64,000 nt of DNA from Leptasterias polaris (taxonomy: Eukaryota > Echinodermata > Asteroidea > Forcipulatida > Asteriidae): assembly GCA_037783415.1 (NCBI GenBank), contig JAZGTN010000016.1:2725001-2789000 (forward strand), written 5' to 3'. The notes beneath the pieces are model-generated. The model was given only the letters and a program-made list of their open reading frames with translations. It was not told the origin of the DNA and did no database searches. The position numbers and the translations under genes are program-made. Below, in pieces: positions 1 to 64,000 of the stretch (position 1 is its first letter; each line of letters starts with the position of its first letter).

Positions 1-965
1 TTGATCATGCCTATGTCCAGCCAGCCACATCCGAGCAGGATGTATTTTTACTCATCTCCCCTACCCTCAAAATTCAACCAGCTCAGCCTACTGGCTAAAC
101 TCATCAGCAACCCCTGTCCCATGGCCCAAGTAATCTTCCCATCAGTTTGACTTTCATGCCCATTCCCATCCAGATATACCCCAACATGATAGTCCATACC
201 CCTACCCCCAAATCAAACCAGCTCATCAGCCTACTGGCTGACTTACTCTTCAGCAACCCTGTCCCAAGCCATGCCCCAGTCCTCTTTACCCAGCTTGATC
301 ATGCCCGTCTCCAGCCAGCCATTCCCCATTATGCTGACTACACTCCATTTCCACTACCCTAAAATCGAACCAGCTCGGCCCACTGGCTGACAACTCCCCG
401 GTAACCACTATCCCCTGGACCCAATACTCTACCCAGCCAGCCATCACCCCAATATACACTAACCCATCTCTCACCCAAAGCATTCATCAGTCCAACCAAC
501 TCAACCCACTATCAGTCCAGCAACCCCACCCCTTACTCCAGTCCTCTACCCAGCATCATCATACCCATGTCTGGCCAGCCATCACCCCAGCATGTCAGCC
601 TCCCCATCCCTCACCCCAAGCCTTCATCAGTCCAACCAGCTCAACCCACTATCGGTACAGCAACCCCACCCCTTACTCCAGTCCTCTACCCAGCATCATC
701 AATACCCATGTCTGGCCAGCCTTCACCTCAGCCTCCTCAATACCCATGTCTGGCCAGCCTTCACCTCAGCCTCCTCACCCCAAGCCTTCATCAGTCAAAC
801 TATCTCAACCCACTATCAGTCCAGCAACCCCCACCACCAATTACTCCAGTCCTCTAATACCCAGCATCATCATACCCATGTCTGGCCAGCCATCAACCCA
901 GCATATCAGCCTCCCCATCCCTCACCCCAAGCCTTCATCAGTCCAAGTACCAGCACCCACTGATC
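1..965. repeat. C-rich diverged minisatellite, units about 130-141 bp
   Basis: The stretch repeats the phrases 'cccatgtctggccagcc', 'cttcatcagtccaacc' and 'ttactccagtcctctaccca'. The first phrase starts at 564, 705, 743 and 875, so spacing is 141, 38 and 132 bp; more diverged copies begin near 1 and 290. All three plus-strand frames stay open over long parts and would give Pro/Ser/Gln-rich peptides, but openness in several frames at once is what a T-poor, C-rich repeat produces. I see no splice sites or start context that favour a gene. The left edge lies outside the window. Confidence 0.7.
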
Positions 966-1121
966 TGACTGCCTGCCCAGCAACCTCCCTGGCCCTTGGT
1001 CAACCCTCGGATCTGCCCAAAATCCAAGGGTCTAGCCAGGGAGAAATTATTTTGAAAACATTTCTAAGTCAGGCCATTCTAATATTCATCAGGTCAAAAA
1101 CCGTTAAGATTTTCATGAAAG

Positions 1122-1192
1122 CTCGGTAGCAGAGTGGTAAGAGATAGAGGCTACAGAGCTGAAGGTACCAGGTTCAAGCCCTACCCATTTTT
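1122..1192 (+). repeat. tRNA-like sequence (SINE head or tRNA pseudogene)
   Basis: It contains a good RNA polymerase III A box (tagcagagtgg, from 1127) and a B box (ggttcaagccc, from about 1171), about 44 bp apart. The acceptor and anticodon stems do not pair convincingly, so it is more likely a tRNA-derived SINE head or a decayed tRNA than a working tRNA gene. Confidence 0.5.
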
Positions 1193-1230
1193 GCTAGAAT
1201 AATAAAAAAAATCTTTTTTCTGGTTAAAAA

Positions 1231-1318
1231 GGGGTCCCACCAGGATTTGAACCCCCGAGCTCACAGCCCCACAATTCTGAAAGCTGTGAGCTAGCCCACT
1301 GGGCTAATTCGCCTCTTG
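1231..1318 (-). repeat. tRNA-like sequence on the minus strand with a long hairpin
   Basis: Read on the minus strand it has an A box (tagcccagtggg) and a B box (ggttcaaatcc). Between them is an 11-bp stem (gctagctcacagc pairing with gctgtgagctc), which is longer than an anticodon arm. The T-arm stem is mispaired. This fits a tRNA-derived SINE or pseudogene. It lies about 40 bp from the plus-strand tRNA-like sequence and faces it. Confidence 0.5.
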
Positions 1319-2136
1319 GAAAAATTTGCTCGGACGTTATATATAAACCTTAGTATAGATTGGTCAAAAAAAAAAGGAAAAATAATGAGATGCACCCTAT
1401 GACCTTTGACCTTTGCTTGGAGAGAAAAAAATTATGAAGAAATGTTTGTTGGTGTGTCTGATTGTAAAAAGGTTTATTTGTAGAACAAAAAAACACATTA
1501 TATCATGCAAGTTGTGTTTAACAAGTAAAAGTAAATACTATAAAGACTACAAACCATAATAACTATTTTAACATTTAAAAATTAAACAATTTAAATAATT
1601 ATTAAGGGTCCGTTATTTTTAGTATCAGTTATATTGGTCAATATTAGACACTTGTTTTCTTGTCAAAGTAGTGATCTTTTTTAAAGCAAAATTATAAGAT
1701 CCACATTGCCTCAACACGAACAAAATAAACTTATTTTTAACAGTTCTACGTTACAATTTTTTAACGCAAAAAAACAGTCATTATTTGCTGTAAAGCAGGT
1801 CCAAAATATTGCACTTTCTGATCAAAGGAAGTGTAGAGTCAGGAGGACTCCTTGATTTGATCGGCAGAGTTTAAAACTATTTCGAATTGTAAAATAAGAA
1901 CCCTTTAAAAAAATAAGACAACAAAGTACTTTATATCCATAGGCGCAACCAGGAGGAGGGGGGGAACCTTGGTAGCCCCTGGAAATAACCCTTGCAAACC
2001 CAAATGAAATCAAAAACATGCACAAATGAATGGTTCGATACACAGCACCCTCAAATTATGTCAATTTCTTACCCCCCCCCCCCCATATCTGGTTACGCCA
2101 ATGTTTATATCAACTATTATATATACCTCAATATTC

Positions 2137-2225
2137 ATAACATTAATGAACCCCTAATACTTATATTTGAAATCTTTTCAGAACATTAATGAACCCCTAA
2201 TACTTATATTTGAAATCTTTGAACA
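2137..2225. repeat. Perfect tandem duplication of about 46 bp
   Basis: The phrase 'aacattaatgaacccctaat' and the following 25 bases occur twice head to tail, essentially identical, indicating a recent local duplication. Confidence 0.85.
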
Positions 2226-2929
2226 CACAGATTTAGTTAAATTCACTGCAACTGAGGTAAGGTTTTTCTTTATTTCCCTAAGACAAGTATTAAGAGGATA
2301 CGCTTCTGAAACGAGGCTGCTTTTTCGCACGGTTTAATACGATCGCGTATAAATTATCTATGCAGCTGCGCCCGTTTATAAGAAACCAAAACACAGTAGT
2401 TTGTTTCTCGACATTTCGTGAATTTGTAAGTGATAGGCTTGTTTATAATTGCCCTTTACATTTAACCAAGTCAAAAAAATATATAAATATTAATGTTAAT
2501 TTCATATTATCAAACGACTTTCTAAATTGAAGTGAGTAATTAATTTAATTTGATTTTAAGTGCGTTGGTAACGAAAACAATGTTCTCATTATTGTTAGCA
2601 ATGCCAACATAACATGTAGATATTTAATTTCCGACGTTTAGTTTTTCAATCATTATTCATGACAGACAAAGTTAGCTATAATAACTGCATTAATGTAAGT
2701 ATATTTATTGTTTATTTATTTTTGTTATAAATAAAACACCACTTGAGGTTTGGCTTAGATCATCAAGCTACAAGTAATTCTTGTACATAATAACAATAAC
2801 CATAATCTGAATTGTTGAAAGTTCTTTGTTTCACTGCGCAGTTAGAAAGTAATCCATTGGTAATAGTTTCATTAGTTTTATTAATCATAAATAACAAAAA
2901 AGAGTAAGTCTACATGTACATTGTGTGCA

Positions 2930-3285
2930 TGTACAAGTACATGTGTACATGTAGGTCTAACTTATTCAATAGAACTCTAGTTCTATTAAGAGCCACCCAC
3001 TTTTAAGCAACACAACTTGTTTCACATAAAATAATAAAATAATATTAATCTCCATGTGGGCCTGAGTTATGCTTACTGATTATAAAGGGTCATAAAGTTA
3101 CAACAATTTTAATGTTTATGATTATAAATGGTAATAAAGTGTTAGTATGTGTACATGTAGGCCTGAGGTATGCTCACTGATTATATAAGTTCATGTATTT
3201 ATAGTTTTTGTTAATGTTTGTAATCATAATTGATAATAAAGAAGTAAACTTTTTGTACATGTTCTTGTAGGCCTGACCTATTTTA
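2930..3285. repeat. Diverged tandem repeat, about 3 units of 110-120 bp
   Basis: The phrase 'tgtaggcctgaggtatgctc' and the following 'actgattata...aatgtttatgattataaatggtaataaag' recur with divergence near 2945, 3050 and 3160, with a partial copy near 3265. No coding potential. Confidence 0.6.
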
Positions 3286-4513
3286 GAGGGCTTGATCCCA
3301 AAAGAACCACCCACTATGGTGATGTTACTTCTCAAATAATTATAAACAAATAATATAAGTATTAAGTATTCATTTGTTATTTACTTTTACTGTCATTGTA
3401 TTAAACTAATTTGGGCAGTTCTTATAGTCGTGAATGTGGACCCCAGTTCCCAACATTTTTTTGGGGGTCCCACTTGTTACATCTACAACTGATTTCTTTG
3501 GATGAACATTATGTAAACTAAATACTGGGTGTTAGTCTAAGTATCTCACTGACTGTTAGTATTAAGGCAGCTATTTTGATCAACATTATGTCATAACGTA
3601 GTTCTTTAAAACACATTTTATTGTAGTTAGTATTGTAGCATGTAAAGTTATTCGAAATAGAAACATAGACTAGTTACGAGTTAGAAACATGTCAGTTTAT
3701 CAATGTTTAACAAGTCATCATTTGCAAATTAGTAACACCATGATAGGATTCGTTGGATGTTAAAAACTTAATTAAACATTTGGAACTTGTTTTAGATTTA
3801 GCATTTATATATTTTGGGGGAAGTTTTTTAAATATATATATTAAAATAATTATGGATTGTTAGTATGAGACACTGCAGTACCTTAATCACATATTCTTTT
3901 GTCAAATTCATTAACTACTATCCAGACAACGTAACACACATATACATGTTTAAACTAGTATTTTTTTTGAGTTAAAATTGTGACAACATTTTTTACGAGG
4001 ACATTTTTCTGTAATAGATGCCGCTGTGAATGGATTCACTTTATAACAAGTAATTTGTGTGATGGTAATATTTGTTGACGTTTTATCATGAATTTATAAT
4101 TTATTAATCATAATTTGTCATCTGGTTAATATACTCTTGTAATGCGGTCATTTGTTGTTAGTAATTTTAATCAAATCATAGAAAGTTATTTCTTTTCATG
4201 TTAGTGATGATTTTTAATGGAATAAAAAAATCTGAATAAGTTGTTTTGTAAAATAAACTTCCTAACTACAAATTATTAGATTTTGTCATAACATCAGCAT
4301 TTTATAATATGTAAATTTTGTCATTAATAATTCCTCATTTGATCCCAAACTTTGTAATTTGTAGGTTTAATTATTTTCCCCTCAGTCTAGCCTTCTCAAT
4401 ATATAGTAACATTTTGTATGTGACTAATTTTTTATCCCAAATATTATGTACATATTTGGATATACACATTATGTACATATTTGGATATACATATTTGGAT
4501 ATATGTGTTGGCA

Positions 4514-4637
4514 TTAGCCTTTTTGAGATATGGTGGACACTATAGGAGTACACTGTTTGGTTTGGGTGTATACAGACAAATTTACCCAAACCTTATAGTG
4601 TTGTAGCATTGTGTCCGCCATAACTCAAAAAGGCTTA
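4514..4637. mobile_element. Small inverted-repeat element (MITE) with TTA flanks
   Basis: The ends are gcctttttgagatatgg and ccataactcaaaaaggc, an imperfect inverted repeat that continues with tggaca/tgtccg. Both ends are flanked by TTA, which would be a 3-bp target duplication as made by PIF/Harbinger elements; TA (mariner type) cannot be excluded. The 120-bp interior has no open frame, so it is non-autonomous. Confidence 0.6.
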
Positions 4638-5104
4638 CTCTAGTTACTTGTTACTTACAAAAGTAAGATGTACATTTGTCTGTGATTTATAAAATAATAA
4701 TAATAGGAGCACATTCCAGTGCATTTTAAAGGTGTTTGTGAACAAACAGTGACGTACTCTTTTAATACAAGATGAAATCTTTGATGTTGGCCGCAACATC
4801 TTCAACGTGCGATGATTTTTACGACCGTCCGACTCGCGTTCCAACTCATCAGCAGCCTCGTTTCAGAACTTAACGTAATCGCTTTAACTACCAAGAAATT
4901 AAATCCACAGTGAAGTCTGGTTTAGGTCTACAAACAGTTATAGAGCTACTTACTTATGCATATTTTCCTAATGGCAGGTACAATAACGCTAAGATTTACA
5001 CACAGTAGCGCCCCCTACTGATCTCACCACAATACCCAGCATGTCAGGTAAAGACCCTGGGAAGCTGGATGCAAAATGACCCCGCAAAGTCAGACTAAGA
5101 CCCC

Positions 5105-8100
5105 TGCTCAGTTGAACTGAGAGCATGCCCTCTGCCCAGCCAGACTGGTAGTGTGCCCTCTGCCCAGCCAGACTGGTAGTGTGCCCTCTGCCCAGTCGGA
5201 CAGAGTGAGAGTGTGCATTCTGTGCACAGTCCGACTTAAAGTGTGCCCTCTGTGCACAGTCCGACTGAGAGTGTGCCCTCTGCAAACAGTCAGACTGAGA
5301 GTGTGCCCTCAGAGGACAGTCGGACTGCTGCGCAAAGTCAGACTAAGAGTGAGACCCCTGGGCAGACTGGGCAGTCAGACTGAGAGTGTGCCCTCTGCGA
5401 ACAGTCAGACTGAGAGTGTATCCTCTGTGCACAGTCAGACTGAGAGTGTGCCCTCTGCCCAGTCAGACTGAGAGTGTGCCGTCTGCGCACAGTGGAACTG
5501 AAAGTGTGCCTCTGCATCGATCGGACTGAGAGTGTGCCCTCTGAGCACAGTTAGAATGAGAGTGTGCCCTCTGTGCACAGTCAGACTGAGAGTGTGCCCT
5601 CTGCGCACTGTTTGATTGAGAGTGTGCCCTCTGCGCACTGTTTGATTGAGAGTGTTCCCTCTGTGCACAGATAGACTGAGGACAGTGGGCCCTCTGTGCA
5701 GTCAGACTGAGGAGAGTGTGCCCTCTGCGCACAATCGGACTGAGAGTGTGCCCTCTGCGCACAGTCGGACTGAGAGTGTGCCCTCTGCGCACAGTCGGAC
5801 TGAGAGTGTGCCCTCTGTGCACAGTTTGATTGAGAGTGTTCCCTCTGTGCACAGATAGACTGAGGAGAGTGGGCCCTCTGTGCACAGTCAGACTGAGAGT
5901 GTGCCCTCTGCGCACAGTTGGACTGAGAGTGTTCCCTCTGTGCAGTCAGACTGAAGAGAGTGTGCTCTCTGCGCACAGTTGGACTGAGGAGAGTGGGCCC
6001 TCTTCGCAGTCAGACTGAGAGTGTGCCCTCTGCGCACTGTTAGACTGAGAGTGTGCCCTCTGCGCACTGTTAGACTGAGAGTGTGCCCTCTGCGCACTGT
6101 TAGACTGCGAGTGTGCCCTCTGCGCACAGTTGGACTGAGAGTGTTCCCTCTGTGCAGTCAGACTGAGGAGAGTGTGCCCACTGCCCTCAATCGGACTAAG
6201 GGTGTGACCCCCACTCAGTCGAACTGAGAGAGTATCCTCTGCGCAGTTGGACTGAGAGTGTTCCCTCTGTGCACAGTCAGACTGAGAGTTTGCCCTCTGT
6301 GCACAGTCAGACTGAGAGTGTGCCCTCTGCACACATTGGAACTGAGAGTGTGCCCCCTGTTCAGTCGAACTGAGAGAGTGCCCTCTGCATACAGTCGGAC
6401 TAAAAGTGTACCCTCTGTGCAGATAGTCTGAGAGTGAGCCCTCTGAGGACAGTCGGACTGCGCAGTCAGACTAAGAGTGTGACCTCTGCTCATTCGAACT
6501 GAGACATTGCCCTCCATGTTGAGTCGGACTGAGAGTGTGCCCTCTGCATACAGTTAGACTGAGAGTGTGCCCTCTGAGGACAGTCAGACTGCTGCGCAAA
6601 GTCAGCCTAAGAGTGAGACATCTCCTCAATTAAACTGAGAGTGCGCCCTCTGCCCAGTCAGACTGGGAGTGCGCCCTCTGCCCAGTCAGACTGGGAGTGC
6701 GCCCTCTGCCCAGTCAGACTGGGGAGTGCGCCCTCTGCCCAGTCAGACTGGGGAGTGCGCCCTCTGCCCAGTCAGACTGGGAGTGTGCCCTCTGCCCAGC
6801 CAGACTGGGAGTGTGCCCTCTGCCCAGCCAGACTGGTAGTGTGCCCTCTGCCCAGTCAGACTGGTAGTGTGCCCTCTGCCCAGTCAGACTGGTAGTGTGC
6901 CCTCTGCCCAGTCGGACAGAGTGAGAGTGTGCATTCTGTGCACAGTCCGACTGAGAGTGTGCCCTCTGCAAACAGTCAGACTGAGAGTGTGCCCTCAGAG
7001 GACAGTCGGACTGCTGCGCAAAGTCAGACTAAGAGTGAGACCCCTGGGCAGACTGGGCAGTCAGACTGAGAGTCTGCCCTCTGCGAACAGTCAGACTGAG
7101 AGTGTATCCTCTGTGCACAGTCAGACTGAGAGTGTGCCCTCTGCAAACAGTCAGACTGAGAGTGCGCCCTCTGCCCAGTCAGACTGGGAGTGCGCCCTCT
7201 GCCCAGTCAGACTGGGAGTGCGCCCTCTGCCCAGTCAGACTGGGAGTGCGCCCTCTGCCCAGTCAGACTGGGAGTGCGCCCTCTGCCCAGTCAGACTGGG
7301 AGTGCGCCCTCTGCCCAGTCAGACTGGGAGTGCGCCCTCTGCCCAGTCAGACTGGGAGTGCGCCCTCTGCCCAGTCAGACTGGGAGTGTGCCCTCTGCCC
7401 AGTCAGACTGGGAGTGTGCCCTCTGCCCAGTCAGACTGGTAGTGTGCCCTCTGCCCAGTCAGACTGGGAGGGTGCCTTCTGCGCACAGTCAGACTGAGAT
7501 TGTGCCCTATGCGTATAGCCGGACAGAGTGAGAGTGTGCATTCTGTGCACAGTCCGACTTAAAGTGTGCCCTCTGTGCACAGTCCGACTGAGAGTGTGCC
7601 CTCTGCAAACAGCCAGACTGAGAGTGTGCCCTCAGAGGACAGTCGGACTGCTGCGCAAAGTCAGACTAAGAGTGAGACCCCTGCTCAGTTGAACTGTGAT
7701 TGTGCCCTCTGCCCAGTCAGACTGGGCACAGTCAGACTGAGAGTGTGCCCTCTGTCACAGTAAGACTGGGAGTGTGTGACCTCTGTGCAAAGTTGGACTG
7801 AGAGTGTGCCCTCTGCGCACAGTCAGACTGAGTTTGTATTCTCTGTGTACAGTTGGACTGAGAGTGTGGCCTCTGCGCACAGTTGGACTGAGAGTGTGCC
7901 CTCTGCGCACAGTCAGACTGAGAGTGTATCCTCTGCGCACAGTCAGACTGAGAGTGTATGCTGTGAGCACAGTTGGACTGAGAGTGTGCCCTCATGTGCA
8001 CAGTCAGACTGAGAGTGTATCCTCTGTGTACAGTCAGACTGAGAGTGTGCCCTCTGCCCAGTCAGACTGAGAGTGTGCCGTCTGCGCACAGTGGCTCTCA

Positions 8101-11100
8101 CTTTCGGTACCTTATGGAGACCAAGGACAAAACAAAAAAGGGAAAACAAAAGGACTCCACATGGAATTTCTAAAGACCGGGGTGCTCCACAAGGAAATTT
8201 GTGTACAAAGTCTATGGGAAACTGTTAAGTGCAGGGACAAAGGAAAGAACAAAAGAGTGCTCCACAAGGATGCATTTTTCAGTCTGGTGGAACTGAAAAT
8301 GTGCCTCTGCATCGATCGGACTGAGAGTGTGCCCTCTGAGCAGACAGTCTGAGTGAGTGTCCTCTGAGGACAGTCGGACAGCTGCCCAAAGTCAGACTAA
8401 GAGAGTGTCCTCTGCTCAGTTGAACCGAGACAGTGCCCTCTACATATAGTCGGACTGAGAGTGAGCCCTCTGAGGACAGTCGGACTGCGCATAGTCAGAC
8501 TAAGAGTGTGACCTCTGCTCATTCGAACTGAGACATTGCCCTCCATGTTGAGTCGGACTGAGAGTGAGCCCTCTTCGCAGTCGGACTGAGAGTGTGCCCT
8601 CTGCATACAGTTAGACTGAGAGTGTGCCCTCTGCATACAGTTAGACTGAGAGTGTGCCCTCTGCATACAGTTAGACTGAGAGGACAGTCTGAGGACAGTC
8701 GGACTGCTGTGCAAAGTCAGCCTAAAAGAGTGAGACATCTCCTCAATTAAACTGGGAGTGCGCCCTCTGCCCAGTCAGACTGGGAGTGCGCCCTCTGCCC
8801 AGTCAGACTGGAAGTGCGCCCTCTGCCCAGTCAGACTGGAAGTGCGCCCTCTGCCCAGTCAGACTGGGAGTGCGCCCTCTGCCCAGTCAGACTGGGAGTG
8901 CGCCCTCTGCCCAGTCAGACTGGGAGTGCGCCCGATCTGCCCAGTCAGACTGGGAGTGCGCCCGATCTGCCCAGTCAGACTGGGAGTGTGCCCTCTGCCC
9001 AGCCAGACTGGTAGTGTGCCCTCTGCCCAGTCAGACTGGTAGTGTGCCCTCTGCCCAGTCAGACTGGGAGGGTGCCTTCTGCGCACAGTCAGACTGAGAT
9101 TGTGCCCTATGCGTATAGTCGGACAGAGTGAGAGTGTGCATTCTGTGCACAGTCCGACTTAAAGTGTGCCCTCTGTGCACAGTCCGACTGAGAGTGTGCC
9201 CTCTGCAAACAGTCAGACTGAGAGTGTGCCCTCAGAGGACAGTCGGACTGCTGCGCAAAGTCAGACTAAGAGTGAGACCCCTGCTCAGTTGAACTGTGAT
9301 TGTGCCCTCTGCCCAGTCAGACTGGGCACAGTCAGACTGAGAGTGTGCCCTCTGTCACAGTAAGACTGGGAGTGTGTGCCCTCTGTGCAAAGTTGGACTG
9401 AGAGTGTGCCCTCTGCGCACAGTCAGACTGAGTTTGTATTCTCTGTGTACAGTTGGACTGAGAGTGTGCCCTCTGCGCAAAGTTGGATTCAGAGTGTGCC
9501 CTCTGCGCACAGTCAGACTGAGAGTGTATCCTCTGCGCACAGTCAGACTGAGAGTGTATGCTGTGAGCAGTTGGACTGAGAGTGTGCCCTCATGTGCACA
9601 GTCAGACAAAGTGTATCCTCTGTGTACAGTCAGACTGAGAGTGTGCCCTCTGCCCAGTCAGACTGAGAGTGTGCCCTCTGCCCAGTCAGACTGAGAGTGT
9701 GCCGTCTGCGCACAGTGGAACTGAAAATGTGCCTCTGCATCGATCGGACTGAGAGTGTGCCCTCTGAGCAGACAGTCTGAGTGAGTGTCCTCTGAGGACA
9801 GTCGGACAGCTGCCCAAAGTCAGACTAAGAGAGTGTCCTCTGCTCAGTTGAACCGAGACAGTGCCCTCTACATATAGTCGGACTGAGAGTGAGCCCTCTG
9901 AGGACAGTCGGACTGAGAGTGAGCCCTCTGAGGACAGTCGGACTGAGAGTGAGCCCTCTTCGCAGTCGGACTGAGAGTGTGCCCTCTGCATACAGTTAGA
10001 CTGAGAGTGTGCCCTCTGCATACAGTTAGACTGAGAGTGTGCCCTCTGCATACAGTTAGACTGAGAGGACAGTCTGAGGACAGTCGGACTGCTGTGCAAA
10101 GTCAGCCTAAAAGAGTGAGACATCTCCTCAATTAAACTGGGAGTGCGCCCTCTGCCCAGTCAGACTGGGAGTGCGCCCTCTGCACAGTCAGACTGGAAGT
10201 GCGCCCTCTGCCCAGTCAGACTGGGAGTGCGCCCTCTGCCCAGTCAGACTGGGAGTGCGCCCGATCTGCCCAGTCAGACTGGGAGTGTGCCCTCTGCCCA
10301 GCCAGACTGGTAGTGTGCTCTCTGCCCAGTCAGACTGGGAGTGCGCCCTCTGCCCAGTCAGACTGGGAGTGCGCCCGATCTGCCCAGTCAGACTGGGAGT
10401 GTGCCCTCTGCCCAGCCAGACTGGTAGTGTGCTCTCTGCCCAGTCAGACTGGGAGGGTGCCTTCTGCGCACAGTCAGACTGAGATTGTGCCCTATGCGTA
10501 TAGTCGGACAGAGTGAGAGTGTGCATTCTGTGCACAGTCCGACTTAAAGTGTGCCCTCTGTGCACAGTCCGACTGAGAGTGTGCCCTCTGCAAACAGTCA
10601 GACTGAGAGTGTGCCCTCCGAGGACAGTCGGACTGCTGCGCAAAGTCAGACTAAGAGTGAGACCCCTGCTCAGTTGAACTGACATTGTGCTCTCTGCCCA
10701 GTCAGACTGGGCACAGTCAGACTGAGAGTGTGCCCTCTGTCACAGTAAGACGGGGAGTGTGCCCTCTGTGCAAAGTTGGATTGAGAGTGTGCCCTCTCCG
10801 AACAGTCAGACTGAGAGTGTATTCTCTGTGTACAGTTGGACTGAGGAGAGTGTGCCCTTTGCCCTCAATCGGACTAGGGGTGTGACCCCCACTCAGTCGG
10901 ACTAAGAATGTATCCTCTGCGCACAGTTGGACTGAGAGTGTTTTCTCTGTGCAGTCAGACTGAGAGTGTGCCCTCTGTTCAGTCGAACTGAGAGAGTGCC
11001 CTCTGCGCAGATAGTCTGAGAGTGTGCCCTCTGAGGACAGTCGGACTGCTGCGCAAAGTCAGACTAAGAGTGAGACTCCTGCTCAGTCATACTGAGAGTG

Positions 11101-11530
11101 TTCCCTCTGTGAAAGGTCAGACTGAGAGTGTTCCTTCTATGCAGTCAGACTGATAGTGTGCCCTCTGCGCAAAGTTGGGCTAAGAGTGTGCCCTCTGTGC
11201 ACAGTTGGACTGAGAGTGTATCCTCTGCGCACAATTGGACTGAGAGTGTGCCCTCTGCGCACAGTTGGACTGAGAGTGTGCCCTCTGCGCCCAGTCTGAT
11301 TGAGAATGTACCCTCTGCGCAAAGTTGGACTGAGAGTGTTCCCTCTGTGCAGAGTCAGACTGAGTGTGTGCCCCTCTCAATTGGCCCCTCTGCCGAGTCA
11401 GACTGAAAGTGTGCCCTCTGCGACAGTCAGACTGAGAGTGTGCCTCCTGCGCAGTCAGACTAAGAGTGTGACCCTGCTCAGTCGAACTGACAGTGTGCCC
11501 TGTACACAAAGTCAGACTGAGATCGGTGCC
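5105..11530. repeat. 6.4-kb minisatellite array with higher-order structure
   Basis: The array consists of 28-30-bp units. The two main kinds are cagtcagactgagagtgtgc+cctctgcgca (30 bp) and the G-rich cagtcagactgggagtgcgc+cctctgcc (28 bp). Each unit carries the odd palindrome CAGTC-A-GACTG. Units are organised in larger blocks: the segment at 7566-7763 recurs nearly exactly at 9166-9363, 8397-8738 matches 9686-10123, and 5151 onward matches 6867 onward, giving higher-order periods of about 1.4-1.7 kb. Because 30 bp equals 10 codons, short decapeptide-repeat frames open on both strands, but the mixture of 28-, 29- and 30-bp units closes them. I read it as a non-coding satellite. Confidence 0.9.
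8095..8290. other. Unique 196-bp insertion inside the minisatellite
   Basis: In the matching places of other higher-order copies (5488 and 9717) the sequence runs directly from gcgcacagtgg to aactgaaa. Here 196 bp of non-repeat sequence lie between those words, flanked by gtgg/ggtgg. It contains the internal repeat gtgctccacaagga (about 8182 and 8259). No inverted terminal repeats are obvious, so the mechanism is unclear. Confidence 0.75.
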
Positions 11531-12255
11531 CTCTTTGTCTGGACAACTCCCTTGTAGGCAATTCCGTCTAATACACTGGCCGGGACCAAAGACTGGATAG
11601 TGTCTCCATTCCAACCCACGGAACTGCCAGCACTCGGGGGCCTTTAGCTGTGTGGAGTGGTGAGCAGGGGGCTGATATGGTAAGATGGTTTTTCTCACCA
11701 GTCAGTCCCGAGGAGAGAACATTTCCCTGCGTCTGGACTGACTCATTTTGCCAATTGTGCACAATTGGAATGTACTCGACGAAACTCTATTATCATTCTT
11801 AATAAATGACAAGAACTATTTATCAGAAGTGGTGTACAGCACGCAATTGATGGAGTTCTCAAAAAAGGGTGTGTACACCATAACCTGCACTAAGTAAGAG
11901 AGGAAGGTAACATGGCGATCCAGAATGCTGTCAGTTATTGTTTGCAGATCAGAAGGGGGCGCTATTGTATGTAAACATTGTACCTGCTGATTGGGCAGGT
12001 AATTATGCACGAGGCATGCTAAATATGCTAAGTATGCATAAGTAGTGGCTCTTACAGATAAGTAGAGTGATGTAGACACAATGTATACTTATTTTAGGCT
12101 AACATTTCTATATCAAAGTTACTGTAAATACCACTGGTAAAGTAAAACAGGTGATTTATCAATAACAATACCAAAATTGATATGTAATCTTCTAATTAAA
12201 AACACATATTTTATAAGTACACCATCGCAAGCATTTTAGTTTGATTTTTAATCAT
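11531..12255. other. Unique intergenic sequence right of the satellite
   Basis: I see no gene, no strong repeat and no RNA in this stretch; the open frames present are short and lack start or splice context. Confidence 0.5.
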
Positions 12256-12720
12256 CCTGGTAAGCTTTGTTTAAAGCAGGGCCACCACGTGCAGGTTCCA
12301 GGATACCAGCCCCAACACGCTTTCCAGATCGCCAGGGCCTTTACACCTCCTGATTAGGAAGGGTCCGGTACGCCACCCCAAGAAAGGCGAACCAGTCCCT
12401 GAGGCAGTCCCCTACTGTAGTAACGCGGTCCACTAGCCCCACGGCCAAGACTAGGGACTACTGCCGTTTGCCAACCATTTGTGATCACACCGGTACCATC
12501 TCCGCCGGTCGAAGAGCCCGATGCATCTTTAAGATCAGCATCCAACTGTTACCCTGGCCGGCAGTAGGACCCCACATGCCACGTGCAAGTGTCCAGGTCC
12601 CTTTAACGCATCGGAATTTCCCGTGTTGTACCACCATCGGATTCCGAATCCCCGCACCACCAATCGTTTATCGAGGCACCACCAATCGTTTATCGACGCA
12701 CCACCAAGGCTCTAACATCT
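12256..12720 (-). other. GC-rich block of unknown origin
   Basis: This block is clearly richer in GC than its AT-rich surroundings and open on the minus strand for 63 codons (12354-12545). Its right end carries a 21-bp direct repeat (caccaccaatcgtttatcga at 12657 and 12678). Base composition and sharp edges suggest an inserted repeat, perhaps a retroelement 3' end, but I do not recognise it. Confidence 0.35.
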
Positions 12721-13339
12721 CCGGCTTCGTAGCGCCAAAAAACGCGTATGTGCTTGCTTGCAATGGTGTACTTATTTACAAGATGTTAACTGTATAGTAC
12801 TGCAAAAACACATCTAGAATATCTTACTATTGATGTCAACAAATCGCTGAGATGTTCATAGATGAACTGCTAGCTCTACTTTACACCACGCAGTCTTCAA
12901 GATGTCAGTAGATTTGATTCCTTCCGCACTTGACTTCAGGGAACTGTTAGCTACATCTCTGGCCCTGAAAGGTCAAGTTAACAGATACAAAATTGTAAGC
13001 AACTGCTAGTAGATTGATGCACCTTTTGAAAGCTTGAAAAAGGGGAAAAACAAGTTGTTAACAAAGGTGCTTCTGTTGTTTCCTTTGCATTTAAAGGGTG
13101 ATCCAATGTTTAACTTTTATGTTTTATGTCGAGTTTAAACTGCTTATATCACCTGTCAAGCACCATGTTTTTCTGGAAGAGGACATAACTTCTCCAGTGA
13201 CAATATTTATAAAAGTATGAGTTCATGTATTTAATTTTAATCTTAAAAGGGAAATTATTTCACAATATTTCTGATTACATAACTTTCATTAATAAAAATC
13301 ACAAGATACATCCAAAGAAAAATCCAGCTCAAATACCTT

Positions 13340-14130
13340 AGGCTAGTCTTGAACATCTACTTGATGATAGGTGAACGCCTTTGTGGAGAAGCTCATCCTG
13401 ACTGAGACACAAGCAAAATGCATATTGGGTTATTTTGCCTGTAAAAACTCCATCAGTTAGGTTCAAATAAATCGACTTGACTTTATAATTTGTCGTAGTT
13501 TCAATTTCAATCGAAAACAAATGAAGACAAAACATTGAAAGGATAAACAAAATGATTGAAGGAACTCAAGCACATCCGGAATATTTTGATTATTGCAATA
13601 AACAAATGAAACAAATCTTAAAATCTGGCATAAAAAATACAACCGAGCCTGTCAACTCTGAAATGATTGCTAACAACACATAAATATCTTTAAATGATTT
13701 GTAATGCTACAAGGACAATGACCAAGACCAACTCCTGTTCGAAAAGAGCAAGAACATGCATTGTGCACAATAACTAAAAGAGCTCCAGTTGGGACCAGTG
13801 TGGTAAATATTAGAGTATTCTTTCTGGGAATTCACCTTTTACAGGAGAGTGCAGCTCCTATGGTCTTCGACATCCACTTGTTGGCGGGTAGATGTCTTTA
13901 GAGATGCTAAACCTGACTGCAACACAAACAAATTGCACAATTCGCATCATTTAGTACTTGGAAAACATATTATCCACCGTCAGTTAAAAAGTTAGGTTCA
14001 GTTAAATGTTGTTTACCTTAAAAAATGTCTATACCTTCAATCCCAAATAAAGACAAACTTATCAAAGCAGCAACATATGGTTGGAGGAACTCATGCACAT
14101 CAGGAAAATGTAGACTGTTGTAATCAAAAT
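13340..14130. repeat. Old direct duplication, two diverged copies of about 280-300 bp
   Basis: 13345-13620 and 13865-14130 align along their length: both have 'gtctt(g/c)(a)acatc(t/c)acttg', then 'tga..cacaa.caaa.tgca', 'tcagttaggttca', 'aaatgaagacaaa' and 'gaaggaactcaagcacatc'-like words in the same order. The arms are far diverged and not coding. Confidence 0.6.
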
Positions 14131-14759
14131 AAACAACAGTTATTCGAGGAGGGGGGGGAAATGGACGTCAAATGCCTGAAAGTCCTGAGGATTGGTGCTA
14201 ATGGCATGAACTTTATAAATAAATGAGAATGAAACATATATACATACCATTTATTTAATAAACAAAAGCAAAGAATTTGCATTGCGTTTAGCAAGAAACA
14301 TCGAGGGGGCTTTCCCCCCCTCCAAAAAAAACCAACGCTTTATTATAAAAATGTAAAAACTACAGAAAAAATACTGCCTCAGTCAGCTGTGCATTTAAAA
14401 TACCTGCATAAACTTTGAAAAACCCTGAGCGATTCTTGTAAAATAAATTCCCATGAAATTATAAAGCTTCACATTTATAAGCAGGTTCCTTAATATTTTT
14501 CAGTAGCCTATCTGGCTACCCAAGAAGTTTGACTAGCCTTCGACTAGTGGCTAAACTGAGCCCAGTGGATTTGTTTCCCCAATGTGTAGCTGGTCGTGTC
14601 TCTTTATCTATACTAGTTACTTCTCACTACCTTTGATGGTTGAAGTTGTTATTGCAATTGACTATTAGCAAATTTCATAAGTTTTAACTCACCACGAACA
14701 TGTCTCATTGCATCCTCTCCCTGTCTCACAGACCTCATCATTTGAGTGTCTGTATTCAG

Positions 14760-16511
14760 TTAGTTCAGACGCCTTGACAGTGAGGGTCGACTACCAAGAA
14801 TACCCGTCACCTGGAAGTGAATAGGGAATTGTATAATTATAATAATAATAATAATAATAATAAAGCATTTATATAGCGCCTTTTGCAAGGCCTCAAAGCG
14901 CTTCACAAAAATACATAAGTCAGCAACTATATTACAGAAAGAAAACACTCATAAAAACTATCAATAAGCAGACAAGCAATAAAATACAAAAACAATAAAA
15001 TAAAGGAATTTAGTAAGAATCAATAAAATCACAAGAGGGGAGAGGTTACCAGCACCATTCACCCTCGATCAAGATCCTCAGCATCTGGCTATTTACAGTT
15101 AAAAACAATACAACCAGGCTTGAAAAAAACAAACCAGAGGGTTAAGAAAATGAGTTATTGTTTTAAAAGATGGGTCTTCATGATCTTCTTGAACGTAAAT
15201 AGAGAGTCAGCATTGCGTATAAGGTGCTATCATTAAGGCAGCGTCCCTTGAGAAGAAGTAAATATAAAACAAAAACACTTGTGAGTAAAGATAATAAGTG
15301 AATAGAGATTCACAGCAACAATCCCATTATTTCACTCACTGACTTAATACGGGAGATTGTCTTACCTGTGAGAACCGTTCCTCCAAATTATGTCTCAGCC
15401 AAACCAAAGGTTCAAGACAGTCATCGTGAATGTCTGGACTCCATAAAGATGAAGTTAATATCCCTGTCCAATGTCGCTGGTGGTCATTTCCATCCTAGGA
15501 GGAGAACATCTCAACTGAATGGATGGTTCGTGTACTTCACCTTGCCAAAACAAGATGTGGTGGATATCCTGGGCAGCCTTCTGAAAGATAAAACTCCAGC
15601 TTTTCAAATGGACATTAATTACGTAAAAGAGTACACTCATTATGATCGTTCTTGTTAACAAAACATACAAACAATCTATGAAAATATCATTAAATTGGCC
15701 AGTTACATTATAAAGAAAACAACAAATAAAGATATTCAAACAGATTTGGCGTTTGTATTCAGAAATGAAGTACTATTTGGAATGCTACAACCACGTTGAA
15801 CAAATTTGATTTTGGAGGTCTTCAAATACTAATTTTTTTCTGATAGTGTGTTGGAAATATTTCTCTGGAGGATTTAATCAGAGAGCTTCTTCAATGAAAT
15901 TAATCAACTTGGCTTGTTGGTGATAGACAATCCTGTCATTGCCATAATTGGTATGGAAATTACCTCAGGAACAAAGTCAACCGGTCGGTATTCTCACAGT
16001 CATTTGATGTTGTCATCATCAAGGTCCTCTCGGCTTTGGTGTTTACAGGGAGAGCTGAATATAGACCTTTCTGTTGCAAAGTCACCACAGCCCGAGTTTT
16101 TGCCAACCGAGGTTGGAAAACTATGTAAAGCCATAACTGCAAATCAAAAACAGATAGCCATAGTTTGTAAGCCATAGTTTGTAGCAATGTTACACAATTG
16201 TTCAAAAATTGTGTTGGATTTGTTGGAAACAAATCAACCAATCATGGAAGGTATTTCCGTTCATGAATCTTTACAGAAAATGTTGAATTTGGTCACAACA
16301 TTTGTTAACACGATTGAATGTTTTGCTAACATTCGGCCGTCCATGCCAACCGGCGCACTTTGTTTATCAACAATGGAAAGGTCTATAGGGCCAGAGTCGA
16401 TGAGGTCCTTACTGGGATCCACACTTGCATCTGTCCAAGGGCTCCACACCAATCTTCTACAGGAGAGAACGATTTCTCCACCAGCAACAACCATCCTGTA
16501 TTGTAACTTCA
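14760..16511 (-). CDS. 3' exons of an unassigned minus-strand gene (partial, hand-spliced)
   Basis: The best supported exons are the last two. Exon 15494-15366 (43 codons) has a pyrimidine-rich acceptor ending CTCCTCCTAG and a CAG|GTAAG donor; it contains SLWSPDIHDDCLEPLVWLRH. The terminal exon 14810-14760 follows in phase 0 after acceptor CTTCCAG and gives VTGILGSRPSLSRRLN and a stop. A likely upstream exon, about 16511-16395 (acceptor ATACAG, donor CCA|GTAAGG), reads WLLLVEKSFSPVEDWCGALG and beyond. I could not connect the upstream exon in frame with certainty nor name the protein. Splice-site quality and codon-like open frames between the sites are the evidence; a decayed gene is possible. 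Confidence 0.4.
14838..14960. repeat. (ATA)n microsatellite with a dispersed-repeat tail
   Basis: A run of ATA triplets (14838-14862) is followed by aagcatttatatagcgcctt and cctcaaagcgcttcaca. The same 'agcgct...tatata...ATT/ATA' arrangement closes the LINE fragments at 16828-17085 and 59597-60070 in the opposite orientation, so this is probably the tail of such an element. Confidence 0.6.
16067..16390. repeat. Dispersed repeat, copy 1 (copy 2 at 50648-50920)
   Basis: Shared words with 50648-50920 include 'agcccgagtttttgccaacc', 'gaggttggaaaact', 'aaacagatagcca.agtttgta' and 'caaccaatcatgg.aggtatt', all in the same order and orientation. The copies are about 34 kb apart and roughly 80 per cent similar by eye. 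Family unknown. Confidence 0.75.
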
Positions 16512-16827
16512 AAGGGATGGACAAATTGTGGTTATTGAAGAAATGCATAAATTAAAACCTGCAAGTTTGACTATGAGTTTTGACAAAGAGGGTTTATGTC
16601 CTGTCCAGCGTCCAATTAGTAATGTCAGATTCAGAATCTTCTTGGCTAAAAAAGATGGTTTTTAGGCTCATATTGCACTTTAGTGTTCAGCCAACACCAT
16701 GATTTCTTTTACCAAAGGCTTTCTTACTTTTTGCTTACAGTCATGACAGTAAGAAGAGCCATGATATTGGGCCCTACTCTAAAATGTACATAAAAAATAC
16801 AGTGATGATCACACAGGTCAGTTTTGA

Positions 16828-17085
16828 GTATTAACTCTTCGCCCTTTGTTTTGTCTTCACTATCTGCAGCTACCCGACACCTTCGCTCCTCTTCCAACGC
16901 TCATTTCCAGCTCTCCCTGGGACCCAGCACCATGACACATTATGGTGATCATGCTTTTTAGGTCACAGCTCCAACACTTTGGAACAAGCTTCCCACCCAC
17001 ACTCAATCTGAATAGTCTGGTTATAGCGCTTAGAAACATACGTGTTAAGTGCTCTATAAATGATGTAATTGTTATTATTAAACAA
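16828..17085 (+). mobile_element. Decayed 3' end of a LINE (CR1/L2-like) retrotransposon
   Basis: Translation around 16850-17010 gives ATRHLRSSS...LSLGPSTMTHYGDHAF, a stop, then VTAPTLWNKLPTHTQSE. This resembles the 'YGDRAFSVAAPRLWNSLP' C-terminal motif of LINE reverse-transcriptase proteins. It is followed by a 3' tail ending 'taagtgctctataaatgatg' and ATT repeats. An in-frame stop and a short length make it a dead fragment. Confidence 0.75.
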
Positions 17086-17326
17086 ATTATGTACGGTTAC
17101 AGAAAAATTAAATAACCTAACAAGATTTCTTGACAGTTGTACCCTATATACTAGAGTATACATCAATACATAAACTGAGAGGGCAAACATAATGATTTCC
17201 TGTTGAAAAGAGCTGTCCATTTTGGCAGCATGCACAAAAATGTTTAGACTATTATCACACCTTGTTTCCCATTAAACCAATTTTGTAGGATTCTGTACAA
17301 CGCTGATGTTCCTTTGTAGGTGAATG

Positions 17327-17521
17327 TCAATTGGGCCTCATCGCTCCAAAATCTGTCAATTCTTCCAATTGAGTTTGTGACTCAGGAAGGTTAAGGTTTT
17401 TAATATCAAGTTGTCCACAGCGCTGTCTCAAACTCTGTCCTGTTTCATTGAGTCTGTCTTGAACTTTTACAAAATCACTTGCTTGTAGCGCATCATTGCA
17501 ATTCAAGGCATCTTTCCTGGT
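17327..17521 (-). other. Candidate or decayed exon
   Basis: After the acceptor word CAGATTGTAG the minus strand is open for 64 codons (TRKDALNCNDALQASDFVKV, then QDRLNETGQSLRQRCGQLDI, ending GAMRPN and a stop). The composition is protein-like (Q, L, E, D rich, coiled-coil-like) but there is no clear donor before the stop. It could be an upstream exon of the gene ending at 14760, or a pseudo-exon. Confidence 0.25.
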
Positions 17522-18279
17522 CTACAATCTGCAGGATTTGTGGACGTGTTACTTTCTGGAGAGTGACTGACTGTGTTCATGACACATGGTCATTAGGTGG
17601 TCCTTCAGATCTCATCCTGGTCTGAACAGTCGTACTTCACTGGTACTCTAGTGGGATGACAGTATATAATCATCACATTTAACCCTTGCAACACTCTCAG
17701 CATTATCAGTGGTTTGTTTTTTACTCCTAGTGATTACTTGAATACACCTCATCATAGCTGGATCACTACCAGTCATACCAGCTAGAAGAAATTGTTCCCT
17801 TAATGCAAGTCAAACACCATGATTCAATTTATTACCTTATTGACCACTGCAGTACACAGAAACATTAACACTAACAGACAATTAAACAATGAGCAAAGGA
17901 AAGCATTTTCTAAGTCTTACTGATGTACAATGAAATGAAGAAAAATTTGTTTTGGTAATTCCTCTCAAGACATGCATTTCTTTTGACAAAACACACATCA
18001 TAACAAATAAAAGTTGACACAATAAAACCAATAGCCGTTCACAGCTTCAAGCAAATTTATTAATTTTTCACTTTCCACTGAAAATAATAATCATTAATTA
18101 ATCCAATTGTAAAATTAAATGAATAATGAAAACTCAACAAGACAACAATGTTTGATAAATAGCCATAGATTTAGTATCTGGTATTAGTTGTTTTCAATAG
18201 AATTAATCAGTTTGAAAAAAAATACTATGTTATACTTTTTTTGTAATTTTTACGCGGATTAAATTACTGTCTCCTGGCT
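17522..18279. other. AT-rich sequence with no feature seen
   Basis: No open frame with coding character, no recognisable repeat and no RNA gene seen in this stretch. Confidence 0.5.
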
Positions 18280-18690
18280 GATGAAAGGTCCTCAATCCAC
18301 ACAGGCCCATCTGATCCTCTCCTCCAGTCAAATAAACCCTTCATACAGGAGCCATTTCTTCAGTTGTTTGGACTCCTGTGTTTTCTCTTTAGGACATCAA
18401 TGTAGGTTGATCTCCTCTTGCCTCTGGAGGCCTTTCCTTGGGTTGGTTCCCACAATATTAGGGAGGAGGCTGCCAGTTCAGGATCTGCCAAAAATCATTC
18501 CACTTCCATACTCATCCGTTGCTCACGAGTCTTGTTCGACTTGGTAGACCGCCACCGTAGAGGTCGGTGTTCCTAGAACAGTGCATGACACATCCAAAGC
18601 CATCCTCAGCATATGGGTGTATGTCCAATACAAGGTCTTCTCCTGCCGGGTAGTGAGCATCCAGGTTACGGCGCCGTACAGTAATGTTGA
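18280..18690 (-). mobile_element. Decayed LINE (RTE/BovB-type) reverse-transcriptase C-terminus
   Basis: Minus-strand translation near 18690-18580 gives LLYGAVTWMLTTRQEKTLYW and TYTHMLRMALDVSC, resembling the 'LLYGSETWTLTKRLEKSLD..YTRMLRM' block of RTE-type LINEs. Further along come QGKASRGKRRSTYIDVLKR and DWRRGSDGPVWIEDL, matching the 'GKRSRGRP..TYID.L' and 'DR..W' tail motifs. Stops and frame changes between blocks show it is inactive. Confidence 0.75.
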
Positions 18691-19735
18691 CTCAACTCAT
18701 TCACATAGAATCAAAATAATACACTTCTCGGGGTCAGTAATACTTTAAGCAAGTTTATTTCCTCACACTGCAAGACAACCATTAATTAGTTGGACAAAAC
18801 ATACATCACAAATAATTTGATACCAAATAAAACATAATACAATTATGAAATTGTGTTTCCTTAATAATGCCTGTAAATTATCAATTATATGATGTAGGAG
18901 CAAGTAAGTAATGGAAACTTGAAAAGAAAATACTATTTGACTAGTGGTGTTAATTTACTGGCAAGATAAATATTCAAACAGCCGATTTTGTGCTTCTTGC
19001 TTCAGTTTCCATTCCATACCGTAAGCACACAAAAAGGCATGCTAACCTTCCGGTGCTCGAGCCCCCCACTGTATAAAAATGAATGACGCAACAATTCAAA
19101 TCCATGGTGAACGCGCAAGCTGGCTACCAAATTGAATAGTTAGCACGAAACTTTGCCTACCATTAAGCAGCACTATAAAAATTGGCCCATGAACAAAATA
19201 CATATAAAAAATAGCAGATACAGAACATCATAATTTTTTTAGGGTGATAGTTTTTAGGGGTCAAATTTATTTCCTTAACCATAACCCCAAATGTCCTTGG
19301 CTAGATAGAGACCCTCCCATATCCTCCAACAAACTCTACTACATGCTCAACACTGGAATGTTCGGACTTTACACAACACAGAATGGTTTGCCTTAATAAC
19401 ACTAAGCATTTGTAATTTTATCCTCAAATCCTAAACTATACAAAGTCAGACAACTTCTTGAATGAGATCAAGGATTAAGGACTAAAACCCAATATATAAG
19501 CTTGTTGGGGTCACAGTTTCTCCTTTTTTCTAAGAGAGGGGGGATCAAAGACCTACTTGAATGAAAACAGCAACAAGTTATCTTTGCTGGAATTCATTTT
19601 AAATGTTTTCAATCAATAAGGAAATTGAGTTCATATGAGATAAAAGAGATTCTAATTGTGTAATAAAACAATTTTTGAGGTCTAACAAAGTAACCTCCCA
19701 GATATGGCGTCAAAGTATTGTCAGTATTTCCCAGC
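18691..19735. other. Intergenic stretch with no feature seen
   Basis: AT-rich, no supportable coding region or recognisable repeat family. Confidence 0.5.
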
Positions 19736-19736
19736 T

Positions 19737-19894
19737 ATAGACCCATTGCACAACGCGGAACGCGTGTTCAAACATGATGCGCGCCCTTCCATTTTGGGAG
19801 TCAAACTGTACACAAGAATCATAGAGTTGACTCCCAAAATGGAAGGGCGCGCATCATGTTCGAAAGTGCGTTCCGCGTTGTGCAATGGGTCTAT
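19737..19894. mobile_element. Near-perfect palindromic element (about 158 bp)
   Basis: The left arm atagacccattgcacaacgc, continuing to ccattttgggagtcaa, is mirrored by the right arm ttgactcccaaaatgg ... gcgttgtgcaatgggtctat, with about 20 bp between. A diverged half copy occurs at 57640-57705 in the ODC-like gene, so this is a dispersed foldback or MITE family. Confidence 0.8.
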
Positions 19895-20149
19895 GGACAT
19901 CACAATAACAATAACAACACTATTGATATACAGAACAAAACCAATTCACTTCTTGGGGTGTTATTTAAGGGCAAGTTTATTATTTTACTCCACACAAGAA
20001 GTCCATGAAAGTGTACACACAAAAATAAAGAATGGAAACTCAATAAGAAAACACTACCCAGTGGGCACACAACGTTATTTCAACGTTGAATTTTGGTTGA
20101 TATGGCGTCACAACGTCGAAATACCATAAAACAACGTTATTTCAACGTC

Positions 20150-21560
20150 ACATTTGCGATGTTTGTTTTAAGTTGTAGTTTGACGTTGTGTAAACGTTGG
20201 AAAAGTGTTGAAATAACGTCGCGATTATAACAACCAAAAAACAATGTTGATCCAACGTCAATTTGGCAACGTTGTTTCAATGTAACGTTTTTGACGTATG
20301 AACAATGTTGGATAAAGGTTGTTATTGCGTCGCGATAATAACAACCTAAAATCACTGTTGATCCAACGTCATTCTGGTAACGTTGTTTCAATGTAACGTT
20401 TTTGACATATGAACAATGTTGGATAAAGGTTGTTATTGCGTCGCGATAATAACAACCTAAAATCAATGTTGATCCAACGTCTTTCTGGTAACGTTGTTTC
20501 AATGTAACGTTTTTGGCCTATGTGCAATGTTGGATAAAGGTAGCTTTTGCGTCGCGATAATAACATCCTAAAATCAATGTTGATCCAACGTCTTTCTGGT
20601 AACGTTGTTTCAATGTAACGTTTTTGACGTATGAACAATGTTGGATAAAGGTTGTTATTGCGTCGCGATAATAACAACCTAAAATCAATGTTGATCCAAC
20701 GTCTTTCTGGTAACGTTGTTTCAATGTAACGTTTTTGGCCTATGTGCAATGTTGGATAAAGGTAGCTTTTGCGTCGCGATAATAACAACCTAAAATCAAT
20801 GTTGATCCAACGTCTTTCTGGTAACGTTGTTTCAATGTAACTTTTTTGGCCTATGTGCAATGTTGGATAAAGGTAGTTTTTGCGTCGCGATAATAACAAC
20901 CTAAAATCAATGTTGACCCAACGTCATTCTGGTAACGTTTTTTCAATGTAACGTTTTTGGCCTATGTGCAATGTTGGATAAAGGTTGTTATTGCGTCGCG
21001 ATAATAATAACCTAAAATCAATGTTGATCCAACGTCATTCTGGGAACGTTTTTTTTTAGTTCCACGTAATGATTTTTACGTATGAGCAATGTTGGATAAA
21101 GGTTGTTATTGCGTCGCGATAATAACAACCTTAAATCAATTTTGATCCAATGTCAGTTGGGTAACGTCATTTCAAAACGTATACTTTTAAAAGTTAATGC
21201 AATGTTGGATGATAAGGTTATTGTTGCGTCGCGATAATAACAACCTAAAATCAATGTTGATCCAACATTATTCTGGTAACGTTGTTTCATTGTGAACGTT
21301 TTTGACGTATGTACAATGTTGTAAAAAGGTTTTGTTTGCGTTGCGATAATAACCTAAAATCGATGTTGATCCAACGTCAGTCTGGTAAGGTTTTTTTTAA
21401 CGTAACAATATTGAAGTATGTACAATGTTGGATAAAGGTTGTAATTGCGTTGCGATAATAACAACCTAAAATCAATGTTGATCCAACATTGGTAACATTG
21501 TTTCAATGTAACGTTTTTGACGTATGTACAATGTTGGATAAAAGTTGCAGTTGCTTTTTT
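20150..21560. repeat. 111-bp tandem repeats, about 12 copies
   Basis: The landmark gcgtcgcgataata starts at 20327, 20438, 20549, 20660, 20771, 20882 and 20993, exactly 111 bp apart, and then at 21111, 21226, 21338 and 21447 with decaying spacing. 111 bp is 37 codons, so the minus strand is open as a 37-residue repeat from 20137 to about 20900. That frame survives only where units are exact, so I do not call it a gene. Confidence 0.9.
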
Positions 21561-23159
21561 TATCTAGATTTGAGCTAAACCAAACACTCTTACATTGAAT
21601 TTAGCATACTTAATTATGGTGAACACTTAAATTTATAAAATCCTTCCTCTATGGTAAAATATTGAACAAAATAATTTGTATCCGGTCAGACTATCAGTCA
21701 GTAACATACTAATATTATTATTACCAGCCATCTATTGCCTCGTTTTAACCATTTTCCATCAAGAAAATTACCAAGAAGATCACAAGAAATATAGACACAT
21801 GAGGGGCGAGGATTCCAAGAAATAGCCCAGATAACATTGATTAAAATCACCGCAAAATAAAAGGCATTATTCGTGGTCCAAATAATAATGTAATATTTCC
21901 ATTAGTACCACAGAGCAGTACAGAAATGCAAGGACGGTCAGATGTTGAAAAAGGTCACCTATTCTACAATGGGATCGATATAGGCCTAAAGCCAGGCCTA
22001 AAGCCAGCCCTAAAAATGCGATCAAAGTTGGCTTCCTCTAGGCTTTTAGTTCACGACTGCACTTCAGGTCACCCCAACCATTAAAATATTCACATTTTTG
22101 TTGCTATTTTTTTTTTTTACAATTACAAAATATCTAAATGTTTTTTCACTCAAGGTTCAGACAGGTGATTGAAACCTCAAACCAAATGTATACTTCTAAG
22201 TTGCCCTTCACAGTTTGGTTTTGAGCGCATGTTGACAAGGTGTTAAAAATTAACAATTTGTGGGTAGGCCTAATTGTTTCTAGTTTTTTGTATGGAAAAA
22301 CATTTTTTACACCGAGTTCGAATCAGGTAGATAATGCGAAATCTCAAACTCAATTTTTGTACAATTCCTGTGTTGCATTAATATTTGGCAAGTAAAAAGC
22401 TTAACATTTCTACTAGGTTTTCGTGCACAACATGTTGACAAGAAGTTAAAATTTAACATTTTGGGGGATAATTATTTGTGTATGGAAATGTTGTTTTTAT
22501 ACTAAGTTCAGGTTATTGATGCGACATCTCAAACCTAATTTTATATCATTCCTATGTTGCATTAACATTTGGCAAGCAAAAAGCAATACATTCCTTTTGG
22601 GTATGAGCGCCTTTTGACAAGATGCTAAAATTGAGCCAACGTTGAGACAACGTTGGGACAACGTTGAAACTTATGCAAATTTGTGGGCGGGACTTAGAAG
22701 TGTATGACTTTTTCTGACAATATCAAAACAATTTTGGTTGAATTTAGGAATTTCCCAGGCAAGTTTTTGTACTTTTTTTTGTAATTCGTTTGTAAGAAAA
22801 TATGTACATCAAAAGTACAAAGAAACATGTGTCATTCCAAGATGTGAATTAAAAATTAAATAGTTTTATTTTAAAAAGGTGTTATAACCATGACTGGAAA
22901 TTCTGTAGATCCTGGACTATATAAATACAAGACATGCAGTGGAGAAGGATGTATAGGCCTGTATAAGTTGTAGTTATAGTGTAGAATGTATTTAGTTATC
23001 GGTATCATATCTTACATGTATATACCTTATAAGTATAATAAGCATATACTAATTACTTGAATTAATTATAATGGGCATTAACTACATAACAAGAAAGTTC
23101 AACTCGAAGACATTGTTTTAGATTAACTGTACGTTGGCCCAAACGTTGGACCAACGGCA

Positions 23160-23430
23160 TGAAAACAACGTATACATGCCGACATTGAAACAACGTAGTG
23201 AGTTTAACGTTGTATCTACGTCAACATTTCAACGTTAATTCAATTTGCAAATTCAATCATTATTCAACATTATTTCAACGTAGAAATTTGACGTTAAAAC
23301 AACGTATACATGCCGACATTGAAACAACGTAGTGAGTTTAACGTTGTATCTACGTCAGTACTTCAACGTTAATTCAATTTGCAAATACAATCATCATTCA
23401 ACGTTACTCCAACGTCGGCATATGACGTTG
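23160..23430. repeat. 134-bp tandem pair at the right end of the TIR element
   Basis: The phrase aaaacaacgtatacatgccg starts at 23162 and again at 23296, and the sequence between is repeated with few changes (gtgagtttaacgttgtatct, then caatttgcaaat). Confidence 0.85.
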
Positions 23431-23672
23431 CTTCAACGTTAATTCAACGTATTTTGCCCACTGGGTATGTTTTACATGTGTTGGTGTTTATTTCTCTTCA
23501 AGGCAACTATTCACAGTTGGACAAAACCAACATCACAATAACAACAAATCTTTACAACATTTTCATTTTTCCGGTCTGTTAAATGATCAAATGAATAAGG
23601 GAAAAAAACCCACCTGTAGTGTCTGACAAGTGATATGACTCGTTACTTTGCCCTCTAAAAACAACCATTCTG

Positions 23673-23978
23673 CAGGGCTCGAATTTTACACTGGATCACT
23701 GGCCCGAGGCCAGTGATTTCAGCATCGGGGCCAGTAAACTCATGTCCGGACAAGTCCGGCGGTCTTGTGTTTGTGTTCAAATGTTGACTTTCAGTCTGAT
23801 ATATATAATTCTGTTGATTATCGAAGACTACTTACCCATAATATACAAATGAGATAAATCTTCTCTTATGTGCTTTTTCAAATTCAAACAGTTCAATTAT
23901 TAACCTGTGTTGGCATTTTTTTCTTCTCACTTCAACACAAAATTCCGGTCCAGTAAACATTTTTAGCTTCAAGCCCTG
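23673..23978. mobile_element. hAT-like MITE with CAGGGCT termini
   Basis: The left end cagggctcgaattt is matched by the right end agcttcaagccctg. CAGGG-type termini are common in hAT elements. The candidate 8-bp flanks (ccattctg, cggtcttg) match poorly, so the target duplication is not confirmed. No transposase frame inside. Confidence 0.5.
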
Positions 23979-24284
23979 CGGTCTTGTGGGTTTTTCCCCC
24001 AAATTCTAGCCCTGATTCTAAATCTGTTATAAAATCAGAGTTGAATGGTGCATGGTGTCAGAGTACATCTTGTAATATTTATAAAATGCAGGCCTATTTA
24101 GATTGCGACAATCAAAATAAGGTGATTCAATATCTCTTTTTTTGTAGGATGGGTAGGTGAGGATGTCCTGCTGTTTTTTAGATTTACCTATTTGAACGTT
24201 TCATTTTCAAAGACAAAGAGTAATGACTATTGACAAGTAGGAGTGGAGCGGTGGCAGGTGAGACTTCTTCCGCACCAATCATGG

Positions 24285-24445
24285 CCCAGTTTCATAGAGC
24301 TGCTTAAGCACAAAATATTGCTTAACAATTTTCTGTTTAGAACAGGATACCAGTCACAACTGTTTGTGACATGGAAGTTTGGATGGTAAACTTATTCTGC
24401 CAAGCATAATATTGTTGTGCTTAGCAAATTTTTGTGCTTTTAAAG
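24285..24445. repeat. Dispersed repeat with 'cagtttcatagagctgctta'
   Basis: The start 'ggcccagtttcatagagctg' and the 'gcttaagcacaaaatattgcttaaca' and 'gtgcttagcaaatttttgtgct' words have the look of a dispersed repeat that I recall from echinoderm sequence. The assignment is from memory only. No coding potential. Confidence 0.4.
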
Positions 24446-24724
24446 CCGTCATGCCTGTAAAAATAAAACTTCTTCAAAGTTTATCTCATGCTTATTCCTC
24501 GACTCCTTTTTTATGAGAGACATCGCAATGAACAGTAGAGGGAAGCTTATGCGATTGGCTCCCTCTCTCTGTCTCTAGCAAACCAAACTCAACTACATGT
24601 ACTATGCATTTTGAGGTCAGAAAGTGTCCCCCTTCTGCACCTCCCCCACCCCAGCAAACTCTAGATTCCCCATGCATGTCTCATTATACTTGACTACTAT
24701 ATACTCCATTTAGAGTGGCATGTC

Positions 24725-25095
24725 ATGACTGATGAGCGCGGTAAAGAGCACTGCACTCAGGCTCTGGTGTTTCTGATCAGAAGAGTGTCAGTTAGGAGTC
24801 CCAGATCGTGGCACTTTGTGTCCTCAAGCAAGATTCTTTACCATTTACTATTTAGTGTTTTGTCCTTTGGATGCGTCATGCTGTAGGTCCCGTGCACAAG
24901 GACTGGTAGTGCAAGTAATACAAGACTACAGACCACTCATCTTGGAAGAGTGGGGATTAACCCTGGTGTTTCTGGTTCACATAGCAAGCACCCTTGTTTA
25001 CAGGTTTCCTAAGACAGTCTTGCAAGCTGCAGTGATGAAGTTCACTTATGAGGCATCCTTGGCTTCATTACCACAATTATATATAACATAATAAA
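24725..25095 (+). mobile_element. tRNA-derived SINE
   Basis: The head 'gagcgcggtaaagagcactg' and 'ctctggtgtttctgatcaga' is tRNA-like. The body contains 'gtgtcctcaagcaagattct' and 'tttgtcctttggatg...gtaggtcccgtg', the central domain seen in SINEs of many marine invertebrates. The element ends near a TATA/AATAA-rich tail. It has several mutations in the B box and is probably inactive. Confidence 0.7.
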
Positions 25096-25110
25096 ACTGA
25101 TTGCACTAAC

Positions 25111-25234
25111 CTTAATTTAATCATTCCTGGCTGAACACTGGTCCCAAGCTGAATGATGAAGGTCACCCCTGGCTGCAAGTCCTCTGGCATGTTTGGTTGA
25201 AATACAGGTTGCTCGTGCTGTACATTTTTCTTCA
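25111..25234 (-). other. Candidate exon, perhaps galectin-like
   Basis: A strong acceptor (CCTTGGTGTTCAG at 25235) and a TTAAG|GTTAGT donor bound a frame that reads HEQPVFQPNMPEDLQPGVTF and IIQLGTSVQPGMIKL. The P...G..PG...I.I.G pattern is reminiscent of the first strands of a galectin carbohydrate-recognition domain. No partner exon with the HFNPR motif was found, so both the gene and the family are tentative. A second possible exon lies at about 26590-26690 on the same strand, but its phase does not join cleanly. Confidence 0.3.
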
Positions 25235-25753
25235 CTGAACACCAAGGGAAAAAGGGAAATTAATTAAACTGATCAGTTGGTATTCATTACTTTTTGATAC
25301 AACTAGCTTTTTTAACGCTAATTAGCATGCAATATTTGATAAATATAATAATAGTACTAACAACAGCAAGGATCCTGAGAACCCCCGAGATCTAAGGCTA
25401 CGTAACATAACCCAACTTGAGGAAAATGTGATCTTTATTTTGCATGCTTTGATAAAATGAAATAATAAAATAATTTGTTGTTTTTGTACCTATACACCGA
25501 TGTGCAATAAGCACTGTATGCTCAGTACTTTCCCCCGAGTTCTGTGAACAAAATGCACAGGCAAATCACTTGGATGGGATTCGAACCATGACCTTTGCCA
25601 GGTTGCTAGATGCAGTTCAAATTTTAGCAACGGGTAACGCAATGTAAATATTGGAAGACTTCTTTGGACACGGGACAGCAGACTTATTACCAGATCCACT
25701 ATTTTCAGATATAATGTGCGCATGCTCTTGTGTCAATCTAACTGGTAATAAGA

Positions 25754-26035
25754 CGCCCCGCTGCAACCTAGCAGTCGCCCCGCTGCAACCTAGCAGTCGC
25801 CCCGCTGCAACCTTGCAGTCGCCCCGCTGCAACCTTGCAGTCGCCCCGCTGCAACCTAGCAGTCGCCCCGCTGCAACCTAGCAGCAGCCCCGCTGCAACC
25901 TAGCAGCAGCCCCGCTGCAACCTAGCAGCAGCCCTGCTGCAACCTAGCAGCAGCCCTGCTGCAACCTAGCAGCAGCCCTGCTGCAACCTAGCAGTCGCCC
26001 TGCTGCAACCTAGCAGTCGCCCTGCTGCAACTTAG
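25754..26035. repeat. 22-bp minisatellite, about 12-13 copies
   Basis: The unit is ccccgctgcaacctagcagt+cg. The left half has the 'tcgcccc' variant and the right half the 'cagccct' variant, showing expansion of two sub-lineages. Both strands are open for part of the array because C and G predominate; not considered coding. Confidence 0.9.
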
Positions 26036-26262
26036 CACTGTGAAGGCAGAGATGGTTCTTGTGATTGATTTAGCTTGCCGCTCTACATAAAATTGGCAGC
26101 GCATGCTGTACACTCCCAAGGGTTCAGGCTGAGATGGTTTAAGGAATTAAATAAATGGCAAGGGGTACTAATGATTGAGTGCCTTGAGCATCACTGACTG
26201 ATGAATTTGAGTGCTGTATAAGATTGAGCCACTATCATTATTATTATTGGGCCTATAATTAA

Positions 26263-26590
26263 AACTGAATTCAGTTTCAATACATTCTTCAATTCAATGC
26301 TACAGAAATCCATGCTTTATGGTCCCTCCCCTTTCAACGAAGAAGATTTACACTTTACTTTCTTTGAAACTTCAGAAGCTATATATCAATAATGTTTTCA
26401 TCGATTCAATGAAATAGCTCACGCATTAACAAAGCACTGACCCCATGGATATCCGAACACCGAGTGTTTGTTTCTACAAACACTAATTTCTAGTTAAAAC
26501 TGAATTGATCAGTTTCAATATTCATTCTTCGATTCAATGTTACAGAAATCCATGCTTTATGGTCCCTCCCCTTTCAATATATTGAAGAAT
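26263..26590. repeat. Direct repeat pair of about 80 bp
   Basis: 'acagaaatccatgctttatg' plus 'gtccctcccctttcaa' and the preceding 'cattctt.(a/g)attcaatg' occur at 26263-26345 and 26499-26590. Confidence 0.8.
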
Positions 26591-26880
26591 GTTACCTTAG
26601 TAATGATGTAGCGGTACGCTGAGCTGTTGGTGGGGTGTTGATGGAATGATATTTTCTGTAGTGCCTAGTGCCAGCAAAAGGTACAATCCTGGGTGAAATA
26701 AGAGGAATAAATGCATAAATTAATAAGCCTTCAAGCGTATGGACCAAGAATTTGTAGGAATTAATTTATTGTCAACTACAAATTTTCAATGGGAACCTGT
26801 ATACTTTTTATTTCTTTAGTTATAAATTCCAGATAATCTCTCATTCAGGGATGGGTAGAAGTGAAGGACATGGATGGAAC

Positions 26881-27111
26881 CAGTGTTGTAGGTCCCGAGA
26901 CCGTCTCATGACCTTTTTATTGTGGTATTGGTCTCGGCCTTGGTCTCGGCCTTGGTCTCGGCCTTGGTCTCGGCCTTGGTCTCGGCCTTGGTCTCGGCCT
27001 TGGTCTCGACCTGCAAAAGTCTTGGTCTTGGAAGGGCTGGCCTCCCCCTTAGTATCGGACGTCAAGTCCTCAGTTTTGGTCTTGGACTTCCAGGTCTCGA
27101 CTTCAACACTT
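26881..27111. mobile_element. hAT-like MITE with internal GGTCTCGGCCTT repeats
   Basis: It starts cagtgttgtaggtcccgaga and ends ggtctcgacttcaacactt, an imperfect terminal inverted repeat. The flanks gatggaac and gagggaac are an 8-bp target duplication with one mismatch, as in hAT elements. The interior is about seven copies of ggtctcggcctt (26930-27010). A related copy sits at 56809-56933. Confidence 0.7.
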
Positions 27112-28706
27112 GAGGGAACGTTTCATTGTCATGAAAAGTAAAGGCAGAGGTTTGGGATGGTGGTGCAATTTCAACTCCACCAACCATGTCTGCAAAGACG
27201 TAACTTCTTCAAAATACTCCAAATGCTTACACTTGGACTCTCCAATTATGAGACACAAAAAACTGGATAGTTCAGAAGAGCTGAATGGTCAACTTGTCCT
27301 TCCTGTCCCTAGCAAACTATACTTCCAGGGGATATGATTACAATCTTACGATGGCCAATGGCCAAAGACCATTTAAGCAACGACCCCATTCCACTTGTTC
27401 TCCAGAATGATTCAAAATTCCCATTGCACGTATCATAAATCTGGACTATAACATTAACGGAAGAGAGTGCATGAGCGCTCAAATAGTGATACTCTCTGTG
27501 TTTGCAAGTTGTAATGTACACCCACACGCTCATACACAGTGTATTGTGACAGCTCTAATGTGTAACACACGAAACAGTCTTTTCCATTGGATATGATCTG
27601 TCATGTACAAAGGCATCATTCATGTTTCGAGACCATACTGATGTGCTACGTGCTACGTGCAACGCTGGTTCAGGATGGCCAACAATTCATGTCAAAAAAC
27701 ATGTACATGTACCGCTGGTTATTGTGGACCAGCGCTGCGTGCAGCTTACCATTTATTAACGACGGCGGCAGTCGTATTTGTTACCGTAAGGCAAGGATTC
27801 TGAAAAACGGTGAGAATTTATAAATTTTTGCAAAAATGTTTTTTGTGCATGGAGAGGATTTTCTGAACCCGCGCAACGCTTAATAATGAGTACAAAGAAC
27901 ATAGAGCCTAATTTTGGCAAGATCTGATTTCAAAAAAGAACAGCAGGCATGTAATAAACATGAAGGGCAAAAAGTTTCGAATAGGATTTTGTACATGTCA
28001 CTCACTCTTTCATCTGTGAGGTTCGTGGAGACGATAGCAGAATGAATGACGTATTTGTTTACTTGCAAATTGATGCAAACAAATTACATTTGTTTAATGC
28101 ACAGAGCCTACTTTTTTGAGCAACAACAAAGACATGATGTACTGCTGTAGTAAGTCACAGGGTACTACTAGTAGTAGTACTGGCTGGGGGACTGTAACTA
28201 AAACGTTGTGATCTTTCAGAAAATCATACATTGTTTGTATGCATCCCCCATAGGATTTATTGTTTTGTTCTCCACGTTACCACTTTTTATAAAGTATTGT
28301 TCCAAAAGTAAGTAAGTAATACTTTAAAACAGCTGTAAAAGTTTTAAAATCCACTAAATTGGACCAAGATTTTTATGGAGCTAGCCCGAGTATGTACTTT
28401 TACTCAGCAGCCTTCCTCTCTACCTCTGTACAAATCAGGAAATGACCCATGATGGGCCTACATTATCTGTGTACGTTTGCCACAAGAGGGCGCATCTCAA
28501 ATCCAATTTGTAAATACCGAGACCTGTTTGTTGATGTGCAACTTATGATTAAAGTTTAATTCTTCATTATCCGCTAATTATTGTTCGAATGTGTTCCCCA
28601 AACACTTCAGGCCTACTTTGAAAAATGAATCCCAATTGAGCTATCAATTAGTTGGGAACTCTTCCCCACCCCGTTCTTAAATAAAAAGGGTCTTTTCCTT
28701 GCTCCG
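27112..28706. other. Intergenic stretch without a supportable gene
   Basis: Only short open frames on both strands, without start context or splice sites that agree. Nothing recognised. Confidence 0.5.
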
Positions 28707-28786
28707 CCCACCTGCCCACCTGCCCACCTGCCCACCTGCCCACCTGCCCACCTGCCCACCTGCCCACCTGCCCACCTGCCCACCCA
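28707..28786. repeat. 8-bp minisatellite (cccacctg)n, 10 copies
   Basis: Ten exact head-to-tail copies of cccacctg, ending in cccaccca. Confidence 0.95.
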
Positions 28787-29524
28787 ATTGTAGGGCACCG
28801 TACCTACATGTACCATTAGAAGAAAAGAAAAATTGACCCAGTTGTCAAGCTGCGTACAAAATTGTTGACTAACAGAGATAAAGTTAAGTTTGTTTTATCT
28901 GCTGAACTGCCTTTTAAACAAATGTAAGGGCTGGAACAAGTACAAACTTTGCCGGGACACGTGTTTTTCAAAATGGCCGCCAGCCAACTTCCAGTAAATC
29001 CATACCAACTTTTCATTTTGACTCATTTCAAAAACTCACATTCACAGCAAAATATCTTCACTAGAAGGTATGAGCTAATTTCAACTCACCTTACTAATTT
29101 TGTAGAGATTTTGTCCGCTGAATTGCATGTAAAATGTTAAAGAATTGCCGAGCTAACGAAATGAGAATGTTCAGCCATTTTTATCCGTCTGCTGGATGAG
29201 GGCGCTCGACGATCTGAGCGATCTCGCGCAAGATCACGCCCCTTTTTGTAATTTGCATAAAAAACTAAACCATTGCACTACAGAAACTATGGTATTTTTA
29301 AGAGTATATTATTAAAATAAAAATATTGACATAAAATTCAAAACGTTTATAATGACTTTTCAGTTTATTAACAATTACAGTAAAGGAAAGTATCGATTGA
29401 ATCAGTTTTGGAGCGTTGAGAGAGGAGAAGTAAACTTTAAGGTACAATCCCCTTCAAGGGACACCCCTATTGGAAAATGGAACAGACATGCCTTTTCAAG
29501 ACAAAAGTAGGGAGAGAACACGGT

Positions 29525-30069
29525 GGGTGCGTTCGATTAGCTTCCCCGGGTCGACCCCAGGTCTGACCCCAGTGCGTTCGAATAGCTCTGACGTCATTGC
29601 TGTGATTGGGTGTCATTGGGTGAGACCCAAGTGCCCTCGTGGAGCGGGTTACTTGGGGCTGACCTTAGTTCATGACGTCACGGCGAAAAACTTTCTCAAT
29701 GGCCACCATTTTGTTTGTAATTCAGCGGGACATTTTCGGAAGTTTGACACACATTTTCGCCATTACAACAGCATTTTTGTGACCAATAAGTATTTTTTAT
29801 TCGAAGCCGGGTACCTTTGTATCACTGTGGGGTTGTACAAATTGTTTAACGTTGCAGTTTTACCTTGAGAATAATTATTTTACGATGTTTTCGTGAATCC
29901 ACGGAAAGTATTCGGACATACGGCACAAAATGGAAGTAGTTCCGGTCGGCTGTCCCAAGATGCATCGGTGTGAATGCGGGGGGAAGTTGGCGTTCGATTA
30001 GCTCATGGTTAGGGGCTCACCCGGATGAGCAGACCGGGGTCGACCCGGGGAAGCTAATCGAAAGCACCC
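29525..30069. mobile_element. 545-bp MITE with long TIRs and GGT flanks
   Basis: The left end is gggtgcgttcgattagcttc followed by cccgggtcgacccc. The right end is the inverse (ggggtcgacccggggaagct, then aatcgaaagcaccc), about 34 matching positions with one or two changes. Both sides are flanked by GGT, compatible with a 3-bp target duplication (PIF/Harbinger-like). No transposase frame. Confidence 0.7.
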
Positions 30070-30109
30070 GGTATTTCAATATCGTAACCATAGGCGTAAA
30101 CATTCAACA

Positions 30110-30386
30110 TATACAGCAATCCTTCACCAATCTTGAACTCTTGGTGGCAGCAGATACCGCCATTATTGCGGTGGTACCTGGGTGGTACTGCGCTGCCTAG
30201 CGAATGGTTTAAGCGATTTGCAAAGTAAAAGTCCAATAACCCGTGACTGATCAAATGATCGACGTGTAGCCCAAACCTTATACCAGTCGCTAGGCACTCA
30301 GCGCAGTGGCACCCAGGTACCACCGCAGTAATGGAGGCATGTCTGCCGCCACCAAGAGTTCAAGATCGGAGAAGGATTGCTGTATA
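30110..30386. mobile_element. Foldback element with about 100-bp arms
   Basis: The left arm 'tatacagcaatccttcacca...cttgaactcttggtgg...ggtggtacctgggtg' is repeated inverted at the right end ('cacccaggtaccaccgcagt...ccaccaagagttcaag...ggattgctgtata'). It begins 40 bp after the neighbouring MITE. No open frame of note. Confidence 0.75.
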
Positions 30387-31646
30387 GGCCTATTTCTGAC
30401 TTCGGATGTGGGAGAAGCGCGTCATTTGTACAATTATTTACTGGAGACTTATTCATACCAGTCCGCCCGCCGCTTGAGTTGAGAATACCCACATATCACC
30501 GTTGCCTAATAAGTAATATTTTATTGAGTACGAACGTAAAATGCTCTTAAACAACTTAAATATAAAATTAACATGACAGCGAGTATCAACCGCATCTCTG
30601 CCGCAGCAGTCGCGAACAGACACCAACCCTCAGAAATCTGAGGAACGATTCATGCTTGAATCGGAGTGGTACACTTTAGTGTGCTTCTTATAACAAATTT
30701 CAAACCATTAAGTGTAGATATTATAAGATAACCGAAACTAAAATGTGTGCCTCGTTACTATAAAAATTAACGAACTTAACCAACATGCACACCAATTTTA
30801 TCTTGCATATATAGCTGCAGTTTAAAGTACTTCTGCCGTCACATGTTTATCTGATAATATTTTTTAACATTATTGTAGACAGGGAGCCACATACCCTCAC
30901 CGAAATCAAAACTGGAATAAAACATTTTTAAAACCTGTTTTAAATGATCTATATTGGAACGACCAAAATTAGTTTTAAAAGAAAAAGGGTTATAAAGTAG
31001 TATAATACCAGGAACCGTTTAAACTGTTTAAAACATGAACCACACACTGTTTTATAAAAACAGGATTATTACTCTTATGTTACAGAGGGCCAGGGATATA
31101 GGGATTGCTCCTTAAACTACTGTTTTTTCTCAACTGGATTTGTTACACAGGTGTTGTCATACTTAATGGTTAATATCCGCGGGTTGAAATACACAAATTA
31201 TGTTTGTAAAAATTGTTTAAAAAAATATGTAAAACATGTTGTATCGAAATATATATCCTTAAAGGATTTTACATTCATAATTTTAAATAGCTTACAGACA
31301 GAAACATGTCCATTTATGATCGAGTTGTCATTTTCTAGTCACTGCAGAAGTTCTTCAACTTATTTTTTTCAGACTGTTTTCCTTTAAGTTAAATAAAATA
31401 TAAAATATAAAAGGCTCTGTTCTGCCCGATCAGTCTTTAGCGAATATTGTATAGCGATGTGTTTCATCTTTGCAAGAACTCACGGCAAGTCGACTTCTAA
31501 GCTTCAGTAAGTCGAATTGGCGAGATAAAGTGTCTATTATCTGAACCATTAATAGTATGGCACATTTGGAACTCCGGAGGGTAGACCCATGCTTGTACTC
31601 GAACTTTATAAAAGTACAGCCATTGCAGTTTGCATTGATGGATTGC
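30387..31646. other. AT-rich 3' flank of the IFIT-like gene A
   Basis: No coding region seen. The word ggcaagtcgacttc near 31482 resembles the 30-bp minisatellite in intron 5 of the neighbouring gene. The 3' UTR and polyadenylation site of gene A must lie here; candidate AATAAA-like words are many in this AT-rich stretch. Confidence 0.4.
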
Positions 31647-34600
31647 TCAGCGAGGGACCTTTGGTGTTAGTTCAATAATTTCACCAGCGATCTTCTCCGC
31701 GTTGTCCGTACACCATCTCACGAGATCAAGAACCTCGTATTCTCTTTTATCTGGGATGTCTGTCTGTATGGACACAGTATCCTTGAGTGCCACACCGTCG
31801 CACTTCTGGGCGATTTGTCGCATGGCAAGAAACTTGTAGTTCTCCTCATTAGTGCATGGTTGCAGCTAAAAAGGGTCAAAGGATCATGGCAACGGTCAAA
31901 CAAAAGTGGTAATTATAAAATGACGTTGCAAAATGTTAAGGTGAAATACGAAGACACCCTCCACCAAGTTGTTCAGCCAAGGTCCCACCCTGTTAAACTC
32001 TTTTAATATGATTATTTGATAACTGGAATTGATAGCAGTATCTCTTCCCCTCCCATGTCTGAAAAAATTCCAGTCTCTCTTCCCCATCGCGGACCGACTG
32101 AAAGTCGACCACTGTCACAGTATGTTGTGGTCTCGGGAGGAGGAGGGGTTATCTGACTTGTTTGACTCGTGTACCATCCAGCATAGTTTTCTAGATCTTT
32201 CTGTTCATAACTATGGGTTCATAATGTAGATAATAGACACAAAGCGGCAGATGGCAAACCGAATTTGGAAAATAGCAGCTAATGAGCTGGGGTGAAATGG
32301 GATTTGAACAAATGTCCACACAAATGGAAACAAGGGAGGCAGGGTACCAAACCCCTTGAACAAACCGATATGGTCCGGTGTACTTACACTGTACACCACC
32401 ATTATTGCTACAACTATCAATAAGGGAAACACAGCATCATTATGCTTACCAACACATATGTCATCCAATAGGGTTTCTTATCTTTACCCCTGGTGAGCTT
32501 GTGACGTCATGCAAAAACCATCAAGTAACCATGAACAAAAATGAAATTCTAAGCAATTTTCGTGACAGAGTGTACTCCTCGCGGAAAGTGGGACTTTTTG
32601 AGTATATTGAGAGTGGGACCATGGAGTATGGTCTACGGGACTGCATAATTATGTACAGGTCTTGCCCAAAGAAAAAACAATACAAGATGTGTTGCACTGT
32701 GACACTTAAACTTGTCCCAGTCTCACCTTTAAAACACTTTTTATTAAGTTGTCTTTATCTGGAGTGATACCCATGCGTTTGATGTCTGTTCTCAGCTGAT
32801 GGATGACCTTCCCTTCCCATCCCAGATCAGATCCTTGTGGGTGTAGGTCCTTAAACGGGAATTCCACTGATTTGCCATCTTGGCGATCCTGTAATAATTA
32901 TTAGTGGGGGAAAAGTTTTGAATTTTCTACACATAGTGCATCATTATTCTTTTGAGCTTTGCATGTTCTCGCCAAGTCGACTTGCTATTATACATGATCT
33001 CGCCGAGTGCACTTGCCGTATACAATGATCTCGCCAAGTGGACTTGCCGTATATCTGTTCTTGCCAAGTCAACATGCCGTATATGATCGCACCAAATCGA
33101 CTTGCCGTTAACATGTTCTCGCCAAGTTGACTTGCCGTATACAATGTTCTCGCCATGTCGACTTACACACCAATAAAAAATTGTAAATCTGACCTTTTTC
33201 ATTGTTTCCAAGACTGTCTTCAAAAGGTCATATGCCTCCTTGCATGTATCTCTCAGTGATTTTAGAACTTCATTCGAACTTGGGTCGGTGATCTCTAATA
33301 GGGCCACTTCGACTGCCAGGTGAGATCTGCGTAGTTTCTTACTCAAATTCCATGTTCCTTCAGCCAACTTGATCACTACTCCATCTGGGTCACCGAGTCC
33401 AGATTGATTCTTGCTCCTCTGAACAAGTGCCAGCATCTGTTAATGGTTCAACCAAATGTCAATTATCATCAAACTAAAATGATAATGATATATCACATCT
33501 CAGTTTTTTGTTTTTGAAATATTTGACTTGGAAATATGGCAACATGATGCTTCGAGAGCCACTTCGGTATACCGGGTGTTTGTTACAGCAAAGCAGTATT
33601 GTATGTGCACCTGAATTGTACTGCTACTGATGACGGGGGAAAAAACTTCTTTCAACTTTATTGAAAGTCCCTGTTTCAAATGCTTGGCAGTTGATGAACT
33701 TTCAGAGAAGCTCCTTGCAATTGATAAGACAACATTTAGGATTGTAATCACTACAGTAACGCTACTGAGGGGTAGGGACGGTGACCTTACCGAAGCCCTC
33801 GGTTCCAAAAACATCAAACAGGGCCCCTAGATCAAAATAGGGGTAACTGGGACAGAAGTACATGGCCAAGTAGTCTAGTGAACTTCAGATGACGAAAACC
33901 GACCAGACAAAACTGTTTTATTCTGTACTCTGCTAACTCAGCTGAAGGAAATAATGGACTTTGTTCTTAATGGATTTACTATTGTACCTGTGCAAGATAA
34001 TGTTACTTTACCTCGAGAAATTTCCATGTGCTTCTGATTCTGCACACAAAGTCTTCATTCTCCGTCAGGATTTTCAAAAGCTGATCTGCTTTTTCATGGC
34101 TCCCACTTCTTAAATCAGATACCAGCTCCTTTACTTTGTTGTCCAGTTCCGATGAGTCTTTCATGGTGTCATGAAAAAAGTTGCAAATCTCTTCCACTTT
34201 GTCCATGGATTGCCGAGTCATTTCCACTGGATCTTCTGTTAGACTCAGTAGATTTTCAGGTTTCCTGCTAGCATGCTTCGAGTGGCCGACTACCTCGCAT
34301 AAACTTAGCAGACACTCATACTCTTGGTTGATGCCGGGCTGTACCTATAATATATATAGCAGGCAAATATAATGTGTATAACTGACTGTACTTCCCCATC
34401 TTAACTGCTTCGTGCAGAGCCACACAGTTGTAAATCAGTGTTGGACCTAAGGGGCATTAGCCATACCACTTAAACTCAATTCATGATTACTTGATATGAG
34501 ATTGCATCAGAGACACACAGCTCCCACCCTAACCATCCCCACCCAGTTCAATGTTGCTTACACCTCTATGGACATTCCTTTGTTCAGTGCACTTAAGAAA

Positions 34601-37600
34601 ATAACATAAACACTGTAAAAACACTGTTTCCTGTGTGGACGTGTTTAAGTCCATTTTTCAAGTCCCTAAAATGTGTGAACCTATTTTGTTCGGACCTACT
34701 TTGTTCTCAGGTCCACACTTCATATAACGCTTTAATCACCACTATTATTACACATTGAACGGCCATGTGGACTGTCTCCATTCCCTTAAAGTTCCTTCGT
34801 GTATTTACCTGAAGAATGTAGTTGTAAAGCTTTGGATAATGTGTCTTCAAGTCAACTCCAAAGGTTGACTTCAGGGACTTTTTCATCTCCTTTTCCAGTT
34901 TTGTTCGATCTTTCTCCTTCATCATCAATGGAAAGTATTGCTTCCTCTTTTCTTGACTGAACTTGAGCTCCTCCATCTGCAAGTGATAACCTCTATCAGT
35001 TATTATCACTAACATTTTGTCAAGTAAAAACTGTTGAAAATGACAGGAGGTAGTTGTCCCTCTTTCAGTGAGGGAGTGATGACTGAATGTTTTCAGGTTT
35101 TATAAAAAATAATTTTTGGGAGGCTAATCATCCTTTACAATTTATCTGGAGTCTACAGTTGGACTTTTGAAATCAGCAGCCAATAAGGAAAAAAATTAAA
35201 TAAAAAATATATGAAAAAAACTTGCCCAAAACACATATGCGAGCATACTTCAGAAGTTTGTATAATCTTATAAGAAAAAAATGAACACTTAATGATTCTA
35301 AAAGCAGGTGGAACACTTAGACACAATTCATGTTGGGGTTCGCTCATTTTTTTTTTTGTGTGTGTAATGTCAAATAATAGCAATGAAGATCATTAATTGT
35401 GAGGTCTGTGATATTAAATAACTGTCGAAGTTAGAATTGTTGGCAAGAGCTTGTTAAATACATTGAATTGTTGCTTGTGTACCTGGAATTTCACAACGAT
35501 GTGATCTAATAGAGGGCGCGCTTTCTCACAGCAATCCACCGCGGCTTTCACGACATCATCACTCCACATAACTGAATTTCCTCCTTCCTCACTCAACCAC
35601 TTTGTGATCGATGTACTTCGAGGATCTTCTTGAAGTATTTTTCTCTCCATGTTGAAATAATCCTTCCAGGCGTCCGAGTAGAACTCATCTCGACTCAAGC
35701 TGTCCTTGATATCTTGCTTGATCGTGTCACAATCCATGCCCATCTGATCAGAGTCGGTCTCACGGCTGGTAAGACCGCCTACGAAGGAGAAGGGCTTGTA
35801 CTCCGTGTGGAGGTAGTCGCTAGCGTTTCTGGAACAGCACAAGTCGATTTCTGCGAGAATCTTTGTTGGGAAGAGGTTTGAAATCTGAGGTTGACTAAAA
35901 GCTCCTGCAATAAGCACTTTCAATTACAAAGATTGTTTAAATGGGTCTGTAGGACAAAACTAACCACAACATTAAAATAGTTTAATTTAAAGTTAAACAG
36001 TTCGAAAATTTCAGGCTAAATGTTTTATTTATCAATGGAGTTTCTTCAACTAAAAAGAATATTGTGGACACCAACCACTGCACTATTATATGATTTAAAT
36101 TGTTTAAAGGTGAATTTTATTTGAAATCTTACCCTGATGTACATTGATCTTGAAATTGTCTTGAGGTGACCTTTCTGGATCAGGCGCAATAGCTCCGAAC
36201 TTGCAACGAGGCTTCCACATCTAATTGCCTCTCGATAAGCATCTATGCACGGCTCCTTCACCGAATCTTGTGGGGCTGACTGCGACTGACGAATCTCCAA
36301 CAAGGTCAACCGGTTGTGTGCGGTCCACACAGCAATATCAGCCAGCAGCTTTCGACCTCGCATTTCGTCAAAATTCATCATTTTCGATGCAGTCACAACA
36401 TTCTCTCGAGCCATTCTAAACCGCCTAGCTGCTACACTTGGTTGACACTGCCCTAAATGAGAACGCACTTCTACTTCGCATCCCCATTTGAAACGAATCT
36501 CAGCAAGGTACATTGGGATCTCGACATTGCTCTTTTTAGGATCCAGACAACACAAAGCCGCCTCAGCCTTTGCAAATTCGAAAATTTGAAGATACAGAAT
36601 GCCAAGCTGAAGCCTAACCCTTTGTGGTGGTTGGTACATGTAGTAGGTGAGAAGTTTGTTGTATGCCTTTTCCCAGTCCATCTTTATCCTGTCCGCTACT
36701 TTCCATTCACCAGTGCTCTCATCTTGAGATTGTAACTCTGTAGAAATCTCCATCACACGCTGCCACATGTCAAACCTAGAGGGTGACTTGGTACGGTCTA
36801 GAAATCTAGCATAGCAGTAGAAGAGGTGGAACCGATCCTCAGGTGGTAAAATATCGGACTGTTGAAGTTTGTCCTCACAGAGACGTCGTGCGGATTCTGT
36901 ATCTCCACAATTGGTCAATAAATCTAACTTTTTCGTGAAGGCAAACAGGTGCATCTCGTCAAGCTTCAAACATGTATCCAGCTCATATAAGGCTGCTCTT
37001 GTGAGTTCGGGTTCGTTGTTTTTTGTTTGTCTACGGATGTAGCACAAAGCCAGTTGAAAGTGACTCTCAGCAACATGTGCGTACGGCATTTTGTCAATGT
37101 TGTCCTTCAATATACGTATAGCCTTTTCTACATCATGATATCTGTAGTGCCTGATTAAGTTATTGAACGTAGCTCTCACTAACGGCGCCTGTTGAAAAGC
37201 CTTCTCTAATTGAAAACGAGCAGATTTGTTATAGTTCTGTCCTCGTCGGTTAAAATTTTGTCCAAGGAATGACCTTCCAAGTTGATATTCATCATTTACT
37301 TTTATCAGTTTTTCACACAAAATACGCTCCTTGTCCATAAGTGATTTTCTATCAACGCCGAGTTCATCATAAGTCTCATATATCTTTCTGTTGTAACGCA
37401 TCTTTCTTCCGGTCATCAGCATAGCTCCAAAGAGAAAGTCGGGACACTCAGGAAAATGTTTCAGCGCTGCCTCAAAAATGTCAAGTGCATTGTCGTGTTC
37501 CTGCGGCCCGAGCCTTGTCAAACATGAAGCCTTCACGGTATTAATTACACACATATCCTTCTCCGTTAGGTCTAACTGATTCAATTCGGCCAGTAAGCTT

Positions 37601-37953
37601 TCAACTTCCCTGGCATTTAGGATCTTCTGCTCAATCCACATTCGGTTAAGCAGTGCGACACTTTTATAGCCATTACGAAAATCTGATGGTGCATGGTTGA
37701 GTATGTAATCATCTGCTTCATCAAGAAATTCGCGCGCTTTTCTCACGTCATAACGAAAATAACGACTCGATACTTCCAGATAAGCTCTAAATAACAGGTT
37801 TCCAGCAGTGAAAAGGTTTCTGGTTATTATCAGGTCACTGTCAATTTTACCAACGATTTTCGCGTAGTTCAATCGATCGCCGGTGTTGAGTTTCCACGTG
37901 AAGTGGCATGGACGATCCTTCCAATTACAAGCTCTATCAGTATAAAGAGCCAT
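31647..37953 (-). CDS. IFIT-like TPR protein with long C-terminal extension (gene A, intact)
   Basis: Hand-spliced coding exons on the minus strand: 37953-36133, 35860-35483, 34976-34809, 34344-34012, 33436-33194, 32888-32727, 31865-31647. They sum to 3324 bp (1107 residues plus stop) with every intron in phase 0. Residues 16-22 are CHFTWKL, the signature at the start of vertebrate IFIT proteins (interferon-induced, TPR-built, cytoplasmic binders of foreign RNA). Residues 1-607, all in one exon as in IFITs, are helical TPR-like repeats with IFIT-like blocks such as ESHFQLALCYI and LFYCYARFLDRTK. The start has a perfect Kozak (ACCACCATGG) just after an acceptor (TTGTACAG, 37970), so a 5' UTR exon lies upstream. 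Residues 608-1107 are a helix-rich region I cannot assign. Vertebrate IFITs are about 400-500 residues, so this protein is more than twice as long. Confidence 0.85.
32945..33175. repeat. 30-bp minisatellite in an intron of IFIT-like gene A
   Basis: About seven units of 'ctcgccaagtcgacttgccg' plus 'tatacaatgtt'. Each has at its centre the palindrome CAAGTCGACTTG, intact or with one change. It lies 20 bp downstream of exon 33436-33194, and its open minus-strand frame merely extends that exon past its donor. Confidence 0.85.
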
Positions 37954-38040
37954 GGTGGTATCTCAGGACCTGTACAAAATCAAGTGAAACGACAATGAAA
38001 AGAAAAACTGAAACAAAACCAAAAACAAAAAACGAACAAA

Positions 38041-38075
38041 CGAACAAACGGGCAAGCGAGCAAGCAAGCAAGCAG

Positions 38076-38107
<32 letters not shown>

Positions 38108-38125
38108 ACAAACAAACAAAAAACA
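38041..38125. repeat. (CAAG)n/(CAAA)n microsatellite
   Basis: About 14 tetranucleotide units, mostly caag, passing into caaa. Open frames on both strands here are artefacts of the repeat. Confidence 0.95.
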
Positions 38126-38554
38126 AATAATCACAAGTGTTTTGGGAATTGGTGACACCAACATTTAAAAGGAAAGTATTTTCCCTAGGAATTTTTAAAG
38201 TTGGCAAGAGCTTTATCAAAACATGAATAACGCCAAGATGAAATTGTTTTTAATTTGAAGCTATCAATCAGAACTTGTTAACAAATATTGATTGCCTGTT
38301 TTTGTTTAGTTTTTTCGTTTTGGGGGGAGGTTGATAGGGGCCCTACATGGACATTCTGTTATCGCGAGTTTTACTTCATTATTGTTCGATTTGCATAATA
38401 TTTTAAACAAAAATGGTTAATTGTTAATTAAATTACGGAGCTCTGGAAGTTGTCCGACATGTTAAGATCCTGAGATAATTAACTGCAGGGTGATGACATC
38501 ATAAACGTAAAAGATGACGAAATCCTGAGATACTATTCTCGGGATGACGACATC

Positions 38555-38765
38555 CTGAAATGAGATGTCGACATCATGAAACTAAGATGTCGACATCATG
38601 AGAGTAAGATGTCGACATCATGAGAGTAAGATGTCCAAATCATAAAGTAAGATGTCGACATCATGAAAGTAAGATGTCGACATCATGAGAGTTAGATGTG
38701 AAACTTCATGAAAGTAAGATACCGACATCATGAGAGTAAGATGTCGAGATTCCGAGACAAACTAT
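38555..38765. repeat. 22-bp minisatellite with GATGTCGACATC palindromes
   Basis: About nine units of 'gatgtcgacatcatgagagt'+aa. Each full unit holds the 12-bp perfect palindrome GATGTCGACATC. Related but more diverged words (gatgacgacatcctgaa) extend the array to about 38480-38830. Confidence 0.85.
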
Positions 38766-39406
38766 CTCAGGATGACGACATGCTGAACGTAGGATGTCAA
38801 CTTCCAGAGATAATTCATCTTAGGATGATAACACCCTGTCGATACATAGATATGTAATTTGGGATTTTACAATTGAGTGTTGATCCAAAGACTCCATTAC
38901 TTTGTCTATTTTTGTGTCTTTGACCCCCAATTCATAACCATATGCGAGTAAATCATGGCCAATTACTGTCGATCCATTGTGACTACGACTAGGCGGCAGT
39001 GGGTATGCCCTGGAACGTTCATTTCACATTCATTTTTAAACGTGCCCAGTGACTGAAATTGGTAACTTAAAAAAAAAAATATATAATGATAATAACCACC
39101 GTAATAAATTATTAGTCTGGTTCCACGCCAACATTGTCTTTGTGACTTCGTAGTAAGGAGACGGGAATCAGAGAAGTTATACAATTTGGATTTATTTCCC
39201 CCAAAAATTATCATCGGGGGCCACAAATTATAAAAAATAAAGAAAAAAAGTTTTAGATATCCTTTTGAAGAACGGAAATAAAATTGTATTAGTGAAAGAA
39301 GAGCAGGCCATGTTTTTAGTTTTGGGGATGTAAAACAGCTTTAGTGTCTGCATGGGTATACATAGAAAATATGCACTATTTTATAATTATGACAAATCAT
39401 GCTTAC

Positions 39407-39445
39407 CTTGCACACAGCAGTTCTGGTCGATTCACTGTCTCCTTG
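39407..39445 (-). other. Predicted non-coding first exon of IFIT-like gene A (left limit approximate)
   Basis: A strong donor (TGTGTGCAAG|GTAAGC) ends the exon at 39407 on the minus strand. No start codon is needed, since the first ATG lies 16 bp into the next exon. The transcription start is not defined by the sequence. Confidence 0.4.
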
Positions 39446-39460
39446 CGGATGACTTAATAC

Positions 39461-39470
39461 TTTCAGTTTC
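39461..39470 (-). promoter_or_regulatory. ISRE/IRF-binding core upstream of IFIT-like gene A
   Basis: The minus strand reads GGAAGAAACTGAAAGT, a perfect match to the IRF/ISRE core GAAANNGAAA. Vertebrate IFIT promoters carry such elements close to the transcription start. Eight fixed bases would occur by chance about once in 33 kb on two strands, so the position is suggestive rather than proven. Confidence 0.5.
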
Positions 39471-39570
39471 TTCCAAATCACGTATGATGTGTTGGATTGC
39501 GGGCATTTATTTTACAAAATGACCAAATTATCCCGGTCTGCTTATGTCATATTTTGCATGCAAAGTACTC

Positions 39571-39580
39571 GGAACAGAAA
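39571..39580 (+). promoter_or_regulatory. ETS-IRF composite (EICE-like) match between the two IFIT-like genes
   Basis: GGAACAGAAA fits the ETS-IRF composite consensus GGAANNGAAA exactly. It lies 101 bp beyond the ISRE core, in the intergenic region of the divergent pair. Function is inferred. Confidence 0.35.
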
Positions 39581-39599
39581 ACTGCACCACACCTAATCC

Positions 39600-41267
39600 G
39601 GAACTGTGGTTGGTATTGCCATGGAGGTAGTATTGCGTAGGAAGGAAACAAAACAGGGTATTCCCCGAACGACGTGTGGGGTCATTTTGGCACTACAGCA
39701 ATGCTGTACGAGCCGCGAACTGACATTTCATGTTTGCGAGACGAAACCAGGGTATTATGGTGGCCCTGAAGAGACAATAAACATAAATATTGACGTCAAT
39801 ATTCATGACAAAAAATCACGATTTGGGCTATTTATGTTCGATGTCCTTTCGGGGACACCATAGGGAATTCCTGGACGATGTCACTTAAAATATGTTGCAG
39901 GGTACCCGTACGCACAGAGCTCCGTGCAGTACGGCAGAGTGCCAACAACGGAGCGACCATCGGTCTCTTTTTACTTTTACTTAGGGCTTACTCGGTAGGA
40001 GATTGAGTGTGGTCAGAAAGTTGGGGAGAATCTTACTTTTAGTGATTTCATGTTTGGTAAGAATGTGATCTGGATTGTGGAAGAGAGTATCATACTTCAC
40101 GTGAGTTTTCATTTTTCTTACTTCAATTAGTCTCTCATGAAAAAGTGCTTATAGGTCATTGTGTTTTTCAATTTTCAGGAAGACTTATGGTTATGCTTGA
40201 CCAAACATTTTGCTGTCAATTTTTCTATCAGTACTGGGGCGTAACTTTTTATAAGAACCACTTGCACTGCACAACAACGTTTTGATATTGACGGTTTTTC
40301 CTGAATGTATTATGCACGCTTTAAAACGTAACTACGTATCTCAAACCGTCGACGTCGTCGGGCTTTTTAACAGGCGCCCGTCTCATTGTGGAAACAGTGC
40401 AGTCAATGTCGTACAAATTGTTCCCATGCTCAAAATGTTCGTGCAGGCCTATAGTCCAATGTGATAGTTAGCGTCACAATAACATCCACAATGCTCACAT
40501 ATAGAAGGTTTCGTATTTCCATGTAAGGTAATTTGCCGCCGTAGTCATGACGTTGCCCGCAGGTCAACCATGCACTATAGAAACTGGTTCACTTTGTTCG
40601 GTACACACAAACAGCGACGATTTGTTGTCAAAATCTTTCTCCTTCAGGAACCAAAATTGACTTTCACTATAGTTTGATTACAACCTGCTGCTCCTATTTT
40701 TGCCGATTCAGTTTGTTAATGCTATCAAACGGTTAACAAGTGTAAATGTTGTGTTCTGTGTTGAGTGAACGATTATGATTGCGTTGTTATGGAAGTGGCG
40801 TGAACCAGTGTCAAGGAAGAAGCGATCTTGGTCTTTGAAAACCCCATGCGTTCAAAGTCTAACAAATTGATGAAAAACTTGGGGGTACATATCAACAGAT
40901 AACGTTTCTTTGTTGATTTTTTATCAACTTACTTCACGTAGTGAAAGTTACCTTAGTGTGGGCCTAATTTTATTAATGCTGAACGGGACAGTTTTGCCCC
41001 GTTAAAAATGCTTGAACCGAGTTTCGTATTAGACAATTATCTTCACTAGTGTATTTAAATCAAAGTTAAAAACCAATTTGTTTACGAAAAATTTCTTCTA
41101 ATTTAGTGTTATTTGTATATTTTTCTCAGTAGTTTGTTTGAATAAATCAGTAGAGTAGGCCTATATTCACATAGTTTTTGCGCAATATAAATGTCCGTTT
41201 TATTGTTATTATTATAAAATAAAAAAATAATCGGTTTAAGTATTTCATTAATTGTGTTTATCAACAG
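39600..41267. other. Intergenic region between the divergent IFIT-like genes
   Basis: It must contain the promoter and any 5' UTR exon of gene B (an acceptor tttatcaacag is at 41267). A possible donor is tttg|gtaagaatg near 40057, but I cannot decide. Near-matches to TTTCNNTTTC occur at about 40108 and 40168. An 85-codon plus-strand frame at 39606-39863 has no clear coding character. Confidence 0.4.
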
Positions 41268-41274
41268 TTTAAAC

Positions 41275-44200
41275 ATGGCCTCGAGTGTTGTATTACAAAA
41301 CGAAACCCTGCCATGGAAAGAACAACCATGCCATTTCACCTGGAATCTTTCTGCTGGTGATCTCACGGATTTTGAAAGGATCATACGTCACGTAGACAAC
41401 GACCTGATAATGTCCCCTGACTTGCTTCGAGTGGATCAACTGCTGTTTAGAGCGTATCTAGAGGTGTCCGACGGCAGGTTACACTGGAATGTCAGTAGAG
41501 CGAGGGAATTTCTGGACGAAGCAGACAAGTATATACAGAACCAAACAGAACCAGAGCTTCAGCCTGGCTACAGAAGGGTGGCACTTCTCAACCGCATATG
41601 GATAGAACACAAATCTATTAATACCAAAAAGGTAGACGAACTCTTGTCCAAGCTGAACGGTTTAGGACAAACAGATGTACTTGTTGTAAAGACGCTACTT
41701 GCAAGTGCTCTAACGCGTTTGGGGCCTACCATGTTTACAAGGTCTTTGCAGATCTATGAGGAGGCACTCCAACACTTCCCGGATAATCCTGGTTTTCTGT
41801 TTGGAGCTTTACTAATGTCCGGGAGGAAAATGCGATTTGAGAGATCTGTTGGGAGTCTGTATGAAGACCTGGATGAATACGGCAAGAAGCTTATGGACAA
41901 GGAGCAGGAATACTGCAAGGAATTTGATCAAAGTAAACGATGAGTACCAATATGGCAAATCATACCTCGGACTAAATTTAAGTCGACGCAGAGATAGAAG
42001 AGACGAGGCTCGTCAGCTCCTGAAAGAGGCACATGATAATGCTCCCTATGTGGAATCTGTTTTTAACAACTTGATGAGGTTTCACAGACGTGACGGAGAT
42101 CCTGATCTCCTGGATCTAGCTATATCAAAATATGAGTCCGTCTTTCCTCCGCATAAATCAAATCATGATGTTCCTGAAAGTCACCATCAGCTGGCATTGT
42201 GCTACATGTGTAAGGCTAATAAGTGCATGGACAACACTGAACAGAAAAAATCGTGGCAAAGCAAAGCCCTCATCATTCAGTTGGATGAATGTCTAACGAT
42301 CGAACCGATGCATTTTGTAGCTGCTTTGAAGAAGGTGCAAATATTAGCAGATCAAGAAAAAGAAGATGATGCAAAGAGACGTTGTTACGAAGACATTCTT
42401 CAGAAGTCGGAACATTATTCAATAGTCAACAAATTAACCCTTTACATTGACTGTGCTAAGACGGGGTCTTCTTTAGACTTAGAAATGTGGCAAAAGGTAA
42501 TGGATATACTTCCATCGTTTGAATACCTAAATGAAACATCGTGCAAATGGGAACTTAGAGGAAATAAGGCAAAGGACGCAAGAGTGACTGCATTTGACAA
42601 GCTACACAGTCACTACCGGGGTCAAGAAAATGTAAACCTACGTCTTGGTATTTTGCACTTTCAGAACTTGGATTTTGAAAAAGCTATACAGAAATTGGAA
42701 GAGTTGAATCCCAAAACCAATCTGGACATTCCATGCTACCTTGCGGAAGCGTACCAAAAATGGGGTCGTGAAAAAGAAATTAGCAATGAACCAACAGAAG
42801 CTGTCAGAGAATGTTACGAGAAAGCTCACCGGAATGTTTCTGATGCACGAGAGCAAGGTCTAAATTTACCCCGGTGCCAAAAGTTGCTGTCTGATACGGC
42901 GTTAGCTATCGCCCATTTCAACCTTGAAATAAACACATACCAACAGAGCCCCAGTCGGATTCAAGTTGAATCTGATTGTGTCGAGTCATACCGCGAAGCT
43001 ATTAGATGTGGAAGCCTTGTTGCCAGTTTGGAGGTGATACGACTGATTGAGAAAGGGTTCCTCAAACAAACGCCACGATCAAAGTTCCTCCAGGTATGCT
43101 GAACGTTTTACTATTAAACTTTTAAATCGATTACAAATATCATAAGAAAAATAAGAGTTGTGATTTGAGAACGTTTCATTGAACTCCCGTTGCCTCCTGA
43201 CTTAGAACCAAATAGTGGGAATGACCTGTACGCATGAGGTACTGCAAATTCTAGCTTTTACTTTCAAGCTTTGGCCTCTGGTTGGACTCATAAAAATAAT
43301 GGATCCGACAAGGCAGGGGTAGACACTACTATAGAACGATCCACCCACTCCCCACCACCCGCCAACACACCGACACTACACACAAAATAAGAACATTAAG
43401 ATTAATGGTCTTAAACTGGTACTTGATGAATTAATTTAGATCCTTGCAGAAATAGACGTCTGCTGTTCACAGAGCCCGAGTGATTGCTTGCATCGAGAGG
43501 TGAAACCACGTTCCTTTGTGAACGGTCTCAACAGTCGAGACACCGACACTGACACATTTGCGTTGGACTGCAAGCAGATCAAGCGAGTCATTTTGACCAC
43601 TTTGCATCAGAACACCTTCTTCAGGCAGGTATGGGCGCAACAGTTTGCAATGGAGAAGAAAGTGCTTGAAGAGAGATTTCAAAACAACGAAGGAGAGCTA
43701 GAACTGGATGGGCGGGAGAAAAGTTCAACCAGGAGCGTTTCCATAGAAGAGATGTACGCTGCCGTAGACAGCTGTGAGAAATTACGCCCTCTGTTGGACC
43801 ACATCATTGTGAAGTTTGAGGTACAAATCAACAACAAAAAACTAGTAAAACTGAGAAATAATGTTTATGTTTTTCACTCGTTTTTTCTTTTCGTTTGCTA
43901 TTAAAAACGAGGTTAACTTTACGCGTAAAAACACAAGAGAAAAATCTAACATTCACGATGACAATCTAAAATGCACGATAACAATATGCACGCTTGTGAC
44001 AAGCTCCATAAATTATTATTTATTTAACATCTTGTACCAGCTATTGATTGAAGGGTTTGCAGCAACAAATAATAATGAAACCGAAATGAGCTACATTATT
44101 TTCCCCTTCTTGATAACAGAAAGGTGAACTTGGTATACGCGAAGAGAAGAAAAAATATATTTTCCTCTTGTCTTTGGGGAGGAGGATTCCGTAAGGACAG

Positions 44201-47099
44201 TCGAAGTACTTCGAGAAAAACTTCAATCGTACTTTGAGATTAACTTTGAAGAGCACTATCCAAATCTCTTTAAGAAACTTGTTCAGGTAAGTTATGCATG
44301 ATATTATTCACATCAAGTCTTTTATAGCCGTTCAATACTTAACACAGGCCATTTCAGTGCTAAAGATGCTGAGGATTGTTTTCTTTAATCGTGGCAAGCT
44401 GATCAAACACAGCTATTGTATGTTTGGGAAGTCTGAACCCCAAAGATTTAAGATAGAAGACTGGTGAAAATAAACACCGCCCGGTGGTGATAGCTGCAAT
44501 ACAGACTGTATAGCACATTAGAGCAAGGTGAACATACAAATATATTTATATATAAAACAAAACAACAACAATAACCAAACAAATAAGCAACAAAATAAAA
44601 ACACCGCAGCTGACTAAATTCATTTAAAAAAATCTAACATTTTGGGGGATCATTCTTCTCCAGATACAGCCGGGCTGCAACTCCCAGAACGACTTCCTCG
44701 AAACATTCTACACTCTGGTAAATCATGTCAAACACAGTGGGATACAGACACAAGAAATCTTGAAGATAGTTGAGGATCCTGTGAAACTGGCTCGCCAGTG
44801 CACCGATAAAGTTGAAGAGATATGCAACTTCTTTTTCGACGCCATGAAAGAGACATCAGATTTGCGAGAGAAGGTGAAAAAGCTTTTGTCTGATTTGAAG
44901 GTACGAGTAATATTTATAAATATCAACGTTAGGGCCCAACTCTTTCAACAATTATTGATGAAAATAGCTTCGACCTTCTAATATATTCTAACTTATATCG
45001 TAGGGGTATTTGGGACGTGGGTCTTCAAGACAAGAGATGGATGCGGACGAAGCGTATGGAAAGGCAGACGAACTTTTGGGGATACTTACTACTCATCAAG
45101 ATTTCATCGCAAGGATGGGGAGTACCTGGAAGCTCCTCGAGGTAACAATGAACGGTGATATCTTTTTCAATCAAGATCCTCTGAATTGTGTCATTTTCGT
45201 ATAAAATAAATTATAGAGAAAACGAGAGAAGAAAATATAAGCACCACGTTGTGCTCTGTCATCTGTTAAGCGTTGTACCGGTACTTTTACAGTTTCTCTC
45301 CCCGGTCGACAGCAAGATTTTACCTCCTTCCCAGGGTACACAAGCCATAAACAACCCAGGGAGACCCAGCATATCTGGCAATTGTTCCCCCATTGAGAAC
45401 AAATATCTTTTGTTGACAGTTTTCTCAAGCAATTAATGCCACAGATTCCACAGAAACAACACGATTACCTAACCGTTTTGCAAGGTTTATGGTTTGCTTA
45501 ATATGCAAACTTAGTTTTTTGATGATGTAAGTTCTGGTAATGATTTTATGAATCCAGATGCTAGCACTAATCCGACAGAGCACAGTGCATTCCGACCAAG
45601 AGGAGGCAGCAAACAAGGTGGCAGAAGGGACATGGGAGACGAGTAAGAATCTACGCCAATCCCACCTGGAACTTGAAGTGTCCCTATTGCAGACCGCCGA
45701 CCGAAGTGCGAATGAAGTTCTTGAGAAATGTAGAGAAACTTGCAAGGAGGCGGATATACTCTTAAATGAAGTGATAAAGAAGAAAGGACGGGCAAGTACA
45801 GTTAAAATTGACCAAACAAAACATTCAAAACATTGCAAGTCACATTTGCCAGAACGGTTAGTATTGTTCCCCGACCCCTAAAAGAATTCCAAATTCTCAA
45901 ATTGTTATAATCAATTAACAGAAGCAGCACTGGGAAGGCACAGCAACAAACCCATCAACAAGCCCTTCGCATATGACGTCATAATGATCAAATAGTGCAT
46001 GCTACCACGGAGGTCAAAAGGAGAGTTGTGTGGGCGCGTAAACACGTGACAGTTTCTATTGTTTGACCTCTACTTCTTGAAAGGGGAGTCGCCTCTCTAA
46101 ACGACAATTTGAACCACCAAATTCAGACCAACGGATACACCGTAAAGTTTGAATAAATAATTTTGTTTCTGCCCAATTTAATACAGGGCCAACAAGATGA
46201 CGCAGAGGTGGAATTTCCTCTTCGAGATATGCACCCTGGAAATGATATCAGTTCCTGGAAGGGAAAAGTGAAAAAACATATCAAAAAATATCTCCACGAA
46301 AAAGGAATCAATCCTACTGACGAGTTACTGAAGGTTATGTTACAGGTAAGGAAGTGTGTAATCAACACTAGCCTCAACCAATCAGCGGCAAGGCCAGAAA
46401 CGCCGACTAAAAAAAACAACCCTAAAACAAACAAAAACCCTATCTGTGCTTGGTAGCCGATTTAGTGTATAAGGGGTCGGGGTTTCACCTGGGCCCCCTT
46501 GCACAAAGTATCCAGTCTGTACAGCCCTTTACCTTTTACAATAAAATACGTGGGTTTTACTTTCTGTGTAAAAGTTCATACTATATAAGGTGTTTAAGAG
46601 GTTTGGACAAACCTGCTCCCCGCAGCATAGCCTGGATTCAACCCAACGCCCCATGCGGAACAGAATGTGAGACAAAAAGGGTAGCACAAGCACCCACCCC
46701 AATCCCATAACAGAATGGACTTGCTCCCGAGTCTTGGGTCTATACCTGATCACCACACACTGATTTGGCTCCAGGGTTTGTCTAACGTCAGTTCAGATCT
46801 AGTCGAGACTTCTTAGGGCTGGACTGCTATCTTTAGGAGTTTGTGGAGTGGATATAAAAAGAAAATAATGTCATTTTCTTGTTATTCAGGCACAGCCATG
46901 CAGCAGTGAGGAAAACTACAATTTTCTTCTCATGCGAGAGTTCCTTAAGGAGTGCGATGGTGGCAGCGGCGTCATACCAAATGCAGTTTCCATACAAACA
47001 GACAACGATGAGACAAAGACACTCTACGCAGTTGAGCTTACTCGATGGTGTACAAATAATGCTGAGAAAATTGCTTCCCAGGTTCAGCTGGTAACTTAG
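41275..47099 (+). pseudogene. IFIT-like TPR gene B, same architecture, two frameshifts
   Basis: Exons by comparison with gene A: 41275-43093, 43440-43820, 44120-44286, 44664-44900, 45004-45141, 45558-45791, 46187-46345, 46890-47099. The product would be about 1113 residues. It has the IFIT signature CHFTWNL at residues 20-26 and matches gene A along its whole length, including the C-terminal extension (for example KVEEICNFFFDAMK, and RWCTNNAEKIA near the end). Two changes break it: one extra T at 41923-41925 and two extra bases in the AT run at 44155-44160. Otherwise all exons are open and all introns are phase 0. The intron after 45791 uses a GC donor (CGG|GCAAGT). Either a young pseudogene or an intact gene with assembly errors. 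Confidence 0.75.
45960..46075. mobile_element. Fragment of the MITE family found at 51667-51839
   Basis: 'catatgacgtcat', 'aggtcaaaaggagag' and 'tttctattgtttgacctct' correspond in order to 'catatgacgtcat', 'aggtcaaaaggaaga' and 'tttccattgtttcatcat...acctct' of the 51.7-kb copy. It lies in the GC-AG intron of IFIT-like gene B. Confidence 0.55.
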
Positions 47100-48976
47100 A
47101 CCAGTCATTGCAAACTCTTCTATAAACGGACCCTTTATCATTGTTTAAGAATTCCATAAAAACGGGCCTAGCCATTCGTATTGCACCATAAGTAATTCAC
47201 ACAAGATAGGTCATAAGCGACACTAATTCATACAATTAGTAAACTGAACATTGTGTGTTTGTGCCGATAAATAATTTTTTTTGACTCTACTCTCGATAGC
47301 TAAACGCACAAAACGAAAATTATCCGATTTGAAAACAAAACATACATGTAACGTATTATTGAAGGTTTATGACCCTTAAAGGGTTAACTCTTGGTGGCGC
47401 ACTTTGGGTGCAATTTCGCACTAAACTTTTGATTACCTTGGTAAAAAAATCCAACTTCCCTGTGAAAAATCCCTTTAATATCTAGAAGGCTCTCAGTTTT
47501 TGAGATAATACTGAAAACTGTAGTTTGAATCACAATCTGTCATCAGAAACTCTTTCAAATTTTGGTCAGGTGTGCCATTTGAGACTTGCTCACCAGTTTT
47601 CCTGAAGCATCCCTCCACCTCCCGAGCCAAATTGAACCAACATGAAAGCCAACATTTTATCAAATCTCCTCAAAAGTTGAATCACAGAATCCCCAGGTTG
47701 TGATAAACTTATCATAATTACACAAATAATTAGTTGTGTGTTTACAAGACAGTATTGGAAATCAGTTTGGCTCACCAATTATACCAATCGCGTTACTTTA
47801 ACACACTGTCTTTCTGTTGAACAGAAGTACCCCCCTAAAATCCTCCAAATATTTCCTGAGATTCCAAGCATACAATGAAGACACAAATAGGCGGTACACC
47901 ATGCCCCCATACCGAGCATCCAAATGCCACCAAAGTTTGCCTATAAAGTGTGGTGCACCCAGATCCGTGAAAAAAACTGGGAGGTCAATAGTTTTGAAAT
48001 TGTCGTACGTTGAAATGTAAGATAGTTTAATTTAAAATATCAACTTTATATAAAGTCAAGGGCGGCTCCATGACTAGAAGGGCGGGGGGTGGGTACAGTG
48101 TTAGTGTTATCATTATTGCTAGAGTAGCGATCAATAACCAGTTACATTTAACATTCCTTTATACGAAAGCCCATTAGCACGAAAGCCAAACTTTCCCCAT
48201 TCACCAACATCAACATATTTGCCTTGGACTGTTCCAAGATGATCAAGCGAGATGTCTCGACCCGGCTAAAATTCCGCAGCACGCCACCACTCTAGCTCCC
48301 TCAATATCTGGCCGATTACTCTAAATTTTAGTCTTACCTGTCAAGATGGGTTAACTGAATATATTCAGCAAAAAACAGGAAAATTGAACAATTCTAAAGG
48401 CCTTAAAAAGGCGTCAGAAAATCGCAAAAGCTTCGTCGAAAATAAACACCATTTTGTTTTCGTTTTCCTGCTGTGTGTGTGTCCGGGTAAATGTGCACTA
48501 CTCCAATGAGTCGGTCATCGTTCATGCGCATTGGAAAATTCACCAGGACTTGTTGATTTATGGAATGGGTAAGCCAGCTATAGTGGCCTCTGGTGTGATG
48601 AACATACCCCCATTGAAGGATGATTCAAAAAAGGGAAAAAAAGCCCAAATTCCACATAATCATAACTATTGCCGCTACAAACATACCCCCATTGAAGGAT
48701 GATTCAAAAAAGGGAAATAATAGCCCGATATTGCCCTTATGAACATGAACTTACCCATGACTTGTACTAATGAAATAATCCAAAAGAACCTTTCACGTGA
48801 CTAATATGTAAAGCAGGTTTTAGTTCATAAATTCCTGAATATTCAGTTTATGCAAAAATTCGACAATAACTGCTAATTTTAATATTCATAGAAAATTTAA
48901 TATTCATTATGACCTTTTACTAAACACAGGTAATGGGAGAAATTTGTAGAACTATCAAACCAATTTTGGTATCAAT
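47100..48976. other. Intergenic stretch downstream of IFIT-like gene B
   Basis: No gene seen. It includes 47823-47950, a fragment related to the outer arms of the foldback at 49500-50515 ('tacaatgaagacacaa', 'accatgcccccataccgagc', 'ccaaatg'), and a 76-bp tandem duplication at 48604-48715 ('catacccccattgaaggatg' twice). Confidence 0.55.
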
Positions 48977-49060
48977 CCCTCATAGCCTAGCGGTAAATAG
49001 GCTATGCTCTTGTGCATATAATTTGTTCTCTCTTGATACAGGTTCAATTCCCGGTAAGTA
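48977..49060 (+). repeat. tRNA-like sequence with A and B boxes
   Basis: A box tagcctagcgg and B box ggttcaattcc are present. The spacing is about 50 bp and includes a loop too long for a standard anticodon arm. Decayed tRNA or SINE head. Confidence 0.45.
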
Positions 49061-49499
49061 CATTGCATTATTTAATTGCTTGCAAATGTTCAATTCCTTC
49101 CACAGAGAGTGAGTGAGTGAATGATGGGGAGAGGTAGTGGGGGAGGAGGAAAGAAGACTGGGGAAAGAAGCGTGTTTTTTATTTTTCACATTTTAGGATT
49201 TTACAAAAAATAATATTTTTTTTAAATCGGTCCCCTATGAAAACTATTTATTTTACATTTTGGGGTACTAACCCTATCGATAGAATACATCCTCAGGTGT
49301 ATATTGGTAAAACAAAAACTAAAAAAAACGTCCAGAAGGTGGTGGCGTGCTCCGGAAACTTTTCCCTCGACCCCTTTGTAAACTGCGTGTCTTCTTACCT
49401 TACGCCACTCTCCGAGGAATGTGGGAAGAGGGCACGCATGACGATGGCCAAAATGATCCTATACTTTGTAGCACCATTTTCCTCTAAATAATTCCCAAG

Positions 49500-50515
49500 A
49501 TTCCATCTACACAATGAAGACACAACAGGGGTCGGTACCCCAATGCCCTAGCCCACCTTGTTGGGCTGATATAAAATCGGTCTTATCATAGTCGCCCTAA
49601 CACTACAGCCCACCATCATACATGTACATGTCTAAAGAACTAAGCTTAAATATTATTACGAGTAAGTCGTACCACTTTAATTGCAAATTTCTTCCACTTA
49701 TAAACATCCCATACTACTCCAACCTAATTCATTTTACTCTTTACATTTGGCGAATTTTTATGATACTTGCCAGGGCTCACCAAATGATGACTTCATCCAG
49801 ATGTGATGTAAAAACAAACGGTGTACACAAATTACATTGAAGTTCGTCGTGCCTGGGGGCCGCCATCTTACTTATGATTCGCTGCCTGTTAATCGTGAGA
49901 AAGTCAGGGCGCCCGGCTGATCTGCCAAGTCATAAATAATTATGTATGAGGTGACGTCGCGCGGTACTGCAGCTTGAGACTTGCCCATCTAATGAATATG
50001 CAAGATTATCCGTGACATTGCATGTAGCTTCATAAGTTGTATGTTCATTGGGTGAGCGACATAAGTTACTGCGCGACGTCACCTCATACATATTTATGAC
50101 TTAGCAGATCAGCCGGGCGCCCTGACTTTCTCACTGTTAACAGTCAGCGAATCATAAGTAAGATGACGCCCCCAGGCACGACGAACTTCAATGTAATTTT
50201 TTACACCTCTTTTTTGTCATTTTCAAAACATCACATCTTGATGAAGTCATCATTTGGTGAGCCCTGGCATGTATCATAAAAATGTGCCAAATGTAAGGAA
50301 TAAAATGAAGTAAGTTGGAGTAGAATGGGATGTTTATAAGTGGGAAAAATTTGCAATCAAAGTGGTACGACTTGCCCGTACTTTTAAACACTTAGCGTTT
50401 TAGACATGTATAGATGGTGGGCTGTAATGGCGACTATGATAAGACTGATGTTAAAAGAGAGCCATACCAGCCAAACAAGGTGGGCTACCCATGCCCCCTA
50501 TCGAGCACCAAATGG
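49500..50515. mobile_element. 1-kb foldback (long inverted repeat) element
   Basis: The two halves are inverted copies around about 50020. Matching words are cgtcgtgcctgggggc / gcccccaggcacgacg, gagaaagtcagggcgcccgg / ccgggcgccctgactttctc, tgaggtgacgtcgcgcgg / gcgcgacgtcacctca, and outward aagtcgtaccactttaattg / caatcaaagtggtacgactt and tagtcgccctaacactacag / ctgtaatggcgactat. Each arm is about 470-500 bp. No open frame of note. Confidence 0.85.
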
Positions 50516-50647
50516 TTAGAGAGATGAAAAAACCCACATAGCGTATCAATCAAAAGCTAAACTGCACGCGGACCATGCTGTCAACTGTTTGGTGGGGTTA
50601 AAACTATCTTCGAGACAGAACCTACTCAAGAGACCGACTATAAACCT

Positions 50648-50920
50648 TTCTATTGCATGCAACGTCATAGCCCGAGTTTTTGCCAACCGAGGTTGGAAAA
50701 CTCCAAAAGCCATAAATGGAAAAAAAACCTAAAAAACAGATAGCCACAGTTTGTAACAATGTTACACAAATTTAAACAAATAGTGTTGAATTTGTTGAAG
50801 ACAAAGCAACCAATCATGGGAGGTATTTTATTGAGTTTAAAGTTTGGAAACAATTATGAACATTCGGCTGTACATACCAACCAGCGCGGTTTATTTATGA
50901 ACAACTGAAAGTTCTATACC
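50648..50920. repeat. Dispersed repeat, copy 2 (copy 1 at 16067-16390)
   Basis: It starts with 'ctattgcatgcaacgtcata', then shares 'agcccgagtttttgccaacc' and later words with copy 1. This copy has lost the stretch corresponding to about 16255-16310. Confidence 0.75.
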
Positions 50921-51666
50921 GAGAGAAAGAAAAACCTTTTTTTAAAGCTCAAAATTTGCTTTGCAGAATCTTCGTCATTTTTTGACAGTTAAGAATTTAC
51001 GACTTCAGTTAAGCAAACTCGATTGTTTATTAATTCAAATTACAAAACCCACAAACCGAAATAATACAAGAAATAAATATATAAAAAAAATAAAATACAA
51101 AATAACTTAACAATAAACATATAAATAAAAAAATAAAATAATAAACTAAATATATCTTGGTAAACTTAGGGTTAGTTTCTACAATTTGTTTGTATTTGTT
51201 AAATAGGGCCTATGTCATTTATATATGTTGTATATGAAGCTAACGGGAATTGAATTTCTTTTGGGAGTAGTCATTTAAAAGTGATTAAAGTAAGTGAATA
51301 ATTATGTTATTATTAAAAGCCGTTACATGAGATTATAAAAACAACATGACATAGTTAAATGTTTCTATAGTACAGAAAACGGAACCTTGATTAGAATTTG
51401 TTTGATTGTATAAGATAGGGGCAATTTTCGAATAAATGCTAGGGCAGAGTGTTGGTTAAGTTCGAGAAGAAAAAACATTTTTAGAACAGTAATAATTAAT
51501 AACGTAACATAGAAAATGAGCATAGACAAATCTGAGCTCAATATTTGCATCTTTGTCTGCTGTGGACACCGTCTATGTCAGCACTGGGCATGGTTTGCCG
51601 GATATTGCCATAGTGCTAAGATAATGGCAGCGTGCATGAGTTGCTATAAAGCAGATACGCCCATAA
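50921..51666. other. AT-rich intergenic stretch, nothing seen
   Basis: Long A/T runs (51050-51150); no gene or recognisable element. Confidence 0.5.
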
Positions 51667-51839
51667 TAGACCTTATGCATATGACGTCATTTGAGTAGGG
51701 CGCCCTCACCTAGAGGTCAAAAGGAAGATGCTCATTGGCCAGTCTTGTGCGCCGCGCGTACAAATCAGCGCGTTTCCATTGTTTCATCATCAGTTTACCT
51801 CTAAGATGGCGGCTTGGTGACGTCAATGCATAAGGTCTA
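51667..51839. mobile_element. MITE with TAGACCTTATGCAT termini
   Basis: The left end tagaccttatgcatatgacg is mirrored by the right end tgacgtcaatgcataaggtcta. The 173-bp element has no open frame. A fragment of the same family is at 45960-46075. Target duplication probably TA. Confidence 0.75.
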
Positions 51840-51879
51840 CTACGGTACTCTCGTGGTGTTTTTGTGTGTGTGTGTGCCG

Positions 51880-52395
51880 AATTGACTCGAGACAACTCGG
51901 GGATTTAGACAACTCGACGGTTCAGACAAGACAAGTTAGGAGTCAGGGGTCAAGACCAATAATACCAATCGCTCCACATCCCTTCTGACAAAAAAAAGCA
52001 GAAATCGATCGAGATTTTGCGCCTGGAAGGCACCAGGGTATAAAGCTCGTTCATCCAAGGTTTGCATGCCAGCCCACAGCGGTAACAAAATACGGCTACC
52101 TGCAACGCACCTCCCTTGGCATTGAGTCCTCGGCCCAGGCATACAGGCACCGATGCATGTGCGCGGAACGCTCGTTCACCTGAGGTTTGCATGCATGGTT
52201 GAAATTTTTCAAACAAATTAGGTTCGAGTAATTCTTACCATAGAATTGTGGATGGATTTATATAACACTATTATGATAACTACATACAAGTCGATTTTTC
52301 TGAACCGTCGACTTGTCTTATACGGATTTGACTGTCGAGTTGTCTCGAGTCGAGTCGGTCCGGTCATAACCGTCGAGTTGTCTAACATCCGTTGA
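51880..52395. mobile_element. Inverted-repeat element with CGAGACAACTCG words
   Basis: Left 'attgactcgagacaactcgg' and 'agacaactcgacggttcaga'; right 'gtcgagttgtctcgagtcga' and 'gaaccgtcgacttgtctta', that is, inverted subterminal repeats. Inside, the phrase 'gttca.c..aggtttgcatgc' occurs twice (52050, 52173). Confidence 0.5.
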
Positions 52396-52897
52396 GCGGT
52401 AATGAACAATGTCTTTCACCAAGACTTTAATTGTTTAAGCAAAGGGACTGTTTCAATTTTGTGAAATGAAGGAAATTAGTCTGTTAATTTGAAGAAAACT
52501 TAATTACTGAACAGTTTTGCATTTATCATTCCTCAACATTACGTTGGGAATGCTGAGCTCTTTTTCATCTAGTCACTGCACGCATCTTACGATGAGAACA
52601 CTTGTTCGAGGACCGCTCTGAAATTAAAATAAAAGCAAAACAAACAAAAACAAAAGAAGTTATTGTTGTTATTTCTTTGAGGTTATTTCACATCAATATA
52701 TGTATCATGATAAATGAACAACTTGCACAATTTCTTGAAGGGGAAGTATTCAATCCGCGTATTAGAAATTCGGTTATCTTTTAAGATAGGGCATTCTAGT
52801 GAAGTACTGTAACATAACTTCATGTGGTGGTTCTTATTTAGGGGCATTTGTCCGACATATAAGTCTGAATCTCGTCAGATGATCAACACACATGGTC
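52396..52897. other. 3' flank of the ODC-like gene
   Basis: No open frame of interest. It should contain the 3' UTR of the minus-strand ODC-like gene. Confidence 0.4.
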
Positions 52898-55800
52898 TTA
52901 ATTAATTGTTATGGTGAGGTTTTGAGAAACGAGTGGGTTAAACAACCTTGTTTCCTTGGGTGCGATGTAACACGTCGTGGGTATGCAGAAGCCGTTGAAT
53001 GTTGTTGCGCACGTGGTGGTGTAGCCCCCAGCATCTAAACGAACACACAGTAAAAAACAATTCTTAAAATTAGGGTTTCTTTTCCCCAACCTCGGGTTAG
53101 GTTCCAATCTTTGGTCTTCATTTGACAATGAACTAACTTTACCGTACCGTGCAAAATGCACCAGAACCGGAGCACAAAACCTACGATTGGAAAAGGCAAC
53201 TAAGAGACTGCACAAGTCTCGAGCGAATTTGAACGTTGGGACCGGTTAAGGCAAATTCTCAAATCTATTCCTGGATAACTTGCGGTGTGGTGACCATTCA
53301 AGTGAACGCTAAATATCGCAACAGTTCCAATTTGAAAGAAAATGGCGGCCACGAGTTATTTTCACAACAATTATAATCGTTATAGACTAAATAACTGTCA
53401 GATCATGAATCTGTAACTTATATTTTATAGGATATTCATTGAGAGGCCCCTTTTTCCTTAAAATCGCCAGAACACTATTATTTTAGTCCAATGATGACAT
53501 GTCAAGCTAAGACATTGGCGCGAACTTACCAGATATGATGACGAAATCCCCTGCGTCCATTTCTGGCAACATACAGCGAGTGATTATGACATCGTCTCCA
53601 TCACCGGTTGGGCCCCAAAGACGGGACAGTTTGAGGTCAACGTCCTTTCTCGAAGCCTTTTTTAATTTGAAATGAGATAAAAAATCAGAGTCTGTTTTCA
53701 TACAATCTGATATGGTATACCTTTACTCAAACTCAAACGGTATAGCTTACGATGGTCCCAGGTAAATTCGGGGAATGCAGCGAGTCATTTTCGCAATTGA
53801 AAAACGTTTCAATGCTCGTAGAATTTTGTGATTCTGTTTAAGGAAGACACTTTTAGCCTAGCTTTTAAAGTCCATCCTTAGACGAACGCCCATAGAAAAC
53901 ACTAAATAAAAACAAATTATTGTGTCAGCGAACTTGGATATTGTTTTCTTTTGACAAAACGCAAACTTACGGGGACTGTTCTCCGATAGTGAGTTAATTA
54001 ATATTTAGGCAATCGCTAGGCTAGGCCTACTGTTTGTTTTTGGTATCTACTATTCCTCTGTTGGTCTGATTGTTTTTCTAAGTCTTCTGTATTGTAATGT
54101 TTTTAATTAAATAGCCTGAATGAACTAGGAAATTAAACAAATTAAATAAGAAAGTTGAAGATTTTGTTTTCCCATCCACAATGCACAACAAGATATTGCG
54201 CATCTCCAAGACATAACTCTAGGTGGCGCGGCCGGCAGTGCGCAGTCAATTATTACAATAATTGTCATCATGGAAGATGACATTATGGTCCTAAGAAAAG
54301 AAATATTTATAATTACTTTGTTTTTGAATTAAATTGTTTCGATTTAAATCTCCGCACATTCAACAATAATAATTATATGCATGCGTTTAACTAGTCTTGG
54401 CCCATACAAGACGTCAGTGATCGATAGTGGATAGTGTGCCCTGCGCTCGGTTACAACTCGTTATAGCGCGCCTTCTTGTGGCTTGAATTAACCAACTTGA
54501 CTATTCAAGCCACAATAGGGCGCGCTATAACGAGTTGTAACCGAGCGCAGTACACTATCCACTATCGATCACTGACGTCTTGGGCCAAGACTAGCGTTTA
54601 ACAAGCATTTTTATGGCTAATATTGTTTTACCTTTAGCGGTTCCGGAATGTCAAAGTAAGTTTGGTCCAGAAACGACATCAATAGTGAATTGTATATACC
54701 CACATTCAGGTAGTACATCATAATTGGAAATTCTGAAGATGAAATTGTTGATAATCAGAAAGCTATATAGCGACTCTTTCAATCAATTGAAAAGGCATAA
54801 TTAGTCTGCATGTGTTCTCTTTTGAATGGGAACATAATTTTTACCTTTGAATCATTTTTGTATTTTTTGCCGGAATCATTCGGAATATGCAGACCAAAGG
54901 TGCCATAATTAAGTCTGACTTTTGGGACCAACATCCACCACGTCTTACATAGCATCTGCGTCTTTGAACTCCCCCTTTTCTTCAATAAGAGCCATCAGGT
55001 GCCAGGATGGCGTAACAGTCGACGACACGACTTTCTCACTGTCAGACCTCGATTTTGCTATAACGAGACCGCCCTGTTTGTTAGAGTCCCACAACTAATA
55101 TCCTGTGTCATTCACTGCACACATAAGGCCACTACTGCACAATTATTGAACACTCATTATGAAATCATGGCTACAGCCCAACCCTAGCTCCAATCAGACA
55201 TTTTAGGACATTTTGCTGTCGAGGAGAAATTCAAATACCCTGGAAGTTGTCGATTTCTACACTTGTCAACATTGGGCTGGCCGGAGCGTGTATGGAGCAA
55301 CTAAACATCCAACTTCCTATTCGAAATGATTCAAAGTCTACACTTGCCGGTGTTGCTGTAACGGCCACTGAGAAATGAACATACCTTTAAAGACGGACAC
55401 AGGCTTGAAGTATTCCACATGAGTTTCTGTCACTAATGAGTCCATCACAGAGAAGTAACTCATGGACTCAATTACATCTTTGCAGCAGCATCATGTACAT
55501 GCACCTTTCTCTCTTAGGGAATACCCAATGGCTTTCAGCTTTTAACCTTAGCACACGCCACCCTCAAAGACACCCACAGTAAAAGCAAGACTAAACCAAA
55601 CTGGTAACCACCCAGGCTGCCAACTAGCACTGGCAAACACTAGAACTCTGACAACTTTAGGTTTCAACCGGTCAGATATAGCGGCTCGATGTACCAAATG
55701 ACGATGTTCCATTTGCGAATATCCTGCACAGAGTTTGGTCTTTTGAACAAGTTTTGTTCTTCAAGGATTGGAAACGCTCAGCTTCCAATTGCCATTCATT

Positions 55801-58800
55801 AACCAAACACATAGAATAGTTCAAGTTTTACCTCGAATTTAAATTTTGGTAACGGGCCATGTTGATAACGGGGATACAAGCATTGGTGATCACGTACCTT
55901 CCACATCTTTGACATCACTTTCACCGTTTTGGACACCGCGTTCACCCTGGGGTCCTTTGTACCAACGTTTGGACATTATATTTGCCAGAAGCCACCCCGC
56001 TGATCGTGTGTAAAACGTGCCTGGCTCAGCGATGACTCGAACACCACGGCTTGGCGGGAAATGATTTGCCAAAGATATCTTTATACATTCTGCAAACTAA
56101 ATGACAATCTAATTTATTTATATGAAACTATATTTGTGTACACATCTATTGTTTTTCACATGAGTCAAAATGATGTCTTAGTTTATAATCTAGTGCCCTA
56201 CCTCCTCAAAGCGTGTCTTGGGGAGCAATCTTCCAGGGAACCCTCCTCCAAGATCCAGTAGATTCATGGTGAGCCCCAGAGAGCGCCCCAATTTAAACAT
56301 TGGGCTCACGTACTGGATTACTCCTTCAAAAACATCTGGGTCTTGAAGCTCAGTTCCAATATAGAAGCTATGGACAAAAGGAACACCGAGTATGTTAAAC
56401 ACTCAAACACAAACAACAAGTGGACAGATTGGTGTCTCATAGAACGATGCAAACCTTTTTGGTTGGTTACGAGCACAGTGTTCAACGACTGTTACATAGT
56501 GACTTGACCAACGGCTGTTCCATGTCGAAATGACTTTGACAAAGTGTCAATCTTACCTGATCCCAACGACATCCAAGTCAAGTTCCTTAGCGAGTTTAAG
56601 CAGAGGGTGAACATCTTCCTGGTGACAGCCGAACTTCACCCCAGTTATAAACATGGCCGTCTTGCTGTCGTAAATGATCCGTAGAATAAGCCTGAACAAA
56701 CAATGTCATTAAAAACAATGATAATATCACTTCATTTATTTGTTTTCCCCAGAATGTATATTGTAATTTTCCCCGTAAATTGGGGGAATTCATTTACAAC
56801 AGGTGAACGAGGGTCTCGACCGAGGTCTCCGTCTCGGTCTCCCCACCCCTCAAACGAGGAGGTCTCGGTCGTGATCTTGGAAGGGGGGGTCTCGTCTTCC
56901 GGTCTGGGACTTTTTAGTCTTTACTCCAACACTGGTGAACAAATTTACAGCCTTTCAACAGAAGTGCAAATATTTCTTTCACCGATCATCATTGAAACTT
57001 ACTCTGCACCCGGATGAACTCGTTTGACCTTGAAGAGTTCCTCTTCCGTGTCAAAGGTCATTAGCCGCACCCCTTTCTCCTTGGCAAATCGAAGGTGCGA
57101 TTCTTGCTTGTAAGGATGGGCAAAGACGATTTTTTCAGGATTCGCTCCAAGATCCAACGCCAGTTCAATCTCATTCTGCAGGGAATCAAACAAACCATGG
57201 AGTTTTCAATTAATGAAACAGGTAGCCCTTTCGTCAAGTTCTTCGTGGCTCAGACGGCTGTGAAGCCGTGGAGCGAATAGAATCTGAGACTAAGAAAGAA
57301 GGGGGAGAAACAAACAAACAAACAAACAAACAAACAAACAAACAAACAGACAGACAGCCCGACAGACCGACAGACAGATAGACAGACAGCCCGACAGCAA
57401 ATAAACAAACCGATGTTACCCTGACACATAACCAACAAGGACCACCCTAAAACCCCAGCAAGCAAAGAAGCAACTTACTTTACTAGCGCATTCGAAGCAA
57501 CTTACTTTACTAGCGCATTCGAAGCCTCTTCCAAGTGCTATCATCAGCTTCAAGAGTACTGGGTCGGGGTTACTTTTAATAGCTGACGTAGAAGAATAAG
57601 AGGTTGAAACGTCATAGTAAAACATGAGCTACAATAAATGTATAGACTCCTTGAACAACGCGCAGCGCACGTTTACGCGCCTGTCCTGTTCGCCATTTTG
57701 GGAGTCAAACTCAACCTCGTTCCCAGGAAGGATCAATCTCACCGCGCCATTTTCCCCCAGCATGCATGCCTTGCTCGCCCATAACTCCTTTTTCACATGG
57801 AGCCTTATCCCACAGAGGGGCTAGAGGTGTGCTCTTTTTTTTACCTCAATCTGTTGCTATAGTATGAATGGTTGATGAAGACAGATAGGATTGCCGTGAA
57901 GCCCTGCCCCTTAGCCGTTCAGTACTACACTAAAATATAAAGGTCTAACTGCTGCCGTTGCTACGGGTCTATTGTACCATAGAGAAAGGACCACGGCTGA
58001 TTGTACTGACTGCTACGGGTTTACTACATTGGTTGGGGTATAGTTCATCTCGTCTGCCCGTCTTTCTGAGAGACGCCCCAAGCCAATCATGGCAGAACGT
58101 CTCTCAGAAGACTAGTACCAGCTAATCTGTTTGTTAACATGGGCTTTACTTATAAAGTTGAACCAACCCAAACTGCGAAACTCTTATGGTTTAATTAAGT
58201 AACAAAATACCAACTGTTTGTTTAGACACAAATAAAAATACAAGTTTAGCATAAACGCTTCCTTTCAAATATTTTAGTTTTTCCCTGTCGTTTCGTGAAA
58301 AGTTTTCTCACCATAGAATGTTTCCACGGATGGTAGCAAATCCCTCCATTGCCTATCTTTAGCGATGACGTCACCGATGTCGAATATAAAAAAAGGGTCG
58401 TCCAAATCCTTCAAAATAAACAAAACGGTTGTTTACAAAACATCAACAAGAAAAAGCAAAATGTGACACGGTTTCTTTATGGGATACAGGCTTTCCCAGT
58501 CAATTTTTGCCAACAATTTATTCAGTTCAATTTAAATGCATAATAATGTTTACGCATGTAACCCTCGTTCATTCAAACTATAGGGTTTCTTTAGCTACTG
58601 TTGCATTCAATTTAGTTCTTGTGTAAAAAAAAAAAGAGAGAGAGGTTTATGGTAAAAATTAATATATATCCTGGATTTTCCAATACCTCGGGGAGGCAGT
58701 AATATGGAGTGTCCAACCTCAAATCATGTTACAATTTGTACACTGATTTTTGAAAATTGTAAGTTTGTGACTCTTTAGTCTGTCAAACACGATGGATGGA

Positions 58801-60729
58801 TAAAAGTTGAGCGCAGATTTGGACCAAAAATTACTGCTTTGTTCAAAATAGTAACAAACACAATCGAACCTTTCAATATGAACCGTGTGTATCTCCGGTG
58901 TATTTTTTCAGCAACTTAAATGTCCCACAGGATTAAAAACCAGCGATAAAACTCAATGAGCAAAAAAACTCTGGAAAACCTTGTGGCTCGAGTCAGCAAA
59001 TTGTAAGGTTTGCTTTTTGATACTAACAAACAATTTTTGACCGTTTTCAAATGCATTCCCGTGTTCTAAACTTAACCGAAGTCACAAGCTAGAATGATCA
59101 GCTACGCTACCTCCACATTCTTCAAAAAAACAAAATTCCAAATACCTACTTTTGTTCCTCGCATACCAACCTTTCGGAATGCTTTTGATAACCGATCAGA
59201 CAAATTTTGCCTGCTATCCGTTACGCAGGCAAATAAACTTCGTTGCGCATGTTTTCGTATTAATCATCAGCCGCGCTTTCATATCTTGCGTTCGTTCATC
59301 CTCTTTCAATAAAAATATGTGAAATAAATCAATTTTTGAAATATGAAGAAAATAAAAAAATCGTACCCCCTTAGTATGATCACTGGACCGAAAAAAGCCG
59401 TACGAAAATTTGCAGCCCGATCTATACAGGCACCTGGGAGTAAATAAAACTGAATGGTTTGCCAGCTTCTTGCTGCTGGCATTTATGAAATCGAATGAGC
59501 TTTGCGACCTCGTAAATTGAATGGTAAATTTTATTAATGATCAGTGAACGCTAACCTGTTGAAAAAGAATTACCCATTTTTGCTGTTGAATGCTGATCCA
59601 AGTTTCAACGAACCTGAACAAGTATGGTGTTGTTAACGATTTTTTGTTGGAATAGGCCGACTCGAAAACCTATAATAAAAACTGCCAAGACTGAAAATCA
59701 GTTCAAATCCCTGCTGAAAACCCATTTATGCCAGTTGTCCACAGTTGTTTCTGCTGCTTTTCGTGTTTATCCAAGTTTCAACGAACCTGAACAAGTATGG
59801 TGTTGTTAACGATTTTTTGTTGGAATAGGCCGACTCGAAAACCTATAATAAAAACTGCCAAGACTGAAAATCAGTTCAAATCCCTGCTGAAAACCCATTT
59901 ATGCCAGTTGTCCACAGTTGTTTCTGCTGCTTTTCGTGTTTATTCTTCCTTTTGTTAATTATTTTGTAATCCTGTTATTTTGTATTGATTTTTCATGTTA
60001 AGCGCTACACGACTCTTGTGTGAAGCGCTATATAAAAGCTGTGTATTTATTATAATAATTATACGAGTCATCCTGAACATCTCAAACGTATAACAAAATT
60101 AGTTTGAATATTTTGAGCTCTCATTATTCTATGGCAACACCCGTGGATACATTTCGACAAAATATGAAGAAAAAAGCAGAAGAAGAAAACACCCAAAACA
60201 ATGCGGCTCCCTAACGGGTAAAGGGTCGAATTTTATTTTGCGCATTCTCCAGACTGAACTTTTGCTGATGTTTTGCAATCAATTTAATTTGTTAGGCCTA
60301 GAATTTTAATTAAAGCTAACAATCATCTTTGTCCGATATTTATAACAGTGTTACAATCATCCAAAGTTTTGTTGAAGAAACGTAAGGCAAAATGTTCAAC
60401 GATCAGTACCTCACAAACCAAATGACACAGAATGCTCGAGTTTGGGTTCCGGAGTTTTCTTCATAATATCAAACTAAATCAGCAAATTAAATGAAAATCC
60501 GCAACACCAACCCCACATGGCGTGAAGATTTGACCTTCATCCGGAATATAGAAATTAAAGATAAATAACAACAAAAATACCCAAATGAAATTGTTTAATG
60601 ACATCATTAATGTCGTACCTTTCTTGCAGGGTCAGTTTGAACTTTGACCTTTTCGGCAGCGATTTCTCGGATAGTTGTCCCCTTGTCGTAAAGGGAAACT
60701 TTAAGATCACTTGCTTCGAACAGCTCCAT
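52898..60729 (-). CDS. Ornithine-decarboxylase-like protein, probable pseudoenzyme
   Basis: Coding exons (minus): 60729-60619 (exon begins 60748), 58408-58312, 57582-57506, 57175-57003, 56691-56557, 56367-56202, 56096-55898, 54732-54632, 53656-53530, 53034-52898. Sum 1323 bp, 440 residues, all phases consistent. The fold is that of eukaryotic ODC (PLP alanine-racemase-like barrel plus beta domain), which makes putrescine. By human ODC numbering the sequence keeps K69 (AIKSN, residue 72), E94, R154, the GGG loop (DLGGGFPG), E274 (IAEPG), D332, D361 and Y389. It changes H197 to Y and S200-G201 to T-E (FYIGTE), R277 to T, D88 to E, and the catalytic C360 to G (WGPTGDGDD, residue 371). The antizyme-binding segment (about human 117-140) is well preserved (HLRFAKEKGVRLMTFDTEEE). 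It lacks the long C-terminal degradation tail of mammalian ODC. It is probably inactive or altered, perhaps an antizyme decoy. Confidence 0.85.
54392..54593. mobile_element. Palindromic MULE-like MITE in the ODC-like gene
   Basis: The two arms are inverted copies (tagtcttggccca...agacgtcagtgatcgatagt and actatcgatcactgacgtct...tgggccaagacta) with a short centre. The flanks are identical 9-bp direct repeats, gcgtttaac, at 54383-54391 and 54594-54602. A 9-bp target duplication is typical of Mutator-like elements. It lies in the intron between exons 54732-54632 and 53656-53530. Confidence 0.85.
56809..56933. mobile_element. Truncated copy of the GGTCTC hAT-like MITE
   Basis: It shares gagggtctcgaccgaggtct, repeated ggtctc words and the end tttactccaacact with the 26881-27111 element. 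It is flanked on both sides by ggtgaac. The left terminus (cagtgttg) is missing. It lies in the intron between exons 57175-57003 and 56691-56557 of the ODC-like gene. Confidence 0.6.
57305..57395. repeat. (CAAA)n and CAGACAGACAGCCC microsatellite
   Basis: About ten caaa units followed by cagacagacagcccgaca repeats, in an intron of the ODC-like gene. Confidence 0.95.
57470..57523 (-). repeat. Exact 27-bp duplication carrying a splice donor
   Basis: 27 bp are repeated head to tail without a mismatch. On the minus strand the unit is TTCGAATGCGCTAGTAAAGT+AAGTTGC: the last six complete codons of an ODC-like exon (FECASK) followed by its GTAAGT donor. Two equivalent donors are therefore present, at 57505/57504 and 57478/57477; use of the second would add nine codons in frame. 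Confidence 0.95.
57640..57705. repeat. Half copy of the palindromic element at 19737-19894
   Basis: 'tatagactccttgaacaacg', 'cgc..acgtttacgcgc' and 'ccattttgggagtcaa' follow the order of one arm of the 19.7-kb palindrome. Confidence 0.55.
59597..60070 (+). mobile_element. LINE 3' end with an exact 173-bp tandem duplication
   Basis: The segment 59597-59769 is repeated exactly from 59770 to 59942. It encodes KTENQFKSLLKTHLC, like the 'FKSQLKTHLF' end of CR1/L2-type LINE proteins. The 3' tail 'aagcgctacacgactcttgt...gaagcgctatataaaagct' and TTAT repeats complete it. It lies in the large first coding intron of the ODC-like gene. Confidence 0.75.
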
Positions 60730-60970
60730 GTCAAATAAACCAATCGCACTAAAAAATATAAAAACAATAAAAAAAAATATTTTGTGTCATTTAACTGTCG
60801 ATTATTAGTATATGGTATATGGTATATTTTATTCACATTATCACATTGTGACCCGAAGGCCAAATTGCATGATAATTTACAATATTAAAAACATCAAAAT
60901 CACAGCAAACAAGAATAAAAAAAATTGACGAACGCTCACATTTTAATACTATGATTGTTGTTTTACCTAC

Positions 60971-61180
60971 CTTGCCCGTGTCTCGTTCGATTCTCTGTCT
61001 GCCCAACCACCTGAGTTATGTCACTGCAAAGTGCTTCCCTTAAATAACACAACCTTACTCGGGGTAAATAGTTTAATTCACTGTGTGTGTTAACAAAAGC
61101 ACAACCAAAGAGAGACCGCCACAATAGACCTGGTGACGAAGAGGTCACCATCGAGCTTCCGAGCACCTCTAAGCCACCAG
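60971..61180 (-). other. Predicted 5' non-coding exon of the ODC-like gene (right limit approximate)
   Basis: The donor GGGCAAG|GTAGGT lies at 60971/60970 on the minus strand. It precedes the acceptor TATTTTTTAG (60749) of the exon with the start codon. The ATG at 60729 is the first that opens onto the ODC-like frame. The transcription start was not located. Confidence 0.4.
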
Positions 61181-61199
61181 CTACTGAAAATTAACGCGG

Positions 61200-61956
61200 T
61201 TTCAACTTTGTGTGATTTAATTGTTGTTCTTCTCATCACTTGTTTTCCACCCCTTAGAATACTGATATTATTATTAATAAACTGATGAGTACCATACTAC
61301 TACTAACTACTAAACGTAGCAGCATGCTCCAGTTTGCATGCGTGCACGTCAAGAATCACGACGATCAAACGTGAAGCGGAAAGGTCAGCTTGAAAACAAC
61401 TAAACCCAATATCTTTCCAAGTTTTGCGAAATTGTTTACACCTTACAACTTCTAAATCAGTCCTTAACAAATATATATATATATTCCAACCTTATTTGAT
61501 GAAATTTGGTAAAACATCACAATACAAGTTCCCTGTAAAAAAAACATTTGTCACAATACACGCTGTAGCTGCTATTCGAGATGCCTGGCAATACGCTGTC
61601 GAGGCCAACCTCCAGCCTACACAGTCTATAGCTTCCAAAGCATCGACACAATTAGGCCATGGGGCATAGGGCTAAAATCCGTTTTTTCGTGCAACAGAAA
61701 TGGGGACTACTTTGTTTATTCATGAAAATCAGCAAAATATTCATTCCATTCGATATAATAATGTGCCCAATAAATATACGTGCACATTAAAATACAAATA
61801 AAGAAAGAATTTCGATAAAAAAATCAGGTTTAACATTCGCGAACAAGGTTGTTCACGTGATAAATTCAGCGAATGAGCGCTCCCGATACGTCAGGTGCGG
61901 TAATTGGCCAATCACGCAGCTCGTACTAAGCTCCGTTCGGTAGCTGACAAAACAAC
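61200..61956. other. Likely upstream region of the next gene
   Basis: Intergenic between the minus-strand ODC-like gene and the plus-strand gene at 61957, about 800 bp. No firm regulatory site recognised. Confidence 0.35.
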
Positions 61957-64000
61957 ATGGCGACGCCCGTCGCAACGGAAGTGACAGCAAAACCTGTTCA
62001 CATTTCGTCCAAATTTTGCGTGATGCATGTTGTTAATAAAACTAAAAGCAATTTCATTCAATTCACTGAAAAAAGTTGGTCCCGTTTTGTTTTATTTTCG
62101 AGTAAATGGTTGCTCTATGACTGCAAAGAACGCGATTTACTGACCGACTGTGCGGTAAAACTTGGGCTTGATTTTGCCGATATACAATCCTGCATTGATC
62201 GAAGCCAAACCAGAAAATCCTAACATTGGCTACCATTATGAATGTTCTCGTCGCTTTTGTGACATCAGTAAAGTGAACAGACTCAAGGAGAAAAAGACCA
62301 AAACATCTACATCTCATGGTATGTATGTTAATATTATGATTATTATCTACATAATTATTATGTATTGTAATTATTATTTTTTTATTTTTTATTTTTTTAG
62401 TAAGCTTTTAAGTTTAGCCAAACAAAAGTTTCAATTGTTCTGCAAGTGCAACATTGAATCTGATCGTGATAATATTAATAAAGAATTAACTTTTTTTTGA
62501 CATGTATCATGATCAAATAAATCATCATGCTTGATTCAAGCAAGTTAATAATAAATTCCTGAATATTTTGAGTTGGCCTTATTATTATCATTATCAATGA
62601 TTTTGATATCTTCAAACTCAATTGACAAATGCAAAGCAGACTCGGCATGTCATGCATGATAACATGTACATTTTATGATTTTGTTTATCTATTTCAAGAC
62701 TACAATTTATAATACGAATCGTACTATTGCAAGCATGCTCTTTTACTTCTACAGTATCATGATATTTGGGGCTATGTTGTTTGTCATCAGGCTTATGTCA
62801 TACCTCACTACAGTTTTTAGGATCCACAAATAATTAAGAAATAATTGTGTACATACATGTACACATTTTTACTAAAATGAATGTTTGCAAAATTTAAAAC
62901 TGAGGTTATTTTTATTTTGTGTTTTTGTTTTGTCATGGTTATTAATTTGTTAACTAGCAACTGACAAAACAATATTTAATTTTGTATGTGTGTGTGTGTT
63001 ATGTTTATGTTTAGACAACAATTCAATGGTTGGTAGGTAGGAAGAAAATAAATACAGTTTTTTATATTTTGACAAAAAGTTTCATTCTAATCACTAAACA
63101 TTTGTGTTCTCTTTTATTGCAGATGACGGGACAGACATGAATGAACTTGATGATGGCCCAGTTGTAGTAAGTGAAAGTAGTGGAGAGCCCAGCAGAAAGA
63201 GAATGTTGCGTTCCTCAGATGCAAACAGCCGCAAAAGAGATTGGAGCAGGCGACATATGTTTCCTGAAGAGTGCATTTTCTGCCATAGCAACCAATACAA
63301 GCGCAGTCACATTTCAGGAAAGAGGTCAATGGTAAGGCTTGTAAAATGTGAACTCATCACTGGAGGTCAACTTCTAAAGGCTGCAAAAGCAAAAGAGGAT
63401 GTACAAATGCTACATCAAATAGAAGGGGAGGACTTGGTTGCCAGGGAGCTTCAGTACCATCATGGCTGCTACAAGAATTTCACAAGATTTTTTAGTAAAC
63501 CTCGCAAGCCATGCATTGACCTCAGTTCAAAATGGCTATATTGATGCTTTTAACAAATTCAGCCAAGACACCATCAGAAAGCGTCTAATTATAGGCAAAG
63601 AAATTCTAACATTGAGTAAACTCAACAAGATATTTATCCGCGCCATTAAAGAAATCAGCGGCACCGATGCACCATATCGAACATGGCATCTGAAGACGCG
63701 ACTACAGAAAAGCTTTCCACAGCTAGTCTTCGTCAAAGCCAAAAATAAAAACATGAGTGACATTGTGTTTAGTGAGAGTCTATCAGCTGAAGATTTGGCC
63801 GAGGACTTGGTGGACGATACAGCAGGGAGTTCAACAGATGACAGCACAGATGTGGAAGAGGAGACTATACCAACTGTTTCAGAATCCAAAGTACCACCCA
63901 CAAATGACCACTTCGCATGCTGTATAGAGCTGCACTTATCATAAAGGCTGCTGTCTCCATTAAGCCATCTTCACCACCACCATATCCACCTACTTCTGAC
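61957..64000 (+). pseudogene. Unassigned CxxC/HxxC protein, frame-broken, cut by the window end
   Basis: Exon 1 is 61957-62318 (start MATPVATEV, donor CATG|GTATGT); exon 2 starts at 63123 after ttattgcag, joining in phase 1. Visible motifs are FTEKSWSRFV, then GYHYECSRRF, then a basic KRMLRSSDANSRKRDW stretch, EECIFCH and ARELQYHHGCYKNFTR. The CxxC and YHxxC spacing suggests metal-binding modules, as in large repeated proteins I have seen predicted in marine invertebrate genomes; I cannot name the family. The expected frame changes at about 62160-62190, 63500-63530 and 63905, so three small indels break it (or the assembly is wrong). The last frame, RMLYRAALIIKAAVSIKPSS, is still open at the window end. 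Confidence 0.55.

Follow-up and report, generated by a model that had tools for sequence, protein, structure and literature searches.

Does the genome of a starfish hold true relatives of the vertebrate IFITs? IFITs are antiviral proteins of vertebrates that take hold of foreign RNA by its ends and are textbook interferon effectors. We analyzed a window of 64,000 nucleotides from Leptasterias polaris (contig JAZGTN010000016.1) in which a sequence-only reading had placed two IFIT-like genes pointing away from each other. In the excerpts of a survey of the family (PMC3688568), the origin of IFITs is dated to jawed vertebrates, the sea urchin is given as lacking them, and candidates from acorn worm, amphioxus, lamprey and hagfish are rejected. 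Among the matches listed from the open-licence literature we found no report of an IFIT from a starfish or another echinoderm, an earlier report being possible elsewhere; the "IFIT" passages in the excerpts of PMC3750612 and PMC9334734 concern the unrelated IFITM proteins and were set aside.

The two long TPR-type genes lie as a divergent pair where they had been placed, as confirmed by the stop codons at 31649–31647 and 47099 (Table 1). Gene 1, on the minus strand, consists of seven exons encoding 1107 residues in a frame that is open through to the stop; every exon length is divisible by three, all six introns have GT/AG ends, and the gene is intact. Its first exon is 72% identical to the A. 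amurensis protein P0002 and ends at the splice donor GTAAGA, and a pyrimidine-rich tract with a terminal AG, recognized by eye directly 5' of the ATG, suggests an intron in the 5'UTR. Exons 3 and 4 make up most of the C-terminal module B in the module comparison described below. An array of 31-base repeats (ATGTTCTCGCCAAGTCGACTTG...) occupies window positions 32963–33164 within an intron of this gene. The start codons of the pair are considerably farther apart than the roughly 1.8 kb first given (Table 1). The sequence between them holds a 22-base tandem array (GATGTCGACATCATGAAAGTAA) at 38543–38747 and, at 39461, one copy of the ISRE-like motif GAAANNGAAA; ISREs are the elements through which interferon induces IFITs. 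With eight copies found against 5.5 expected, the motif is not enriched. Elsewhere in the window, very long tandem repeats with units of about 28–30 bases (ACTGAGAGTGTGCCCTCTG...) span 5116–11534 and produce long repetitive ORFs (e.g., 6840–7442 and 10188–10739), and about 12 copies of a 111-base tandem unit at 20179–21547 give rise to a repetitive ORF at 20369–20923.

Table 1. Exons of the two genes and the interval between their start codons, in window positions
Feature	Positions	Strand	Remarks
Gene 1 exon 1	36133..37953	-	Whole IFIT-like region, 607 aa; open frame
Gene 1 exon 2	35483..35860	-	C-terminal extension begins; tblastn 72% to P0002, AG/GT sites, length divisible by 3
Gene 1 exon 3	34809..34976	-	tblastn and splice sites
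Gene 1 exon 4	34012..34344	-	tblastn and splice sites
Gene 1 exon 5	33194..33436	-	Part of module C; tblastn and splice sites
Gene 1 exon 6	32727..32888	-	First part of module D; tblastn and splice sites
Gene 1 exon 7	31647..31865	-	Second part of module D, includes stop; tblastn 78% to P0002
Gap between start codons	37954..41274	.	3321 bases
Gene 2 exon 1	41275..43093	+	IFIT-like region; frame break near 41920–41930; two overlapping open frames
Gene 2 exon 2	43440..43820	+	tblastn 80% to P0003; start from acceptor listing
Gene 2 exon 3	44120..44286	+	Start inferred by eye from acceptors, frames and homologues
Gene 2 exon 4	44664..44900	+	tblastn and splice sites
Gene 2 exon 5	45004..45141	+	tblastn and splice sites; in gene 1 not split from exon 4
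Gene 2 exon 6	45558..45791	+	tblastn; donor picked by eye from frame and homologues
Gene 2 exon 7	46187..46345	+	tblastn and splice sites
Gene 2 exon 8	46890..47099	+	Includes stop; tblastn and splice sites

Gene 2 runs on the plus strand through eight exons, from 41275 to its stop at 47099, and is less regular. Aligned by tblastn in two frames to P0003, P0006 and P0019, its first exon shows 72–78% identity 5' of the frame break and 52–66% identity 3' of it. An apparent second break lies near 44140–44166 in exon 3, where no acceptor for the other frame was found within the stretch scanned. Exon 6 appears to be followed by a GC-AG intron with the donor GCAAGT at 45792 (window 45791–45797); an alternative donor at 45795 was rejected since it does not keep the frame. 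The initial description of each gene's IFIT-like region as one large exon thus holds in part: that region does occupy a single exon in both genes (37953–36133 and 41275–43093), but the exon of gene 2 changes frame. Gene 2 either died recently or was misread in the assembly. The two apparent breaks would fit a dead gene, leaving gene 1 alone to work, but the remaining exons are open, the pieces share 52–80% identity with A. amurensis P0003 and P0006, and both breaks fall at T or A runs or close to them, where sequencing errors are frequent; we consider the odds of a dead gene about even. In vertebrate IFIT genes, according to the excerpts of PMC3688568, a short first exon ends just past the ATG and the coding region follows in one large exon. 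In both starfish genes one exon holds the IFIT-like part, but the ATG lies inside it and six to seven more exons stand downstream.

As had been claimed, both proteins begin with the IFIT signature, in the form PCHFTW in gene 1, where CHFTW forms residues 16–20, as well as in gene 2. CHFTW is found in 14 of the 15 starfish N-termini aligned (P0021 has YHFAW) and in gene 2, and in all eight vertebrate IFITs. Domain matches to gene 1 say little by themselves: in Pfam, all TPR matches are below threshold (best E value 0.0027), and TPR content alone is weak evidence of IFIT identity. A single-sequence phmmer search of the PDB gave no match up to an E value of 1. With a family profile built from ten sequences, IFITs took ranks 1–9 among the best 60 of 70 PDB matches, a similarity beyond chance, led by IFIT5 at 8.8e-17 against 1.7e-5 for the best non-IFIT; the structures of IFIT1, IFIT2 and IFIT3 were the next-best matches by profile as well as by structure. 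A profile of the N-terminal half (A2) again placed IFITs at ranks 1–6 of 47 (4.4e-18).

TPR profiles attract each other, and the likeness could come from generic TPR repeats if the starfish proteins belonged to another TPR family whose superhelix became IFIT-like by convergence. Profile A2 indeed also matched engineered TPRs (1.9e-9), which stood above three further IFIT entries at ranks 9, 11 and 19, and O-GlcNAc transferase (1.7e-7). Convergence is nevertheless quite improbable, as a profile restricted to the first 100 residues, which precede the strongest TPR match found by Pfam in gene 1 (residues 154–178), still ranked IFITs 1–8 of 20 (2.7e-4 to 0.075, the next match being at 0.17), with one more IFIT at rank 15. 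Furthermore, CHFTW, N99, W102, H286, Q288 and C292 are common to the starfish proteins and IFITs, and IFIT structures align end to end with the predicted model of an orthologue, far above other TPR folds. The model, which matches the full length of the IFIT superhelix, is an AlphaFold prediction for the orthologue, not for the protein of the window, and AlphaFold was trained on solved structures.

The comparison in the opposite direction agrees. With default filters, an HMM of eight vertebrate IFITs recovered the two pieces of gene 2 and, of the 15 starfish N-termini, all but P0010 and P0019 (13); with the filters off, all 17 sequences matched, the weakest match in this small set being at 4.7e-8. 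Aligned profile to profile, 359 columns match in order (E value 1.9e-26). As the eight IFITs had been found with the starfish profile in a search of protein databases, that search and the reverse searches are not independent. Identity to IFITs is only about 20%. In a profile search of protein databases, all eight nonstarfish matches carried vertebrate IFIT or IFIT-like names (P0017 by its UniRef name only), a result weaker than it looks because only the 7995 candidates sharing the most exact 5-residue words were scored and words of the CHFTW type favor IFITs. By the same preselection, the absence of other invertebrates from the matches is not evidence of absence, and automated "IFIT5-like" names may exist for other invertebrate proteins. 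The profile, reciprocal, N-terminus-only and structural comparisons together support the proposed relatedness to IFITs, and we consider membership of the family by descent probable.

The family is well represented in starfish. The nearest proteins to gene 1 are the uncharacterized Asterias proteins P0001 and P0002 (72% identity), and a search with the C-terminal half added proteins of Acanthaster planci and Patiria miniata, which belong to the order Valvatida, other than that of Asterias, so that members are present in two starfish orders. The closest named proteins come from Asterias, Patiria and Acanthaster, which supports the echinoderm origin suggested from the sequence alone; by identity, the window would be from a starfish near Asterias. 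These relatives (P0001–P0003, P0006–P0010 and P0019–P0024) are of the same family as the window pair and, among the matches listed, carry only the name "uncharacterized protein." A. amurensis alone has at least eight distinct members (P0002, P0003, P0006, P0008, P0009, P0010, P0019 and P0020), in keeping with the suspected expansion; five of them lie on contigs of identical size (21907694) and thus probably on one chromosome. In a tree of starfish and IFIT sequences only, midpoint-rooted for drawing, the partner of gene 1 is A. amurensis P0002 (100/100), and P0005, P0006 and P0019 together are sister to gene 2 (100/99), groupings that place the duplication before the split from A. amurensis. 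The two genes of the window are likely paralogues within a starfish lineage of IFITs. Vertebrate contamination or a recent gene transfer, in favor of which nothing was found, is highly improbable given the introns, the identity of only about 20% to IFITs, the close relative in A. amurensis and the occurrence of the family in two orders.

For the predicted RNA pocket, we took the IFIT5 contact positions from one paper, in the excerpts of PMC9677429, and compared them across the 15 starfish N-termini in MAFFT and HMM alignments; contact residues of IFIT1 are described in the excerpts of PMC12543323 and PMC13197388. In both alignments, the equivalents of K150 and K257 are basic in 15 of 15 sequences (always R at K150, R or K at K257), that of R186 is R in 11 and Q in 4, that of R253 is basic in 7, and that of R294 in 1, while D189 is replaced by R and Y254 by N throughout. 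The R192 equivalent is basic in 14 of 15, and H286 and Q288 are invariant (15/15). At the K48 position, the number of basic residues among the 15 is 0 or 3 depending on the alignment, and the position of E33 holds E in none by either alignment and D in 7 by the HMM alignment. Compared with human IFIT5 (PDB 4hot, 4hor and 3zgq), to which they are about 18–20% identical, the starfish proteins have Q41, R294 and mostly K48 replaced and no E at position 33. Basic residues in at least 11 of the 15 rows were found at 3 of the 6 pocket K/R positions of IFIT5 vs. 4 of its 46 other K/R positions (one-sided Fisher test, P = 0.026). The pattern suggests a putative phosphate- or RNA-binding channel of changed specificity, and binding of RNA ends is plausible, with the chances for and against it in balance. 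Many TPR proteins act as protein scaffolds, and descendants of true IFITs could have become such scaffolds after losing RNA binding. Of the six basic IFIT5 contacts tested, half are not conserved, and the extra C-terminus is large, which would fit this reading, but the residues retained at the K150, K257, R186 and R192 positions and the invariant H286 and Q288 make it unlikely.

The starfish proteins continue for about another 600 residues relative to human IFIT5. A C-terminal extension with no counterpart in IFIT5, which the sequence-only reading had overlooked, makes up nearly half of each protein. From about residue 620 to the end, there was no Pfam match above the family cut-off and no convincing PDB match by sequence, and no known fold was found. 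The model of the extension is mostly helical, with two short strands preceding the last helix. Residues 750–860 of P0002 are related to residues 990–1106 of the same protein (hhalign 96.5%, E value 8.4e-10). For the other five module pairs the best value was 0.069, and for 24 pairings of a C-terminal module with a slice of the N-terminal part it was 0.002. HEPN-type RNases carry the motif R-x(4-6)-H; no HEPN family was listed by Pfam up to an E value of 5 for four C-termini, one of them incomplete, and by eye a VN...KH stretch is present without the arginine. Known IFIT complexes assemble through the IFIT C-terminus, which is where the starfish proteins, in contrast to IFIT1, IFIT2 and IFIT3, carry the extension. 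Two fish IFITs, P0016 of Hoplias (956 aa) and P0018 of Labeo (1056 aa), are built in a similar way, with a long extension behind the IFIT part. Among the Pfam domains precomputed for them are PF04548 and, for P0018, PF00619, neither of which is listed for the starfish proteins scanned.

Taken together, the explanation that we favor, to which we give a probability of roughly 0.7 with its conditional steps included, is as follows. By profile homology and the orthologue model, residues 1 to about 490 would form an IFIT superhelix with the N-terminal CHFTW cap. Binding of the 5' end of single-stranded RNA is most likely retained in its central channel, where the RNA would be contacted by the basic residues at the IFIT5 positions K150, R186 and K257 and by the starfish-specific arginine at D189, with a specificity probably altered by the loss of Q41, R294 and mostly K48 and of the glutamate at E33. 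The extension at the C-terminus, which is helical, nearly 490 residues long and includes the duplicated module, might, as a guess, serve oligomerization, recruitment of a partner or an effector step. If the starfish proteins act as IFIT1 and IFIT5 do, they would keep the RNA that they bind away from translation or replication, and by the same analogy the pair may have an antiviral role.

An ancient origin of the starfish IFIT-like system is plausible. We tentatively propose, as a possibility rather short of probable, that the ancestor shared by echinoderms and chordates already had IFIT-type RNA-end sensors, before interferon arose, and that starfish retain the system in expanded form, independent of interferon, with a new C-terminal effector module joined to the RNA tunnel. 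If true, a multigene starfish family with the IFIT fold would put the origin of the RNA-end sensor before that of interferon, and the family would offer a system for asking what roles IFITs have without interferon.
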